A DNA stretch of 64,000 nucleotides from Kiloniella litopenaei. GTDB lineage: Bacteria; Pseudomonadota; Alphaproteobacteria; Kiloniellales; Kiloniellaceae. Shown in pieces: positions 1-64,000 of the stretch (position 1 is the first letter of the stretch; every line of letters begins with the position of its first letter). The stretch spans positions 124,001-188,000 of the forward strand of contig NZ_LANI01000002.1 in assembly GCF_000982415.1 (NCBI RefSeq). The letters run 5' to 3'. Both the position numbers and the translations under genes were made by a program. The notes beneath the pieces are model-generated. The model had not been told where the DNA came from, searched no databases, and worked only from the letters and a program-made list of their open reading frames with translations.

Positions 1-439
1 ATCTGCCACCGACAACCGCGTCGAACCAGCCAACAGGCTGCCCGTCAGTCCCCAACCAATAGTCCGGCGTTGCTGCCATTGGTGCTTTTTCACGCCCGTC
101 AAAGGTCGTCAGGCTTTTGTTTTTGGCATCCCAATAAACCATAAAGGCACCGCCCCCAATGCCCGAGCTTTGTGGTTCAACTAGGTTGAGCATCAACTGT
201 ACGGCAACGGCGGCATCCGCCGCTGTCCCACCGCGTTCCAGCACTTCATAACCAGCCTGGGTCGCAATCGGATTGGCAGATGCCACCATAAATTTTTTGG
301 ATTTAACCGCCTGCTTTTCAACAATGGCATGGGTTGCCTCTGGCTGAACCGCTTCCTGGGCCATCACCGGACTTGCGAGAGAATAAAATGGTAACGTGGT
401 CGCGAAAGCCAACGCGACCCTTTTCGGACTAATCGACAT
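1..439 (-). CDS. ggt: gamma-glutamyltransferase, N-terminal part (runs off the window)
   Basis: Reading the minus strand from the ATG at 439-437 gives 146 codons with no stop to the window edge. Residues 1-27 form a signal peptide ending near VMAQEA, so the enzyme should be periplasmic. Then come the family's N-terminal blocks: SANPIATQAGYEVL, GGTAADAAVAVQ, SSGIGGGAFMVYW and TFDGREKAP. Family members transfer or hydrolyse the gamma-glutamyl group of glutathione and are about 550-590 residues with an autocatalytic cleavage. That catalytic Thr lies outside the window, so activity cannot be judged. Signal and motifs make the family call firm. Confidence 0.93.
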   Translation of the reverse strand, partial: MSISPKRVALAFATTLPFYSLASPVMAQEAVQPEATHAIVEKQAVKSKKFMVASANPIATQAGYEVLERGGTAADAAVAVQLMLNLVEPQSSGIGGGAFMVYWDAKNKSLTTFDGREKAPMAATPDYWLGTDGQPVGWFDAVVGGR

Positions 440-843
440 AAATTTCTTCCCTGTGATCATATTTGTTTTCTGTAACAAACAGGTCTTGTGCAAAACCAAT
501 AGTGTAATTTTATTTATGCGCTTAAAGGCCAGCATCAAGTCTGTGAGAAAAGGGTAACATCAACAAACCACTATTAGTGCCAGTTAACACCCTGTTTTCA
601 CATCAGATAACAGTAACTTCTTTGTACTGCGCTCAACACCTTAACAATTGGCCTTACAAACCCATAGGTTGTTTTAAAGCATAGCGTGCTTTTATTTCCT
701 ATGGCAACGCCGCCAATATTTTATCACCCAGTATTTTATCATAAGAAAATTTTATACGAGCCAAAGTCCGGAAAAATCTCACAAGAAAAACCAGCTAAAA
801 TAGCAGAAGAAAATCCCCCCGAAAAGAAAGGTAACTTGTTCAG
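440..843. other. intergenic region, no gene seen
   Basis: AT-rich spacer upstream of the gamma-glutamyltransferase. It should hold that gene's promoter on the minus strand, but I see no convincing hexamer pair, operator dyad or terminator. Confidence 0.4.
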
Positions 844-984
844 TTGAACCCGCTTGAGGCTTTTATCACAGAGATAGAAGAGGAAGGATTTAAAGACCTA
901 GATGTATTATACAATTTACAAACTGACATCCCGATATGTTGTAAAACTAGTTATTCATCAAATTATTTTTCATTTCTAAGATAA
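844..984 (+). CDS. possible small protein or gene remnant, TTG start
   Basis: An open frame of 46 codons beginning with TTG, upstream of which an in-frame TAA at 832 closes the frame. The product is acidic at its N-terminus (EAFITEIEEEGFKDLDVLY) and looks protein-like rather than random, but there is only a weak, distant Shine-Dalgarno (aaagg) and no family I recognise. It converges on the GIY-YIG gene and shares its AT-rich composition, so it may be a remnant of the same acquired segment. Could equally be chance. Confidence 0.22.
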   Translation: MNPLEAFITEIEEEGFKDLDVLYNLQTDIPICCKTSYSSNYFSFLR

Positions 985-998
985 TACAACCTTAAGAA

Positions 999-1616
999 TT
1001 AAGCCCTGTATTGAGTTGTTTTTTTTGAAAGTTCAAATAATCCTAGTTTATATAACGCTTTTTCAACCGCCTCTGTTGCCGTAGACACATCACAAGAAAA
1101 TACTTCTCCTATTGGAGCAAGCCTATCAAGGTAATCTTCTAAATATTGATGTGAAAGTAACTCGACCTGCTCGGCAGCCTTTGTATAATAGGCAAAACGA
1201 AACTTCCAAAACCCTGGTAGGGGAGAATAATGACGATATTTATTAATACGCTTTTCAAGAGTATTGATCATTCTCGTTACTGATCCTTTTTCACTCCCGT
1301 TAAGCTCAGGCAAACGACCCATGAGACTATTTTTGTAAGAAACAGCATGCTCAATATCTTTCTCAAGTGGAAGCTTATTTCCACCGGCACAACTCTTCCC
1401 ACTTACTATATGGCTAGGTAAAAGCCCCATAAAATTTACCAAGCGACCGCCGCAGATTTGACATGTGACTTTTCTTTCCTGCCATATATCATTCACATCA
1501 TTGAGCCGATCTTCTACTTTACTTATAGTCATCCCTATCTTTACACGCTTAGCTTCGCTATTCTCAAGAATATATACAGCGCCATTTAAATAGCGAAACT
1601 CAGTCAAATTACTCAT
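999..1616 (-). CDS. GIY-YIG (T5orf172/MUG113-like) domain protein with zinc-ribbon insert
   Basis: 205 residues. The N-terminus GAVYIL...VKIGMT...EDRL (about 12-37) matches the start of the T5orf172/MUG113 branch of GIY-YIG nucleases, and the C-terminal block with Q-V-E-L-L-S-H-Q-Y-L then G-E-V-F matches the later motif containing the metal-binding Glu and the H. Between them is an insert with CQICGGR and a further Cys in GKSCAGG, a probable partial zinc ribbon. Family members are DNA nucleases, often of phage or mobile origin. The gene is more AT-rich than its neighbours, stands alone, and starts at an ATG preceded by a purine stretch. Function of the insert is unknown. Confidence 0.6.
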   Translation of the reverse strand: MSNLTEFRYLNGAVYILENSEAKRVKIGMTISKVEDRLNDVNDIWQERKVTCQICGGRLVNFMGLLPSHIVSGKSCAGGNKLPLEKDIEHAVSYKNSLMGRLPELNGSEKGSVTRMINTLEKRINKYRHYSPLPGFWKFRFAYYTKAAEQVELLSHQYLEDYLDRLAPIGEVFSCDVSTATEAVEKALYKLGLFELSKKTTQYRA

Positions 1617-1810
1617 TCCTCTTTGATTTACCTTAAGTTACTTTACAACTATTAACTACAGACTTGAACAAAAACATACCTTATCTTTTTTTCTTTTCTT
1701 CATCTCAAAAGCACACCTTCCAAACTTCCAGATCTTAGGGGCCAGACTCACGAACGTCATGGCTTTCGCCCGTATGTTTTTTATCGGCGTAATTTTTTCC
1801 AGTGTTACTT

Positions 1811-1852
1811 TTGCCAGTTTATTTTTGCCAGTTTATTTTTGCCCGTAATATT
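1811..1852. repeat. 14-bp tandem repeat, three copies
   Basis: The unit ttgccagtttattt is present twice perfectly (1811-1824, 1825-1838), followed by a degraded third copy. The repeat overlaps the 3' end of the EamA gene, so that gene's last codons and its stop codon come from repeat DNA. Confidence 0.85.
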
Positions 1853-2754
1853 TTTGTCTGCGATATCTTAGTGGGCATGTTGATTGCTGCGACGCCAACC
1901 ACAGCGGCTAGGATTCCTATCGCCACGATAAAGGAAATCTCTTCCCCCAGAAAAATCACCCCAAGCATAACCCCAAAACCAGCGCGTAAATATGCCTGAC
2001 TGGCAACGCCCAGTGAGCCAAGAGTTTTGATCAACCTGAAATAAATCAAAAGTGCAACCCCGGTACAAAAAATCGACAAGACGGCCAAAGCCCCCATTGC
2101 CTGAACAGACGGTGTTAACGTCCAAGGCCGATCAACAATCAAACTGACAGGCACCAGAACAACCGTCGCCCAAAGCATTGTCCCCGTGGCAATGACCGAG
2201 GAACTAAGATGCGTAAATCGTTTGCCATAAATTGCGGCACAGCCATAAAGAAAGGCGCCCCCAACGGCACAGACTTGCCCCAGAACTTCCTTTCCCAGAC
2301 CATTCAAAGCATCTACACCAACGATGAAGACCACCCCCAAGAGACCAAGTGTTGCACCAAATAACTTGAGGCCCGTTATCGTTTCATGGCGCGTGAAAAG
2401 CAGTGTAATAAAAAAAACAAAAATCGGGGATGTTGAATTAAGCACGCTGGCCAGTGCGCTATCCACATACTGTTGCCCCCATGCCAGAATAGTCCATGCG
2501 GCAATAGAACTCAGAACCGATTGAACAAAGAGCATACGCCAGCTTCGTCCATCCCTCGGCAATGGTTCCCGTTTCAACGCAATGACAATCACCAGTAAAA
2601 TGGCTGCCCCACCGACACGTACAGCAACCAAAGTCAGGGGCGGAATTTCTGTGACCGCCACCTTGGCGAACAAATAAGATGATCCCCATAACAATGCCAA
2701 CAGGCACAGAAATCCCAATTCAATAAAAAGAACAGGTTGCTTTTGTTTCACCAC
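1819..2754 (-). CDS. EamA/DMT-family membrane transporter
   Basis: 311 residues with about ten hydrophobic helices in two EamA halves (roughly 10-145 and 155-295), typical of the drug/metabolite transporter superfamily, which exports small metabolites or amino acids across the inner membrane. The first half begins LCLLALLWGSSYLFAKVAV, the usual EamA start pattern. Length is normal. The last residues (KILRAKINWQK) are encoded by the tandem repeat at the 3' end and are unlikely to matter for function. Substrate cannot be told from sequence. It stands alone, divergent from the usp gene. Confidence 0.88.
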   Translation of the reverse strand: MVKQKQPVLFIELGFLCLLALLWGSSYLFAKVAVTEIPPLTLVAVRVGGAAILLVIVIALKREPLPRDGRSWRMLFVQSVLSSIAAWTILAWGQQYVDSALASVLNSTSPIFVFFITLLFTRHETITGLKLFGATLGLLGVVFIVGVDALNGLGKEVLGQVCAVGGAFLYGCAAIYGKRFTHLSSSVIATGTMLWATVVLVPVSLIVDRPWTLTPSVQAMGALAVLSIFCTGVALLIYFRLIKTLGSLGVASQAYLRAGFGVMLGVIFLGEEISFIVAIGILAAVVGVAAINMPTKISQTKILRAKINWQK

Positions 2755-3019
2755 GTTAATCGACCTTTATTTTATTCAGCAACAACATAGTTGCATTCCA
2801 TAAGAATAAGGAAGAATAGATGATTTCGCCACACAATGCTTCGCTACGGAACGAACAATAAACCCCTAACACCCCCCCAAGAACGTTAATAAACACCCCT
2901 ACAGGCAACGACACCTAACCCTGTTAGTAAAAAAGTCGCATTTTCTTCTTCTTTGAGTTATGGTTACCAAATTGTTACCAAAAAACTGGCAACAAACGAT
3001 CTACGGATCCAAAAGCAAA
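2755..3019. other. intergenic region between EamA transporter and usp
   Basis: Divergent promoter region. A short direct repeat (gttaccaaatt then gttaccaaaaa) lies near 2960-2985. No clear factor-binding site was recognised. Confidence 0.35.
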
Positions 3020-3051
3020 AACACTAAGCAGGGGGGCTTCGCAGTAGTGTT
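3020..3051 (+). promoter_or_regulatory. hairpin in the 5' leader of usp
   Basis: A 7-bp perfect stem (aacacta at 3020-3026 with tagtgtt at 3045-3051) encloses a GC-rich loop with aggggggc, 42 bp before the usp start codon. It has no U tail, so it is a leader structure or operator rather than a terminator. Role unknown. Confidence 0.35.
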
Positions 3052-3092
3052 CTTAGCCCCGAACTAAACAGTAAAAACCAGAGGGGAATTGT

Positions 3093-3530
3093 ATGTCCGC
3101 TACATTGATTGTAGGGCTTGACGGCACAGAGTCCGGTAACCGTGCCCTCGCCTATGCTAAGAAATTAGCCAGCCTTATTGGCAACTGTGAATTGCTTGTG
3201 GTCTATGTCATTGAATGGTCACCCTATTCATTCCAGACTGCCGAAGAAAACTCTCAACGACACAAACGGCGCGAAGAAGAAATTTCAATGGCCATGGAAA
3301 GAGTCATTGAACCTGCTGTTGCATCGCTAAAGGCCGATGGCCTCAATGCACGTGGCATTGTGCGTCATGGTGACGTTGCAGAGTTGATCGACGCTGTCGC
3401 CGTAGAAGAAAAAGCGGAACAGATTATTGTCGCGCGGTCATCCGAAGGTGGCTTTGTAAAGCGGGTATTTGGCACAGCAACGGCCAACCTTGTAATGCAC
3501 GCAAGTGTTCCCGTCACAGTGGTCGGATAA
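3093..3530 (+). CDS. universal stress protein, UspA family
   Basis: 145 residues, the full single-domain Usp length. The start LIVGLDGTESGNRALAYA and the C-terminal stretch IIVARSSEGGFVKRVFGTATANLVMHASVPVTVV fit the Usp fold; the nucleotide-binding G-2x-G-9x-G(S/T) signature is loosely retained (G-G-F ... G-T-A). Start chosen because gagggg precedes the ATG. It lies 11 bp upstream of the AGCS symporter and is almost certainly co-transcribed with it; pairs of a Usp with a membrane transporter are common and suggest the Usp modulates or responds to that transporter. Confidence 0.92.
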   Translation: MSATLIVGLDGTESGNRALAYAKKLASLIGNCELLVVYVIEWSPYSFQTAEENSQRHKRREEEISMAMERVIEPAVASLKADGLNARGIVRHGDVAELIDAVAVEEKAEQIIVARSSEGGFVKRVFGTATANLVMHASVPVTVVG

Positions 3531-3541
3531 GGAGAGCAATC

Positions 3542-5113
3542 ATGAATAAGATTTTTAAAATTCTCATGCCTGTGCTCGCCTTGCTGAGCATAACAACAAC
3601 CGCTCTCGCCCAAGATGGCGGGGGACTTGACGCAACCATTAACCAAGGCTTTGCCGCCGCAACAGGATGGTTTGTCAATTTCATCTTTGCCCCCTTCCCC
3701 GGGACCAGTTTCCCCTGGATTGTTATGTGGCTCGTTATCGCAGCCTCTGTTTTCACGCTCTATTTCGCCTTTATTCAGTTTCGTCTTTTCGGACACGCAA
3801 TCTCGCTGGTCAAAGGTGACTATTCTGACCCGAATGATGCGGGTGAAGTCAGTCACTTTCAGGCGCTGGCAACTGCTTTGTCCGGGACTGTCGGACTGGG
3901 TAACATCGCGGGTGTTGCCGTTGCGATCGGCATTGGTGGCCCCGGTGCAACCTTTTGGATGATTCTTGCTGGCCTTTTGGGGATGGCATCTAAATTTACC
4001 GAATGTACCCTGGGCGTTAAATACAGAAACGAATACGAAGATGGCACCGTTTCAGGTGGCCCCATGTATTACATTTCCAAGGGTTTCACAGAACGTGGTT
4101 TACCCGGCGGCAAGTTCCTGGCCGTTCTGTTTGCCGTGTTCTGTATTTTGGGCGCTTTGGGCGGTGGAAACATGTTCCAGGCCAATCAGGCACATGCGCA
4201 AATCGCGGGTATTCTTGGTGACTATCCCGGCTGGATCACTGGTTTGATTTTTGCCGGTGTTGTTTTTGCGGTGATCGTCGGTGGTATCAAATCAATTGCC
4301 AATGTTACGGAAAAGGTTGTTCCTTTCATGGGCATTCTCTACGTAGCGGCAGCCTTGGTGATCCTGATCATGAACGCCGGGCAAATCGCCTGGGCCTTTG
4401 GTCAGATTTTCGAAGGTGCTTTCACGGGTCTGGGCGTTGCCGGTGGTCTGGTCGGTGCATTGATTCAGGGCTTCAAGCGGGCTGCTTTCTCAAACGAAGC
4501 CGGTGTTGGCTCTGCTGCGATTGCGCACTCTGCCGTACGAACAAAAGAGCCAGTGACAGAGGGCGTGGTTTCTCTGTTGGAACCTTTCATCGATACAGTT
4601 GTTATCTGTACAATGACGGCCCTTGTCATCATCATTACCGGACAACTTACGATCAATCCTGAAACAGGGAACTACATTGTAGAAGGTGGTTCAATCGTGA
4701 CAGCAACGGGTGCATCCGGCGTTGCCCTGACATCTGCGGCCTTTGCCTCTGCCTTTGACTGGTTCCCATATGTTCTGGCCATTGCCGTTATTCTTTTCGC
4801 TTTTTCCACCATGCTTTCCTGGTCCTACTATGGCCTGAAAGCCTGGACGTTCCTGTTCGGGGAAGGAAAAGGCGCAGAGCTAACCTTTAAAATTATCTTC
4901 TGTATCTTTGTAGTTATCGGTGCTGCGGCCAGCCTTGGCCCCGTGATCGATTTCTCTGATGCAGCGATATTTGCCATGGCCGTGGTAAACATCACCGGTC
5001 TTTACTTCCTGATGCCAATCGTCAAACGGGAACTGAATAGTTACCTGAGCCGATTAAAATCTGGGGAAATCAAAAAATTCTCTGGTCAAGAAAGCAAAAG
5101 CGCTGCTGAATAA
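3542..5113 (+). CDS. sodium:alanine/glycine symporter (AGCS family)
   Basis: 523 residues. A cleavable-looking N-terminal segment (to about residue 24) is followed by an acidic loop and 10-11 membrane helices. AGCS signatures are clear: GTVGLGNIAGVAVAIGIGGPGA near 120-140, GGPMYYISKG, and FKRAAFSNEAGVGSAAIAHS near 312-335, which forms the substrate site. Imports alanine or glycine with Na+. The Shine-Dalgarno aaggag sits 7 bp before ATG. Second gene of the usp operon, closed by a strong terminator. The annotation as amino-acid symporter is firm; the exact amino acid is not. Confidence 0.94.
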   Translation: MNKIFKILMPVLALLSITTTALAQDGGGLDATINQGFAAATGWFVNFIFAPFPGTSFPWIVMWLVIAASVFTLYFAFIQFRLFGHAISLVKGDYSDPNDAGEVSHFQALATALSGTVGLGNIAGVAVAIGIGGPGATFWMILAGLLGMASKFTECTLGVKYRNEYEDGTVSGGPMYYISKGFTERGLPGGKFLAVLFAVFCILGALGGGNMFQANQAHAQIAGILGDYPGWITGLIFAGVVFAVIVGGIKSIANVTEKVVPFMGILYVAAALVILIMNAGQIAWAFGQIFEGAFTGLGVAGGLVGALIQGFKRAAFSNEAGVGSAAIAHSAVRTKEPVTEGVVSLLEPFIDTVVICTMTALVIIITGQLTINPETGNYIVEGGSIVTATGASGVALTSAAFASAFDWFPYVLAIAVILFAFSTMLSWSYYGLKAWTFLFGEGKGAELTFKIIFCIFVVIGAAASLGPVIDFSDAAIFAMAVVNITGLYFLMPIVKRELNSYLSRLKSGEIKKFSGQESKSAAE

Positions 5114-5143
5114 AAAGCAGGGAAATTGAACCAGAACTTTAAA

Positions 5144-5176
5144 AGCGGGCGACACAACAGTCGCCCGCTTTTTCTT
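5144..5176 (+). terminator. rho-independent terminator of the usp-AGCS operon
   Basis: Perfect 9-bp stem agcgggcga/tcgcccgct around an 8-nt loop, followed by ttttctt, 31 bp after the symporter stop. Confidence 0.93.
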
Positions 5177-5321
5177 ACTAACAACGTGTCTGAACATAAC
5201 AAGGCATATTATTTTCAACCATCAAAACAAAATAGCTATACACATCCTTATCTTTGCACTACGCAGTGATAATTAGAATTTTATTCAGAGAAACTTTCTT
5301 GACCATCAATAACCTGTTAAA

Positions 5322-5807
5322 ATGATAGCGGACTGCATGGCTATGAAGACAAAAAAACGAAAGATCATTGAAATCGGGTGGCGTGAATATGTCAGCCTGC
5401 CAGAATTTCAAATAGAGCACGTAAAGGCCAAGATAGATTCAGGCGCAAGAACATCTGCACTACACGCCGAAGAAATCACCCCTTTTGATCAAGACGGGAT
5501 CAGTTTTGTTTCTTTTCTCATACCCTTTATAGGCTGTGAAAAAGGAATGCGATGTTCTGCAAAAATTGTTGATCGACGTCCGATAAAAAACACGGGTGGC
5601 GTTGCTGAGGAACGCTACATTGTCAAAACCCCGCTGATCTTGGGAAACGAACACTGGCCCGTCGAAGTTTCCCTGACCAGTCGACAGTCCATGCGGTTTC
5701 CCCTCATCATCGGGCGTACTGCGATCAGGGAAAAAGGCTTTCTGCTAAACCCCGGCCGTTCTTATCTGTCAGGGCGCCCCGGTTACATATCACCCCAACC
5801 GGAATAA
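5322..5807 (+). CDS. ATP-dependent zinc protease family protein (RimK-associated, retropepsin-like fold)
   Basis: Up to 161 residues, PF05618-type. The core IGWREYVSLPE...HVKAKIDSGARTSALHA carries the aspartic-protease-like D-S-G-A motif, and the end LIIGRTAI..KGFLLNP is typical of the family. The name is historical; the DSGA motif suggests a retropepsin-like fold. The start is uncertain: ATGs at 5322, 5337 and 5343 are all in frame and none has a good ribosome site. It lies 78 bp upstream of rimK and in line with it, a pairing conserved in many bacteria, so a role in processing RimK-modified peptides or proteins is inferred. Confidence 0.85.
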   Translation: MIADCMAMKTKKRKIIEIGWREYVSLPEFQIEHVKAKIDSGARTSALHAEEITPFDQDGISFVSFLIPFIGCEKGMRCSAKIVDRRPIKNTGGVAEERYIVKTPLILGNEHWPVEVSLTSRQSMRFPLIIGRTAIREKGFLLNPGRSYLSGRPGYISPQPE

Positions 5808-5885
5808 GACGACAGAGAATCATTTCATCTGGCACCAGCCTCAAAAAGACACCCTAAATCCATATCATATTAATGGAGAGAAACT

Positions 5886-6791
5886 ATGAAAATTGCGATG
5901 TTGGCACGGAATGCCAACCTCTATACGCACCAGCGCTTGAAATCAGCAGCTGAAGAACGCGGACACGAGCTGGATATCATCAATACCCTGCGGTGTTACA
6001 TGAATATCGCATCCCGCCGCCCCGAAGTTTATTACAATGGCGAAAAGCTAACGGGTTATGATGCTGTTATTCCCCGTATTGGTGCCTCGGTAACCTATTA
6101 CGGTACCGCAGTTCTCAGACAGTTTGAAATGATGGGTGTCTTTCCCCTGAATGAATCCGTTGCCATCGGACGATCACGGGACAAACTGCGTTCCATGCAG
6201 CTTTTGGCCCGTGATGGCATTGGCCTCCCCGTGACAACATTTGCCCACGACCCCAAACAGACAGATGAAGTTCTCAAGCTTGCAGGCGGCGCCCCTCTGG
6301 TGATCAAACTTCTGGAAGGAACCCAGGGCATCGGTGTTGTTCTGGCAGATAGTGATAGATCCGCGACCTCTGTCATCGAAGCATTCCGGGGCGTAAAAGT
6401 GAACATTCTCGTCCAGGAATTTATCAAGGAAGCCGGGGGAACCGATATTCGTGCGCTGGTCGTTGGCGGCAAAGTGGTGGCCGCCATGCAACGTACCGGG
6501 GCCGAAGGTGACTTTAGGTCCAACCTCCACCGAGGTGGCAGTGCAAAACCAATTAAGATTTCTCCGGAAGAGCGTTCCACGGCCATTCGCGCAGCAAAAG
6601 CCATGGGCCTCAATGTCTGTGGCGTTGACATGTTGCGTGCCAACCACGGTCCAGTTGTGATGGAAGTCAACTCGTCCCCGGGTCTTGAGGGTGTTGAAAA
6701 GGCAACAGGTATTGATATCGCCGGTAAAATTATCGAGTTTCTGGAAAAGAAAGCCAAGCCCGGGAAAACCAAGACCAAGGGTAAGGGATAA
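5886..6791 (+). CDS. rimK: RimK, ATP-grasp glutamate ligase for ribosomal protein S6
   Basis: 301 residues, the same length as E. coli RimK. ATP-grasp features are visible: [12 protein letters not shown] (glycine-rich loop, about 140-151), VQEFI (hinge), [12 protein letters not shown], and [14 protein letters not shown] (Mg-binding Glu/Asn, about 259-272). RimK adds glutamates to the C-terminus of S6 and makes polyglutamate. Start supported by ggagag 7 bp upstream. Centre of a three- or four-gene cluster with the zinc protease before it and an aspartoacylase-like gene 17 bp after it. Very confident of the family. Confidence 0.95.
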
Positions 6792-6808
6792 CCGGGGGTA
6801 AGGGAAAA

Positions 6809-7852
6809 ATGTCTGTTCGTCCTGCTTTTCAACTGGGAAAGTACAAAATCGAGGCTGGAACCCGGCAAACCGTGGATCTGCCTGTCAGTACTCTCTCGGA
6901 TCACACGCCAGTTTCCATGTCCGTCCATGTAATCCACGGCAAGAAACCGGGGCCGACGCTGTTTGTCAGCGCCGCCATACACGGTGACGAGGTTATCGGC
7001 GTCGAAGTCGTCAGGCGCCTGCTTCGTACTACAGGCTTAAATAAACTGCGGGGAACTCTGCTGGCGATACCCATCGTCAATTCTTTTGGTTTTATGAACC
7101 ATTCCCGATACTTGCCGGACAGACGCGATTTAAACAGATCTTTTCCGGGTTCATCCAAAGGATCATTGGCCGCGCGCCTTGCAGATATTTTCATGAACGA
7201 AATTGTTGCTCATTCTGATGTCGGTATAGATCTCCATTCCGCCTCATTCCATCGAACCAACCTGCCCCAGATCCGCCTGACGCCTTCAAAGCCGGAAACC
7301 ATGGCATTGGCCAAAGCCTTTGCTGCGCCCCTTATTCTAACATCAAAAATCCGCCCGAACTCTCTGCGACAAGCGGCACAGGAAAAAGGTGTTGATATTT
7401 TGGTTTATGAGGCTGGTGAAGGCTTGCGGTTCGACGAAATGGCCGCGCGTGTTGGAACTGCCGGTATTATTCGGGTCATGCGCCATTTGGAAATGCTCCC
7501 CGCGAAAAGCTCTGCCAAGGCAAGGGTCGACCCGATCATATCATCATCCAGTTCATGGGTACGCAGCCCCGCGGGCGGTTTGTTACGTATGTTCAAAAGC
7601 ACAGGTGAAGAAGTCAAAAAAGGTGACATACTGGGGATGGTTTCCGATCCGTTCGGTGAAATAGAAACCGAAGTTATTGCAGATGTCGAAGGGTTGATTA
7701 TTGGTCGGACAAACCTGCCCGTTATCAATGAAGGTGACGGTCTGGTCCACATTGCAAAGGTCAACCGCAAAATCGACACCACCGCAACCATCGACAGCAT
7801 GACAACCCAATTAGAACAAGACCCCTTGTTCGACGAGGATGAAATTATCTAA
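6809..7852 (+). CDS. succinylglutamate desuccinylase/aspartoacylase family zinc amidohydrolase
   Basis: 347 residues of the AstE/AspA family (M14-like carboxypeptidase fold). Zn-binding H and E are in AAIHGDEVIG (near 52-60), the third ligand in DLHSASF, and the following NRSFPGS block is typical. A beta-rich C-terminal domain (about 255-330) resembles a biotinyl-lipoyl-like flap. It cleaves an N-acyl-amino acid or a similar amide. Its tight coupling with rimK (17 bp) repeats a known gene-order association, where it may act on the same glutamylated products; this is inference. Confidence 0.9.
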   Translation: MSVRPAFQLGKYKIEAGTRQTVDLPVSTLSDHTPVSMSVHVIHGKKPGPTLFVSAAIHGDEVIGVEVVRRLLRTTGLNKLRGTLLAIPIVNSFGFMNHSRYLPDRRDLNRSFPGSSKGSLAARLADIFMNEIVAHSDVGIDLHSASFHRTNLPQIRLTPSKPETMALAKAFAAPLILTSKIRPNSLRQAAQEKGVDILVYEAGEGLRFDEMAARVGTAGIIRVMRHLEMLPAKSSAKARVDPIISSSSSWVRSPAGGLLRMFKSTGEEVKKGDILGMVSDPFGEIETEVIADVEGLIIGRTNLPVINEGDGLVHIAKVNRKIDTTATIDSMTTQLEQDPLFDEDEII

Positions 7853-7864
7853 GGATTCTTAGGC

Positions 7865-8074
7865 TTGATCCCGTATGACGGTCAATTGATCAGTACCTTT
7901 AACGCGACATCCTGTGTTATCACAAGATACTTTTTGCCCTTTGGCATTTGTAATACCTGCCGATATTTCAGGAAAAACAATCCATCCGGTTCGCCACACT
8001 TTTGTGATCTGCTCAAAGAACCCCTGAGTCAGGGGGAAAGCGGCAAAATCTGTGTCGAACAAACCCCCGGTTAG
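7865..8074 (+). CDS. small cysteine-rich protein, possible zinc ribbon
   Basis: Up to 69 residues, directly after the aspartoacylase (12-bp gap) and in the same direction. The frame must start at TTG, with agga about 12 bp upstream. The product shows an ordered cysteine pattern: C-N-T-C followed by RYFRK, then HFCDLLKEPL and KICVEQ, reminiscent of small metal-binding proteins of Rhodospirillales whose function is unknown. The opposite strand also has a 116-codon open frame, but its product has no such motif. I favour the plus strand because of motif and operon position. Moderate to low confidence. Confidence 0.42.
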   Translation: MIPYDGQLISTFNATSCVITRYFLPFGICNTCRYFRKNNPSGSPHFCDLLKEPLSQGESGKICVEQTPG

Positions 8075-8371
8075 CTCTAAATTCTGAACCAAAGTACAAA
8101 TCACCATTGCATCCCCTTTGAAAGAGGCGCAAGCTAAAGAAAATTTCAACCCGGCATCTGCCGTCGGGTTTTGTCTGTGCAGTTCATCCCCGCAGACCAT
8201 TTTGTTCATATGCCCACACTGGCGCCTGTACCGGTTCTTGCCATTCTCTGATCAGAACCATCCTTGCCAAGACCCTTGCTTTGCCGGAATCTTAATTCCC
8301 TCTGGCAGCTAAAGATCTGACATTGCTCATCTTAACAGGACGTCACCAGCCCTGTCCTGTACGGAACAGGC
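8075..8371. other. intergenic region before the second EamA transporter
   Basis: About 300 bp with open frames on both strands but no recognisable coding motif. I see only the short hairpins near 8351-8393. Confidence 0.3.
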
Positions 8372-8393
8372 CCTCTATCACGCGTTATAGAGG
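8372..8393 (+). promoter_or_regulatory. leader hairpin upstream of EamA transporter
   Basis: Perfect 7-bp stem cctctat/atagagg with an 8-nt loop, ending 25 bp before the start codon at 8419. A second, imperfect dyad (cctgtcctgtacggaacagg, 8351-8370) precedes it. No U tail. Could be an operator or a leader RNA structure. Confidence 0.35.
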
Positions 8394-8418
8394 TGGGAAA
8401 ATAAAGGATTTTGTCACG

Positions 8419-9375
8419 ATGCAGTTCGTTCCAGAACGCATAACAACATACTGGCTGGAAGACCTTCTTCCTGAATTTTCAGGACGGTGGAATTCTATAC
8501 CGGGCAATGTGCGCGGGGCCATTCTCGTTATCCTTGCCACGCTGAGCGGCTCTGTCATGGGCGCAATGATCAAGGTTGTGGGGCAACGCGTCCCCGTATT
8601 TGAAATCCTCTTTATTCGTCAGCTTTTTGCCCTGTTAATGGTCGCCCCAATTATCATCAAATCAGGGACCTCGGCCTTAAAGACCACTGTTTGGAAACTT
8701 TATCTTGTACGCGGGGCCTTTTCTTTTATCGCCATGAGCGCAGGCTTTACCGCCGTCGTTTATATGCCCCTGGCCGAAGTCACCGCCATTGGCTTTGTCC
8801 GAACCCTTTTCACCACATTACTTGCAATTGTTTTCCTGCGCGAAGTTGTAGGTATTCGCCGCTGGTCGGTAACAATTATTGGTTTTATCGGCGTGCTGGT
8901 GATTATTCGCCCCGACACAGGCGAATTTAACATTTATGCCATTCTGGCGGTGATCTCGGCCTTTTTTGTTGCCGCTATTATGATTATCCTGCGCAAGGTG
9001 TCACAGATCGACAAGCCATCAACCATCATGGTTTACCAGTCCCTCCTTGTAACACTTTTTATGGCTGGCCCTGCGTGGTGGTATTGGACAACACCCACCC
9101 TGAGCGAAGTCTTGCTGATTATCCTGATCGCCCTGTTACTGTCTGCCATGCAATGGTTTTACATACAGGCCTATCGCGTGGCAGAGGCCGTGACAGTCGC
9201 ACAGGTCGAATACGTACGCCTTCTCTTCGCCACCGGGATCGGCATTCTCTTTTTCGCAGAGATCCCCACCCTCTGGACCCTGCTGGGCGCCAGCATCATC
9301 GTTGGCTCAACCTTCTACACCGTCCACCGTTCCGCCGTACGCAAAAAAGAACGCGAAGCAAAAGAGGAAAGTTGA
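8419..9375 (+). CDS. EamA/DMT-family membrane transporter
   Basis: 318 residues when started at the ATG at 8419, which is preceded by aaagga; the frame is open further upstream to 8323 but that part holds the leader hairpins. A cytoplasmic N-terminal tail of about 30 residues is followed by ten helices in two EamA repeats: first half LVILATLSGSVMGAMIKVVGQ to IVFLREVV, second half AILAVISAFFVAAIMIILRK to the basic, coiled tail KKEREAKEES. Close in type to S-adenosylmethionine or amino-acid exporters of this superfamily, but substrate cannot be assigned. Confidence 0.88.
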   Translation: MQFVPERITTYWLEDLLPEFSGRWNSIPGNVRGAILVILATLSGSVMGAMIKVVGQRVPVFEILFIRQLFALLMVAPIIIKSGTSALKTTVWKLYLVRGAFSFIAMSAGFTAVVYMPLAEVTAIGFVRTLFTTLLAIVFLREVVGIRRWSVTIIGFIGVLVIIRPDTGEFNIYAILAVISAFFVAAIMIILRKVSQIDKPSTIMVYQSLLVTLFMAGPAWWYWTTPTLSEVLLIILIALLLSAMQWFYIQAYRVAEAVTVAQVEYVRLLFATGIGILFFAEIPTLWTLLGASIIVGSTFYTVHRSAVRKKEREAKEES

Positions 9376-9551
9376 AGCAAACAGAAAATTCCTTTCACTA
9401 TTTTGTAACGGGCGCGCTATTGGTGCCTTGCTTATGGTGCTTTGAATGCAGGGATTAATTTTTTGATAGTTATGTTTAAGACACATTGTGATAAACATAG
9501 CTAAGCTTATGATACACTTATCAAACACCTGCCAAGGCATGAGATAGCGAC

Positions 9552-10526
9552 ATGAATGAACATATCCTGATATCTTACGATTTTGACGGCAAGGGTGGTG
9601 GCAAAGAGGTACTTGATACTGATGTCATCAGCCAGAAGTTACGGGATGACAAACTTGCGTGGATACATCTGGATTTAAACCACCCCGATACACAGCCCTG
9701 GCTGGAAAAAGAGATCGCCTATCTAGACCCCTTTATTGTCGATAGCCTCACCGCCGAAGAAACCCGCCCCCGGATTACAGAAATCGACGAAGGGGCACTG
9801 GTAATTTTACGCGGGGTCAACCTGCATGAAAATGCCGACCCGACCGACATGATCTCTATCCGTTTATGGATTGATGCCCACCGCATCATCAGTGTCCAAA
9901 AAAGACAGCTTAAAGCAGTTCAGGACATCCAAGAAAAAATCAAACACGGCAAAGGCCCCAAAAGTGCCGGACAGTTTATTTCTCTTTTAATCGCACGTCT
10001 GTCAGAACGCATGGAACCAATCCTGATTGATCTGGACGAACAGGTTGATAATCTGGAAGAGGTCATCATGGAAAAGGCTGATAAATCCTTGCGTGAAACC
10101 GTCGTTAATATTCGCAAACAGATCATCATGCTTCGACGCTATATCTCTCCGCAACGCGATGCCATTCTTCAACTGCGCGGGTCGGATCTTGGCTGGCTCA
10201 GTAACGAAGACAAACGCCGGGTACAGGAAAGTTATAACCACGTTACACGTTTTGTCGAAGACCTCGATGCTCTGCGTGAAAGGGCACAGGTTATCAAGGA
10301 CGAGCTTATCAACAGCCTGTCAGATAAGTTGAATAAAAACATGTATACCCTGTCCGTTATCGCGGCGATCTTTATGCCGCTGGGCTTTTTAACCGGACTA
10401 TTGGGAATAAATGTCGGGGGGATACCCGGCGGCGGAGACGAAAACGCCTTTTGGCTGTTCAGTGGACTTTTGATTTTAATCGTCTCTATACAGATTTACA
10501 TATTCAAGAAGCTTAAATGGTTTTGA
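9552..10526 (+). CDS. zntB: CorA-superfamily divalent cation transporter, ZntB type
   Basis: 324 residues. A large soluble N-terminal domain with long helices (about 1-260) precedes two C-terminal membrane helices; between them is the signature loop G-I-N-V-G-G-I-P-G-G. CorA magnesium channels have GMN here, whereas ZntB-type zinc transporters have GIN, so a Zn transporter is more likely. Functions as a funnel-shaped pentamer in the inner membrane. It is a single gene with only a weak ribosome site (gaga) before the ATG. Confidence 0.88.
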   Translation: MNEHILISYDFDGKGGGKEVLDTDVISQKLRDDKLAWIHLDLNHPDTQPWLEKEIAYLDPFIVDSLTAEETRPRITEIDEGALVILRGVNLHENADPTDMISIRLWIDAHRIISVQKRQLKAVQDIQEKIKHGKGPKSAGQFISLLIARLSERMEPILIDLDEQVDNLEEVIMEKADKSLRETVVNIRKQIIMLRRYISPQRDAILQLRGSDLGWLSNEDKRRVQESYNHVTRFVEDLDALRERAQVIKDELINSLSDKLNKNMYTLSVIAAIFMPLGFLTGLLGINVGGIPGGGDENAFWLFSGLLILIVSIQIYIFKKLKWF

Positions 10527-10697
10527 TGAAACCCCGGGCTAAGCACCATTATCAGCCTTATGATTGCACCCAGCTAACTAAGCTTGCCAGCAACTGTTTT
10601 TAAAGTCTTTTGAAAAAGAAAACTATAAAGCACTGGAATTACACCACCATAGATAATAATATACCCTTATCGTTCAATCCTGATAAGAGGCTGCCGC

Positions 10698-11204
10698 GTG
10701 GGTTACAAACTGGATTTTAAGAACCTGGAATGCTGTATAGTAGATGATGAGCCCTTTATCCAACGCATCGTAAAATCTATTCTAACGTCTTTAGGCGTGC
10801 GGGATATCCGCATGGCTGGCGATGGTGCCGGTGGGTACAAATTACTAAAAAGAAAACCCGCAGACCTTATTTTCATCGACTGGACGATGAAACCTATCTC
10901 GGGCATAGATCTTGTCAAAAAAATCCGTTCCTCTGACGATCAGAACATTGCCAATATACCGATTATTATGCTGACAGCACATTCGGAACGCGAATACGTA
11001 GAGCAAGCAGTTCAGGCGGGTGCGAACGACTATCTGGTTAAACCCGTATCACCAAAACTCTTGCGCCAACGTATCGAAGGAATCTTCAAAAACCGACTGC
11101 CCTTAAGCGAAGAAACCAGACGCACGAAACCCAAACCCCTAAAGGCAAAACCGGAAGAAACAGAAGAAGACGATTTCTTTGAAATCTCTGTAAAAGAAGA
11201 ATAG
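10698..11204 (+). CDS. single-domain response regulator with acidic tail
   Basis: 168 residues from a GTG start, with agagg 8 bp upstream. Receiver domain about 8-130: acidic pair in IVDDEP, phospho-acceptor Asp in FIDWTMKP, Thr in IMLTAHS, Lys in DYLVKPVSP. The remaining 35 residues are charged, low in complexity and end with EETEEDDFFEI; there is no DNA-binding domain. Likely a CheY-like relay or an output through protein contact. No kinase gene is adjacent, so its partner is probably one of the many kinases elsewhere. Confidence 0.92.
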   Translation: MGYKLDFKNLECCIVDDEPFIQRIVKSILTSLGVRDIRMAGDGAGGYKLLKRKPADLIFIDWTMKPISGIDLVKKIRSSDDQNIANIPIIMLTAHSEREYVEQAVQAGANDYLVKPVSPKLLRQRIEGIFKNRLPLSEETRRTKPKPLKAKPEETEEDDFFEISVKEE

Positions 11205-11334
11205 ATAGCTGTCTGAATAAAACTTGGTCTCACGATGGCCAGACTTGCTATTTTTCAGAACACTATTCAGACCGGACATAATTCGGGCCTATATCTGTCG
11301 CCAAGACCTATATCTCTCACCAAGAAATGAGTGA

Positions 11335-11371
11335 AAAACGACCAGAGAGAAATAAACTCCCTGGTCGTTTA
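11335..11371. terminator. bidirectional rho-independent terminator
   Basis: Stem acgaccagagag (11338-11349) with ctccctggtcgt (11357-11368), one mismatch, flanked by A's on the left and T's on the right. It separates the response regulator from the convergent GFA gene. Confidence 0.8.
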
Positions 11372-11418
11372 TTATAAGCAACAAGTATTACCCCTGTGAC
11401 AAGTACACCTGTTTAACT

Positions 11419-11877
11419 CTATTCTACCATGCCAAGGGATTTCAGGAATTCGTGTTCCGTCATGCGGGGGTGATCACCTGCAAAGTTGTATCCGGCTGGC
11501 TTACTGTCGATATAGATTTCATTGGCAAGTGAAAAGCCGTCATTTTTATCAAAGGCCCCCGCCCATACAACTGTCATGCTGCCGTCGCGCAAGCGATAGA
11601 AAAGGTGTGTTCCGCAGTTCTGGCAAAATCCCCGCTCAGCCCAATCTGAAGATACATATGACTTTACATTATCTTCATTTTCAAATTCCATGCCCTCAAC
11701 ATGAATAGCCATGGTTGGACCACCCGACCATTTACGACAAGTTCCGCAATGACACACCCCGTGGTCACCACCAACACCCGTTGCCGTAAACTTCACTGCC
11801 CCACACAAACACCCCCCGGTCTTTGTTTGACGGTCATCATTCTGGGCTTGCCCATTATCATGTGTTGCATCTGACAT
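11419..11877 (-). CDS. GFA/CENP-V family zinc-binding protein
   Basis: 152 residues from the ATG at 11877, preceded by aagggg; an upstream in-frame GTG has no ribosome site. Zinc-binding cysteines lie in GGCLCGAVKF, CHCGTCRKWSGG and FCQNCGTHLFYR, the three signatures of the glutathione-dependent formaldehyde-activating family. Most members are not proven to act on S-hydroxymethylglutathione, so I leave the function as a small-molecule thiol enzyme or carbon-sulfur lyase. Monocistronic. Confidence 0.9.
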   Translation of the reverse strand: MSDATHDNGQAQNDDRQTKTGGCLCGAVKFTATGVGGDHGVCHCGTCRKWSGGPTMAIHVEGMEFENEDNVKSYVSSDWAERGFCQNCGTHLFYRLRDGSMTVVWAGAFDKNDGFSLANEIYIDSKPAGYNFAGDHPRMTEHEFLKSLGMVE

Positions 11878-12046
11878 AATTTTCCCCTTCTGGTTCACAT
11901 AACGGCCGTTCTTTTTTGGCTAGGCGCCGACCACAACAACAGCCTTCATAATATATGACGAATATAAACACCCCCTACTGACAACATTATGTCAGTAGGT
12001 TTCTTATCCTTAAAATTTACCAGATATCTGCCCAGAGTATCCCCAA

Positions 12047-12106
12047 AAACATGTGAACCAGAAACATGTGTTTCAGAGATATATGTTCCAGAAATATATG
12101 TTTCGG
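12047..12106. repeat. degenerate 15-bp tandem repeat, four copies
   Basis: Successive units read aaacatgtgaaccag, aaacatgtgtttcag, then agatatatgttccag and aaatatatgtttcgg. Period about 15 bp with drift from acatgtg to atatatg. Confidence 0.75.
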
Positions 12107-12361
12107 CAGCTATAACAACTATGGGGGTTAGAAACTGCGAAACTCTCGCCCAAAAACCACAAACTTAAACAATATGTCCCCAAAAACAGCCACAACTTCC
12201 ATAGATATCTAACCGATTCCACACATAGCTAACAAAAAAACGACACCATAATGTGGAATTAATGGCATTGCATACAATATAAATCACCTGACAACGCCAC
12301 AAATATCACATTTGAATCAATTAACTAAAAAACACAGCCCACACCCTATAAGAGCATAGCT

Positions 12362-12492
12362 TCTTTTCACGTTTTTTTCACTCCACATTAATATGAAAAA
12401 AGTGTTCAATACACCCACGCAAGCAACTGATCCCGATTTTTGAAGCGCTCGCACTGCGCACCATCTATTTCAGAAATCGGGATTTGCTTTTC
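12362..12492 (+). repeat. structured repeat element, copy 1
   Basis: Starts with a T-rich motif (ttttcacgttttttt then cactc), then about 45 variable bases, then cacgcaagcaact, then a long hairpin. The hairpin pairs aagcaa (12421-12426) with ttgctt (12484-12489) and atcccgatttttgaa (12430-12444) with ttcagaaatcgggat (12469-12483); the loop holds a small gcgc/gcgc dyad. Copy 2 lies 362 bp downstream with the same order but different stem bases. Strand assigned only by analogy with the terminator-like end of copy 2. Confidence 0.5.
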
Positions 12493-12723
12493 CGCTGAAA
12501 TGCTATTCTTTAACTGCCCCAGTTTATGGTGCGGGCTATTCTGTGATCTTTTTTCCAATCGATCTTTTTTTACTGCTTTTTTATTCTGTATAGCCGGGGT
12601 CAGACAAACCCAAGCCAACGCCCCCTTCAATTTTGCGCCTTGCTGTATGCTCTTACAGAGCTTATCAGCAAAGCATCCAACGGGCCTTCAAACAGAAAAT
12701 CCTTAGATGCCTTCAGCGTGATA

Positions 12724-12870
12724 TTTTTTTCACGTTCTTTTCACTCACACCTTTCCGAGCAATTAGGTTTAAATACTCATGCAAGCAACTTCCCCCGGAT
12801 TGACAATGCGTTTTATTGCACCACGCCTGTTAGTTCGGGGGTCGTATTAGGTTATATATTCAACCTTTTT
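12724..12870 (+). repeat. structured repeat element, copy 2, with terminator-like end
   Basis: Same order as copy 1: T-rich motif (tttttttcacgttctttt, cactc), a variable stretch, atgcaagcaact, then a hairpin pairing cccccg (12792-12797) with cggggg (12836-12841). The stem sequence differs from copy 1 but pairing is kept. It is followed by aggtt/aacct (12849-12866) and a T run, a possible weak terminator, consistent with a small RNA read on the plus strand. Confidence 0.45.
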
Positions 12871-13157
12871 ATCCCTGGCTTTGTTTGCACATACTTTGTT
12901 GCTCGCTGATATAGCAACTTTTTCAGTACACCACCGATATTATTGATCGGTACACCCTGTATTGCCTTACCCAGCCGGCATTTATGTGCCAGCCTTTTTG
13001 GCTCTTGTTGATTTTGTTAGGGGGACAATTTCAACAGGAGTCATTTTTTTATCTGTTTTCTTGGTTTTCCCGCCCTGACATCCTTGTCACGACATGAACC
13101 CCGACATATACGAAGAAAATTCATCCCTAATTCATAGGTATTAAAATCATAGGCACA

Positions 13158-13194
13158 AAAAAAGCCCGGAACAAAAACTGTCGCGGGCTTTTTT
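13158..13194 (-). terminator. rho-independent terminator of the siderophore-interacting protein gene
   Basis: aaaaaagcccg (13158-13168) pairs with cgggctttttt (13184-13194), placing a U run after the stem on the minus strand, 22 bp beyond the stop. Flanking A/T runs on both sides mean it could also act on the plus strand. Confidence 0.88.
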
Positions 13195-13215
13195 GAAATA
13201 TAAAGCGATTAGAAA

Positions 13216-13995
13216 CTAAGCCGCAGCCATCCGTTTTTGAATTTGGTGTGCATCTTCTTCCAGACCGATTTTCCAATAGGCCGATACATATGTATCTTCC
13301 TTTGGTATCCCCCGTTCTTGATACAGATGGGTACGCAGTTCTTTCACGACACCGGACTCTCCGGCAACAAAAACACTGGGATAACCGGGGCGCCAGCGCA
13401 TTTTGCGGATGAAATCACTTTGCTGATAACTTCTTTGCGCAGGATTAGCGTGAACCAGCCAATGGATATCAATACCCGCGGGTGCATCAATCTCTTGTTT
13501 ATCTTCTTCGGATGTTACTTCGAAAACGGCCGTTCCAACAGCATCTTTTGGCAACGCTTCCAGCGCCGCCGCCGCCGCGGGTATTGCCGTCATATCCGCC
13601 GCAAGCAAAAACCAGTCTGCATCCAGATAGGTCATCTTCTTGGGACCTGGCCCAAAAAGGCCGATATAGTCCCCCGGCAAAGCAGCCTGTGCCCAATTAC
13701 TCGCGGGGCCACCATCGCCGTGGATCACAAAATCAATGTCCAATTCGTTTTCCTCTACCCGATGCTGACGAACGGTATAGGTCCGCATTACCGGGCGCTG
13801 GCCATCAACAATCCGAGAAACAAATTCAGCCGGGTCGATATCCCCTTGCGGGATCAAAACTTTTACATGTGCCCCTTCCTGATCTTCGGGAAAGCCCTGT
13901 AGTCCGACGCCACCAAGTGTTACACGCAACATATGCGGCGTCAGCTGTTCCTTTCGAACAACAGTCAAAATTCTTGGTGGTTTACGCTTACTCAT
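13216..13995 (-). CDS. siderophore-interacting protein, FAD-dependent ferric reductase family
   Basis: 259 residues of the ViuB/YqjH type. The N-terminal FAD domain (about 5-120) contains MRTYTVRQH, the flavin-binding R-x-Y-T/S motif; the C-terminal SIP domain (about 125-250) has LLAADMTAIPAAAAALEALP and FVAGESGVVKELRTHL. It reduces ferric siderophores in the cytoplasm to release iron. Start supported by ggggga 4 bp before ATG. A palindromic AT-rich site about 180 bp upstream may mediate iron control. Monocistronic with its own terminator. Confidence 0.92.
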   Translation of the reverse strand: MSKRKPPRILTVVRKEQLTPHMLRVTLGGVGLQGFPEDQEGAHVKVLIPQGDIDPAEFVSRIVDGQRPVMRTYTVRQHRVEENELDIDFVIHGDGGPASNWAQAALPGDYIGLFGPGPKKMTYLDADWFLLAADMTAIPAAAAALEALPKDAVGTAVFEVTSEEDKQEIDAPAGIDIHWLVHANPAQRSYQQSDFIRKMRWRPGYPSVFVAGESGVVKELRTHLYQERGIPKEDTYVSAYWKIGLEEDAHQIQKRMAAA

Positions 13996-14052
13996 TTAAT
14001 CCCCCATTCAGCAAGGTGACTATACCCATCAATTTGTTCATTGACTGCCAGT

Positions 14053-14086
14053 AACGGTAAAAGTCTTTTAACGGTAAAAGTCTTTG
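14053..14086. repeat. 17-bp tandem duplication
   Basis: aacggtaaaagtctttt at 14053-14069 is followed at once by the same 17 bases with one change at the end (14070-14086). Confidence 0.9.
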
Positions 14087-14173
14087 CGAGCCCTTTTACG
14101 CCATTACCAGCGCGGGTATATCTACAGGGAATATAAGACGTAATTATGACAATGCAATGCGAATCATTCTTAA

Positions 14174-14190
14174 TTAGAAAATTTTTCTAA
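14174..14190 (-). promoter_or_regulatory. possible iron-responsive operator upstream of the siderophore-interacting protein gene
   Basis: Palindrome with TTAGAA and TTCTAA half-sites around a 5-bp centre, resembling the alphaproteobacterial Irr ICE motif (which has a 3-bp centre). Directly to its left is gcgaatcattctta, which resembles half of a Fur box. Spacing is not canonical, so the identity of the regulator is uncertain; control by iron fits the downstream gene. Confidence 0.4.
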
Positions 14191-14460
14191 TAACAAATTG
14201 TTTTTTAATGGAAATTTATTTTATTATATTTAGAAGTTTTACATAGAGAGAAGCACTCTATTCAACAGAGCAGCCAAAAAATAACCCCGAGATCACGGAC
14301 CAGGTCAAGATATTTTCGCCCCATGGCTGTAATACATTCCAAGTTTACCGCGCTTGCCATACCAGATAGCGCCCCCAAAAAGCCGCTTGACATCCAACAT
14401 ATTTCTGGCTGATTTCGGGATGACTTTGATGCTTACTTTCCCGTGACAGGAAATTAAATC
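14191..14460. other. intergenic region between GNAT and siderophore-interacting protein genes
   Basis: Mostly AT-rich near 14190-14240, then ordinary composition. No terminator or gene recognised. Confidence 0.3.
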
Positions 14461-15009
14461 CTACAGGCGTTTATACATATAGGTTGTGGGATCAAACCTT
14501 GTTTTATCATGCGCATCCCGACAAAAATCCGGGATAACACCCGCGATTTCATACCCCAATTGACGATAAAGTGGTTCGGCATTATCCCCCGTGCGCGTAT
14601 CCAGCGTAAGCAGGCTTTTTCCCCGCATTCTTGCCTGGGTTTCCAGTTCTGCCATTAATGCCTTGGCAATACCGCGTTTTCTAAACAGAGGTGATACCAA
14701 CAGCTTGGAAACATCTGCCCGGTGGCTTTGATTTGGCATCGTACTGCAACATAGCTGGACCGTACCAATAACCTGTTCCCCCACAATATAAACCATCAAA
14801 AGAGTCTGACAGGACACAACCCCGGGGCGAACATGATTGCGCCAGAACTGCAAACTGTCCTCTTTTGAAAAAGGCAATACAAACCCGACACTGGCACCAT
14901 CCAGAACACAGGCGTGCAGCAAATCCGCAAGCTCCCCAATTCGGGCATCAAAACCTGTGCTATCAAGACACAGAATTACTTCTCTATTTTTCATACTTTT
15001 ATATACCAT
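14461..15009 (-). CDS. GNAT-family N-acetyltransferase
   Basis: 182 residues. The acetyl-CoA fold is visible in the second half: VIGTVQLCCS (beta 4), VSKLLVSPLFRKRGIAKALMAELE (motif A, with R-K-R-G-I-A as the pyrophosphate loop, about 110-133), LLTLDTRTGDNAEPLYRQLGYEIAG (motif B). Closest in type to GNATs that act on small substrates or antibiotics; substrate unknown. A second ATG five codons in (14994) is a possible alternative start. The upstream DNA is a tandem repeat. Confidence 0.9.
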   Translation of the reverse strand: MVYKSMKNREVILCLDSTGFDARIGELADLLHACVLDGASVGFVLPFSKEDSLQFWRNHVRPGVVSCQTLLMVYIVGEQVIGTVQLCCSTMPNQSHRADVSKLLVSPLFRKRGIAKALMAELETQARMRGKSLLTLDTRTGDNAEPLYRQLGYEIAGVIPDFCRDAHDKTRFDPTTYMYKRL

Positions 15010-15037
15010 TCAAAAGATATCATTCGCTTATTGCCCT

Positions 15038-15107
15038 AACTGATTACCCAACTGATTACCCAACTGATTACCCAACTGATTACAGGGCCAACTGATTAAT
15101 GGGCCAA
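15038..15107. repeat. 12-bp tandem repeat, four to five copies
   Basis: aactgattaccc occurs three times perfectly (15038-15073), a fourth ends in acag (15074-15085), and a fifth copy follows after 4 bp (from 15090), with gggccaac repeated after it. Lies between two genes of the minus strand, in the promoter region of the GNAT gene. Confidence 0.95.
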
Positions 15108-15144
15108 CAACCAATCATCCGTTAATCCGGTAACAAAACGGCAC

Positions 15145-15726
15145 CTACAAAATGACAAGTGTATAGAAAGCCCCCTTTTTATGATGGGCGCGAAACCGAT
15201 TTGGCCCTTGTAACTTATATCGCAGACAATCCCCCTGTCGCAGGACATAAGACTGCCCGTTCACAGTCATCTCAAGCTCGCCTTCTCTCAGCACAAGGTG
15301 ATGCTCCAAAGCCCTTTGGGGTGCGTTATCTTTTGGGACAGCGGGATAGTCAATTTCAGTTCCAGGCTGCAACCGACATTCAAGTACTTCACACCCCAAG
15401 CTCGCCGAGGGTGGTGAGACAGAGCGGCGCTCAAAGCCCGTATCCTTATCATTCCAAAGCGTCTGATCATCCCGCCGAACCAACGGAAGAAAATCATCCT
15501 CAACCATAATCATCAAACGCGACATGGTCATGCCATAGGCGGCACACAACCGCCCCAATACAGCGGTCGTAGGGCTAACGTCCCCCTTTTCCATACGCGA
15601 CAGCGTTGCGCGACTGACATTACTCTGATCTGCAAGCTGATCCAAAGACCACCCCTTCTCAACGCGCAATGTCTTTAAACGTGCGGCTAGAACTTTGTCC
15701 TTTTGCCTTTCTATACCTTCTCTCAT
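15145..15726 (-). CDS. XRE-family regulator with C-terminal cupin
   Basis: 193 residues. HTH about 10-65: LKTLRVEKGWSLDQLADQSNVSRATLSRMEKGDVSPTTAVL is a textbook XRE motif. A cupin sensor domain follows (about 110-190: EIDYPAVP, EHHLVLREGELEMTVNGQSYVLRQGDCLRY). This architecture senses a small ligand and usually represses adjacent transport or catabolic genes. No ribosome site is obvious before the ATG, and a palindrome covers the start, suggesting autoregulation. Confidence 0.92.
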   Translation of the reverse strand: MREGIERQKDKVLAARLKTLRVEKGWSLDQLADQSNVSRATLSRMEKGDVSPTTAVLGRLCAAYGMTMSRLMIMVEDDFLPLVRRDDQTLWNDKDTGFERRSVSPPSASLGCEVLECRLQPGTEIDYPAVPKDNAPQRALEHHLVLREGELEMTVNGQSYVLRQGDCLRYKLQGPNRFRAHHKKGAFYTLVIL

Positions 15727-15735
15727 GTAAGAGAA
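15718..15735 (-). promoter_or_regulatory. inverted repeat over the start of the XRE-cupin gene
   Basis: ttctct (15718-15723) and agagaa (15730-15735) form a perfect dyad separated by catgta, which includes the start codon. Likely autoregulatory operator. Confidence 0.45.
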
Positions 15736-15967
15736 TTATTCCCAAAAAAGAGAAACGTCAAGACTTCAGAGGAAAACAGACACACCTGTTTTATACAGTA
15801 GATTTAACCCTCAAGCGGAAACTCTGATATACTCACACCAAGATCGAACCTGAACCCTTTCAAGGTGCCATAACAAGACACAGATTTCAGGTCTTCCAAA
15901 GGAGAAAAGAGAAAGACACAACGCAATCCCAATACCTTTCCACAACAGGATTAATTGAAAAAAACAA

Positions 15968-16801
15968 ATGATCCCCTCACCACGCCCCCTTTTCGCCCTC
16001 TGTTTTGTCCTGCATTTCATTCTGCTGTCCGGTGTCCTTTTGTTTATTTCCCCCACAGCCATTGCAGGCAGTTACGAAGACGGCATAGCGGCTTATCGCG
16101 CCGGTAAATACAATCAGGCGATAGAACTTCTGACCAAAGCTGGCGAGGACGGACATGCAAAGGCCCAATATTATCTCAGCGTCCTTTACGAGGGTGGTTC
16201 AGGAATAGACAAGGATATGCAGGCCTCTCTCAAATGGCTTCAGCGTGCAGCAGAGGGTGGCATGGTCGAAGCACAACGTAACCTGGGGGCTTTTTATCAC
16301 GATGACATAGATAATCCCGACGACGACCTTGATCAGGCGATTTATTGGTATCAACGCGCCGCAAGTCAGGGCGATTTAACCGGGCAATTAAGATTGGGTA
16401 TTTTGCTGGATCGGGAAAAGAATACCACGCACTATCATCGCGAAGCCATTCGCTGGTACTTGCTGGCTGCCCGACAAGGCGTCGCCCAGGCGCAATACAA
16501 TTTGGGCATGATGCACAGCCTCGGCCGAGGAACCCCCGTCAACCCTGACAAGGCCCTGGACTGGTTCTTCAAGGCCGCAAAGCAACGATATACCAATGCC
16601 ATGATTACCATCGGCGAACAGTATCTATCGGGCAAAGGGGTCGATGTGTCGCTTGTTGAGGCCTATAAATGGTTTCACCTTGCCGATATAAACGGGCACG
16701 AAACCGCCGCAAAAAGGATGAAAGAAATTGCCACGGAACTGACCAGCGAAGAAATCAGACAGGCCGAACACTTGGCCGGTGTATGGCTGTCAGAAAACTA
16801 A
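15968..16801 (+). CDS. secreted Sel1-repeat (TPR-like) protein
   Basis: 277 residues. Signal peptide about 1-33 (hydrophobic stretch ending SPTAIAGS), then five to six Sel1 repeats of 35-37 residues, each with A-x-x-x-L-G/S and W-x-x-x-A-A: for example AKAQYYLSVLYEGG, VAQAQYNLGMMHSLGRG, AYKWFHLADINGH. Such proteins are periplasmic scaffolds for protein-protein contacts, often in envelope or stress signalling. No strong ribosome site. No functional partner is visible nearby. Confidence 0.9.
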   Translation: MIPSPRPLFALCFVLHFILLSGVLLFISPTAIAGSYEDGIAAYRAGKYNQAIELLTKAGEDGHAKAQYYLSVLYEGGSGIDKDMQASLKWLQRAAEGGMVEAQRNLGAFYHDDIDNPDDDLDQAIYWYQRAASQGDLTGQLRLGILLDREKNTTHYHREAIRWYLLAARQGVAQAQYNLGMMHSLGRGTPVNPDKALDWFFKAAKQRYTNAMITIGEQYLSGKGVDVSLVEAYKWFHLADINGHETAAKRMKEIATELTSEEIRQAEHLAGVWLSEN

Positions 16802-16889
16802 ATCCAGATGGTTCCGGGTTATAGCAACATCAGGCTGCCACCGCTTTACGACTGACCATGTACATAAAGATCCTTGCGATAAACAAAGA

Positions 16890-17294
16890 TCATTTGCCAC
16901 GTAGTTTCATTTCAAAACTGGTGCGGTCGCGTTGAATTTCTTCCAGTACATCCCGCTTGGCGTTTTCCCGGTCGTCGTGTTTGCCGCTCCAGATAATCAG
17001 CTCAATTAATATCGGGGCAAGGTCATAGCCTTTGTCCGTGAGGTTATAGACAAAGCTGCGGCGGTTTTCGGGGTCTCTTTTTTTCTCGACAATGCCATTG
17101 CTCTCAAGGTGCTTGAGTCGATCAATGAGGATATTGGTCGCGATTCCCTCCTCGGCCTGCAAAAACTCACTATAAGTTCGTTTGCCCCCCAGCATGATTT
17201 CGCGGATGACCAGCAAAGTCCAGCGATCCCCAAAGGTATCAAGCCCGAATGCCACGGGACATCCGGAACTGCGTATCTTGTTTTCAGTCTTCAT
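16890..17294 (-). CDS. HxlR-family transcriptional regulator
   Basis: 134 residues. The family hallmark CPVAFGLDTFGDRWTLLVIREIMLG opens the protein, followed by the winged helix (FLQAEEGIATNILIDRLKHLESNGIVEK) and the wing (ENRRSFVYNLTDKG). HxlR regulators often respond to reactive aldehydes or quinones and control a divergent gene. Here the divergent neighbour is a tautomerase and a perfect 12-bp inverted repeat lies between them. Confidence 0.93.
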   Translation of the reverse strand: MKTENKIRSSGCPVAFGLDTFGDRWTLLVIREIMLGGKRTYSEFLQAEEGIATNILIDRLKHLESNGIVEKKRDPENRRSFVYNLTDKGYDLAPILIELIIWSGKHDDRENAKRDVLEEIQRDRTSFEMKLRGK

Positions 17295-17324
17295 TTCAGC
17301 ATCGTAAAAAAATAACTTGCTTTA

Positions 17325-17358
17325 TGCAATACGTAACGCTAACAATTTACGTATTGCA
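17325..17358. promoter_or_regulatory. perfect inverted repeat between HxlR regulator and tautomerase genes
   Basis: tgcaatacgtaa (17325-17336) and ttacgtattgca (17347-17358) are exact reverse complements with a 10-bp spacer; centres of the arms are 22 bp apart, two helical turns. The best candidate for the HxlR operator, controlling both directions. Confidence 0.75.
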
Positions 17359-17387
17359 ATTTGCAAGCTAATATGGAGTATAACAAA

Positions 17388-17804
17388 ATGCCAATCACAC
17401 TTACCCTTACAAAAGGGGTTCTACCCGCTGGACAGGAAGCAGAAGCCATTTCAAAAATCACCGAATCTTTCCTTAGACATCACGGTCTGGGCGGAAACAC
17501 GGTCATGACACCGAATGTAACTGCACATGTTGTCTTTGTTGAAAAAGGACACTCCTTTGCAGGCGGGAAGCCAGTCGATGGAGCATGGGTCGAAACCAGA
17601 ACGCCGTCTTTCGCCCTCGCCGATCATGAGGTGCAAACCGCCTTCTTCGGCGAAGCAACACAAATTCTGCATGATCTTTCCGGCGGAACCCTCTCCAAGG
17701 ACCGGATCTGGTCAAACGGCGTCCACGCCGTTGACGGCACCTGGAACATGGACGGTATCGCCATGAGCAATAACGCTCTGGGCGAAGCAATCTCGGCAGG
17801 TTAA
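17388..17804 (+). CDS. tautomerase-superfamily protein
   Basis: 138 residues from the ATG at 17388, chosen because ggag lies 10 bp upstream and because it places Pro directly after Met (MPITLTLTKG), the catalytic Pro-1 of 4-oxalocrotonate tautomerase-like enzymes. The body has NVTAHVVFVEKGHSFAGG and a C-terminal WNMDGIAMS. Divergent from the HxlR gene and upstream of a glyoxalase and a second tautomerase in line, so a small detoxification or aromatic/aldehyde module is inferred. Confidence 0.8.
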   Translation: MPITLTLTKGVLPAGQEAEAISKITESFLRHHGLGGNTVMTPNVTAHVVFVEKGHSFAGGKPVDGAWVETRTPSFALADHEVQTAFFGEATQILHDLSGGTLSKDRIWSNGVHAVDGTWNMDGIAMSNNALGEAISAG

Positions 17805-17839
17805 GGGCCGGGGCCCCTAAACCAGCCCCAAGCTGAACA

Positions 17840-17872
17840 GGTGTGACAGGGCAGTCCCTGTCCTGTCACACC
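17840..17872 (+). terminator. strong hairpin downstream of tautomerase, weak terminator or attenuator
   Basis: 11-bp perfect stem ggtgtgacagg/cctgtcacacc with an 11-nt loop. The tail (ccctgtttc) is not a good U run, so termination may be partial, leaving read-through to the glyoxalase gene. Confidence 0.5.
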
Positions 17873-17975
17873 CCTGTTTCATCCCTGTCCCTTACCCAAA
17901 GACGTCAACTCAACGGGCCAACAAAAGCGGGCAACAAAAAAGAAACTTTCGCCAGGAAGATATAAGGAAGATATC

Positions 17976-18416
17976 ATGCAAACCTACTCAGCATCGCCCC
18001 CAAAAACGGGCCTCTTACCGACAACTATTCTGCACACCATGATCCGCGTTCGCGATCTTGACAGATCGGTCGCCTTTTACCGCGACGCCCTCGGCATGAC
18101 CGAATTCAGGCGCGAAGACTATCCCGAAGGGCAATTCACCCTGTCGTTCATGGGCTATAGCAAAGCCACAACAATCGAACTGACATACAACTACGCCCCT
18201 GTCGAATACACGCACGGTTCCGGCTTTGGCCACATCGCGCTTGCCGTGTCCAATATCAATGCCGCCTGTGAACGCCTGACCTCCATGGGCGTAGAAATCA
18301 GCCGCCAGCCCGGCCCCATGACCTATCGTGCCAGCAATGGCAACCGAGATGTCATCGCCTTCATTTCAGATCCTGACGGCTACCAGATTGAACTCATAGA
18401 AGACAGCAGAGGCTAA
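17976..18416 (+). CDS. gloA: glyoxalase I (lactoylglutathione lyase), VOC family
   Basis: 146 residues. The VOC fold and four metal ligands are visible: His in LHTMIRV, Glu in TIELTYN, His in GFGHIALAV and Glu in YQIELIED. Motifs DLDRSVAFYRDALGM and DPDGYQIELIE are the GloA signatures. It converts the methylglyoxal-glutathione hemithioacetal to S-lactoylglutathione. Good ribosome site (aaggaag) before ATG. Placed between two tautomerase genes, 171 bp after the first, 53 bp before the second. Confidence 0.93.
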   Translation: MQTYSASPPKTGLLPTTILHTMIRVRDLDRSVAFYRDALGMTEFRREDYPEGQFTLSFMGYSKATTIELTYNYAPVEYTHGSGFGHIALAVSNINAACERLTSMGVEISRQPGPMTYRASNGNRDVIAFISDPDGYQIELIEDSRG

Positions 18417-18469
18417 ATCCTCCGCCACAGGAAAACCAACTTATCTCTTCAGACACCAAGGAGTACGCC

Positions 18470-18853
18470 ATGCCATTCGTTCGCATCCATCACCCCTCAG
18501 GAAACGATCCGCTTTACCCCACCGCCCTCAGCAAAGGGGTACACCGCGCATTGGTCGATGTCTTTGGCATTCCACAGGATGACTATTTTCAGGCTCTCAC
18601 ATCGCACAACGCTGGCACTGAACTGATAGGCCCCGCAGAGTTTATGGGCATCACACACTCGGACGATCTCGTCATTATCCAGATCACCTGTGCCGAAGGC
18701 AGAACAACCGAACAGAAAAAAGCACTTTACGAAGCCATTGCTGAAAACGTCAGTAATGATGCCGGGGTCCCGAGAGACGACGTGATCATTAATCTGGTCG
18801 AAACCAAACGGGAAAACTGGTCATTTGGCAATGGCCATGCGCCCTTTGCCTGA
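18470..18853 (+). CDS. tautomerase-family protein (MSAD/cis-CaaD-like length)
   Basis: 127 residues. Begins MPFVRIHHPSG, so Pro-1 is present; the following SKGVHRALVDVFGIPQDDYFQALTSH and IQITCAEGRTTEQKKALYEAIAENV match the long tautomerases of the MIF/MSAD group, which carry out hydrolytic dehalogenation or decarboxylation as well as tautomerisation. Excellent ribosome site caaggag. Likely co-transcribed with the glyoxalase gene. Confidence 0.9.
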   Translation: MPFVRIHHPSGNDPLYPTALSKGVHRALVDVFGIPQDDYFQALTSHNAGTELIGPAEFMGITHSDDLVIIQITCAEGRTTEQKKALYEAIAENVSNDAGVPRDDVIINLVETKRENWSFGNGHAPFA

Positions 18854-18931
18854 CGTAAAATTTCAAGAACAGAAACCACTTGAACAAACACGACCTTTTA
18901 CCAAGATGACAGACAGAGGCTGACAACAGCA

Positions 18932-19100
18932 ATGAGTAATAGAGGCAGTATCTGAACGGATAAGAAAGGCCTTGGCTGTTGCCGCTTATACCAAAGGCAG
19001 GTCGCGGGAAGAGATCAGGGAAACATTTGGCATATCAAGTCAATCAATAACAAATCTATTACGAAACAGCTCTCGCCCAACAAAAGACCTGACACGATAA
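18932..19100 (+). pseudogene. small HTH protein gene, frame-disrupted
   Basis: From GTA at 18948 to the stop at 19098-19100 an open frame reads SERIRKALAVAAYTKGRSRE then a helix-turn-helix ending GISSQSITNLLRN, clearly protein-like. It has no start codon in its own frame (stop at 18933). The only nearby ATG (18932, MSNRGS) is one base out of frame and ends after seven codons, so a single-base indel near 18947 explains the break. Either a pseudogene or a sequencing error. It converges on a gene whose product has a similar HTH. Confidence 0.45.
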
Positions 19101-19111
19101 CAAGTGGTCAA

Positions 19112-19597
19112 CTAACGCTTGTTTTGCCCAATGTTATCGGTGCGCATTTTAAACACCTTGCCGCCGCGGATAACCGTGCGGTCCTGCCCACGGCGCGAGG
19201 TAACAGACAAACGCTGTCGCCAGTTTGCAACGGTTTGCGGGGATGTTCCAACCTGCCTCGCGATTTCACGATCAGACCAGTTTGTTCGCTCTGGGTCGGT
19301 CAGGTAGGCGGTTATTGCTTCCCGTTTTTGAGCATTGGTCAGCCTGGGTTCATCACCGGCTTCGCGCAACAGACGGGTTTCTAACGCCTCTACCCGTGCC
19401 TGCAAGGCCGCAATTTCATCATCGCGACTTTCGATCAGACCTTGCGCCCAACTCCCCCACTGTTCCATTTGGGCGACACTTTGGCGCAAACTCTCTTGCA
19501 GGGTCTCGAATTGCCCTTTTGATTTGGTCAAATCGCCCCTTTTGTTACCACTTGTTTTTGCTGACGCAGATCCGCCATCTTTTCCTTTGGAAGCCAT
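19112..19597 (-). CDS. HTH protein with coiled coil, unknown role
   Basis: 161 residues: a basic, Ser/Gly-rich start (1-25), a coiled coil (about 30-80: TLQESLRQSVAQMEQ ... LQARVEALETRLLRE) and a C-terminal HTH (about 85-130: AYLTDPERTNWSDREIARQVGTSPQTVANWRQRL) similar to homeodomain-like HTHs of plasmid or phage regulators. Lies 22 bp after the gene at 19620-20432 in the same direction, so the two form an operon. Possibly a DNA-binding partner in a segregation or mobile-element module; this is a guess. Confidence 0.72.
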   Translation of the reverse strand: MASKGKDGGSASAKTSGNKRGDLTKSKGQFETLQESLRQSVAQMEQWGSWAQGLIESRDDEIAALQARVEALETRLLREAGDEPRLTNAQKREAITAYLTDPERTNWSDREIARQVGTSPQTVANWRQRLSVTSRRGQDRTVIRGGKVFKMRTDNIGQNKR

Positions 19598-19619
19598 TGT
19601 TCTGATCTATACGCCTTGT

Positions 19620-20432
19620 TTAAGCTTCCGCTCGCAGGCCCATCGCCCGCTCCAATGCGTTAAGTTCGGTTTCGTCGTTTCCCACTTCTGAAACCACTGC
19701 CATCACCTGATGACGATCTTCCAGTTTCGCCCAACGGTATTCCTTTCCGATAGACCTGTCTTTACCACCAACAAACTGAAAAGCTGTCTGTTCGACCGTA
19801 TCTGTCACCCTTCTGGATGATCGCACTCTGGTGACATCATCACTGCGGGCGCCCCCCTTACGACGATCAATTCTGGAAGAACGAACCTGCTGTGGAGATC
19901 GCTGGCTTGTACCCGCAGTCTCTTTCATCCGTTGACGCAACGAAGCCTTTGGACCAACACCTGTTTCCTTTTCAAAAGCTTGATATTGCGCCAATTGCGC
20001 CGTCAACTTTTCAACCTCTTCCTTTCGGTTCAAGGCCTCTTCCATCTGCACGGCATGAGCTTTGCGCAGTCCGGTCAATTCCCCCTCCTGAGCATGACGC
20101 CTTGCCTGCTCGTTCTGGATAATTGCGGATTTTTCTTCCACCGACTGACGTAATGCGGCGACCTGCAGCTCATGCCGCGCAAGGGACCATCGTAGAGATT
20201 CAAGTTCCTGCTCCAGCCTTTGCACCCGGGTTGTATCAACCTCTTGTACAGGTTCTTGAGCAGCCCCTTGAGAACTGGAGATCCCCACCTTTAGCTCTCG
20301 AAAGCTAATATCTGCACCAGCGAGCATATGTTTTGCTCGTCCCAGAGCGGCAAGAGCCTCTCCTTCGACGGCTGAGTCCAGCAAAGCCAAAACCTTCTCA
20401 AACCGATGCAAATCCAGTTGCGATCTCTTCAC
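19620..20432 (-). CDS. coiled-coil protein with DUF2786-like N-terminus
   Basis: 270 residues from a GTG start with gggggac just upstream. Residues 5-50 (FEKVLALLDSAVEGEALAALGRAKHML) resemble the short DUF2786-type helical repeat. Residues 65-165 are a heptad-rich coiled coil. The rest is basic with R-S-S-R-I-D-R-R and R-V-R-S-S-R-R motifs and an ordered tail (LNALERAMGLRAEA). Not recognised beyond this. First gene of the operon with the HTH protein; a dyad in the AT-rich upstream region may be their operator. Confidence 0.68.
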   Translation of the reverse strand: MKRSQLDLHRFEKVLALLDSAVEGEALAALGRAKHMLAGADISFRELKVGISSSQGAAQEPVQEVDTTRVQRLEQELESLRWSLARHELQVAALRQSVEEKSAIIQNEQARRHAQEGELTGLRKAHAVQMEEALNRKEEVEKLTAQLAQYQAFEKETGVGPKASLRQRMKETAGTSQRSPQQVRSSRIDRRKGGARSDDVTRVRSSRRVTDTVEQTAFQFVGGKDRSIGKEYRWAKLEDRHQVMAVVSEVGNDETELNALERAMGLRAEA

Positions 20433-20480
20433 GATGTCCCCCTGCAGAGCGTTTGTACACTCATCTATATAATTTATTAG

Positions 20481-20500
20481 ATGATATTATTTATTATCAT
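20481..20500 (-). promoter_or_regulatory. AT-rich dyad upstream of the coiled-coil/HTH operon
   Basis: atgata (20481-20486) and tatcat (20495-20500) flank an all-A/T centre inside a very AT-rich promoter-like stretch (20465-20525). Possible operator and -10 region. Confidence 0.4.
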
Positions 20501-21115
20501 TTAATTAATCAACTATAAAATTTGATAGATGAGCAAAAAAAGCAACAAGATCAATATGCAACAACTGAGAACTCACCGAAATTCCTTTGAAACCCCTTTG
20601 AAATCCTAACGAGATGCGCATAAGAAAATTTGATCAGGAAATTATATCCGGGGAAAAAATCACCCGGAATTTCACCCGGAATTTCACCGGAAAAATCACG
20701 GGACTGATCAGGGATTTTTTTTATAAAAGACAATAAATCGAGAAAACCCGCCCCAAATAACTGTCCACTCATGCAAAATTGGACAGTTAAGTAAGGTCAG
20801 TTATATTTGGGCTTTTATATTTGGGCTTTTGACATTCTGATCCGTCATTTTTTAACCGAAACCCAACAGGGTCTTGGATAGATATTAATCAGACGTGTCG
20901 TCAAAACATCTCTGTATTGTCCTGTGTGTCTGATGGTTTGGAAGGTTGAATCAGGTCAGGATAAAGCACGTCGAGGGGCCGTAATTAGCCACATAAGGTG
21001 GTAGCCGGGCTGATTTTTTGGGGATGAGTCACAGGGAATGAGCCACAGGGGATAGGCAGCATCAATTCCGCCCAATTCAATTTTATTGCCGTCGTACCTA
21101 TTCAGTAAGCCGTCG
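20501..21115. other. gene-poor region with repeats and an inverted repeat
   Basis: Holds cacccggaattt repeated 2.5 times (20661-20696), a 9-bp perfect inverted repeat aactgtcca/tggacagtt (20759-20767 and 20780-20788), tatttgggctttt twice (20815-20842), and a 14-bp near-duplication gatgagtcacaggg/aatgagccacaggg (about 21023-21050). A short frame from ATG 20933 (MVWKVESGQDKARRG) may be a gene remnant. No intact gene. Confidence 0.5.
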
Positions 21116-21340
21116 TTATTCTACGGGAACCAGAAGGGTTCGTTCCTCTTCGGGTACAGGCTGTTCATAACAATCCACATTGGCAAGGGAACGATAGCAA
21201 TAGGTCGTTGGCTGGGGTTTTGAAACAACAACCACTTCTTCTTTCTGAAATACATTTTGCCCGCACCCGGATAGCGTCACGATCACCAACAGAGTAAAAA
21301 AGGATTGAACAATACGCATCATAAGTTCCCTTGTTTTCAT
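21116..21340 (-). CDS. small outer-membrane or periplasmic lipoprotein
   Basis: Up to 74 residues. A signal peptide ends at a lipobox L-S-G-C-G (Cys about residue 26), so the mature protein is a lipid-anchored peptide of under 50 residues with the cysteines of TTYCYRSLANVDCYEQP, possibly a disulfide. Three ATGs compete as start; the one at codon 8 (aaggga upstream) gives a more typical signal length. No family recognised. Monocistronic. Confidence 0.72.
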   Translation of the reverse strand: MKTRELMMRIVQSFFTLLVIVTLSGCGQNVFQKEEVVVVSKPQPTTYCYRSLANVDCYEQPVPEEERTLLVPVE

Positions 21341-21690
21341 AAAATAACCTGCCCTGATTATCCCTTACAAGAACCACGCCAGTTTACGCCATCCGCAGCC
21401 AAAGACAAAAAATGGTAACAATACCCCTGTTTCATTTTGCTAAAATACACACTAACCATTTGAATAGTAACCATAAAATATGACGATAAATAACTTATTA
21501 ACCCTTTAATGCCATTATTCCTATAGTCGTAAAACAAACGGACCTTTTCGTCCCAGCAGGCATAAACACGGGGTGCCATCGGCAAAAAACACCAGAATGG
21601 TTCTGGTATTGCCCGATACACAAGATACGTCCCGAACCAGTCTGCGTGGATTAACTGGCTCGCAGAAGCCTTTGTTAAATTGAGGTGCCA

Positions 21691-22158
21691 ATGATTGATG
21701 AAGATGAAGAGTTTGAGCATATAGAAAGCTCTCTTGATGATCTGAGCCACGCGGAATTTTTGATGATCTATCGCGAGGCCGGAAATAATCTTCTTTTTGC
21801 CAAGCGCCAGCAATGGCAGGCCCTTGCCTATCTCAGCCTGGCTTTTGTTGCGATATATTTTCTGGCAAAGGCCAATGCCTATGATGCCAAGTTCATCAAC
21901 TACCTGATTGCCAGCTCTCTTATCCTTACCGTATTCGCGGTTGCATCTGAAATTTTTCTCCAGTTTTGGCAAATCAACGAAAAACGTAAAATTCGTGAGA
22001 TATCGAAACATCTGTCAACGTCAACCCAACGGGTGCGCGCCCTCAAATCCCGGGGGGAATCAAACGCACACCGCTACACCATGCTTTTTATGCTTATGGC
22101 CTATATCCTGATGGCACAGATTGCGCTTTTACGCGTGTTGTGGAACATGGCGAATTGA
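21691..22158 (+). CDS. hypothetical inner-membrane protein
   Basis: 155 residues starting at the ATG preceded by gagg at 21682-21685 (the GTG two codons earlier lies inside that ribosome site). Acidic N-terminus (MIDEDEEFEHIESSLDDL), a soluble helix (FLMIYREAGNNLLFAKRQQW), then three membrane helices at about 43-61, 67-92 and 131-150, with a basic loop between the last two. No family recognised. Function unknown. Confidence 0.7.
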   Translation: MIDEDEEFEHIESSLDDLSHAEFLMIYREAGNNLLFAKRQQWQALAYLSLAFVAIYFLAKANAYDAKFINYLIASSLILTVFAVASEIFLQFWQINEKRKIREISKHLSTSTQRVRALKSRGESNAHRYTMLFMLMAYILMAQIALLRVLWNMAN

Positions 22159-22302
22159 TCGCTCCTTTTCCCATTCCATTTCCCAACCGCCAAGGCCCGC
22201 CTGTACCCCCCAAGAACTGCCCTCAACAAGGAATTCAAACCCTTGAAAGCAGAGAGATTAAATGCCTTCATCGCCGATCATATTATAATAAAGCACATAA
22301 AA

Positions 22303-25077
22303 TCATGAATGAATTTTTTCTTCTTGAGATTTAGGTATAGCGACTAAGTATGAATTTATTGCGTCTTCAAGTTTTTCACGTTCACCACTTCCTGTTGTAG
22401 AAAACCGCAACAACCGAATGCCTAACTTCTTAAATACAGTATTTTTACATTCGTCCCGCTCTGACTGTTTATCGTTAAGATCATGATATTGATATCCATC
22501 GACTTCAATAGCTAAGAACGGTATTTTGTCGAGTTTGTTATACAACAATAAATCCACATGACTGTGGGGATGTAATACAAACTCTTTTTCACGATCGGTA
22601 AATTTACTGAAATCTTTTACTAATAAGTTAAGTGAATAATTTATCTTATACGCGAATGAGCTATATCGCTCATCACTCAAAATACCCTCAAGTAAAGCTA
22701 TCATTAAATTTTCAGAAGTGAACTTGGAGATTTTCTTAACTCTTTTGGAGAAATCTTTCAAAACATCTGAATAGTCAGCATACAGACAATCAAAAATGGA
22801 AACCGTTTTGCTCTCAAAAACACTATCTGACACCGATTGATATTCAATATGCCGGATCAAGTCGCCAATATTAGATCCCTGCTCTTTAAAGATATTACCT
22901 GATGTGACCACAATAAATTGTCGCTTAGCGCGTGACACCGCCACATTAAGTAAATTGGGATCATCGACAAATTTATTAAGACTATTCGATACGGTACTAA
23001 GAATAATCGTATCCTTTTCTCTCCCCTGATACTTATAAACAGTATCGATTTGCACCTTATTAGCTGAAAAATTTTGCCTCGCTCTATCTGCTTGTGCACG
23101 ATAAGGTGTGGCAATTCCAATGAGATCCGGCCTTTTTTGACTTAATTCAGAATTAAGTATTTCATTTTCGATAACATCTAATTCTCTTTGATTAAAAAGA
23201 CTTTTATCGTCACTGGGTTTACGTGCATGATTACCGGGGGCTGTTTTAAATACCTTAAACGGTTCACCAACTGCTTCCGTCATGATCACGAGTTGGCCGC
23301 CGTAAAATTTTTGATTACAAAAATCAATAATCTTGGGATGGCAACGATAATGCTCTTTAAGTAGCGTTAGAGGTACAGAACCACTAAATACAGTATTTAG
23401 TGAAGATAAAAGGTTATGATACAGATAACTATACCCAGGCTGAACATCAAATACCCGGTCAATATCTTCATTAACTAATTCCGCCGGGATATGAGGTAAC
23501 TGTTTCAAGTCCCCTACAGCTACAATATTTTTAGCACAGGACATAGCTAAAAAGCCTGAAACCAAATCCACTTGTGAAGCTTCATCAACAATCAAATAAT
23601 CAAATATTTCGTGCGGAGATTTATTATTAATAATAGAATCCGTTGTACTCAGTACAACAGGAAATCGTTCTAAAAACTTGGGGAACACGTTCTTGTACGA
23701 GTTAACATGAAATTGTTTTTTGCCACCATTTTCTTTGTAGTACCTTGAAATATATCCTTTGAATATTCGAAGAGAGAGCTCTTTATATTCTGTTAGCAAT
23801 GAATCAAAATTCTGCCTATCAAGTGAAGCTTTCAAAAACTGCTTTTGGCGACTTAACTCTTCTGTTTTTTGAAAATAATATCTTCCAATAATTCCTTTTA
23901 TAAGATCATCATTAATATTTTCTAAGTCTTTGAATTTAAATATTCTGTATTTATAAAACCAGCTTAACTTAACAAGCCAACTTAAAGATTTATTCTGAGA
24001 ACAATATTCCAACTCTGCCAAAAATTTTAACAAATCTGATATTAACCATTTATTTGCAAAAGACCATTTGCGAAGGTCAACCGATTTAACACCAAAGTGC
24101 CGCTTAAAGTGTTGCCGTTCTACCGAAAGCTTTTCTATCGCCTCTTGAACAAAGGCTAATTTGTTTTTATCACGAAGTAACTGACTTAACTGGCTATCCA
24201 AAAAGTTAAGCCTTGCCTTAAATTTTAAATTACTTTTGTCATCTAACGCCCAACTAGAAACATCGGGGATTGTACAATCAGTTGCAAAAAATTCATCTTG
24301 CAAATCCTTGTTTCCAAGCTTGGCTGTAATAAAATCAATGTCTTCGTTTTGCAATTTCTCATAGATATTTGCCGTTGCAGAATTATTTCCGGCAACAATT
24401 GCAACAGTCTTATCCTGAACAAATAAATTCGCGATAATATTCAAAATGGTTTGCGTTTTACCGGTACCTGGCGGCCCTTGAATTAAGCTAACCTGATTTT
24501 CAAGCGCATTAATAATTGCCTGACGCTGGGATAAATTAACTCCAAAAGGAAAAATGGGTGCTTCTTTTTGCTCGTAACTAAAAATTCCAGATTTATCGAT
24601 AAATTTTTTAGCAACAGAATCTTTTCTGATAAATTCAAGCTTTTTATTATAATATATACTTAAGTGACGACTCTGGCTCTTAATAAGATCAGCTATATAG
24701 CGATAATATTCAACAAGACATTTTGTTTTATTCTCTTCCGAAACATTAATAATAATTTGAATGTTGTCGAATAGGTGATGATACGAATTACCATTACGAA
24801 ACAAAACAATATACGGCCCAAATTTAAGCGCTGAATCCCACCGTTCGTAGTTACCATTCTCCATGCGAATAACAGATTGGCTAACATCGATTATTTTGGG
24901 TTTTTTGAAATATTGAACCTTGTCTTTGCCATAGGTATAGGATTTATTGTTTTTAAAGGTTATTATATATTTTTCTGAGCCTAAAACAGGTTTTTTGATC
25001 TTAATTATATCTTTTGTTTTATTTTCAAATTTCCCGTTTTTTTGCTTGGTCAATATAAGCGCTTGTTTCTCATTCAT
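22303..25077 (-). CDS. SF1 (Upf1/Dna2-type) helicase with C-terminal nuclease-like domain
   Basis: 924 residues from the ATG at 25077, which has a very strong aggagggg ribosome site. An N-terminal domain of about 180 residues is rich in Lys and beta strands. Helicase motifs: GPPGTGKT (about 200), DEASQ (about 500), VGDLKQLP, EHYRCHP, YKYQGRE and VAVSRAKRQF (about 715), the DEASQ variant being typical of Upf1/Dna2 SF1B enzymes. The C-terminus (about 840-905) has HVDLLL...LAIEVDGYQYH and GIRLLRFS, matching Vsr/DUF559-like PD-(D/E)XK nucleases. Noticeably AT-rich and isolated, so probably acquired; an anti-phage role is plausible but unproven. Confidence 0.88.
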   Translation of the reverse strand: MNEKQALILTKQKNGKFENKTKDIIKIKKPVLGSEKYIITFKNNKSYTYGKDKVQYFKKPKIIDVSQSVIRMENGNYERWDSALKFGPYIVLFRNGNSYHHLFDNIQIIINVSEENKTKCLVEYYRYIADLIKSQSRHLSIYYNKKLEFIRKDSVAKKFIDKSGIFSYEQKEAPIFPFGVNLSQRQAIINALENQVSLIQGPPGTGKTQTILNIIANLFVQDKTVAIVAGNNSATANIYEKLQNEDIDFITAKLGNKDLQDEFFATDCTIPDVSSWALDDKSNLKFKARLNFLDSQLSQLLRDKNKLAFVQEAIEKLSVERQHFKRHFGVKSVDLRKWSFANKWLISDLLKFLAELEYCSQNKSLSWLVKLSWFYKYRIFKFKDLENINDDLIKGIIGRYYFQKTEELSRQKQFLKASLDRQNFDSLLTEYKELSLRIFKGYISRYYKENGGKKQFHVNSYKNVFPKFLERFPVVLSTTDSIINNKSPHEIFDYLIVDEASQVDLVSGFLAMSCAKNIVAVGDLKQLPHIPAELVNEDIDRVFDVQPGYSYLYHNLLSSLNTVFSGSVPLTLLKEHYRCHPKIIDFCNQKFYGGQLVIMTEAVGEPFKVFKTAPGNHARKPSDDKSLFNQRELDVIENEILNSELSQKRPDLIGIATPYRAQADRARQNFSANKVQIDTVYKYQGREKDTIILSTVSNSLNKFVDDPNLLNVAVSRAKRQFIVVTSGNIFKEQGSNIGDLIRHIEYQSVSDSVFESKTVSIFDCLYADYSDVLKDFSKRVKKISKFTSENLMIALLEGILSDERYSSFAYKINYSLNLLVKDFSKFTDREKEFVLHPHSHVDLLLYNKLDKIPFLAIEVDGYQYHDLNDKQSERDECKNTVFKKLGIRLLRFSTTGSGEREKLEDAINSYLVAIPKSQEEKIHS

Positions 25078-25287
25078 AACCCCTCCTAGCACCAAATGCG
25101 GTTCGTTCAGTCTAGGCCAGACTGAACAATGATAAAGCTCCAATTCATTACTTCAAATTACAAAGCCCCCCTGAATAGAAATTTCATAATTTGACCAAAA
25201 AATAAAATTTAGGGATACAAATACCCTATAAAAGTGTAAACTCTGATACTGAGACAGAATTATCCGCAAAGCAACGGAGTGTATCAC

Positions 25288-26043
25288 TTGAAGCTATTGC
25301 CCCTGGTTCTACTCTTTTCTATCGTGCCGGCCATGGTGATGGCTGCACCCCTAAAGCTGGCTTTCCCAGAACATTACGCCCCGCTTGTCTGGACCGAAAA
25401 TGGCAAGATGAAAGGTGCAGCCATTGATCTTCTGAACATCATATTCAGAAATAAGCTAGATGTGGAAACCCAGTACAATGGCTACCCTTGGTCCCGGGCA
25501 CAGATAAATGTCGAAAAAGGGATAGCAGACGCTTTTGTCACCACCCCTACGCCCGAAAGGCTAACCTACACAACCTGTAGCACCGAACCTGTTTTCGATA
25601 TCGACATCGTCATCTACACCTATTTAAATCACCCCAGACGCGATGAAATCCTGGCGGTCAGCACACCCCGTGATTTGCTAAAATTCATTCTGGTGGATTA
25701 CAGGGGAAACGGCTGGCTCAAGAGCAGGTTGCCAGATGCCCGTGTTGTGTGGACCGACACTCTGGAGCAAACCTACAAACTACTGGCCAACAAACGTGCA
25801 GACATCATTGTTCGGGACACTGTCAATTTTGACTATCATGCTCGTGATCATCGCTACACAGATCGCATAGAGAAAACATCTGTGGTGGTCGATACGATCA
25901 ATATCCACCTTTGCATTAACAAGACCTCGGAATATACCTCTATCTTGCCCGATTTTGACAGGGTCGTACGAGAGCTACGCAAAGAAGGTGTCATTGAATC
26001 GATTGTTAAAGATTATACCCATCCTTCAATCGCCCTGAACTAA
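25288..26043 (+). CDS. periplasmic solute-binding protein, family 3-like
   Basis: 251 residues if started at TTG 25288, which has ggag 8 bp before it; the upstream in-frame GTG at 25279 abuts that site. Signal peptide about 1-19 (MKLLPLVLLFSIVPAMVMA). The mature part (LKLAFPEHYAPLVWTENGKMKGAAIDLLNIIF ... DAFVTTPTPERL) is a type II binding-protein fold like amino-acid receptors. There are no permease or ATPase genes beside it, so it may be an orphan receptor or a chemosensory or signalling protein. Confidence 0.82.
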   Translation: MKLLPLVLLFSIVPAMVMAAPLKLAFPEHYAPLVWTENGKMKGAAIDLLNIIFRNKLDVETQYNGYPWSRAQINVEKGIADAFVTTPTPERLTYTTCSTEPVFDIDIVIYTYLNHPRRDEILAVSTPRDLLKFILVDYRGNGWLKSRLPDARVVWTDTLEQTYKLLANKRADIIVRDTVNFDYHARDHRYTDRIEKTSVVVDTINIHLCINKTSEYTSILPDFDRVVRELRKEGVIESIVKDYTHPSIALN

Positions 26044-26244
26044 AACCAGCGCACTTTGCCCAAAGCGGAATAATTTCCGAGCTAAATACTTCTCCAGAAG
26101 TATGTGCCCCAAAAGAACATTCCTTAACAAAATATCCCCTGATACAGAATAGTAAGGCCACCGCTTAGCCAAGGCACCTTATCAAGTTATGTACTCAAGG
26201 ACTGAAAAGAAAGCTCGGCAGCCTTTCAAAGCAGGATGATCAAG

Positions 26245-26274
26245 CCAGGCATTAAAGCCCCAGACATTAAAGCC
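26245..26274. repeat. 15-bp tandem duplication
   Basis: ccaggcattaaagcc followed directly by ccagacattaaagcc, one mismatch. Confidence 0.85.
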
Positions 26275-26303
26275 AGGGACAATCAGACGGTAGCAATCAA
26301 GAT

Positions 26304-27473
26304 TTAGTCCCGTGTCTCTAAAACGGAAACGTAGCTCGCCACACCAGCGCCCCCCATATTGTAAATGCCACCCAGTTTAGGATTATCCACCTGTATTTCA
26401 GCAGGCGCAGTTCCGCTTAACTGCATTGCCGTCAGAACATGCATGGACACACCCGTCGCCCCCACCGGATGCCCTTTTGCTTTCAGACCACCAGAAAGAT
26501 TTATAGGAAGCTTGCCATCGGGATAGACCCACCCCTCTTCCAGCGCGCGGTATCCCTGCCCGGGTGGGGTAAGACCCATTGCTTCGTATTCAATCAGCTC
26601 GGCAATGGTGAAACAGTCATGCGTTTCAACAAAAGACAAATCATCCAGTGTCACATTTGCACGCTGTAACGCCTGTTGCCAAGCCTTGGTGCACCCTTCG
26701 AAATGGATAATATCCCGTTTACTCATGGGTAAAAAATCACTGACATGAGACACGGATTTAAAACGCACTGCATTGGCCATTCCCTTGGCCGTTTCTTCGT
26801 CTGCGAGTACAATTGCGGCTGCCCCGTCAGATACCAACGAACAATCGGTCCGCTTTAAATTCCCAACAACCGTCGGGTTTTTATCAGACAGTGTTCGGCA
26901 AAAATCATAACCAAGGTCCTTTCGGATCTGGGCCAAAGGATTATGCACACCATTTGCATGGTTCTTTGCCGCAATCCGGGCCAAGGCATCAGATTGATTG
27001 CCGTATTTCTGGTAATATAGATCACAAATCCGGGCGAATACCCCGGCAAAGCCCCCTTTAATATCGCTTTCTTCCTTGAGATAAGCAGCCTTGAGCAAGG
27101 TATCCCCGATCTCCGGCCCTGAAAGCGCGGTCATTTTCTCTACACCGACAACCAAGACCAATCGCGCCTGACCAGATTCAATGGCCCGCAAGCCATGGTG
27201 GATCGCGGCCGATCCCGTAGCACAGGCATTTTCCACCCGCACAGCGGGTTTGAATCGCAGGTCGTTATCAGCCTGTAAAATCAAAGACGCCGGAAATCCC
27301 TGGGGCGAGAAACCTTCATTAAAGGTCCCCAGTACAACTTCATCAACATCCGATGCAGACAGATCGCTATGTGCCAATGCGTCCTGCGTCACCTTTACCA
27401 CAAGACTTTCCACATCTTCTTCCGGATGTTTGCCAAAAGGCGTGTGCGCCCAGCCGACGATACAAGCTGACAT
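26304..27473 (-). CDS. thiolase-family acetyl-CoA acetyltransferase
   Basis: 389 residues. Nucleophile Cys84 in VENACATGSAAI; the second active-site region HDCFTIAELIEYEAMG (about 282-297) and the terminal GGLKAKGHPVGATG with catalytic His. The NEGFSPQGF and HDCFT variants place it with the SCP2/thiolase-like enzymes rather than classic FadA or PhaA. Ribosome site aggag before ATG. No adjacent fatty-acid genes or OB-fold partner, so its acyl-CoA substrate is unknown. Divergent from a histidine-kinase gene across a long dyad. Confidence 0.92.
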   Translation of the reverse strand: MSACIVGWAHTPFGKHPEEDVESLVVKVTQDALAHSDLSASDVDEVVLGTFNEGFSPQGFPASLILQADNDLRFKPAVRVENACATGSAAIHHGLRAIESGQARLVLVVGVEKMTALSGPEIGDTLLKAAYLKEESDIKGGFAGVFARICDLYYQKYGNQSDALARIAAKNHANGVHNPLAQIRKDLGYDFCRTLSDKNPTVVGNLKRTDCSLVSDGAAAIVLADEETAKGMANAVRFKSVSHVSDFLPMSKRDIIHFEGCTKAWQQALQRANVTLDDLSFVETHDCFTIAELIEYEAMGLTPPGQGYRALEEGWVYPDGKLPINLSGGLKAKGHPVGATGVSMHVLTAMQLSGTAPAEIQVDNPKLGGIYNMGGAGVASYVSVLETRD

Positions 27474-27531
27474 AGCGTGCTCCTGTTATTCATTATTATA
27501 GCGAATGACAAATATAACCGGGGGCCTGTGC

Positions 27532-27572
27532 GGTAAATTATCTGTCACCTGTTTGGTGTGTAGATAATTACC
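27532..27572. promoter_or_regulatory. long imperfect inverted repeat between thiolase and kinase genes
   Basis: Nested dyad: ggt + aattatct (27532-27543) pairs with agataatt + acc (27562-27572), and inside it cacc (27546-27549) with ggtg (27555-27558). One extra A in the left arm. Lies about 60 bp upstream of the thiolase start and could be an operator for both directions. Confidence 0.5.
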
Positions 27573-27666
27573 CTAACATACCTCAGATTGATGCCAACAT
27601 ATTTTTTGCTGCATTGCAGCATTCGCGTTGACATAAGGAAAACGGAAATTAAGCTTTTCTTATCAA

Positions 27667-27700
27667 ACTTATATCATAGTGACACTTATATCATAGTGAC
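27667..27700. repeat. perfect 17-bp tandem duplication
   Basis: acttatatcatagtgac occurs twice head to tail without change, in the leader of the following kinase gene. It lies inside an extended open frame, which argues against that longer start. Confidence 0.95.
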
Positions 27701-27785
27701 AGGGCAAGATCTTATGCGCAGTTATCTGATGCGGATCTTGCCCAGCAGATTATGTTTTTTTGTGATGTTTAAATCCTGGGAATTC

Positions 27786-30314
27786 ATGACAAAGCAATCG
27801 GAACAGGGACACAGGACGGTTGATATCCTTGCTTCTGAGCGGGGTCACGATACGCAGAATTATAGCGCAAGTCATTCTGAGTGCTTTGCTATTTTCAACA
27901 AAGCAGGCCTTTTGATTACCTATAGCACGAACCTTCAGCAAGTACTCCATTTACCAGATGATGTGGTTGCGCCGAACCTCCCCCTTGCAGAGTTGATGAA
28001 TCATCTTGTCTTAGATACCGACAAGCACACGAACCAAAAGCAACAAACACCTCATGATAATAAAACATCTGTGCACAATGCATTTAAAGACATTGAAAAA
28101 GGCACCATCAAAAGATGTGATCTGATTAATCCGGTAAAGCAACAAATGACCGTTGAGTGCCACCATTTGCATGATGGCTCCATTCTCTACACCTTTAAAA
28201 TAACTCCCCCCCTTCCCTACACACGTGATGAAACCTACGAGATTACAGAACAGGTTTTCTCTGCACTCGAAGACATCAGCGTCGGCTTTATTCTTTACGA
28301 CAAGCATGGGAAGTTTGTCTTTTGCAATGCACGTCACCGAGAGCTTTATCCAGAAGTTGCGCACATGTTTCGCCCCGGAACCTCTCGGCAAGATATACTT
28401 GATGCCTATTGGGATAAGGTCGGTGATAAAGTTTCTCAAATGCAAAAAGGGGCAAAATGGAATCAAAACAGTCTTTCCCCCCGTGGAGACAAAGAACGAC
28501 AGCTGCCAAACGGACACTGGATCCAAATAAGTGAAAAAAAGGGAAAGGCAGGGGGAATTATTGCCGTCCGCACCGAAATCACAGAATTGAAAGCCCATCA
28601 ATCAGCCTTGTTCAAAGTCAATGAACGTCTGCTGGAACAGGCTCAAGAGTTAGAGATTGCTTCGGAAGCAGCCAAACGGGCAACCGAGGCAAAATCCAAC
28701 TTCCTCGCAACCATGAGCCACGAAATTCGCACACCGTTAAACGGTGTCATCGGAATGGCACAGCTATTAAGGGATTCAGATCTCAATAGTGATCAGAATA
28801 CACAGCTGGACACCATTATTACATCAGGACAAAGTCTGCTGGAAATCATCAATGACATCCTGGACATGAGCAAGATCGAAACGGGCAATATTGAATTAGA
28901 AGAGACAACTTTCAACTTGCACGAAACCGTTGAGGTCGTGACCGCGCCTCTTCTTTCCCTTGCACAAGACAATGGCCTTTATCTAAAAACAAACCTTGAT
29001 GAGAACTGCCCAAAGTACATCAAGACAGACAGTACAAAATTACGTCAAATTCTAACAAATCTGCTAAGTAACGCGATCAAATTCACCCTTAGCGGCGGCG
29101 TCAACCTGTCGATAAAGAAGCTTGCACCTGATGATCCGCGATGTTGTGACTTCATAAAAAAACAAGGGCAGAATTTAGACACGCAAGGTTTCTTGAATAT
29201 CAACATAAAAGATACAGGAACTGGCATTGCCGAAGATAGGATTGAGACTATTTTCCAATCCTTTACACAAGCAGACAATACCATTACACGCAAATTCGGT
29301 GGCACAGGGCTAGGTCTGGCTATTGTAAAAAACCTCACCGAAATTATGGGCGGAGAAATAAAAGCAACCAGTAAACTGAATTTCGGCAGTGAATTTGAAA
29401 TCATTCTTCCACTCAATCCCCCCGATCATGAAGAAATTGCCGCTTTGGAAGAACAGCATGTAGAACAGAGCGAGGCAAATTGCCCTGCTTTGGATATTCT
29501 GGTGGCAGAGGACAACATTGTTAATGCCACAATCGCGAAAGCATTTCTTGAAAAATTTGGCCATCGGCCCACGATTGTAATGAACGGACAACAGGCTGTC
29601 GAAGCTATTGCTAAAACCAGTTTTGACCTGGTCTTCATGGATATTCATATGCCCAAAATGGATGGTATGGAAGCAACCACCATAATACGCAGCGGTGACA
29701 ACCAGCCCAATATACCCATCATCGGTCTAACAGCAGAAGCATTTAAAGAGCGCCACGCGCATTTTAAAGAAATTGGTATGAACGACGTTCTGTCAAAACC
29801 CTTTACTAAACAACAACTAAAGGGCACTATTATTAAATACATGGGCACAATTAACCAACAAAGGAAAGCTGACCCGTCCCAACCTTCACGGTTTTCATCA
29901 AATATGAATGAAGCTGTATTAGAAGAAGAGCTCGCAACAAAGGTATCGCCGAAGATGACAAATTTACCCGATGAAACTGGTATGCCAATTGGCTCTGACG
30001 AAGAATACGAGCTGATGAAATCGCAAATTGGTGACGAGGTTATTGTTGAATTGATCGGTATGGCTCCGGATACAATCAATACCCAGCTTGATAAAATCAA
30101 AGAAGGCTTGTCATCCGGTGATAATGACGTGATCTATCAGGCGGCTCATACGCTAAAGGGTTCAGCCAGTTCCATGTTTGCCCCGCGATTGGCAGAGAAC
30201 GCAAGAATAATGGAACAGCATTCCAAAGACATGACTGCTGCTGGCGATTATCTACCCGTTATTCTACAAACCGCAGAAGAAACAATTTCCTGGTGGAACA
30301 GCAAGTTAAACTAG
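27786..30314 (+). CDS. hybrid sensor histidine kinase (PAS-HisKA-HATPase-REC-HPt)
   Basis: 842 residues from the ATG at 27786 (ggga upstream). No membrane helix, so cytosolic. Domains: an N-terminal PAS-like region (about 30-130), a PAS_7-type PAS (about 150-270), HisKA with His312 in MSHEIRTPLNG, HATPase with N box TNLLSNAIKF and G box FGGTGLGLAI, receiver with Asp619 in LVFMDIHMPKMDG, and an HPt with His788 in QAAHTLKGSASSM. A complete phosphorelay on one chain except for the final response regulator. Partner unknown; free receivers nearby include the one at 10698-11204. Confidence 0.94.
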   Translation: MTKQSEQGHRTVDILASERGHDTQNYSASHSECFAIFNKAGLLITYSTNLQQVLHLPDDVVAPNLPLAELMNHLVLDTDKHTNQKQQTPHDNKTSVHNAFKDIEKGTIKRCDLINPVKQQMTVECHHLHDGSILYTFKITPPLPYTRDETYEITEQVFSALEDISVGFILYDKHGKFVFCNARHRELYPEVAHMFRPGTSRQDILDAYWDKVGDKVSQMQKGAKWNQNSLSPRGDKERQLPNGHWIQISEKKGKAGGIIAVRTEITELKAHQSALFKVNERLLEQAQELEIASEAAKRATEAKSNFLATMSHEIRTPLNGVIGMAQLLRDSDLNSDQNTQLDTIITSGQSLLEIINDILDMSKIETGNIELEETTFNLHETVEVVTAPLLSLAQDNGLYLKTNLDENCPKYIKTDSTKLRQILTNLLSNAIKFTLSGGVNLSIKKLAPDDPRCCDFIKKQGQNLDTQGFLNINIKDTGTGIAEDRIETIFQSFTQADNTITRKFGGTGLGLAIVKNLTEIMGGEIKATSKLNFGSEFEIILPLNPPDHEEIAALEEQHVEQSEANCPALDILVAEDNIVNATIAKAFLEKFGHRPTIVMNGQQAVEAIAKTSFDLVFMDIHMPKMDGMEATTIIRSGDNQPNIPIIGLTAEAFKERHAHFKEIGMNDVLSKPFTKQQLKGTIIKYMGTINQQRKADPSQPSRFSSNMNEAVLEEELATKVSPKMTNLPDETGMPIGSDEEYELMKSQIGDEVIVELIGMAPDTINTQLDKIKEGLSSGDNDVIYQAAHTLKGSASSMFAPRLAENARIMEQHSKDMTAAGDYLPVILQTAEETISWWNSKLN

Positions 30315-30635
30315 GAAATACAGCTGCATAACAACAATTCATCATCTCTGTATTTTTCCAAATCCCGCATTTTACGATCAACAGAGCAGAATCTTCACTT
30401 AAGACTGTAGGTTAGTGCTCTTCTGGCATCCCGGTGTATTCTATCCCTTTATCAGTGATATTTCTGAGCTCAACCGTTTTTTTCAAGATATCCACTGGCC
30501 ATCAAGATGTTGGGACAAGCAGGGATAAAATCGGGACGAAGAAGCGATGATCGGCCCTGACATCCTTGATACCCTTGATATAGGACCGATCCCTAAAAAC
30601 ATGACCTTTAGAATATAACTGTTACTGTTACGCGA
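30315..30635. other. intergenic region, nothing recognised
   Basis: 321 bp between convergent genes. No clear terminator hairpin with a U run, repeat or coding frame was seen. Confidence 0.35.
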
Positions 30636-31202
30636 TTAGTGCATCTGCCCCTTGGAAATGGCCCCTGTCGAAAACCCCGTTAGCGCCCCTCGACCTTGCC
30701 CATGTTGTCGTTCTTCGGGAAAGACTTCATTCAAAACACTGCCCAAATGCCTGGCTTTGACTAGTAATGCGTCTAACCCCGACCAGTACCCAGCCCTGTC
30801 CAGAGTCAATCGACCGGCCGTTTCCATCGCCAAAGTGTTTCCGGTCCTTGCGGCCTGAACCAACCACAGGGCATTTAGCTCGGTCACGCAAACCTGTTGC
30901 CGACAAACTTCGCAACAGGAAACAATAAACTCAAAGGCTGTCTTGCGTTCATGTCGAATTGTGCCAATGTACGAAGCCGTAGCATTTACAACCCACGCCC
31001 CATCATAAGGGCCAAGCTCCTTTTCCCCCAGAACAAAGGCTTTTTCCCACGCATGGGAATCAGGATCAGCATAGGATTGGCAATAGTAACGCAACAAATC
31101 CAGCACCAATAACTCTGATGGTTCAAATCGATAATTTTTCAGGGGATAGCTTTTCGATAATCGTGACCAATTTTCATGGCCGGGTGTTTTTGAACAGGTC
31201 AT
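30636..31202 (-). CDS. hypothetical protein
   Basis: 188 residues if started at the ATG at 31202; a GTG three codons upstream is an alternative. Mostly helical, soluble, with a Cys cluster FIVSCCEVCRQQVC (about 91-104) and an ordered aromatic-rich start (PSELLVLDLLRYYCQSYADPDSHAWEKAF). The C-terminal 30 residues are glycine-rich. Codon pattern and composition look real, but no family is recognised. Stands alone between two kinase genes. Confidence 0.6.
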   Translation of the reverse strand: MTCSKTPGHENWSRLSKSYPLKNYRFEPSELLVLDLLRYYCQSYADPDSHAWEKAFVLGEKELGPYDGAWVVNATASYIGTIRHERKTAFEFIVSCCEVCRQQVCVTELNALWLVQAARTGNTLAMETAGRLTLDRAGYWSGLDALLVKARHLGSVLNEVFPEERQHGQGRGALTGFSTGAISKGQMH

Positions 31203-31755
31203 TCTCTTCACTTTCCAGCCTGTTTATTCGCTGCTGAGAACAAAGCCTATTATCTTCACTTTGTTCTGATGCAACAATCAGACCTTATGTTTCAAAATGT
31301 CCTGACGTTTTAATTGCGATCCATTCTTATGTGGAAGCCACGGGATTATTGAAAATCCCTTGCCGAAGGTCAAGCGTTACCATTGAAATTAATTGATACC
31401 CCTGTTCTCATTAAGATAAATTTCCCTGATATAATATAATATTAACGATTGCGGGGTAAAAATGCAGGATCGTAAATATATAGATATCGTAAATATATAG
31501 CTTCAGTGGGTTTTGGTCTGATTGGTTGAACAAGATTGCTATCACAAAATGGTTGTCGGAAAAATGGTACATGCAAGAAATCCATTTTTTCTGATGTAAA
31601 AGCATAAAATTCAAACCGGATACAGGCCCGTTATAGGTTTAGGTTGTTACAAAAAACGAAAACAATAATGGCATTGCCCGGAAGAATGCCGCACAGAAAA
31701 TTATATCCCTGTAATCCATGGGATCTACAATCCAAAACAGGGGACTGGGTTGCTT
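31203..31755. other. intergenic region with a 17-bp tandem duplication
   Basis: AT-rich. cgtaaatatatagatat and cgtaaatatatagcttc are adjacent (31471-31504), sharing the first 13 bases. No gene seen. Confidence 0.45.
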
Positions 31756-33429
31756 ATGGCTGATCTTGTCTCGCATGAATGGCAACATCTATGTGCAACT
31801 GCACTGCCCATCCCTGTACTCTATGTTGATGATGACGCCGACTTTGTCGAAGAGGTAAAACAAACTTTAAAACCTCTGGGGTATAAACTGACCTCTGCCC
31901 CCACAGCCCATGATGCACTTGATTTACAAAATATATCACCTGCATTCCTCGTCATTATCAATCACACACTTCCCGATGGTTCAGGCCTTGATCTTGTCAA
32001 AACGCTGCTTGCGGGAAATCCACAGCTTCAAACCGTTTTTATCACGTCTCAGGCCACAGAAGCCAAAGCAGCCGAAGCCCTGCGGGCTGGCGTCACCTGT
32101 TATATAAACAAAGACCCAAAATCCATTTTCTTTGACGTCCTGCCAGCTATTCTGGAACGCGCATTGTTGCGCGCCGAAACAGCAAAAACACAACAAAATC
32201 TGGAAACAGAAATCAAACAATCACAGCTCCGTTTGTCACAGGCCGTAACGATGGCTGAATTGGGGTTCTGGGAATGGGATGAAACCAGAAACACGGCCCT
32301 TTACTACTCGCCAGAGCTTTTAAAAATTTATGAAATGGACGCCAGTCAAATTGATCTGGGGTCCTGGACAGCAAACAAGGACTTAAAACACCTCCACCCG
32401 GACGATTTTGAAAATTATCGATATAAATCGCACTTTCACGATGGCACAGCAGATCGATTTGATGTCGAATTCAGGATAATAAAAAATAACGGATCAATCG
32501 CTCATCTACGTGAAATTGGACAGGCAATTAAAAATGATGAGGGCAAAATAATTCGGTCTTATGGGACGGTACAGGACATCACCAGAACAAAGAACACGGA
32601 ACAAACTCTGCAACTTGCCCTGAGCGAAGCAGAAAAAGCGAATACGGCCAAGTCATCATTCCTGGCAACCATGAGCCACGAATTGCGCACCCCTCTAAAC
32701 GCCATATTGGGCTTTAGCGAAATTTTGACCGAAGAACATTTTGGGCCTCTGGGTTCAGATAAATATAAAAATTATGCCAAAGACATTCATCACTCTGGCA
32801 GCCATCTTTTAAACTTGATCAGTAACATTCTGGAAGTTTCATCAGCAGAGGCCGGACAGTTAGAATTGGAAAAAGAAAGCCTGTCCCTTTGTCGGGTCGT
32901 CCAGGAATGTTACGAGGAAGCAGGCCCTCTTTTTGCGAAGGCGGCGTTACAGACAAAGCTGGAAATACCGAACAAGGCACTATCAGTAGAAGCAGACGCA
33001 AGAGCGCTCAGACAGATCTTGTTTAACCTCTTCACCAACGCAGTTAAATTCACCCCGGCAAATGGTTCTCTTGCCGTTGAATTGAACAAAGTGACACTTG
33101 TGCCATCCGATACCCCCCCGACAAAAACAAACAATGACCAGATTAGTGAACAAACGAATAATGATTTTGGTAATAACAACAAAATGGTCCGGCGCAGTCA
33201 TGCCCGTATTAGCGTCACCGACACAGGCATAGGGATGACACCCAGGGATCTTTCCAAAATTCAACAGCCCTTTGCCAGAACGAATATTAACCCGCACTTA
33301 TCCCAGGAAGGAATGGGATTGGGCCTGACAATTGTAAAATCGCTGATTGAAGCACATAACGGAACTATGGAAATACAAAGCAGCCCTGGCGAAGGAACAA
33401 CTGTACAGGTTTTCTTGCCGCTGCAATAA
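31756..33429 (+). CDS. histidine kinase with degenerate N-terminal receiver (REC-PAS-HisKA-HATPase)
   Basis: 557 residues from the ATG at 31756 (an upstream TTG is in frame). A receiver domain (about 15-125) keeps the acidic triad in YVDDDAD, the Thr/Ser in FITSQ and the Lys in YINKD, but the phospho-acceptor position reads Asn69 in VIINHTLPDGSG, so it should not be phosphorylated normally. Then PAS (about 160-275), HisKA with His308 in MSHELRTPLNA, and HATPase with TNAVKF and GMGLGLTI. A Gln/Asn-rich insert (about 455-480) sits in the ATPase domain. Cytosolic, no adjacent regulator. Confidence 0.92.
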   Translation: MADLVSHEWQHLCATALPIPVLYVDDDADFVEEVKQTLKPLGYKLTSAPTAHDALDLQNISPAFLVIINHTLPDGSGLDLVKTLLAGNPQLQTVFITSQATEAKAAEALRAGVTCYINKDPKSIFFDVLPAILERALLRAETAKTQQNLETEIKQSQLRLSQAVTMAELGFWEWDETRNTALYYSPELLKIYEMDASQIDLGSWTANKDLKHLHPDDFENYRYKSHFHDGTADRFDVEFRIIKNNGSIAHLREIGQAIKNDEGKIIRSYGTVQDITRTKNTEQTLQLALSEAEKANTAKSSFLATMSHELRTPLNAILGFSEILTEEHFGPLGSDKYKNYAKDIHHSGSHLLNLISNILEVSSAEAGQLELEKESLSLCRVVQECYEEAGPLFAKAALQTKLEIPNKALSVEADARALRQILFNLFTNAVKFTPANGSLAVELNKVTLVPSDTPPTKTNNDQISEQTNNDFGNNNKMVRRSHARISVTDTGIGMTPRDLSKIQQPFARTNINPHLSQEGMGLGLTIVKSLIEAHNGTMEIQSSPGEGTTVQVFLPLQ

Positions 33430-33600
33430 CTTTAGCAAATAATATCAGTCAGCTAGAACATACTCAAAAAATTCCACATGACCACGAAATTGCAACAAAT
33501 TAACAATTAATAGTATAAATTCTTCAAAAAATACCTTACCCTGTTGGTAAAAGAGCGCCCCAAATAAAAAGGGGTGCCATATGTCTTCAGGGAAAAAAGA

Positions 33601-34473
33601 ATGGCGAACAATTCAGAGGGAATCAATCCAACCAATCAAAACGAGAGCCAATCGATTGGGGATAATTCCGCCGTAAAAAAAAGAAATCCAAACTGGCCTG
33701 ATGTTTATCAGATTACCCCAACAATCATTCCGAAAATACTCCGTGCGGGCATATCAGACTTTTTAAATTCGATAACATATGGCCTGTTTTTTGGTGGTAT
33801 CTACGCCGTTGGGGGGTGGATACTGATCCTTCTTTTACTGGAACTGGAACTCCCTTATCTGGTTTATCCCCTTGCAATCGGGTTTGCCCTGATTGCCCCC
33901 TTTGTCGCCAGCGGGTTTTATTTTATAAGTCATCAATTGGAAGAAAAACAACCGCTCAGCTGGGGCCGTGCATTCGGGGTTGTGGCATCAATGTTCAACC
34001 GCGATCTAGGGTGGATGGCCCTGGTCACAGGTTTTTCTCTCTTCATCTGGCTGGACATGGCCGCCTTTATCACGCTTAGCTTCTTCGGGTTCAAACTTTT
34101 CAGCATGGCCGAACTTCTCGATATGATACTCACGACAGAAAAAGGGTTATTGTTTCTGTTTGTCGGGCACGTGGTCGGGGCCATTATTGCTTTAATTGTG
34201 TTTTCCTTTTCTGCTGTTTCCTTTCCGATGCTCTATCATAGAGACATTGACTTTGTGACCGCGATGGTCACGTCCGTTCGATTGGTGAAAAACAACCCGA
34301 AAACAATGATATTGTGGTGTATTACCATCGCTGCACTTACTTTACTATCCATAGTAGTCGGCCTTATGGGATTGTTTGTCACCCTGCCGGTTCTGGGTCA
34401 TGCAACCTGGCACCTCTATAAACGTGCGGTTGGACCCAGCCCATTAAGCCACCCCAATACAAAGGCTCTCTGA
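33601..34473 (+). CDS. DUF2189-family integral membrane protein
   Basis: 290 residues from the ATG with ggga 8 bp upstream. A polar N-terminus (about 1-50) carries the family entry motif (PKILRAGISDFLNSITYGLFFGG), followed by six or seven membrane helices; the loop HQLEEKQPLSWGRAF and the end LGHATWHLYKRAV are typical. Members are uncharacterised and often sit with respiratory or cytochrome genes. Here the neighbours are a kinase and a CheZ-like gene, which gives no clue. Confidence 0.83.
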   Translation: MANNSEGINPTNQNESQSIGDNSAVKKRNPNWPDVYQITPTIIPKILRAGISDFLNSITYGLFFGGIYAVGGWILILLLLELELPYLVYPLAIGFALIAPFVASGFYFISHQLEEKQPLSWGRAFGVVASMFNRDLGWMALVTGFSLFIWLDMAAFITLSFFGFKLFSMAELLDMILTTEKGLLFLFVGHVVGAIIALIVFSFSAVSFPMLYHRDIDFVTAMVTSVRLVKNNPKTMILWCITIAALTLLSIVVGLMGLFVTLPVLGHATWHLYKRAVGPSPLSHPNTKAL

Positions 34474-34894
34474 ATAAAAATCGCCCTTTTCTCTCCCTTT
34501 TGATAATTCAACAATGGCGAACCATTGATATTGGCGGCATATAACATTCGGGAATCACCTCGAACGTAATGCCCCCATACTTAAGTTCCGCAAACAGGCC
34601 TGTATTTATCTATCCGACATCTATTGATCTGGGGAATCTGTATTAATGGACTAATGTTTTACAGAAAAAAACCTGTTAAATAATTCAACTTTAACACTGC
34701 GTTAATTGCAACTGACTAAACTTTTAAGGATGAGGGGTAGTGTGGTGAACCTGAAACCCGCACAGAAAACAAAGGAAAATATTCTTAAAAGCTCTATCTA
34801 TGTGTAATTTTTGTGTATAATCATACACCTGAGAATATCAACTCCTTTCCCTGCATAACGCATGTAGGGTTCAGATTTTGGGACAAAATTTAAC
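34474..34894. other. intergenic region before cheZ-like gene
   Basis: 421 bp. A 21-codon frame at 34742-34807 (GTG start with gaggggt upstream) could encode a peptide but has no recognisable feature. A 6-bp dyad gtgtat/atacac (34813-34828) lies about 65 bp before the start codon of the next gene. Confidence 0.35.
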
Positions 34895-35434
34895 ATGGCA
34901 CTTGCTGGATCAGACCAACGCCTTCACAAAGAGCTTGATAAATTAATTCTCTATGTTGAACGCTTTCGTCAAGAACTGGCCGATACCACGCGTAAAAAGG
35001 GCGAAAGAACCGACTTTGAAAACGTTTCGGACCAACTGGATGCTCTTATCAGGAACACAGAAGAAGCCTCAAACGGTATTCTAAAATCATCCGAAGATAT
35101 TCTGGATGTTGTTGAAAAGCTACGCGGGGAAAATAGTGAAGAAGACCGCAACGCACTTTGTGATCAGATTGTCACCCATGCAACGAATAACCTAGAGGCC
35201 TGTAGCTTTCAGGATATAACCGGACAGCGTGTCACCAAAATTTTGCGATCTATTCAATTCGTACAGGATCGCGTTAATGCGATGGCCGAAATTTATGGAA
35301 GGTCAACGATCCATACACTGGGTATGGAAATTTCTGCGAATGAGGCACCAGAAGAAGAAGTCGCTATGGATGGGCCGGCAATAGAGGCCGAAGAAGCAAT
35401 CTCACAGGATGAAATTGACGCCCTGTTTGATTAA
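34895..35434 (+). CDS. cheZ: CheZ-like CheY-P phosphatase
   Basis: 179 residues. Long helices (about 8-130) form the four-helix-bundle hairpin; the catalytic motif ACSFQDITGQRV matches CheZ FQDLTGQ, giving Asp107 and Gln111 as equivalents of E. coli Asp143 and Gln147. An acidic linker leads to a terminal SQDEIDALFD, the expected CheY-binding helix; it is nearly the same as the FliM N-terminal CheY-binding motif. Slightly shorter than E. coli CheZ (214). No flagellar or chemotaxis genes are in the window, so it may serve CheY proteins at a distance. Confidence 0.9.
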   Translation: MALAGSDQRLHKELDKLILYVERFRQELADTTRKKGERTDFENVSDQLDALIRNTEEASNGILKSSEDILDVVEKLRGENSEEDRNALCDQIVTHATNNLEACSFQDITGQRVTKILRSIQFVQDRVNAMAEIYGRSTIHTLGMEISANEAPEEEVAMDGPAIEAEEAISQDEIDALFD

Positions 35435-35740
35435 CTCTGAATTTTCTCGACAAACCCAGAAGATAAAGCCCGAAGATCCCGCCGGAAGATAGTCGCTGAA
35501 TTCCCCTGGGTAATCCCCAATTATCTGGGTAATCCCGAATTATCCGCAAAAAACTTATAGCCCAAAGAACCTTGAAACAAGAAAGAACCTTGGAACAAGA
35601 GATCCTCCCAGAACAATAGCTAACCTTTGTCTATGGTCAGCTATTGTCCCGAGTTATCCGCAATTCAGCGTAAAACCAAGTTCAGAAGGTTACCATTAAC
35701 CGACCACATCAAATGGTGAGCATACCAAAATCATTGTGGC
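35435..35740. other. intergenic region with two tandem duplications
   Basis: ctgggtaatccccaattat and ctgggtaatcccgaattat are adjacent (35506-35543, one mismatch), and agaaccttgaaacaaga/agaaccttggaacaaga repeats with an 18-bp period (35566-35600). Also an imperfect dyad gctaacctttgtctatggtcagc near 35618-35642. No gene. Confidence 0.6.
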
Positions 35741-36637
35741 TCACTCTGCCGCAACCTTGTCCTGTGTCTTGAGCTCAAAATCGCTGGCATCATGACGTTC
35801 ATGCAGCTGGCTATCCAGATCACCCCAAGTACGGTTTACTTTTCTGCCACGTTGCACAGCTTCACGCTTGTCGATCTGTTTGGCCCAACGCAGCACGTTT
35901 TTGTAGCTTTCAGCTTCTAGGAATTCAGCAGCATCGTAGCTTCTGTTCATCACTAATGACCCGTACCATGACCAAATGGCAATATCAGCGATGGAATATT
36001 CATCGCCTGCCATGTATTCATTATCGTTCAGGTGTCGATCCAAAACATCAAGCTGACGCTTAACTTCCATGGTAAAACGGTCAATGCAGTATTCTATCTT
36101 GAAAGGTGCATAGGCATAAAAATGCCCAAATCCGCCACCAAGATACGGTGCACTTCCCATTTGCCAGAAAAGCCATGACAAACATTCTGTACGTTTTGCT
36201 GGATCTTTCGGTAATAACGCGTCAAATTTTTCTGCCAAATAAAGCAAGATAGCGCCTGATTCAAAAACCCGTGTAGGTGTTTCGGTCGTAGTATCAAGCA
36301 ACGCAGGAATTTTAGAATTAGGGTTAACATCCACAAATCCGCTGGAAAACTGATCACCATCGCCAATCTTGATCAAATAGGCGTCGTATTCAGCCCCTGT
36401 ATGCCCCATGCTTAACAGTTCTTCCAACATGATCGTCACTTTGATCCCATTTGGCGTTGCCAGGGAATAAAGCTGCAAAGGATGTTTTCCAACTGGCAAG
36501 GCTTTGTCGTGGGTCGACCCGGCAATCGGGCGGTTGATACTGGCCCATTCACCGCCATTTTTGCTATCCCACTTCCATACTTTTGGTGGGGTATAGTCTG
36601 CGGGATGGTTCTCGGGATTAGTCGCAGAATTGCTCAT
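35741..36637 (-). CDS. yghU: YghU-type (Nu-class) glutathione S-transferase
   Basis: 298 residues, the family length. A long N-terminal arm (YTPPKVWKWDSKNGGEWASINRPIAGSTHDKALPVG, about 15-50) is specific to YghU/YfcG relatives; the thioredoxin domain follows (LQLYSLATPNGIKVTIMLEEL; T-P-N-G replaces a catalytic Cys/Ser) with V-N-P-N-S-K-I-P-A-L and E-S-G-A-I-L-L-Y-L for glutathione binding, then the all-helical domain. These enzymes act as disulfide reductases on glutathionyl substrates. Ribosome site aaggaa. Monocistronic. Confidence 0.93.
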   Translation of the reverse strand: MSNSATNPENHPADYTPPKVWKWDSKNGGEWASINRPIAGSTHDKALPVGKHPLQLYSLATPNGIKVTIMLEELLSMGHTGAEYDAYLIKIGDGDQFSSGFVDVNPNSKIPALLDTTTETPTRVFESGAILLYLAEKFDALLPKDPAKRTECLSWLFWQMGSAPYLGGGFGHFYAYAPFKIEYCIDRFTMEVKRQLDVLDRHLNDNEYMAGDEYSIADIAIWSWYGSLVMNRSYDAAEFLEAESYKNVLRWAKQIDKREAVQRGRKVNRTWGDLDSQLHERHDASDFELKTQDKVAAE

Positions 36638-37141
36638 TGAATTTCCTTACCAGATTTTTATTACTAATAATTATAACCCATGGGAAAGGGCACTGACGAT
36701 GGTATGATCAAAGCATATAATTGATTGCCCCCTAAGTCAGGGCGCAAACTAGCTGCTTAAATGTTTCCAAACCACTTAGCGACTGTTTCTTCTTTTTCAA
36801 GAACCCCCGCTTGCGATAATACCATAAGACAAGAAAACTGTACGTTGGGTAATGGAAAATTATACTTGTATCAACATTATATTGGGATCAACAAAAGACT
36901 TCCCAGAACAAAAGAACTCCGGAACAGAATGGTGCCAGAACAGAGCACGGCTCTTCCAGACAATTTCATCAGCATTCTCACCTTTTTGCATAACAGTACT
37001 TAACGCTTTTATCGTCTTGTTAAATACGCTAGATCAATATCGGCATATAAAATAAAGCTGAACATGATATTGTGGGACAAGGCACAGCAAAGGCCCTTAC
37101 ATCTCGCGCCCCAATTAGCCGTAATATCCTAAGGACCCGTT
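36638..37141. other. intergenic region, no gene seen
   Basis: 504 bp. Loose repeats of cagaacaaaag/ccggaacagaatg/ccagaacagag (36902-36948) resemble the degenerate tandem repeats elsewhere. The aaggacccgtt before the HAD gene is its ribosome site. Confidence 0.4.
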
Positions 37142-38059
37142 TTGAAACTCTTTATCTCTGATCTCGACTTCACCCTTTTGGATACTGTTGGTGACTTACC
37201 CAGAAGCTCGGCTCTGCGCCTGAACAGACTAATAGATACGGGTGTGCACTTTACCATCGCGACAGCACGGGCAACCCCATCAATAAAGCACTTGATGGAA
37301 GGCGTGAACCTAAGGCTACCGATCATAGAACTCAACGGGGCGATTATAAGGGACCTCAACACAGATCACATTCTTGACCACAAAGGTCTGGGTCTGAACG
37401 ATGCCAGCAAGGCCTTTGATTGTTTCCAGGAAGTTGGACTAACACCTTTTGTGTCAGGGCTGAAAGGGGACGCGACACCTCTCTATTTTCCTGAATTGAA
37501 GAACAAAGGCATGCAGTGGTTTCACGATGAAAAAATCATCCGCCAAGACCCTCGATTGTCCGAATTGCCCGCCAATTTGTTCGCCCATCCTCTAGTTACC
37601 GATCCTACCAATAGTTCTCTGGCCTTGCCACACGGTGCGGCTCAGACAACAGGGGCAAACCCTTTTTTAGATGATGTTCTTTGTTTTGTTTACCTCGGCA
37701 CAAAAAAAGAAATCTTCACAATTAAAAATTTGATTGAAGAAAAATTACCTCACCTGCTGATTACGCTTTACCCCAATCACTATATCGGCGGTTGGGAAAT
37801 CGTTATTTCAGCAGCCCAAGCCAATAAAGGTTTCGCGATAAAATCTCTGTTGGGGCACATAGAACAACATCACAACTTGCTGATTAAAGAAACCACCGCT
37901 TTTGGGGACAGCTCGAACGATCTGGAAATGTTGCGTAGCGTCACCACACCGATCGCTGTTGCCAACGCCACGACAGAGATCAAAGCCCATGCCCACGAAA
38001 TCATTGGGCATCACAGCGAAGAAGCCGTGCTCAGCTACATAGAAGCATTATATACCTAG
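37142..38059 (+). CDS. HAD-superfamily Cof-type phosphatase
   Basis: 305 residues from a TTG start with aagga 8 bp upstream. Motif I is LFISDLDFTLLDT (nucleophile Asp6 and Asp8; Phe replaces the usual Gly of DxDGT), motif II TIATARATP, motif III Lys in NKGFAIKSLL, motif IV TAFGDSSNDLEML. A C2B-type cap lies between motifs II and III, as in Cof/YbiV enzymes that dephosphorylate sugar phosphates, flavin precursors or phospholipid heads. Substrate not assignable. Monocistronic. Confidence 0.9.
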   Translation: MKLFISDLDFTLLDTVGDLPRSSALRLNRLIDTGVHFTIATARATPSIKHLMEGVNLRLPIIELNGAIIRDLNTDHILDHKGLGLNDASKAFDCFQEVGLTPFVSGLKGDATPLYFPELKNKGMQWFHDEKIIRQDPRLSELPANLFAHPLVTDPTNSSLALPHGAAQTTGANPFLDDVLCFVYLGTKKEIFTIKNLIEEKLPHLLITLYPNHYIGGWEIVISAAQANKGFAIKSLLGHIEQHHNLLIKETTAFGDSSNDLEMLRSVTTPIAVANATTEIKAHAHEIIGHHSEEAVLSYIEALYT

Positions 38060-38611
38060 GCACCGTCTTTTTAACCTCTACCTCCTTTTTAGGCCTTATT
38101 CCTCAAGCAAATCCGGATATAATTCTGAACCCAACCAATTCGGGGGCTCTCTCCTCGATTTTTAAAGCCTTCATCATGTCAGACAACACAATCAAAGAAT
38201 GCAATCAAAATTGTGGTACGATTCTATTTTCAAGATCTGCTCATCACGATGACCTGTCTTCCCTTTTCAGCTTGAAAAAACAGGCCTTTGGGGCAGAATC
38301 TTTAACCTTTTATTAGCCATAAAGTCACCATTTTGTGATAGCGACACAGCCATAGCGAACATTAAATCCGGCCTTAACAACCAAAAAAATAAATAAATTC
38401 AATAGCTTTCAAAGCAATCCCACGAGAAACATACCCCACCTCTATCCCGCAGAAAATGTCGGTTTTGTGACATGCACTTTCTGCATATCGGCGTTGTAGG
38501 AATGCCACTCGTAAAAATAAATCACTGGGACTATATCTTTGGCTATCGGACGAACACGATAATTCGCGAAGCGTCTAAACTTTATTTACCTACTGTTTAG
38601 GAGTTAGAACA
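38060..38611. other. intergenic region before DUF1127 gene
   Basis: 552 bp, AT-rich, without a coding frame or clear terminator. Must contain the promoter of the DUF1127 gene, whose ribosome site taggag lies before 38612. A small RNA cannot be excluded. Confidence 0.35.
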
Positions 38612-38839
38612 ATGGCAACAGTAACATTCACAGAAACACTTCCTGTAAACCCAACTGCAACTTATGCAGAACGCATTGGTTTTGCCCTTGGTAACCTTTT
38701 TGTTTCCGCGTTTGACGCCATTGAAAATTACAAGCTTCGCCGGGAAACACTTATCGCGCTTGAAAACTGCAGTGATGCAACTCTTGAAGACATCGGTCTG
38801 GCACGTTGCGATATCGCCGGTATCGTTTCCAAGATCTAA
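38612..38839 (+). CDS. DUF1127 small protein
   Basis: 75 residues. The C-terminal 45 form the DUF1127 motif: NYKLRRETLIALENCSDAT then L-E-D-I-G-L-A-R-C-D-I. Such proteins bind small RNAs or tune phosphate and stress responses in alphaproteobacteria. Good ribosome site (taggag). Strong bidirectional terminator follows. Confidence 0.9.
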   Translation: MATVTFTETLPVNPTATYAERIGFALGNLFVSAFDAIENYKLRRETLIALENCSDATLEDIGLARCDIAGIVSKI

Positions 38840-38921
38840 TAGATCAAGCCGACCGTGTTCATAGAAAGTTCGCGTTTTAAACGAACCTCCCATCGTTTTT
38901 GATGCTTGTAGCTTTCTCGAT

Positions 38922-38959
38922 AAAAAGACCCCAAAGATTTGATCTTTGGGGTCTTTTTT
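38922..38959. terminator. bidirectional terminator, perfect 17-bp stem
   Basis: aaaaagaccccaaagat (38922-38938) and atctttggggtcttttt (38942-38958) are exact complements around ttg. A and T runs on both sides allow termination of DUF1127 (plus) and the PAS_5 remnant (minus). Confidence 0.95.
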
Positions 38960-39444
38960 ACGCAGTTCAACCGCCTCTGTTCCCGCCAGACGGTAAAATA
39001 ACTCTCCTGTTTCACGACTTTTCTCAACCAAGGTAATACCAGACAAATAATCCTTTAGATCAAGCGGATCAAAATCCCCGCGAGCGGGCATTTTTCGACC
39101 GTGTTTGCGTGAACAATACTCTTGATAGAAAGCTGCAATTTTCGGATCGCATTGGTCCAAAAAGCTTTCATCATAAATCTTGTTCCGTGGATGCTTTATC
39201 TCAAACATAAAGGTTGTTTCCAGCTCACAGATAAAAGAGGATATAAGGGATTATCGCCTTCAATTATTATTCTTTTGTAAAAATACAGCCATAAAATCAA
39301 GGTTCATAAAAGAAGGTGGAACAAACAAAAAGCCAGGGGATAAATAAGGACGAGGAAATAAAAACCCCAAAAAAACAATAAAGTTATAAATTGCTATTGG
39401 TCACAAAAGCTATTTCCCAACAGATAGGAGCAGACGCCATATTT

Positions 39445-39933
39445 CTATTTGTTTTGGTCGTACTGTTGCACGGAATATAACAAAATCATATTAACGTCAG
39501 TATCGTTATTCGAAAGTGGCAGAAACAAGGTTTCATCATGAATGATTTTACTGGATTTCTCTGCTTCATTGGTATGATCATAAAGGAACGTTTTATATTC
39601 TTTTACATACCTGTAATTCTCTTCGGCCTCTTCAGCCAATTCCCCATAGAATTCTTCGCGTATGCTTTTTCCAGTCGGGTCTTTTCCCCGTATTTCCACC
39701 TCTTTTGTACCGACAAGACGATAGATAAAGTCATTCGTTTCTGGCTTCACATCAACCAAGGTAATACTGGGCAAATATTCTTTCATTTCCAATGGATCAA
39801 AGTCAGAACGGGACGGCATTGATCGCCCTTGTTTTTTAGCACAATAAAAATCAAAAAAAGCGCGAATGTTTACATGACAAACGTCAAGAAAAGACTCATC
39901 ATAAATCTTGTCGGTCTTATGCTTGAGTTCCAT
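39445..39933 (-). CDS. PAS_5-domain protein
   Basis: 162 residues starting at the second of two adjacent ATGs (39933), which is better spaced from caggag. Matches the PAS_5 family of Rhodospirillales: YDESFLDVCHVNIRAFFDFYCAK, RSMPSRSDFDPLEMKEYLPSITLVDV, YRLVGTKEVEIRGKDPTG. Unlike sensor-kinase PAS domains it stands alone, so it is probably a small cytoplasmic sensor or adaptor. The complete paralogue of the truncated gene at 38597-39208. Confidence 0.85.
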   Translation of the reverse strand: MELKHKTDKIYDESFLDVCHVNIRAFFDFYCAKKQGRSMPSRSDFDPLEMKEYLPSITLVDVKPETNDFIYRLVGTKEVEIRGKDPTGKSIREEFYGELAEEAEENYRYVKEYKTFLYDHTNEAEKSSKIIHDETLFLPLSNNDTDVNMILLYSVQQYDQNK

Positions 39934-40040
39934 CATTACTCCTGATTATTCATTTCTTGTTATTCACTAAGTTTTATTTTCTGACTTTTGCTGTTTCCAC
40001 TCTTTTAACCTCATTTTACCATTTCGGCTAGACAACTCTA

Positions 40041-41636
40041 CTAGGGATCAGCAGAAAAACATAGACAGGCGCAAGTGCCCTTACCCGGTTCACTTTCGAT
40101 TTCCAGAGTACCACCATGTAATTCCATAAAGGATCGAACCAACGGCAAACCAAGTCCTGTGCCGTTCTCTGTATTGGTGGAAACATCACCAACTTGGTGG
40201 AATGGAAGCATCGCCAGACCCAAATCGGCCTTATTCATTCCAACCCCGGTGTCTTTGACCCCGATAATTTTCCTATTTTTATCATCTTGTTTAAAAAACA
40301 GTTCGATATCGCCGCCTTCCGGGGTATATTTACAGGCGTTAGACAGCAAGTTGACAATCATTTGCTTTGTCATCCTTGAATCAGCAAAGATCGTTGCATC
40401 CTCTTTCTCGGTTTTTATACTAATCGTTACCCCTCGTGTGACTGCCAAGCCCTTCATCAAACGAGCACTTTCCTCAACAATATCAGCCACACAGATCTTT
40501 TCTCTATCCAGATCCATCTTGCCTGCTTCTACTTTTGCAAGATCAAGGATATCATTGATGATGGCCAAGAGATGCTGACCACTTTCGTGTATCAGGGTCG
40601 GGTATTCTTCGTACCGTTCATTGCCAATTGCCCCGAAAATCTTTTCGGTCATCATAGATGAAAACCCGATAATTGCATTCAAGGGCGTTCGCAATTCATG
40701 GCTCATCATAGCCAGAAATTCACTTTTACTTCTGTTTGCCTGCTCGGCCAGGACTTGCGCCTTTAAAGCATCGGCATGTGATTTTTTCATGGCTTTTGCA
40801 ACGGTCGCAAGCTGTTCGTTTGCCTGGGACATTTCATCCCGGAATTGCTTTTCAACCGTTATATCGCGCCGCAGATTAACGAACCCAACCCCGGGAATTC
40901 GCATCTCACTCACCATATGCCAACCGACGCCGGTGTTTTGTTCAAAAGGGCCATCAGGCGGGTTATGCAAACGTTTCAAGCGTTTTTCAAGATATGCTTC
41001 GGGATCAGAAACACTAAGGGGATCAGTAATAACACCCGGGGCCTTCATGGTCAGCTTGACGACATCAAGATAGTGTTTCCCGACCATTTCTTCCAACGGC
41101 GGCATGTAGGAAAAAATCTGACGATATGCTTTGTTAAAATACATCAAACGATCGTCAATATCATAGACGATCATAGCATCGGGCATATGTTCAACTGCCA
41201 ACCTTAATAATGCCCCGATCTTTAGCAACTTTTGGTCGTGCGACACTGGGGACAAGGTCACGATTTGCTGTGCACAACCACCGATTTCAAGACGACCAGA
41301 CGATACATGACAGAAAATAGACTGTCCATTTGCATGCCGCAAAGTAACTTCGTCCTTAGCCACACACCAAGGGTTAATCACTTTTCTGTTACTGCTATCT
41401 TTTTCGTTAGAAATACGGGATGTATCAGAAGGGCAAGGGGAAACATCTATTAATTCATCAGGGGTTAATGCCTGTAACTCATCACGGGTATACCCCAGCA
41501 TTTCCAGAGCGCGAGAGTTTGCATCAAGAAAAGACAAACAGTCATCTGAAAGCACCAGAATAGCAGCTTCCAGCCTGTCTGACTGATTTGTTTCTGCAAT
41601 CCCCCCCAAATCAGGTCCCTTGATTTCTACTGACAT
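40041..41636 (-). CDS. cytosolic PAS-PAS histidine kinase
   Basis: 531 residues, no membrane helix. First PAS about 20-135 (ILVLSDDCLSFLDANSRALEMLGYT), second PAS_7-type PAS about 145-270 (MIVYDIDDRLMYFNKAYRQIF), a coiled coil (about 265-300), HisKA with His313 in MMSHELRTPLNA, HATPase with VNLLSNACKYTPEGG and NGTGLGLPLVRSFM. No receiver, so it needs an external response regulator; none is adjacent. The HisKA-HATPase core resembles the ones at 31756 and 49945. Confidence 0.93.
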   Translation of the reverse strand: MSVEIKGPDLGGIAETNQSDRLEAAILVLSDDCLSFLDANSRALEMLGYTRDELQALTPDELIDVSPCPSDTSRISNEKDSSNRKVINPWCVAKDEVTLRHANGQSIFCHVSSGRLEIGGCAQQIVTLSPVSHDQKLLKIGALLRLAVEHMPDAMIVYDIDDRLMYFNKAYRQIFSYMPPLEEMVGKHYLDVVKLTMKAPGVITDPLSVSDPEAYLEKRLKRLHNPPDGPFEQNTGVGWHMVSEMRIPGVGFVNLRRDITVEKQFRDEMSQANEQLATVAKAMKKSHADALKAQVLAEQANRSKSEFLAMMSHELRTPLNAIIGFSSMMTEKIFGAIGNERYEEYPTLIHESGQHLLAIINDILDLAKVEAGKMDLDREKICVADIVEESARLMKGLAVTRGVTISIKTEKEDATIFADSRMTKQMIVNLLSNACKYTPEGGDIELFFKQDDKNRKIIGVKDTGVGMNKADLGLAMLPFHQVGDVSTNTENGTGLGLPLVRSFMELHGGTLEIESEPGKGTCACLCFSADP

Positions 41637-41996
41637 CCCCTAAACCTACTCACCTTTTGCCAGCATTTGACATTACATTCCTTAACTTCGGAACGAAACA
41701 CAAACGACATATCTTGTCCATACAACTTGTTGTGAAGCAAATCTAACACAAAACAACCTAAACAACTCTTAATCTCAACGATAAGAAGTATCAGAGTTTG
41801 ATTTTGGTATTTCGCATAGCTTGCCCGCCCCCCCAGAAATCCGGCACATCCCACCACAAGGTTGATACTCAAAGCGTTTCCAAAAAATAAATTTAAGTAA
41901 TAATTTCAATGGAAACAAACAAATCACTCACAACACACAATTAGGTAAAAGAAAAATTTAATCTTTTCCCCCTAGGCTTTGATATCAACGGAATAA
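41637..41996. other. divergent promoter region between kinase and binding-protein genes
   Basis: 360 bp. A long-spaced inverted repeat gtttcca/tggaaac (41876-41882 and 41910-41916) may be an operator. No gene. Confidence 0.35.
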
Positions 41997-43037
41997 ATGC
42001 AGATCAATGGCAATAACATGACCAGGTTTTCAATGTTCTATACAACATTTTCACGACATAAATCCTTTCCTTTTTCGGGGCGATTACTTCGTGCAACGTT
42101 TTTTTTGTTGATAACAATTTTCTTTTTCCCCGCTTTTGCAAAGGCATCTGTTCCGGAAAGCAAAGATCCTATCAGGATTATTTTGAACAACTGGACCAGC
42201 CAGATTGTTATGGCAAAAATTTATGGGAAAATCCTTGAAGCAAAAGGCTATGAAGTTGAATACAAGGAACTAACGACCAAAGATCAATGGGCCAGACTTC
42301 ACCGCGGCCTTGAACACGTTCAGGTTGAAGTGTGGGAAGGCACCATGGCCGAAGATCTAGAACGGGTAAGAGCCAAAGGACAAATAGTCGAGGTCAGTGA
42401 TCATGATGCGAAAACACGCGAAGAATGGTGGTATCCCAGCTACGTTGAAGAACTTTGTCCCGGATTACCAGATTGGAAAGCCCTGAAGAAATGTGCATCA
42501 CTGTTTTCAGATAGCACAACAGCTCCCCGTGGAAGGTATGTTGCGGGACCTTGGGAAAAGCCAGAAAAAGCGCGGATAAGGGCACTTGAAATGGACTTCA
42601 CAGTGCGTCCTGTTAAACAGGCTGACGACCTATGGGTTGAACTGGAAAAATCCTATCAAAAGAAAGAACCGATTGTGCTTTTTAACTGGAGCCCCAACTG
42701 GGTTGAAGACCGGTTCGAAGGCAAATTCATTGAATTCCCCAATTATAGCGCAGAGTGTGAAACGAACCCCGCCTGGGGCGTTAACTCTGAACGTATCCAC
42801 GATTGTGGGAACCCAAAAGATGGCTGGCTCAAGAAAGTTGCTTGGGTGAAAATGGAACAGACTTGGCCTTGTGCCTATGGTGTCCTCAGCGACATGAACT
42901 TTACAAATGCCATGATTAGCAAGGTTTCGGCCCTGGTAGATGCCGATGGTATGACCTATGACCAGGCAGCGGATCGCTGGTTAAAAGAAAATCATTCATT
43001 ACAGAATTCATGGGGTCAGCATAGTTGTGGGAAATAA
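41997..43037 (+). CDS. periplasmic glycine betaine/proline-type substrate-binding protein
   Basis: Up to 346 residues (alternative ATGs at codons 8 and 12). Signal peptide ends near AFAKA (about residue 49); mature protein has OpuAC/ProX hallmarks: IILNNWTSQIVMAKIYGKILEAKGY, EVWEGTMAEDLERV, and an aromatic-rich VLFNWSPNWVEDRF that would box a quaternary amine. No permease or ATPase gene follows; instead a membrane hybrid kinase starts 64 bp downstream in the same direction. It is therefore likely the periplasmic ligand sensor for that kinase. Confidence 0.88.
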   Translation: MQINGNNMTRFSMFYTTFSRHKSFPFSGRLLRATFFLLITIFFFPAFAKASVPESKDPIRIILNNWTSQIVMAKIYGKILEAKGYEVEYKELTTKDQWARLHRGLEHVQVEVWEGTMAEDLERVRAKGQIVEVSDHDAKTREEWWYPSYVEELCPGLPDWKALKKCASLFSDSTTAPRGRYVAGPWEKPEKARIRALEMDFTVRPVKQADDLWVELEKSYQKKEPIVLFNWSPNWVEDRFEGKFIEFPNYSAECETNPAWGVNSERIHDCGNPKDGWLKKVAWVKMEQTWPCAYGVLSDMNFTNAMISKVSALVDADGMTYDQAADRWLKENHSLQNSWGQHSCGK

Positions 43038-43101
43038 CCGGAACCTCGTGACGACATCAGAATCTTTCACCAGTAAATGCATTGTATTTTGAGCAGATAA
43101 C

Positions 43102-45117
43102 GTGAGCGCAAAAGACCTACAGCCCCCAAAGGTTCAAAAACGACTTGCGACCAAGGTCGCCAGATCAGTCATTCTTGTCGCCCTTGTTATTGGATTGATG
43201 ATGAGCACTATCGTCGCCTATCTGGATCTGCAAGAAACGAACGACAGTTTCAGAAAAACGGTCGAACAGGTCATAAAAACTGCACACGAGCCAGCAGCAA
43301 GGTCGGCCTATAACGTCAATGATGAATTGGCGGGCGAAGTTGCAAACGGTCTTATGGAATATGATTCCTTGATATCAGTGACAATTCTGGATGACCTGCA
43401 TAATACACTGACCAGTCGATCCCGTGTCCTGGAAACCTCGCCCCATCGCTGGATAGCCGACGAGGGATTTGGCGGGTTACAATCTTTTGAAATAGAACTG
43501 CGCACCATTGATGATCCCGAAGTAAAGGCCGGCTATCTTCAGGTCATTGCCGATCCCATAGGTGTCGCAGAAGAATTTGTGCAACGGGTCACACTCGAAG
43601 CCTTGGTGATTATCCTGCAGAGCTTAATAATCGCAGGGATATTCTCGCTGATCTTTTATCGCCTTTTAATCGGCCCACTGCAAAATATCTCTCATGCGCT
43701 TGCGACAACTGATCCAGATAATCCCCTGCAATCACAACTGAATGTTCCCAAGACAAATCAGGGCGATGAGCTTTATGTTCTGGCGGAATCAGGGAACCGC
43801 CTTTTACAGTCAATCGCAAAGCGTACCCAGGAACGCGATACGGCCGAGGCAGACCTTAGAAAAGCTGCCCAAACTTTGGAACAACGTATCGTAGACAGAA
43901 CTGTAGAGTTGGCCAAACAATTTGAAGCCGCAAAAGCTGCCAGCAAAGCCAAGCAAGAATTTCTTGCTTCCATGAGTCACGAAATACGCACCCCTATGGC
44001 AGGCGTACTCGGCTTGGCCGACATGTTACTGGATGACGATATAACGCCAGATACACGCGAAAAAGTAGAAAAGATGAAAGAGACAACTCAATCGTTGCTC
44101 GTTATCATCAATGACATACTTGATCTATCAAAAATTGATTCAGGTAAGCTCAAGCTGGAAAATATAGATTATCGGTTACGGCATGAGCTATATAAAGCAA
44201 TAGAAGTGGTAGAACAGTCAGCACAACAAAAATCACTGAAACTGAATATTCAGATTGATGATGATATTCCAAATAATTTACATGGTGATCCCAATCGACT
44301 GCGACAGGTTCTAATCAACCTGTTGGGAAATGCGATTAAGTTTACAGAAAAAGGCCACGTTACCCTTTCCGCCCAACAAACAGTTCACGAAAATGACAAT
44401 CGGTTTCTGATTATTAGCGTTACAGATACCGGTATTGGCATCCCTAAAGACCGCCTCAAAGATATCTTTGATGAATTTACCCAGGCTGACGCGTCGATTT
44501 CACGACGATACGCAGGAACGGGTTTGGGGCTCGCGATTTCAAAACGCTTGGTCGATATCTTGGACGGAAGCATTTCAGTATCATCCGAAGAAAACAAAGG
44601 TACTGTTTTTACCGTCAAACTTCCCCTTAAAAAATCTGACGATACCGCAGCACCCCCGGCAGAGAAAAAAGTTGCGGCCCTATACGAAGCTCAACGCAGT
44701 CTGTCTATCTTGGCCGTTGATGATAATCCTCTCAATTTACGCATTGTCTCAGTCCTAATGGCTAAATATGGCCATGTTGTCAGACAAGCAGATACCGGGA
44801 AAAAAGCGATCGACATTCTATCTGATCCAGCACTTGCCCCTGTCCCGGACCTTATTCTTATGGATATTCGTATGCCGGAAATGAGCGGCCCCGAGGCAAC
44901 AGAAATCATTCGGGGTTTTGACAACAATATTGCCAACGTTCCCATTATCGCCCTGACAGCGGACGTTGTTGAAGAACATGTAAAAGAATTTATGGATGCA
45001 GGCATGAACGGATTTGTTGCCAAACCCATAAATCCGGGTGTACTTCTTGAAGAAATCAACAACGTTATGCTGGAAAAAATTCACGAACCAGTCGTTGAAA
45101 AAGAACAAAGTGCATGA
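43102..45117 (+). CDS. membrane hybrid histidine kinase (periplasmic sensor-HisKA-HATPase-REC)
   Basis: 671 residues from a GTG start. TM1 about 18-40, a periplasmic domain of about 130 residues, TM2 about 175-195, then a HAMP-like linker and coiled coil (about 200-275). HisKA His293 in SMSHEIRTPMAG, HATPase with VLINLLGNAIKFT and YAGTGLGLAISKRL, receiver with Asp588 in LILMDIRMPEMSG. Likely senses through the binding protein encoded just upstream, like LuxQ or TorS, but this partner role is inferred from order only. Followed by another hybrid kinase 46 bp downstream. Confidence 0.93.
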   Translation: MSAKDLQPPKVQKRLATKVARSVILVALVIGLMMSTIVAYLDLQETNDSFRKTVEQVIKTAHEPAARSAYNVNDELAGEVANGLMEYDSLISVTILDDLHNTLTSRSRVLETSPHRWIADEGFGGLQSFEIELRTIDDPEVKAGYLQVIADPIGVAEEFVQRVTLEALVIILQSLIIAGIFSLIFYRLLIGPLQNISHALATTDPDNPLQSQLNVPKTNQGDELYVLAESGNRLLQSIAKRTQERDTAEADLRKAAQTLEQRIVDRTVELAKQFEAAKAASKAKQEFLASMSHEIRTPMAGVLGLADMLLDDDITPDTREKVEKMKETTQSLLVIINDILDLSKIDSGKLKLENIDYRLRHELYKAIEVVEQSAQQKSLKLNIQIDDDIPNNLHGDPNRLRQVLINLLGNAIKFTEKGHVTLSAQQTVHENDNRFLIISVTDTGIGIPKDRLKDIFDEFTQADASISRRYAGTGLGLAISKRLVDILDGSISVSSEENKGTVFTVKLPLKKSDDTAAPPAEKKVAALYEAQRSLSILAVDDNPLNLRIVSVLMAKYGHVVRQADTGKKAIDILSDPALAPVPDLILMDIRMPEMSGPEATEIIRGFDNNIANVPIIALTADVVEEHVKEFMDAGMNGFVAKPINPGVLLEEINNVMLEKIHEPVVEKEQSA

Positions 45118-45163
45118 ACAGGTATTAACCGTGCCTTAATCACAGCGCCCTAGGATATGCTAT

Positions 45164-47818
45164 ATGGTTATCAGGTGCTTTTATATGTCGATCCTTATAC
45201 GGGTTATTATCGTCTTTACCCTTCTAATGCTGTTGCTGGGGGCAACAACCGTTACGCTTGGATTTATATATAACCAATCAACAAAATTAACCCAACAAGA
45301 GACACAGCGACTAAACGCTTTGAAACTCGCCGATAGATTACGCCAGTCATCTGATGATTTAACACGCATGGCACGAAGTTATGCTGCGACAGGTGACCAA
45401 CGATTTGAACAATACTTTAACGATATTCTGGATATTCGAAACGGACTAAAACCAAGGCCCGAGAATTACAACAGTATCTATTGGGATTTCCTGATTGCCG
45501 GAACCTCGGACAATAGTTCTCCAAAACCAGCCATTTCGTTGTTATCACTCATCGAAGCCCTTGGGGTTAGCGATAAAGAACTCGCTTTTCTCGAAGAGGC
45601 CAAATCAAATTCTGATGACTTGGTGTTTTTAGAACGCAAAGCCTTTGCTGCCCTTAAGGGTCTGTTCACAGACGAAAACGGAAACCTCACCCGAAAGGGA
45701 CCTCCCGATCAACAGCTTGCCATAGACATCCTGTTCAGTGCTGACTATCACGATGCCAAGGCTAAAATTATGCTGCCGATTAAGAACTTCGGTTTGGAAA
45801 TAGACAGGCGAACAGCCAACGAAGTTGCAGTGATAGAACAAAGAATTAATTTTTTGACTTTTCTCGCAGCAATCCTTGATCTTTCAACCATTTCCTTTGT
45901 CCTTTTAAGTTTTTTTCATCTGCGGGACAGGCTTATCAACCCTATTCTTTACCTTGCGGATGTAAGTAATGAAATTAGATCCGGCAATCTTGATATAAGA
46001 CTGCAAGATACACATACCGACGAAATCGGCCAGCTTGTTGTTAGCTTCAATGCAATGCTTGAAACGATCCAAGAAACCCTTTCCTCCTTACACGACGAGA
46101 TAGCAACCCGCCGGGAACTTTCCGAACGGCTTGATAATAATAACGATAACCTGCTTCGGGCACAGCGAGTTGCAAAAATGGGACACTGGTTTTGGGACTT
46201 GACCACGGGCTATGAAGAATGGTCTGAAAACCTGCCGAATATTTATGGCCTGCCAAGGGATGCAAAACCGGGATACGATACCTTTATCGCCTGTGTCCAC
46301 CCGGATGACAGAGAACGGGTTGAAAAGATACAGGCAGAAAACCTTGAAAAAGGAACCAAATTTTCACTTGGCTATCGCGTGGTTCACCAAAATGGGGAAG
46401 TACACCATGTCATCAGCCATAACGACCTGAACTGTGACCCGTCAGGCAAGGTTCTTCAGGCCACAGGTCTGGTACAGGATGTAACAGACCTGAAACACGC
46501 AGAGGAAAAACTGGAACAGTCAAAAAAAGAGGTTGAAGAACTCAACCGCAATCTGGAAAACAAAATAAAACAGCGAACCAAAGCATTAGAAAAAGCAAAG
46601 AACGAGGCAGAAACCGCCAATTCTGCAAAATCTGACTTTCTGGCGACTATGAGCCACGAAATCCGGACACCTTTGAATGGTATGATCGGCATGGCGCAAC
46701 TGTTAAAAAACACACCGCTCAATTCTGATCAGGAACACAAAATTTCGACCCTGATTTCATCCAGTCAAAGCCTGTTGGAAATTATCAATGACGTTCTGGA
46801 TATGAGTAAAATCGAAAGTGGTGCGCTGGAACTTGAACATAGAATTTTTGATCTGACAGAAATGCTTACCCCCCTAGAGGCCACCTTTGGCTCACTTGCC
46901 AGTGAAAGGGGCATCAAGTTTGTCACTGACATCGAGCTACACAACCAGAAACTGATTTTGAGTGATCAGACGCGATTGCGCCAGGTACTGAACAACTTGC
47001 TAAGCAATGCATTTAAATTCACATCTGAGGGGCAAATCAGCCTGTCAGTCTTGATGAGTGATCGTCCCCAACAGGGCAACAAAACATCTGCTCAGTCCCG
47101 TGACAATGCTCCCAGGTTGATGTCCAACCTGCAAATTCGGATCGAGGATACAGGAATTGGTATCGCCCCAGACAGACTTGACAGTATTTTTGATGCCTTT
47201 AGTCAAGCGGACAACACCATAACCCGTAAATTTGGCGGAACAGGTTTAGGCCTTAGCATCACACAAAACCTGATCACACTAATGCAAGGCAATATCAAGG
47301 TGAACAGCACCGAAGGCAAGGGTACAACTTTTACCATAGACCTGCCAGTTGCCTTACCTGACGAAGAAGAGAAAAAAGACTTTAGCAATCAGCAAAACCG
47401 CCCGCAGGCTGTTGATCTCGGGCGACTATCTGTTTTGTTGGCCGAAGACAATCCCGTCAATGCCATGATCGCAAAAGCCTTTCTTGCCAAGTTCGGGCAC
47501 GATACCATCCGGGCCGAAAACGGCGAAGAAGCCGTTAAGCTTTTTGCCGAAAATGACATTGACCTCATTCTAATGGACGTGCACATGCCTGTTATGAGCG
47601 GCATTATCGCAACTGAACAAATCAGAGCCACGCAAAAGGGCGCAAACATACCTATTATCGGCCTGACAGCCGAAGCCTTCACAGACCGTCACGAAGTCTT
47701 TCGCAAAGCAGGCATGAACGATGTTCTGACCAAACCCTTCAAAGAAGAACAGCTGAAAGCCTTGATTGAAGAGATCTATCTGTCATCTCTTGATTCCCCC
47801 CAAATAGCATCTGCATAA
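45164..47818 (+). CDS. membrane hybrid histidine kinase (HAMP-PAS-HisKA-HATPase-REC)
   Basis: 884 residues (an ATG at codon 8, 45185, is a possible start). TM1 about 9-35, a helical periplasmic domain of about 190 residues, TM2 about 225-248, HAMP about 250-305, PAS_3 about 340-440 (MGHWFWDLTTGYEEWSENL), coiled coil, HisKA with His498 in MSHEIRTPLNG, HATPase with NNLLSNAFKFTSEG and FGGTGLGLSI, receiver with Asp805 in LILMDVHMPVMSG. Its HisKA/REC part resembles the kinase at 27786, lacking only the HPt. Probably co-transcribed with the gene at 43102. Confidence 0.93.
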   Translation: MVIRCFYMSILIRVIIVFTLLMLLLGATTVTLGFIYNQSTKLTQQETQRLNALKLADRLRQSSDDLTRMARSYAATGDQRFEQYFNDILDIRNGLKPRPENYNSIYWDFLIAGTSDNSSPKPAISLLSLIEALGVSDKELAFLEEAKSNSDDLVFLERKAFAALKGLFTDENGNLTRKGPPDQQLAIDILFSADYHDAKAKIMLPIKNFGLEIDRRTANEVAVIEQRINFLTFLAAILDLSTISFVLLSFFHLRDRLINPILYLADVSNEIRSGNLDIRLQDTHTDEIGQLVVSFNAMLETIQETLSSLHDEIATRRELSERLDNNNDNLLRAQRVAKMGHWFWDLTTGYEEWSENLPNIYGLPRDAKPGYDTFIACVHPDDRERVEKIQAENLEKGTKFSLGYRVVHQNGEVHHVISHNDLNCDPSGKVLQATGLVQDVTDLKHAEEKLEQSKKEVEELNRNLENKIKQRTKALEKAKNEAETANSAKSDFLATMSHEIRTPLNGMIGMAQLLKNTPLNSDQEHKISTLISSSQSLLEIINDVLDMSKIESGALELEHRIFDLTEMLTPLEATFGSLASERGIKFVTDIELHNQKLILSDQTRLRQVLNNLLSNAFKFTSEGQISLSVLMSDRPQQGNKTSAQSRDNAPRLMSNLQIRIEDTGIGIAPDRLDSIFDAFSQADNTITRKFGGTGLGLSITQNLITLMQGNIKVNSTEGKGTTFTIDLPVALPDEEEKKDFSNQQNRPQAVDLGRLSVLLAEDNPVNAMIAKAFLAKFGHDTIRAENGEEAVKLFAENDIDLILMDVHMPVMSGIIATEQIRATQKGANIPIIGLTAEAFTDRHEVFRKAGMNDVLTKPFKEEQLKALIEEIYLSSLDSPQIASA

Positions 47819-47883
47819 GCCGGATTGTCCTATCCGCCTAAACTGAATATATTTACGCAGCTATAAACAAGAGCTGACCAAAC

Positions 47884-48795
47884 ATGCAGGATCAAGCCCC
47901 CAAAGATCATTATCATGATCCCCTTCTTACCCGTCTCTACGATCTCCAGAATCCCTGGGGACCGGATTGTGATTTCTTTCTGGGTCTTACAAAAAGAGAT
48001 TCAGGGGTACAAAAAGATTTAAGGGCACAAAGAGATGCGGGGACGCAAAGGGAAACAAGCCCCCAAAGAATACTTGATGTCGGATGTGGCACAGGGCTAT
48101 TGACCGTTGCCTTTGCAGAACAAGGACACGATATAACCGGGATTGATCCCGCTTTGGATATGCTTGCCATAGCTGAAACCCGACCATTCGGTGACAAGGT
48201 TTCCTGGGTTCAGTCAGATGCAGCCACGTTCAAATCTGACCTGCGTTATGATCTTATTATTCTCAGTGGTCACGCTTTCCAGGTTTTCCTGACCGATCAG
48301 GCAACCCATGACGCCCTGTCCAACCTAAAGTCCCTTCTTGCGCCGGATGGCAGAATTGCATTTGATACCCGCAACCCCCAAATAAAATCATGGGAAAACT
48401 GGACACCCGCAAAAACAAAAGAAACCTTTGTTCTTCCCGTAATCGGTTCCCAAAACCGCGTAACAAGTCACCAAAATAAAGACAACGGCCAATCGCTAGA
48501 GATCGAAGTCTGGCATGATCTCGGTAAAGTTGAAAAGTATGGCGACGGTAAAATAGTCCAGTACTTTACCCTCTATCAAACAAAAGAGGATGGATCGGAA
48601 AGGGTTCCTTTGGAACACCCATCGACAGGCCCGGTCAAAACCGAAGCACAAATCAGATTTTTGAGCGATAGAGAACTTGCCGCACATATGGAAAAAGCGG
48701 GGCTTTCGCTGGAACATCTATACGGCGATTGGGATAGAACCCCCTTTGAAAAGGACAGCAAGGAAATGATCGTGGTCGCTCGTTCAAGGCCATGA
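47884..48795 (+). CDS. class I SAM-dependent methyltransferase
   Basis: 303 residues. Rossmann motif I ILDVGCGTGLLTVAFAEQGHDITGID (about 62-86), motif IV YDLIILSGHAFQVF and motif VI DGRIAFDTRNP fit the Methyltransf_11/25 group. Residues about 36-60, just before motif I, contain three copies of a 6-residue unit (GVQKDLR, AQRDAG, TQRETS) encoded by an 18-bp degenerate tandem repeat at about 48004-48057; this looks like a later insertion into the loop before motif I. Substrate unknown. Follows the kinase gene by 65 bp. Confidence 0.9.
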   Translation: MQDQAPKDHYHDPLLTRLYDLQNPWGPDCDFFLGLTKRDSGVQKDLRAQRDAGTQRETSPQRILDVGCGTGLLTVAFAEQGHDITGIDPALDMLAIAETRPFGDKVSWVQSDAATFKSDLRYDLIILSGHAFQVFLTDQATHDALSNLKSLLAPDGRIAFDTRNPQIKSWENWTPAKTKETFVLPVIGSQNRVTSHQNKDNGQSLEIEVWHDLGKVEKYGDGKIVQYFTLYQTKEDGSERVPLEHPSTGPVKTEAQIRFLSDRELAAHMEKAGLSLEHLYGDWDRTPFEKDSKEMIVVARSRP

Positions 48796-48804
48796 TAGCG
48801 ATCA

Positions 48805-48837
48805 GAAAAAAGCCCATAGCAAATAAATGCTATGGGC
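48805..48837 (-). terminator. rho-independent terminator of the aminotransferase gene
   Basis: gcccatagc (48812-48820) with gctatgggc (48829-48837), 8-nt loop, followed on the minus strand by a run of T (aaaaaa at 48806-48811 on plus). Confidence 0.88.
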
Positions 48838-48877
48838 AACCATATTCATATAAATGACCTTTAGGCCATGAACGGGA

Positions 48878-49735
48878 TTATTGCTTCGCCCATTTCCAAT
48901 AAAGTTCCCGCGCCAGTTTGCTTACCGGACCAATAGGATATTCCACGTCCTCAAACTTGACCACCGGGGTGATTTTCGAAATGTTACCGCTCATAAAGAC
49001 CTCGTCTGCACCTTCGAAATCCTCGAAAGACAGGGTGGTTTCAATAACCTCGCGGCCCGCTTCACGTAACAGACCAATAACACGCTGACGGGTAATGCCG
49101 TTCAAAAAAGTACCATTTGGTATGGGTGTGTAGATTACATCATCCTTGACCATAAATACGTTAGAAGTTCCGGTTTCGGCTACATTCCCCAAAGCATCTG
49201 CCACAAGCGCATTGTTATAACCGCGGGCCTGTGCTTCGCGGATCATCCGGCCATTATTTGGGTAGAGACAGGCTGCCTTGGCATTTACAGGTGCCATTGA
49301 CACCATCGGGCGCACAAATTTTGTCCGGCAAAGTGTTTGTGTATAGCTGCTCGGTGCCATGGGAAACTGTTCCAGGCAAAGACAAAACTCGGTAGAGTTT
49401 TCATCGGGAACAACCGTCCCTGCACCCCCTTCTTTCGACCAGTACATGGGGCGAATATAAACTGCAGCATCATCAGCAAACTTTTTCAAACCTTCCATGG
49501 TCAGGTCAATAAGCTGCTGGGTCGTCATGGTTGGTTTCAGGCCCATAACTTCGGCAGAGGCATTCACGCGCGCGGAATGAAGATCCAGATCGGGGACAAC
49601 ACCTTCGAAAGATCGCGCACCATCAAAGACGAGCGACCCAAGCCAGGTACCGTGATCCGCTGCCCCCATAATCGGTAAATTACCTTCGTGCCATTCACCT
49701 TGGAAATATGTCCAGATTACTTCACCGATAGCCAT
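48878..49735 (-). CDS. class IV aminotransferase, branched-chain amino acid type
   Basis: 285 residues. PLP Lys in NAKAACLYPNN, cofactor motifs AETGTSNVFMVKDDVIYTP and NGITRQRVIGLLREAG, and DEVFMSGNISKITPV are the IlvE/D-alanine aminotransferase family patterns. The early GTWLGSLVFDGARSFEG fits the branched-chain subgroup, which exchanges amino groups between Leu/Ile/Val and glutamate, but D-amino-acid aminotransferase cannot be excluded. Monocistronic with its own terminator. Confidence 0.88.
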   Translation of the reverse strand: MAIGEVIWTYFQGEWHEGNLPIMGAADHGTWLGSLVFDGARSFEGVVPDLDLHSARVNASAEVMGLKPTMTTQQLIDLTMEGLKKFADDAAVYIRPMYWSKEGGAGTVVPDENSTEFCLCLEQFPMAPSSYTQTLCRTKFVRPMVSMAPVNAKAACLYPNNGRMIREAQARGYNNALVADALGNVAETGTSNVFMVKDDVIYTPIPNGTFLNGITRQRVIGLLREAGREVIETTLSFEDFEGADEVFMSGNISKITPVVKFEDVEYPIGPVSKLARELYWKWAKQ

Positions 49736-49944
49736 CCCGCTGCCTTCTCTGTTTTTTTAAATAGGGTTGTGAAATTTTATACAATAGCTTTATTCGGCCC
49801 TAAGCAATTCTTCAAGCCTAGTTTATCTAATACCATACAAAAAAATTTTCTAATCCGAAGAGATTACCTGGTTTCGAGAAAGCAAACGAAAAATATCATG
49901 TGGCAATCTGCTACAGCCCAAGTGATAATTTCAGGACAATGCAA

Positions 49945-51576
49945 TCAGTATTGCAAGGGCAGGCTAACATAAACCGTTGTGCCCGCACCATAAACACTTT
50001 CGATGCGAAGGTCGCCCCCTTGTGCAATAGCCAGCTTTCTGGAAAGGCTCAACCCCAATCCAACGCCCTCGTGCGCACGGGTCATACTATCAGCAACCTG
50101 ATTAAAAGGCTCCATGACCCGTTCCAGATTTTCTTCGCTAATACCAATGCCATTATCGCTGACCACAAAATCGATATACTCATCCCCATTACGCTCTGCA
50201 GAAAGCGTTACCTTGCCTTTTGACGGGGTAAATTTGATGGCGTTTGTCAACAAGTTGGAAATGATCTGCTTCACATGCTGTTTATCTGCATAGGTATAAT
50301 AGTCACCATCCGGCTCTATTATTTCATAGGCAACATCTTTGTCATTTGCCCGGCTTTTAATCAGCTGAATACAACAGCCCATCAATTTCTTAACTGGCAA
50401 AACTTCAGGTTCTGGAGATATTTTTCCCTCTTCAATCAAAGAGATATCCAGAATATCATTAATGATATCCAGAAGAAAACGGGCAGATGTCTGAATATCC
50501 CCTGCATAGGTTTTATACCTGTCCACCCCCAGCGGGCCGAAGAGTTCCCGTTCCAGTATTTCCGAATAGCCAATAACCGCATTCAACGGTGTTCTTAGCT
50601 CGTGGCTCATATTGGCAAGGAATTGGTTCTTGGCATGGTTAGCAGCTTCGGCACGGTTTTTCTGTTCTATTAACTCAAAGCGCGCGTTATGAGTTTCAAT
50701 TGCCCCGCGACAGCTCAAGGCCAGAGACTGAATAAAATTCAGTTCGATTTCGGTCGGCCTACGCGTTGTTTTGTAATAAATTGCAAAGGTGCCATAGGTG
50801 ACCCCTTTTGTACTAACAATTGGATGCGACCAACATGCATGGTAGTCAGTGGTTCGAATTACATCCAGATAATCAACCCAATTCGGATGGTTATATATAT
50901 CTTCGACAACAACAAGTTCCTGTCTTTTTGCCGCCGCACCGCAAGAACCAACAAATTCCCCTATTTCAACGCCGTTTATCAACCCCGCATATTCTGATGG
51001 TATGGAAGGCCCTGAAAAATTGCGAAGATACTGCTCGTTTTCCAAGAACATGATGGCGCAATTCATATGCGGAAAGATTGTCTCAATATTCCTGATCAAC
51101 TGATCAAAGTTTTCCTTTAGCGGAACCCCTTTGGTCACATTCACCAACATTTCATTGTAGGCAATCATGGTCTGTTCACGGGTTTTTACCGGGGTGATAT
51201 CAACACTAACCCCAAGGTAATAAAGGTTAGGATCATCTTTAAGTTCCAAAGGGCAGAGAGACAGGTCTTCCCAGTAATAAGCCCCAGATCGATCCATACA
51301 ACACAATTCACCCGTCCAGGTTTCCCCGGCACGAAGTAATGCCCACATTTCATCATAGAAAGAATCAGGATGATATTCAGACCTAAGATTTAATACAGAC
51401 ATTCCCTCTAGCTCATCAATGCTAAAGCCGGACAGGTCTGCAAGCTTTTGATTTGAATACTTTAAAATGCCATCATCAGACAGAATATAAACAAGCGCAT
51501 GATTGTCTATTAACCGAACCAGTTCCTTCGCAGGGCCATCGGTAAAATCATTAAAAATCGGAGGTTGATCCATCAA
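49945..51576 (-). CDS. cytosolic PAS-GAF histidine kinase
   Basis: 543 residues without membrane helices. PAS about 20-135 (YILSDDGILKYSNQKLADLSGF; typical PAS-PAC ending YLGVSVDITPVKTREQ), GAF about 150-300 (FVGSCGAAAKRQELVVVEDIYNHPNW, SHPIVSTKGVTYGTFAIYY), HisKA with His325 in ANMSHELRTPLNAVIGYSEIL, HATPase with SNLLTNAIKFTPSKG and GVGLGLSLSRKL. A GAF of the YCGSCGAA type often senses redox or small ligands. No receiver and no adjacent regulator gene. Confidence 0.93.
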   Translation of the reverse strand: MMDQPPIFNDFTDGPAKELVRLIDNHALVYILSDDGILKYSNQKLADLSGFSIDELEGMSVLNLRSEYHPDSFYDEMWALLRAGETWTGELCCMDRSGAYYWEDLSLCPLELKDDPNLYYLGVSVDITPVKTREQTMIAYNEMLVNVTKGVPLKENFDQLIRNIETIFPHMNCAIMFLENEQYLRNFSGPSIPSEYAGLINGVEIGEFVGSCGAAAKRQELVVVEDIYNHPNWVDYLDVIRTTDYHACWSHPIVSTKGVTYGTFAIYYKTTRRPTEIELNFIQSLALSCRGAIETHNARFELIEQKNRAEAANHAKNQFLANMSHELRTPLNAVIGYSEILERELFGPLGVDRYKTYAGDIQTSARFLLDIINDILDISLIEEGKISPEPEVLPVKKLMGCCIQLIKSRANDKDVAYEIIEPDGDYYTYADKQHVKQIISNLLTNAIKFTPSKGKVTLSAERNGDEYIDFVVSDNGIGISEENLERVMEPFNQVADSMTRAHEGVGLGLSLSRKLAIAQGGDLRIESVYGAGTTVYVSLPLQY

Positions 51577-51761
51577 GTCACCCCTTTGAAGAGGTTAAAG
51601 TTCTCAATATTATCTCGCGCTCTACATAGAATTATACACAAGTAATAAGGGATTTTCTAGCAACAAGAATCCTCATCCCACTGCTAGACTATCACCATAA
51701 ACTTAATTGAACTTAAAGGACCAACCCCGGTCTTTGAATTTAGTAGTTTCCTGCTTTACTT

Positions 51762-52736
51762 CTACGGCAACAGAACAGTTGACCCGGTTGTCTTTCGTGT
51801 TTCCAGTTGATCATGGGCACTGGCAACGTCCGACAAGTTAAATTTTTGGTTGATACTGATCTTTATTTTCCCGGATGAAATCATGACAAACAATTCATCC
51901 GCAGCAGATTGCAAGTACCCCGGTTCTGCCGTGAAATGAAACAATACCGGGCGTGTAACCGTATAGGACCCAGCCGCCAGATCAGACAGTTTAAAATCAA
52001 GTGCGGGCCCGGATGACTGGCCAAAACTGACCAAAGAGCCGAAAGTCTTCAGACACTGTAACGATCCGGGATAGGTATCCTGGCCAATACTGTCATAGAC
52101 AGCATCGACCCCTTGCCCACCGGTGATTTCTTTAATCCGTTCAACAAAGTCCTCGGACTTGTAATCAATCATTTCGCTATAGCCATGATCGGCTGCAAGA
52201 GTACATTTTTCGGCCCCACCAGCCGTTCCATAGGCCGTCACCCCCTTCGCAGCCAGCCACTGCCCGGCGATCAGGCCAACGCCGCCAGCCGCCGCATGGA
52301 AAAGAACTTTTTTGCCCGCCTCGGCAACGTAGCTTCGGTGCAAAAGATAATGCGCCGTCAATCCCTTGAGCATGGATGCAGCCGCAACTTCGTCCGAAAT
52401 ACTATCGGGCAATTTAACCAGATGTTTGGCATCAATGGCACGGTGTGACACATAGGCCCCGTTTGGAATGGTATAGGCCACACGCTCACCAACCGCAAAA
52501 CCGGACACACCATCGCCAACGGCCTCAACCACGCCTGCGGCTTCACTGCCGAGAACAAGGTCTTTATCAACGGGCCACGGATAAAGTCCGGTGCGAAAAT
52601 AGGTATCAATAAAGTTCACCCCGATGGCCGTGTGGCGGACAAGAACCTCTCCCGCTGCTGGTGTTGGTTGCGCAACCTCCACCTGTTCCAGAACATCACT
52701 ACCGCCCTGTTGGCGCGCAACTATTGCATAGGTCAT
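51762..52736 (-). CDS. qor: NADPH:quinone oxidoreductase (zeta-crystallin-like MDR)
   Basis: 324 residues. Rossmann signature HAAAGGVGLIAGQWLAAKG (about 147-165), substrate part VNFIDTYFRTGLYP and LVLGSEAAGVVEAVG, and the ending SAHDQLETRKTTGSTVLLP match bacterial QOR. No structural zinc ligands. Reduces quinones one electron at a time in the cytoplasm. Ribosome site cggaag before ATG. Separated by 128 bp from the AhpD-like gene upstream, same direction, possibly a redox-stress pair. Confidence 0.93.
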   Translation of the reverse strand: MTYAIVARQQGGSDVLEQVEVAQPTPAAGEVLVRHTAIGVNFIDTYFRTGLYPWPVDKDLVLGSEAAGVVEAVGDGVSGFAVGERVAYTIPNGAYVSHRAIDAKHLVKLPDSISDEVAAASMLKGLTAHYLLHRSYVAEAGKKVLFHAAAGGVGLIAGQWLAAKGVTAYGTAGGAEKCTLAADHGYSEMIDYKSEDFVERIKEITGGQGVDAVYDSIGQDTYPGSLQCLKTFGSLVSFGQSSGPALDFKLSDLAAGSYTVTRPVLFHFTAEPGYLQSAADELFVMISSGKIKISINQKFNLSDVASAHDQLETRKTTGSTVLLP

Positions 52737-52864
52737 CTTTATCTTCCGGGTTTAGAAATTATTGAAACTATTCGTTCTAGATACGGCGCGCGTCCTAAAG
52801 TTTCAATCTTTTCGTCAACAAAAACCAGAACGGAATCTGGAACAAGGCTGTCGATAGAAAGATA

Positions 52865-53269
52865 TTACTCTTCCAGCAAAAATTCTGGATCGGTTGGTAA
52901 TTGCAGGGCGATCGCCAGCTGATTGGTTTTTGATGCCAGCGCCACAATCTTGAGAACCTCGGCATGCTGCGCAGGGGTCATGCCCTTTGCCTTGGCCCCG
53001 GCCGTATGGGAATGCACACAATAGTTACAGTTATTGACGATGGACACCGCAAGATACAGCATTTCCTTGGTCAGCGGATCAAGATCAGACGGTGTTGCCA
53101 TCACGGCCTTGACCTCGGCCCATGTGCGTTCCAGTAGATCCGCATCAAAGGCCAGATAGCGCCAGATATTATTAATAAAATCGGTTTGACGCGTCGCGCG
53201 GATATCATCAAAAACGGCTTTTACCCGGGGATTACTTTCCAAATTTTCCGGCGGCAAAACAGTGGACAT
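52865..53269 (-). CDS. carboxymuconolactone decarboxylase/AhpD-like protein
   Basis: 134 residues. The redox core NNCNYCVHSHTAGAKAKG has the C-x-x-C followed by H typical of AhpD-like peroxidase-type CMD proteins, with Glu in DPLTKEMLYLAVS as proton relay. Such proteins use the cysteine pair for peroxide or quinone redox chemistry rather than lactone decarboxylation. Ribosome site aggag 5 bp before ATG. Lies upstream of qor in the same direction. Confidence 0.9.
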   Translation of the reverse strand: MSTVLPPENLESNPRVKAVFDDIRATRQTDFINNIWRYLAFDADLLERTWAEVKAVMATPSDLDPLTKEMLYLAVSIVNNCNYCVHSHTAGAKAKGMTPAQHAEVLKIVALASKTNQLAIALQLPTDPEFLLEE

Positions 53270-53342
53270 AAGTTACTCCTGAAATGGCTGAGCAGTTCAA
53301 ATTTTCGAACAGGATAGTAACTCTTCACCTACACCACCAGCC

Positions 53343-54431
53343 CTAAAACCGGACACCAAAACTGACGGCACCAAAGACGGCGGGGTCGTCTTGTCCTTCG
53401 AATTCCTTGGTGCGGTACACCATGGTATAGCTGACGCGATATTGATCATAGGTCAGTGCCAAACCCCCGTTGATATCGGCAACGAAGTGGTGCTTGTCGA
53501 CGGAATGGGAATTGCTAAAGGTATTGCCATCCAGAAAAATATTCCGTGCGACAGCGCGTCCCTCTACACCGCCAAAGAGGTACCAGCTCCACCCGTCATC
53601 GGGGGTATCAAAATATCCCGTACCGGGAAGCCCCGGTTTGACACGCAGCGGACCGTCCTGCCAGACATCCTTTTCCGGGGTCAGGCGAAAGTTAATCCCC
53701 ACATCGGCAAAGGTATGCACATTACCCAGTGTCGCCCCATAATATGGCGAAGCCGCCAGACTTAACCCGGCTGCGTCCACCGACCAATAGTTTGGAAACC
53801 GTCTTTGCCACCCCAAAGAAACTGCGGGTTCATGGTTAAGCTGATTTGACCAGCCGCGGGGGGTCGGGCTACTGGGTGTGACATGGGTGTGGACAAACTT
53901 TTGGGCCTGTTCCCCCAACGCAGCGGGGCCAACGACACCAAGAGAAGCCTCTATTTCATCCAGATGGTTATCTGTAACCGTCACCAGACCAATTGACCCG
54001 TACAGATGCGCCGCCCATGGTCGGTCATTGGGGTCCTGTTCACGCTGTCGAATGTTGCGGGGGGTATAGATATTCTGCCCCAGAGAATAAAACACGCTGG
54101 ATGTTTCATTAATACCAAAGGTCGGAATAACCCGATCCAGCGTATAGGCGATATCTGGCAAGTCGGCATTCACATCCAGATAGCCCAAACGAACACCGCT
54201 GGTATAGTTTTTGTCGGTACCAGCCGCCCCAAGGGAATCATTTTCGATAACCAGCGAAATGTACTGGTCTTCTTTTTTGGACGCAACGCGACCCGTTAAC
54301 TGCTCTTGAAAGGTCACATCTGTGTTTTGTGGCGGTTCAGCGTCCTGCGCAAGTAATGGCGAGCCACTGCAAATGAGTGCCGCCGATACAACCCCACAAA
54401 AGAGCCCAGAAAAAGACGATGTAGCTTTCAA
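53343..54431 (-). CDS. lpxR: LpxR-family lipid A 3'-O-deacylase (DUF2219)
   Basis: 362 residues from TTG 54431, which has gggggat upstream and gives a clean signal peptide (MKATSSFSGLFCGVVSAALICSGSPLLAQ); the frame is open 7 codons further. Barrel signatures: YISLVIENDSLG with the Asn-Asp pair, KNYTSGVRLGY with the Ser, and NIYTPRNIRQREQDPNDRPWAA, VHTHVTPSSPTPRGWSNQLNHEPA with a His. These match the LpxR active site (N, D, S, H). It would be an outer-membrane beta barrel that removes the 3'-acyloxyacyl chain of lipid A. C-terminus ends in Phe (AVSFGVRF), an outer-membrane sorting signal. Confidence 0.88.
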   Translation of the reverse strand: MKATSSFSGLFCGVVSAALICSGSPLLAQDAEPPQNTDVTFQEQLTGRVASKKEDQYISLVIENDSLGAAGTDKNYTSGVRLGYLDVNADLPDIAYTLDRVIPTFGINETSSVFYSLGQNIYTPRNIRQREQDPNDRPWAAHLYGSIGLVTVTDNHLDEIEASLGVVGPAALGEQAQKFVHTHVTPSSPTPRGWSNQLNHEPAVSLGWQRRFPNYWSVDAAGLSLAASPYYGATLGNVHTFADVGINFRLTPEKDVWQDGPLRVKPGLPGTGYFDTPDDGWSWYLFGGVEGRAVARNIFLDGNTFSNSHSVDKHHFVADINGGLALTYDQYRVSYTMVYRTKEFEGQDDPAVFGAVSFGVRF

Positions 54432-54525
54432 ACCGGGATATCCCCCAAACAATTATTTAGTACAACGATCTATCGCGCATTATCCCTACAAAGAGATCAT
54501 GGCGGAAAAATGTCATCACCACTTT

Positions 54526-54573
54526 CTAACAGATAACTAGGCTAACAGATAACCAGGCTAACAGTTAACCAGA
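54526..54573. repeat. 16-bp tandem repeat, three copies
   Basis: ctaacagataactagg, ctaacagataaccagg and ctaacagttaaccaga follow head to tail in the promoter region of lpxR. Confidence 0.93.
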
Positions 54574-54693
54574 AAGAGATAAAATCTCCCTTAGTTGAAG
54601 CAACGATATTTATCAATTTTCGATAAACCTGATTTCTCCATTCCCGAACACTTGACCCTGGGTATTCAAAAAAATAAATGCTGTTTCCAGAAG

Positions 54694-55320
54694 CTATTCT
54701 AAAGCGTTCAACAAACAGGCATCCAGTCTGTTGTTCAAATCGGCACAGTTCAAATCGGCAAAGTCGAAACTTTGAAAGGCCCCCAGGAAAGAACTTGATA
54801 GATCAAAAACATAATTCGGTGAACAAGGGTTCAAGAACCCGTGCAAACCAGAGCTTTGAAAACAGGTAACGAAATCTTTCTCGCCCAATGCAATCATCAC
54901 ATCCTGAACAGAAAAGTGTGTTTCTTCCTTTGGAAAAACGAGTGACACCGGACATTCCGGATTGATCGACAGATAATGCCGGATCTGACTGGGATAAAAT
55001 CCCACAAAGTGCTGAACTCTCTTCGCCAAATCAGGGTGATCCAACATGCGCCAGACTGTTGAGGCCCCAACACTGAAGCCCAAAAGAAACAATGGCCCCA
55101 CAGTTTCACGGAATGTTTTTTGTAACAACGACAGATAACCATCATGCCCGCACACACGTATAAAAAAATCATAGGCATGCTGTTCATCGTCAAAGACAGG
55201 TTGCTGTCCATCATAAGGATCAAGTGTTGTCACGGATATTCCCTGCTCGAGAAAGGTTGCCTCAAGCTTGGTGGTAAAAGACGTACGCCCATAAATTTCG
55301 GGCAAGATGATAACTTGCAA
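54694..55320 (-). CDS. dienelactone hydrolase-like alpha/beta hydrolase
   Basis: 208 residues from a TTG start with a weak ribosome site. Nucleophile elbow LLGFSVGASTVW (Ser in G-F-S-V-G) and catalytic His in SGLHGFLNPCS; the LPEIYGRTSF opening matches dienelactone hydrolases. The C-terminal tail FADLNCADLNN is encoded by a 15-bp tandem duplication (54734-54763), in frame, so the protein has acquired five residues. Substrate unknown. Confidence 0.78.
   Translation of the reverse strand: MQVIILPEIYGRTSFTTKLEATFLEQGISVTTLDPYDGQQPVFDDEQHAYDFFIRVCGHDGYLSLLQKTFRETVGPLFLLGFSVGASTVWRMLDHPDLAKRVQHFVGFYPSQIRHYLSINPECPVSLVFPKEETHFSVQDVMIALGEKDFVTCFQSSGLHGFLNPCSPNYVFDLSSSFLGAFQSFDFADLNCADLNNRLDACLLNALE
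54734..54763. repeat. 15-bp in-frame tandem duplication inside the hydrolase gene
   Basis: ttcaaatcggcacag followed by ttcaaatcggcaaag, one mismatch, near the 3' end of the gene. Confidence 0.9.
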
Positions 55321-55435
55321 AGGCTTTAATATCCGAACACCGAACCAAACGGGGATACTGCTTTTAGATATTCAGGAACAGCAATATCCCTGCACAAAGG
55401 TAAAAACCAATTCACCCGAAATCAGAACCCCGAAA

Positions 55436-56263
55436 TCAGAACATTGCAAAAATACGGGATGGTCCGCCCGTACCACCGCGATGTTTTGGCGCCCCGACGA
55501 CCAATGTCGCACCACTTTCCGGAACTTTGTCCAGATTGGCAAGACATTCAATGCCCCAACGGTTGGTTGGTAACCACGCGTAGTGTGTCGCAAAGTCCGG
55601 GGATTGCCCGTAATCCAGTGACAGACTGTCCGCTGCCAATCCAACTGCGTTTGTTTCCAGCAACATCTGCGCGGCTTCTACGTGAAAGCCGGGGAAGTGC
55701 ATTTTTTCATCGCTGCCAACGTTACGGAACTTGTCGCTATCGGTAAATTTATCCCAGCCTGAATTCATGGCAACACAGGCCCGATCCGGAATGGGGCCGT
55801 TTTTGGATACCCATGCCTTGATATCATCGGGGGTTACCTGTGCATCCGCATTTGCGGCTGCTTTTTCCTTGATATCAATGACACACAAGGGAACCACCAG
55901 ATTATCCACGGGAATTTCAGTAACCGACTGACCATTTTCAGAAAAATGAAGTGGAGCATCCAGATGCGTGCCCGTGTGCTCATTCACTTTCAATTCAAGC
56001 AGATTGAATTTGTGTTCGGCATAGTTAAACTTTTGCTCTTTAAAAAAGCCTTGCGCCCCGAAATAGGTCGGAAAATCTTCATGCAGCTCATGTGTCATGT
56101 CTTCGACTTTACTGGCCCCCGCCGCCATTACAGGTGTCGGAGCGCCTATAGAAGCAGCGCCACCGACAATACCGACCGCCGCGGTAGCCGCAGTTTTCCG
56201 AAACAAATCACGACGGGATAACATCTTTTCTTTGACGGCTTCGATAACACATGCATCACACAT
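55436..56263 (-). CDS. Tat-exported cyclase-family amidohydrolase (kynurenine formamidase-like)
   Basis: 275 residues from the ATG with gggaggaa upstream. A Tat signal S-R-R-D-L-F-R-K with hydrophobic stretch ends near VMAAG (about 49); unusually it is preceded by MCDACVIEAV with a C-x-x-C. The body has the cyclase-family metal-binding block NEHTGTHLDAPLHF (His, His, Asp), then FPGFHVEAAQMLLE and GLAADSLSLDYG. Family members are Mn/Zn hydrolases of amides or lactones. Being exported is unusual for kynurenine formamidase, so a different substrate is likely. Confidence 0.86.
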   Translation of the reverse strand: MCDACVIEAVKEKMLSRRDLFRKTAATAAVGIVGGAASIGAPTPVMAAGASKVEDMTHELHEDFPTYFGAQGFFKEQKFNYAEHKFNLLELKVNEHTGTHLDAPLHFSENGQSVTEIPVDNLVVPLCVIDIKEKAAANADAQVTPDDIKAWVSKNGPIPDRACVAMNSGWDKFTDSDKFRNVGSDEKMHFPGFHVEAAQMLLETNAVGLAADSLSLDYGQSPDFATHYAWLPTNRWGIECLANLDKVPESGATLVVGAPKHRGGTGGPSRIFAMF

Positions 56264-56579
56264 GGAACTTCCTCCCAGATTTATCAGTTTTAAATACGCT
56301 TAAAATGATCTTTAGAAACTATTTCCAAACACAGGTTCGGAATTGATCATAAGGGAATGTAAAGGCCAGACACGAAAGCCAATACAAGCAACGACGGGAT
56401 TAACGTTTTGACAACCGACTTTAACATCAACAATCAAAAGTATAAAGGCCGGGTCTTGTTTCGCCCTGCATAAAACAATCAATCACATGGTGATAAAAAG
56501 AAATAATCACAATGCGGTGAAAAGCCCAAAACCATTATTCCCAAAACAATTATTGATGGATTTAAAGCTGTTGGTTTTC
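56264..56579. other. intergenic region between IclR regulator and cyclase genes
   Basis: 316 bp. Near 56482-56524 two related sites occur, aatcacatggtgataaaa and aatcacaatgcggtgaaaa, each a near-palindrome, possibly regulator-binding direct repeats. No gene. Confidence 0.4.
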
Positions 56580-57401
56580 TCAGCTCTCTTTTGTTTTATC
56601 TTCAAGCTGTTGTGTAAAAATATCACTGCTGTTCAACAGGCTTTCTTCTAACGCTGCTACGGCTTCGTTAATATCGGTAAGGTGCTTTTTTGCAGCAACC
56701 TGTGGCGACAGGGCAGAGGAAAAAAACACCATGTTGATCGATGCCACAACCTGCCCCCGGTAGAAAACAGGTCGGGCGATTGATGATATACCCGCGGCCG
56801 TTTCATCAATACTTTGTGCATAGCCACGTTCCCTGGTAATTCGGACCAGATTGTCAACATGGGTCTGGTCATTGGCCACACGATCCCCCGGATCGTCTGA
56901 TGCCCTTAAAATTCGAAGGATAGATGCTCTGGTTTTTTCATTCGAGAAGCAGAAAAAAGCACGCCCCAAAGATGACGACAGAACGGGCCACCGGACCCCA
57001 ACCATAGAACGATGATTTGAAAGGGGGCTGAATTTGTGCGTTGTCTCACGTATTAGCATTCCCTTGCCATCAAACGCAGCCAGATCGGTCGGCCAGACAA
57101 CTTTTTTAAGCAACTGCCCCAACACAGGTGCACCAAGCTGTGTTACCCAATCGCGGTGATCATAACCTTCGCTGAGGGATTTAACCCCCATCGTTAAATG
57201 CCAAAGTGATGAAGACAAGGCGCCTGATTGCACAAAACCATCCCGTTCCAGCGTTTCCAGCAAACGATAGACTGTGGTCCGGTTTAGCCCACTCAATCGG
57301 GACAGCTCCTGAACAGGCAAAGGTCCCTCTCTATTTAAAATTTGCAAAAGAGACAATCCCCGAGAAAGCGCCCTCACAGGTTTGTAAACATCACGATCCA
57401 T
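56580..57401 (-). CDS. IclR-family transcriptional regulator
   Basis: 273 residues from the ATG at 57401 (aaggaa 9 bp upstream); a further in-frame ATG at 57449 has no site. HTH about 13-60: LSRGLSLLQILNREGPLPVQELSRLSGLNRTTVYRLLETLERDGFV. Effector domain about 85-255, with the conserved AQSIDETAAGISSIARPVF. IclR regulators bind aromatic or short organic acids. It lies upstream of the cyclase in the same direction and divergent from the LysE gene, so either is a plausible target. A palindrome about 95 bp upstream is a likely operator. Confidence 0.92.
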   Translation of the reverse strand: MDRDVYKPVRALSRGLSLLQILNREGPLPVQELSRLSGLNRTTVYRLLETLERDGFVQSGALSSSLWHLTMGVKSLSEGYDHRDWVTQLGAPVLGQLLKKVVWPTDLAAFDGKGMLIRETTHKFSPLSNHRSMVGVRWPVLSSSLGRAFFCFSNEKTRASILRILRASDDPGDRVANDQTHVDNLVRITRERGYAQSIDETAAGISSIARPVFYRGQVVASINMVFFSSALSPQVAAKKHLTDINEAVAALEESLLNSSDIFTQQLEDKTKES

Positions 57402-57830
57402 TCGAAAACTTTCCTTTATCATGCCCCCGGTATCATGCCCTGATATCATGACTTAGGCCTGATCTGGTTTTCAGGTGAAATATCAAAATCAACCAATGTT
57501 CGCATAGTGAACATTTTTTAGCATTTAATTGTGAAAAAAACAAAACCCTTTAAAACAACAGACAAGAAGATCACGTTGTCCCGTTTTATCAGGAACGCAG
57601 GAAATTTCTGTTAGTACCGGATACAGTTTATAGTTCCTGATCAAAAGATCAGGACTATTCACACCAAAAGCATAAGAGGTGTTAAGATCTGTCGCCGAAC
57701 CAGATTTTGGCACTGTTGAAAATGCTTAGGGCCCTTCCCCGCTGTATCTGTTACGGCGACGTGATCTTCCAAAACCAATATCCACCAAAAAAAACAAGAT
57801 GAACTGCACTTTAGGTATCGGAGCTTGCTT
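57402..57830. other. divergent intergenic region between IclR and LysE genes
   Basis: 429 bp. Apart from the palindrome at 57495-57515 I see no gene or terminator. Confidence 0.35.
57495..57515. promoter_or_regulatory. palindrome, likely IclR operator
   Basis: aatgttc (57495-57501) and gaacatt (57509-57515) are exact complements with a 7-bp centre. The TGTTC...GAACA form matches IclR-family operators. Confidence 0.6.
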
Positions 57831-58472
57831 GTGTTAACCCTTGACGTCATCGCACTTTTTTTCCCACTGTGCATTCTGCTGGCCTTAACACCGGGGCCGG
57901 ATAATATTTTTGTGCTGACCCAGGCTGCATTGAATGGAAAGTTGGCCGGTATTCTGGTCGTATTGGGGCTTTGTACCGGGGTGTTGGTTCACACATCAGC
58001 CGTTGCCTTGGGCGTTGCGGCCATCTTCAAGGCCTCGCCAGCTGCGTTCAACGCCCTGAAGATCATCGGGGCGCTCTATCTGCTTTATCTTGCCTGGGGG
58101 GCCTTGCGCGCCAAGACCGAGACCATAACGGTTGACCAGCAAAGCCAAAGCGGGGCGCAAAAAATCGGGTACGCAAAGCTTTACCAGCGGGGCATTATTA
58201 TGAACGTGACCAACCCAAAGGTTTCGATTTTTTTCCTGTCCTTCTTGCCCCAGTTTGCCGACCCAACCCGCGGCAGCATGTCATTACAAATGATCCAACT
58301 GGGCGGTTTCTTTATTCTTTCTACTATTCTGGTTTTTGGGGGTATTGCCCTGTTGGCAGGGGCTGTTGGTGAATATTTACAACGATCACCCCGGGCACAA
58401 ACCGTCATGAACAAGACAGCCGGCATTGTCTTTATCGCTCTGGCGGCCAAGCTGGCCACGATCCAGCAATAA
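57831..58472 (+). CDS. LysE/RhtB-family amino-acid exporter
   Basis: 213 residues from GTG 57831, which has ggag 7 bp before; a TTG two codons earlier is also in frame. Starts LALTPGPDNIFVLTQAALNGKLAG, the family signature, and has six helices; the mid part KLYQRGIIMNVTNPKVSIFFLSFLPQF is the second conserved block. Exports amino acids such as homoserine, threonine or lysine. Divergent from the IclR regulator. Confidence 0.92.
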   Translation: MLTLDVIALFFPLCILLALTPGPDNIFVLTQAALNGKLAGILVVLGLCTGVLVHTSAVALGVAAIFKASPAAFNALKIIGALYLLYLAWGALRAKTETITVDQQSQSGAQKIGYAKLYQRGIIMNVTNPKVSIFFLSFLPQFADPTRGSMSLQMIQLGGFFILSTILVFGGIALLAGAVGEYLQRSPRAQTVMNKTAGIVFIALAAKLATIQQ

Positions 58473-58544
58473 TATCTTAATCCAACAAGCCTATTCCCCC
58501 TGTTTGCGCCTATAGCCCTGATTATTTTTTGTAATCCTCTAGGC

Positions 58545-58558
58545 TTGATCCAAATCAA
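58545..58558 (+). promoter_or_regulatory. perfect FNR/ANR box upstream of the Crp/Fnr regulator gene
   Basis: TTGAT-CCAA-ATCAA, the exact consensus for FNR-type regulators. It is about 110 bp upstream of the ATG at 58668, in a position to act as a class II activator site (-41.5) for a start near 58593. Suggests oxygen control of the downstream regulator. Confidence 0.8.
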
Positions 58559-58667
58559 GTTCGAACAAAACAAAATAAGGTAGCTTGTTAAAAATCAGGG
58601 CTAAATTATGCCCTGTAACAAACGATATTCAGTGCCAGAATATATCCGAAAAAGGAGAACGATCGGC

Positions 58668-59362
58668 ATGTCGCAACATACGTTTACATCAAAAGAGAAC
58701 CAGTTTCACTCTCCTTTTCTGGAATTGGCCGCAGAAAAAAAAAAGTTCTCTTACCGCTTAGCCGTATAGAAACCTTCCCCCCGGGGGCCGCGATTGTAAC
58801 GTTTGGCGAAAAGGCCGAAAACTTTTATGTTATTGAAGACGGATATGTCCGGCTTGTGCTGAATTCCACCTGTGGCGGAAAAAAATCAACTATTGATGTG
58901 CTCGGCCCTGGCAGTGCTTTTGGCGAAGAATCAGTTACAAAATCAGCGTTGAACAATTTCACCTGTATCGCACTCGACGAGGTCGAAACACGTGTTATTC
59001 CCGGCGACGTTCTCAGGCGAATTTTACTCGAAGATCCGGTTCTTCTTTTTCGTATGATGGGTAGTATATCCCTTAACATGCATTCTTTGATGACTCAGAT
59101 TGCCGATCTGAAGATGCGTTCAACAGCAGAACGGTTAAGCATGTTCTTGCTGGGACTTTCGGGAAAAGATACAGGTGACGACATAATAAGACTTCCCTAT
59201 GACAAACGCGTTATTGCTGATAAACTCGGTATGTCACCGGAAACCCTGTCTCGCACTTTTGCAAAGTTAAAAAAAATAGGCGTTAAGACACAACCAGGTA
59301 ACAAGGTTATGATATCAGATATCGAAACACTTGCAGATTATTGCGGCTATTCTTTTGTCTGA
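58668..59362 (+). CDS. Crp/Fnr-family regulator (NnrR/DNR-like), split by a frameshift
   Basis: From ATG 58668 (aaggag upstream) the frame reads MSQHTFTSKENQFHSPFLEL, then AAEKKK, then hits a stop at 58767 after 33 codons. The rest lies in the -1 frame: PLSRIETFPPGAAIV (cNMP-like domain), GEKAENFYVIEDGYVRLVL and the HTH RVIADKLGMSPETLSRTFAKLKKIGV. A -1 shift at A AAA AAG (58739-58745) inside a run of ten A yields 231 residues, the normal family length. The recognition helix has the FNR E-x-x-S-R residues, so it should bind TTGAT/TTGAC sites. No N-terminal Cys cluster, so probably a nitric-oxide-responsive regulator. Frameshift may be real or a sequencing error. Confidence 0.8.
58735..58744 (+). 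promoter_or_regulatory. run of ten A, with -1 slippery heptamer A AAA AAG at its end
   Basis: In the frame of the ATG at 58668 the codons are GAA AAA AAA AAG, so the last seven bases (58739-58745) fit the X XXY YYZ rule exactly and are the best-known bacterial -1 frameshift sequence. A stretch of C and G follows about 30 bases downstream. Confidence 0.6.
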
Positions 59363-59424
59363 CCCCCAAATGCCAGAACACAATACTTCAAGGTTTAACA
59401 CTGCAAAAAGCAGAGGCTCATAAC

Positions 59425-60156
59425 ATGAAACACTTTCCAATCGGGGATACCGAGCTTCAAACCCTGAATAACGTCGCGATTTTCTCTCAGCTGCCCCCAG
59501 CGCTGTTACAGGGGCTGTTTGAAAATGCCTCTGGCACTTTCTACGAAAGCCAAACTGACCTTTTTATGGCTGGGGACCCGGCCGACGGATTTTATATCCT
59601 TTTGTCCGGCGAAGTTCATCTGACAATTCTGACTGCAGATGGTGCACAAAGCCTTGTACGAATTGTTGAACCCGGCGAAAGCTTTGCCGAAGCTGCGATG
59701 CTTGGCCTTGGAGAGTTCCCGATCAATGGGACTGCCATGTCAAAATCTGCCATCGTCAAGGTCTCCAAATCCGCATTCGAGAAAAAAATTTCCAGTGATC
59801 CCGAAGCGTCTTTGCATCTGTTAAGCGCCCTGATTAAGCGACAACAATTTCTGATCAGCGAAATAAAAATACTCAAAAGCCTTTCCCCCTGTCAGCGGGT
59901 TGCATCGAAACTGTTGTCCCTGTACGAAAGCCAGCAATGGAAAGGGTCAGGCAGCTTGCCACGATGCAAGCAAACCATGGCCAGTAACGTCGGGATAGAT
60001 CCCGCAAGTTTTTCACGGGTTCTACGGCGGCTGGAAGACGCAGGAATTGTTTGTGAGGGACAAGAGGTCATCATCACCGACCCCGAAAAACTACGCCAAT
60101 ACTGTGCCGGATTTGGCTATGTGTTTGATGACAACAAGCTTTTGATGTCCGCTTAA
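59425..60156 (+). CDS. Crp/Fnr-family transcriptional regulator
   Basis: 243 residues from the ATG with agagg 8 bp upstream. Effector domain about 15-140 (NNVAIFSQLPPALLQGLFENA, AGDPADGFYILLSGEVHLTIL, FAEAAMLG), long dimer helix, HTH about 180-225 (KQTMASNVGIDPASFSRVLRRLEDAGIV). At the first base-contact position it has Ala (A-S-F-S-R) where FNR has Glu, so its DNA target should differ. No FNR-type iron-sulfur cysteines in the N-terminus. Lies 62 bp after the frameshifted regulator and 18 bp before the DUF2249-like gene. Confidence 0.9.
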   Translation: MKHFPIGDTELQTLNNVAIFSQLPPALLQGLFENASGTFYESQTDLFMAGDPADGFYILLSGEVHLTILTADGAQSLVRIVEPGESFAEAAMLGLGEFPINGTAMSKSAIVKVSKSAFEKKISSDPEASLHLLSALIKRQQFLISEIKILKSLSPCQRVASKLLSLYESQQWKGSGSLPRCKQTMASNVGIDPASFSRVLRRLEDAGIVCEGQEVIITDPEKLRQYCAGFGYVFDDNKLLMSA

Positions 60157-60174
60157 TCACAGGAACTTTCTGCA

Positions 60175-60717
60175 ATGAATAACGAAATACCTTTGAATGA
60201 TGAAGACGAAAACTGTCACGTTCTCAGGGTCGAAAACTTGATCGCAGAGGGCCAGATACCAGTTGACGTCGTCACCCACATTCTTTTTGAAACAGACAAC
60301 AAAGCATGGGTCGCCCTGCATTCAAATTTTGATCCAATACCCTTGCGGTTAAAGCTGACCAAACTAGGATGCATTATCAACAAACAAGATACCACTGATG
60401 GATGGTTATTCCATATCCACCGCGATGTCACCTTAGCTGAAAACAAAAAGCCCGTGCCATCTGCCAAGGCATCTTTTCGATTTCAAGACGGTATCATAAC
60501 CATTGATGTCAGGTCTTTTGATTACCCCAATGATTTACTGGAAGTTTTACGGTTTATGGACACGTCCCTAGATAGCGATTGTTTCAGCGTCGAGATAAAA
60601 CGTTTTACACATAAATTCCAGGAAGTACTGGCACAACGCGGATGGAGCTGCGTTTCAAAATCAAGTCATTGCGATGAACGCGGCGACTTTTGGGTCTTGG
60701 TACTCGAAGAAAAATAG
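60175..60717 (+). CDS. tandem DUF2249/TusA-like domain protein
   Basis: 180 residues. Two similar halves: HILFETDNKAWVALHSNFDPIPLRLKLTKLG (about 35-65) and ITIDVRSFDYPNDLLEVLRFMD...KFQEVLAQRGW (about 105-165). Both show the alternating strand-helix pattern and the D-P-x-P-L-R and D-x-R motifs of DUF2249, a TusA-like fold found near denitrification genes. No conserved Cys at the TusA sulfur position was clear. In line with the Crp/Fnr gene (18-bp gap). Function unknown; a role in nitrite or NO metabolism is inferred from context. Confidence 0.6.
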   Translation: MNNEIPLNDEDENCHVLRVENLIAEGQIPVDVVTHILFETDNKAWVALHSNFDPIPLRLKLTKLGCIINKQDTTDGWLFHIHRDVTLAENKKPVPSAKASFRFQDGIITIDVRSFDYPNDLLEVLRFMDTSLDSDCFSVEIKRFTHKFQEVLAQRGWSCVSKSSHCDERGDFWVLVLEEK

Positions 60718-60757
60718 TCACGGCCTCACGACGCTGCTCTTGTAAGCAGCGACGCGA

Positions 60758-61549
60758 CTACACCCCTTGTTCCATAACAAGGCGAAAACCAACATTGTTT
60801 GGGGGGGAACCTACGGAACATCCACCAATCTTGGGATCACGGATCAATTCAGACTGATAGGATCTGTGTTCCCCTTGCATAATACGGACACCACCACAGG
60901 TTTCACTGCGTTCTTTTGATGTTGTCAGGTCGCTATAGTCAGTGCTCCAGCACGTTTGTGTCCATTCCCAGACATTACCCTTTAGATCAACCAGACCATA
61001 TTGGTTGGTTCCATACCCCCCAACAACTTTGGTTTTACTAGATTTGGGGCGATTGCTAAAGGTGACATAATCTGCGGCCCAAGCCAGCCGGGGATCGTCA
61101 AAAAGCTTTTCCGCTGGACTTATGACATCACGGGAAAAATAGTTCCATTCTGATTCCAGCGGTAACCGAAAAGGAAACCCTGTCTTGTTAGAAATCCAAT
61201 GCACAAATTCTTCCACATCAAAGTAACTGACTTGTGTGACGGGATGTTGCGGGGTTTCGTTTTCACGCATCCTGGGTTGATAACTGCACCCGCCATCATC
61301 ATAACAAGCTTGCCAATGCGCAATTGTGATTTCTGAATAGGTTACAAAGATTGTCTTTGTTTCTGTGTAACCAGATGTGGCATTTGGCTCTAATTCAATC
61401 CGGACCAATCTGGGGTGATAGATCGGGTTTTCACTCAAAACAGTATCCAGTCGGGCCTTTTCATCATGACGCCCTTTCAAGGCAAGCGCACCACCACCAA
61501 CAACCAGACCAAGTAACAAAGTTGCCATGATATGTTTACTGTTTATCAT
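60758..61549 (-). CDS. nirV: NirV, formylglycine-generating-enzyme-like protein
   Basis: 263 residues. N-terminal signal/anchor helix (about 7-23), then a SUMF1/FGE-type domain: VTQVSYFDVEEFVHWISNKTGFPFRLPLESEWNY, DLKGNVWEWTQTCW, CGGVRIMQGEHRSY and NVGFRLV. NirV proteins follow nirK in many denitrifiers and are thought to help mature or assist the nitrite reductase, though the reaction is unknown. Ribosome site ggggtga. Starts 64 bp after nirK in the same direction. Confidence 0.92.
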   Translation of the reverse strand: MINSKHIMATLLLGLVVGGGALALKGRHDEKARLDTVLSENPIYHPRLVRIELEPNATSGYTETKTIFVTYSEITIAHWQACYDDGGCSYQPRMRENETPQHPVTQVSYFDVEEFVHWISNKTGFPFRLPLESEWNYFSRDVISPAEKLFDDPRLAWAADYVTFSNRPKSSKTKVVGGYGTNQYGLVDLKGNVWEWTQTCWSTDYSDLTTSKERSETCGGVRIMQGEHRSYQSELIRDPKIGGCSVGSPPNNVGFRLVMEQGV

Positions 61550-61613
61550 TACATCACCCCATATTTAACCGGGTAAAATCAGAGCCAAGCCACTCCTGGC
61601 GAACATTGCCTAC

Positions 61614-62828
61614 CTATACAGTTTCACCGCCCTTATTGATTTGCTTCATCAAATCATCGTTCCATTCGCCCTCTACAACCATATGGGCAACGGCACCAAG
61701 TTCAGTTGCTTCAATCAGGTTGTGATTGACATAGGCATAAACGCCTGGCTGTTCGAACTCATAATGAAACACCCCGGCAGATCCACCACGGATGATCGCG
61801 GTTTCATGGCCACGTCCAGGCACATCATCAAATGACCCAGCTTCCCAGGAATAGTTCCAATGCCCCCCGATTAAATGCGGACGGCAGTCTCTGTTTGCCT
61901 GGGAATGAACAAAGAGAACCTTTTCACCGACTTTGGCCGTCATCGCGCCCTCGCCTGTCAATGCGCCGACCCTGCCGTTAAAGACCTCGTGTGTGGGGAT
62001 CAGGCCACGGGCAAGTTCCATGACTTCAGAGAAATCTTCACCAGCTTCGGTAAACTTCATATAGTTACCGTTTTCATCTTTTGGCACATAGAAATCCTGT
62101 TCCCCGATGTAATACATCTTGTCATAGGTAATCGGATTGCCGCGACCATCGGTTAGTCCGTCACGTGGTAAAACAACAACCGCGCCATTCATTCCCTTGA
62201 TCACGTGGTACGGGATCATGGATCCACCCGGTGCACAGTGATAAACAAAAGCACCCGGTTTTGTTGCTTTCCAACGCAAGACAGCGGTCTCGCCCGGTAA
62301 TACATGTGTCAGACCACCACCGCCGAGCGCACCTGTTGCTGAATGGAAATCAACATTATGCTCCATTGCATTGGTCTCGGGATTTTCCATTGTGACTTCG
62401 ACATAATCCCCTTCGTGAACAACAATAAGCGGTCCGGGGACACTACCGTTAAAGGTCAACGCAATTGTCTCGGCCTCGTCATCAAGCTTCCAAGGCATTT
62501 CTTCGACAGTTAAAGTAACTTCAACCACCTTGGGGCCGCCTTTGGCAACCGGATCGTGCTCTGGCGCAAAGGGGGGAGCGACCATTTTCTGTTTCACACG
62601 AGGCAACTTCGCAATTTCTGCTTCGCTTAGGGATGGGAAAGCTTTTTTACCTGTATGAGTAGCAGTGCTCGCAACCTGCTCATGTTTCAATTCCGGTTGT
62701 GTACCAGTCGCAGAAGCGTTGGCTTGGCCAGCGAGTGTGATCGCGCCCAAGGCTGCACCCGTTGATGCCAACGTTGTTCCGCGTAAAAAGCTGCGACGAT
62801 CCATTGTTCTATCGTTATTGTTTTCCAT
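61614..62828 (-). CDS. nirK: copper-containing nitrite reductase
   Basis: 404 residues. Tat signal DRRSFLRG with hydrophobic stretch to QANA (about 40). Type 1 copper ligands: His in AMEHNVDFH, Cys and His in [14 protein letters not shown], Met in GMNG; type 2 copper His in DFHSATG, YHC and the NHNLIEA block, catalytic His in RPHLIGGHW. Reduces nitrite to NO in the periplasm. Ribosome site aaggag 9 bp before ATG. Divergent from norCB, followed by nirV. All key residues are present. Confidence 0.97.
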
Positions 62829-62968
62829 GATCTTGCTCCTTGATAAGGTCCCGATCTCCGTCAGAACCCTTGTGACCCCTAGATTTACAGGAAGGGATAG
62901 GCCTCTTTCATGAGCCGTCCTAATATCAACTCACGCTTAAGGATTAATTCAAAATTCCTATCAGTGAT

Positions 62969-62982
62969 TTGACTTTGAGCAA
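62969..62982 (-). promoter_or_regulatory. Crp/Fnr (NnrR/DNR)-type box upstream of nirK
   Basis: TTGAC-TTTG-AGCAA, retaining TTG and CAA at the right spacing. About 140 bp upstream of the nirK start; class II geometry would put the start of transcription near 62934. Confidence 0.55.
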
Positions 62983-63170
62983 GAGACTGAAAATCACTCT
63001 TCCCCCACCCAAAACACAATAGATAAAACATTGTTTTTAAATGAATAAATCGCACTTGGCACATTTTGTCGCAGCTTAAGAATTATCGTTTCCACGACTT
63101 GATTCGCTTATGAAACGGGTAAAAACGACAATTGGTAAATACCCAAATAAAACAATATCCGGTCCGTCAC

Positions 63171-63184
63171 TTGACCATCGTCAA
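63171..63184 (+). promoter_or_regulatory. perfect TTGAC-N4-GTCAA box upstream of norC
   Basis: Inverted repeat TTGAC-CATC-GTCAA. Its centre is 41.5 bp from a predicted start near 63219, and a TATCTA -10 element lies at 63207-63212, exactly where a class II activated promoter needs it. Expected to bind an NnrR/DNR-type regulator, possibly the one at 58668. Confidence 0.8.
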
Positions 63185-63285
63185 ATCTAAAGATGCGCCT
63201 TGAATGTATCTATAAAACAGGTGGAAAGGTTAATGGCATTCCGTCGTTGTCTTTCGCATCCGTCTAGCAAGTTGGGAGATCCATT

Positions 63286-63741
63286 ATGAATGAGCGCTTA
63301 TCAATCAGCGCCGCCCGAAATATCTTCTACGGAGGGACTATCTTCTTTGCCGTGATCTTTATAGGTCTCGTCATTGATACTGTTTACTACGCAACTGATG
63401 CAGAGACATCAAATGCGGCAGAAATCAACGAACAAGTCGCCCTCGGTAAGGAAGTATGGGAACGGCATTCCTGTATTAACTGTCACAGTCTTCTTGGCGA
63501 AGGCGCATACTTTGCACCGGAACTCGGAAATGTTTGGGCCCGCCGCGGAGGCGAAGAAGATCCCGAAGGTGCCGCCGATTACATCAAAGAATGGATGAAG
63601 GCACAGCCAACTGGCATCGAGGGCCGTCGCCAGATGCCAAACTTTAATCTTAATGAAGAAGAGTTGGACGCACTGGTCGAATTCTTCAGGTGGACCAACG
63701 GGATCGATACCCAGGACTGGCCACCAAATGAAGAAGGGTGA
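63286..63741 (+). CDS. norC: nitric oxide reductase subunit C (cytochrome c)
   Basis: 151 residues. N-terminal anchor helix about 12-35, then a periplasmic cytochrome c with C63-I-N-C66-H67 and an axial Met in RRQMPNFN, ending NGIDTQDWPPN. It passes electrons to NorB. Ribosome site ttgggag before ATG. Overlaps no gene; norB begins 17 bp after its stop. Confidence 0.96.
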   Translation: MNERLSISAARNIFYGGTIFFAVIFIGLVIDTVYYATDAETSNAAEINEQVALGKEVWERHSCINCHSLLGEGAYFAPELGNVWARRGGEEDPEGAADYIKEWMKAQPTGIEGRRQMPNFNLNEEELDALVEFFRWTNGIDTQDWPPNEEG

Positions 63742-63758
63742 GCCGAGGGGACAATCTT

Positions 63759-64000
63759 ATGAAATATCAAACTCAAAAAGTTGCACTTTATTATTTTGTT
63801 GGTGCACTCGTTCTATTCCTTGCCCAGGTAACTTTCGGGGCTTTGGCAGGGGCCGTGTATGTGTGGCCTAACCTATTGGCGGACACACTTCCCTTTAACG
63901 TCATCCGAATGATCCATACCAACAGTCTGATTGTCTGGCTGTTGATGGGTTTTATGGGGGCGGCCTATTATCTGGTGCCCGAAGAAGCAGAAACAGAAAT
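63759..64000 (+). CDS. norB: nitric oxide reductase subunit B, N-terminal part (runs off the window)
   Basis: The first 80 codons from the ATG at 63759, with gagggg 8 bp upstream. Starts MKYQTQKVALYYFVGALVLF (helix 1) and shows RMIHTNSLIVWLLMGFMGAAYYLVPEE with His53, the first heme ligand of NorB. A heme b/nonheme iron membrane enzyme that reduces NO to N2O. The rest lies beyond the window. Confidence 0.96.
   Translation, partial: MKYQTQKVALYYFVGALVLFLAQVTFGALAGAVYVWPNLLADTLPFNVIRMIHTNSLIVWLLMGFMGAAYYLVPEEAETE

Follow-up and report, generated by a model that had tools for sequence, protein, structure and literature searches.

A Crp/Fnr-type regulator gene located near the copper nitrite reductase gene nirK in Kiloniella litopenaei is divided between two reading frames at a run of exactly ten adenines, and this break appears to be a maintained recoding site, transcriptional or ribosomal in kind (probability about 0.84). 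This reading is derived from the run, its phase and a following stop codon being common to six of nine Kiloniella genomes, from low dN/dS ratios at high synonymous divergence, and from the rarity of such runs. Slippage of RNA polymerase on the A10 run is probably the main step, since the downstream bases fold no better than shuffled ones here whereas the dnaX genes of the same genus carry a strong signal.

Structure of the split gene

The window (the whole stretch of DNA that was analysed, 64,000 nucleotides) contains the gene on its plus strand. The zero frame (58668..58769) begins at an ATG preceded at 11–15 bases by a Shine-Dalgarno-like AGGAG (58653..58657), which is kept in the five genomes that have the same start, and it ends after 33 codons at a TAG (58767-58769). 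The A run (58735..58744) consists of exactly ten adenines followed by G 58745, so that the zero-frame codons across it are GAA AAA AAA AAG, and it includes a heptamer A AAA AAG (58739..58745) whose phase would allow ribosomes to slip into the -1 frame. The -1 frame (58736..59362) is open for 208 codons from 58736, with its stop at 59362, and encodes the body of the regulator, comprising a cNMP-binding domain (PF00027, cNMP_binding, E 3.4e-15) and a helix-turn-helix (PF13545, HTH_Crp_2, E 3.3e-13), both above the Pfam cut-off. The N-terminus of the full regulator corresponds to the first 23 zero-frame codons. The early zero-frame stop, the Crp/Fnr remainder in the -1 frame and the ten-A junction with an in-phase heptamer had all been described in the original prediction, and each is confirmed; its description of a perfect Crp/Fnr protein holds for the -1 piece but not for the start codon or residues 1–23, which lie in the zero frame.

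The 33-residue zero-frame product has no Pfam match. The -1 piece matches 12 NCBIfam Crp/Fnr subfamilies, none at its curated cut-off, the best being FtrB (NF006901) with 115.4 bits against a cut-off of 211; the protein of an unbroken relative (G006) likewise stays under the FtrB cut-off, with 118.9 bits. By sequence, the nearest solved chains are 3h3z and 3fx3 (named cyclic nucleotide-binding protein); DNR (3dkw) ranks below them.

Conservation of the break in Kiloniella

Nine Kiloniella genomes were compared, one per species and including that of K. litopenaei (G000), and the regulator gene was found in all of them, although in one genome that is 77% complete (G004) it is spread over two contig ends. 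A run of ten A in the same phase is present in six: K. litopenaei, K. majae (G003), G004, Kiloniella sp. EL199 (G005), an uncultured Kiloniella (G007) and K. spongiae (G008). The remaining three (G001, G002 and G006) have eight A's followed by GAA within one unbroken frame. Relatives with an uninterrupted frame, named in the original prediction as a refuting result, do occur (three of nine, with A8), but the other six have the break in common; that three close relatives manage without the A10 device counts against the slippage reading. In all six broken genomes the zero-frame TAG occurs at the same place (+31), and the shifted frame is open over its full length in five and over the 191 available codons in G004.

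In a regulator tree built without the three run residues (KKK/KKE), the broken six and the intact three are separated by one split with a support of 100/98, for which a single origin of the break followed by long retention would be the simplest reading. A tree of the neighboring second regulator did not resolve the order of G004 and G006, and a search for rpoB gave no match in G006. Outside the genus, 15 of 52 genomes of the order have a match at E 1e-25 or better; since these homologues share at most 37% identity and their frames are open, they cannot date the break. Homopolymer runs are generally mutable and a free A10 would be expected to vary, so that an A10 kept at one out-of-frame length in six diverged species is not what is expected of a freely changing run.

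Runs of this length are rare. The K. litopenaei genome (4,312,119 bases, 4.31 Mb) has three runs of at least ten A, and the nine genomes together have 16, six of them at the split gene, which holds the sole such run of G004, G005 and G007. The other ten are found in ten different contexts, and no 12-base flanks recur in another genome. Three of these genus runs (L124, L130 and L143, belonging to G001, G006 and G002, respectively) are A10 runs in frame within open frames of 309–407 codons, which suggests that Kiloniella assemblies read A10 correctly; if A10 slips in the genus, the products of these three genes should be partly frameshifted. All 40 runs of at least nine A in the K. litopenaei genome were also tested, stop to stop, for a split-frame arrangement (a start-less frame that stays open for 80 or more codons beyond the run, beside a started frame ending within 90 bases), and three passed. 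The split gene did so with 205 codons past the run. The other two are A9 runs (L083 and L088) whose start-less frames, on the T strand, extend for about 80 codons each, and here the appearance of a split frame is probably due to chance. The A strand of L083 also has a pair of frames that overlap, each 152 codons long from stop to stop, the first of which resembles a protein ending there.

Selection on the two pieces

Purifying selection acts on both parts of the split gene. Among the five closest broken genomes (ten pairs), the dN/dS of the -1 frame is 0.023–0.089 at dS 0.99–2.18; between G004 and these five, synonymous sites are beyond correction (pS 0.75–0.88) and dN is 0.12–0.14. In the five closest genomes, the changes within the 23 codons that precede the run follow the zero frame (pN 0.018–0.120, pS 0.20–0.56), and the zero-frame N-terminus ends in SPFLEL(A/T)AE, the same stretch that precedes KKE in the three unbroken relatives. 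The two observations together indicate that both pieces are coding, and for one protein.

Synonymous conservation is highest next to the run. In the nine codons after it (58745-58771) it reaches 0.867 in the five closest species compared to 0.556 gene-wide (resampling p 0.00075 in 20,000 draws, for a stretch picked after looking). It then falls gradually to 0.70 and 0.665 over the next 36 codons and to about 0.5 in the rest of the gene, and the 23 codons before the run, at 0.756, are also above that rest. At the same distance the second regulator gene shows 0.583 (6 codons), below the 0.867 of the split gene, and the conservation of the nine codons is not shared by G004. These nine codons are nearly frozen synonymously in five species, and no structure that was found accounts for them.

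Ribosomal frameshifting compared with dnaX

The dnaX genes of the genus offer a yardstick for programmed -1 ribosomal frameshifting, in which two lysyl-tRNAs slip back one base at A AAA AAG. They were found in eight of the nine genomes (L146-L153; in K. litopenaei on contig C23, 296248-297333, minus strand), G004 giving no dnaX above the cut-off. In all eight, the heptamer A AAA AAG (A6) is in phase and preceded by T, with GGGGGA upstream, a 7-codon -1 tail and a stop, and it is accompanied by a hairpin with a folding energy between -21.6 and -27.9 kcal/mol (z from -2.3 to -3.1). Judged by its sequence, the Kiloniella dnaX signal resembles a textbook case of -1 ribosomal frameshifting, and the genus appears to use this heptamer.

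The split regulator gene has the same heptamer in the correct phase in all six broken genomes; additionally, tRNA-Lys(UUU) is the only lysine tRNA found (in an incomplete tRNA list made with a search pattern from general knowledge), and the synonymous constraint 3' of the run is something that homopolymer slippage alone does not demand. On the other hand, the 61 bases downstream fold no better than shuffled sequences in any of the six (z = 1.62, 0.50, 1.29, -0.03, 0.52 and -0.04, calculated by the folding tool, whereas the dnaX values come from our own shuffler), in a search that covered pseudoknot-free folding of local 61-base stretches. RNAalifold proposed 8 pairs, none with a double-sided change. 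The 40 bases upstream share, by eye, no purine-rich or Shine-Dalgarno-like element beyond the GA of the Glu codon, and the run contains four more A's than the heptamer requires. The dnaX-type frameshifting raised in the original prediction is therefore possible as far as the in-phase heptamer goes, but it is not the best reading since no dnaX-style stimulators were seen in the 40 bases upstream or the 61 bases downstream, and we consider it rather unlikely as the main step. Genes known for transcriptional slippage have at the junction a homopolymer of at least about nine A or T, which the regulator gene has in six of nine genomes (A10), and a shifted frame that is selected and conserved, as is the case here.

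Other explanations for the break

A direct initiation in the product frame would make frameshifting unnecessary, and it could draw on product-frame starts upstream of the run in two genomes (ATG at -63, GTG at -54 and ATG at -36 in G004; ATG at -129 and -111 in G007) and on the position of the Pfam domain, whose match to the -1 piece starts at residue 12. However, no product-frame ATG, GTG or TTG lies upstream of the run in the other four (G000, G003, G005 and G008), three of which (G003, G005 and G008) have a product-frame stop at -15, and none lies between the run and +120 in any of the six. The conserved part is moreover the zero-frame N-terminus, contrary to an internal start, which lacks a suitably placed start codon in four of six and is very improbable. 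The proposal that the full-length regulator depends on frameshifting appears to be upheld by the shared A10 break, the selection on both frames and the start codons lacking in those four genomes. A decaying pseudogene retained by common descent only would agree with the early stop, which is typical of decay, and with the intact gene in three relatives, but the shifted frame is open and constrained to the low dN/dS given above, making decay highly improbable.

Two explanations concern the run itself. Long A runs mutate readily and can switch genes, so that replication slippage might toggle A10 (off) and in-frame lengths (on) within a population. Such phase variation, also suggested in the original prediction, was not borne out: exactly ten A are present in all six broken copies, one genome per species, with no in-frame length among them, and it is unlikely, indeed improbable, given this single run length. 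A homopolymer sequencing error of one base, the alternative kept in reserve by the same prediction, is common with some technologies; here six genomes, including four that are separate named records, agree in run length, and other A10 runs of the genus (L124, L130 and L143) are read in frame within long open frames, which leaves such an error almost no probability.

Genetic neighborhood and upstream site

Upstream of the regulator gene, a perfect palindrome TTGATCCAAATCAA (58545..58558, plus strand; TTGAT-N4-ATCAA), which we take to be an FNR/NNR-type site, starts 123 bases before the ATG. It is the only TTGAT-N4-ATCAA in the window (1 found against 0.22 expected; present in 19 of 100 shuffles) and occurs in identical form in five of the nine genomes, where it lies between -175 and -193 relative to the run. 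G004 has a less exact counterpart at -252, and the three intact genomes have none upstream of the gene. The recognition helix of the regulator reads ETLSR, and as this presumably resembles the FNR motif, the regulator may possibly control its own gene through the candidate site.

A second Crp/Fnr-type regulator gene, recognized by domain search (59425..60156, plus strand), adjoins the split gene in every one of the nine genomes (in G004 it sits beside the end of the split gene on another contig), and the two are possibly co-transcribed. The third gene of the cluster (60175..60717, plus strand) encodes a 180-aa protein of unknown family with no Pfam match; each of the eight relatives has it after the two regulator genes, and it evolves fast, with 38–68% identity. 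It is followed by a gene for an FGE-sulfatase-domain protein and then by nirK (61614..62828, minus strand; TIGR02376, E 8.9e-140). The stretch 63286-63741 presumably encodes NorC, and it reached no NCBIfam cut-off.

Proposed mechanism of slippage

Under polymerase slippage, the gene would be transcribed, probably from the FNR/NNR-type site, and RNA polymerase would slip over the ten A's, some mRNA gaining one A (or losing two). On slipped mRNA, ribosomes starting at ATG 58668 would cross the run, continue in the -1 frame and so complete the Crp/Fnr regulator, which would have about 231 residues. Translation of unslipped mRNA would end at TAG 58767 after 33 codons, leaving a short leader, and this stop is perhaps polar on the next regulator gene. 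The outcome would be a low, possibly fixed, share of full-length regulator. The transcriptional nature of the step, the slip fraction, the polarity and any regulation are all inferred. It is a speculative and rather doubtful extension that the slip fraction acts as a sensor, varying with growth state, such as the nucleotide pools, the speed of transcription, or low oxygen or NO. It would then set the dose of the regulator and, by way of polarity, also the dose of the second one, so as to form a post-initiation dial on denitrification.

Comparison with known systems

To our knowledge, few conserved, chromosomal and non-mobile genes depend on a poly-A slip, and regulators are fewer still. One regulator for comparison is MxiE, presumably a protein of the AraC family whose gene slips at a T run. 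Shigella mxiE encodes a transcription activator made by transcriptional slippage (PMC1088944; PMC5009743), and it resembles the Kiloniella gene in being a regulator gene in two overlapping frames whose longer product is slippage-dependent. For mxiE, the gene directly downstream is also reported to be affected, comparable to the polarity proposed here for the second regulator. Unlike the Kiloniella gene, which encodes a Crp/Fnr protein beside nirK in a marine alphaproteobacterium, mxiE is plasmid-borne and belongs to type III secretion.

The tssM1 gene of Citrobacter rodentium has an A11 run with 20–25% slippage and no Shine-Dalgarno-like element or structure (PMC4256274). It shares with the regulator gene this lack of nearby elements, a poly-A shortly before the zero-frame stop (28 bases in tssM1 and 22 in the regulator) and a longer product reached by an extra A. 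Both tssM1 products are needed, unlike the situation here, where the short product is a 33-residue leader without a Pfam match. With E. coli-type dnaX, the regulator gene has in common the in-phase A AAA AAG, but dnaX, that of Kiloniella included, combines a strong hairpin with a purine-rich element upstream, neither found at the regulator, and the shift yields a shorter product in dnaX and a longer one in the regulator. Elsewhere, dnaX genes with ten A's are attributed to transcriptional realignment (PMC3711429), and runs of about nine A or T are stated to be selected against in many genomes (PMC1088944). Among the literature matches listed, which cover few subscription journals, no title or beginning of an abstract names a Crp/Fnr gene expressed by slippage, and no title among those listed for Kiloniella concerns the regulator locus.

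Concluding remarks

The break is kept in six species despite their high synonymous divergence, whereas the gene is unbroken in three relatives, and the broken six and intact three thus form a natural with/without comparison for the effect of the slip. Likewise, the regulator and dnaX in the same genomes are a natural pair for separating transcriptional from ribosomal slippage. Split genes of this kind may be annotated as pseudogenes. For Kiloniella itself, dependence on slippage would cap the amount of regulator that is made.
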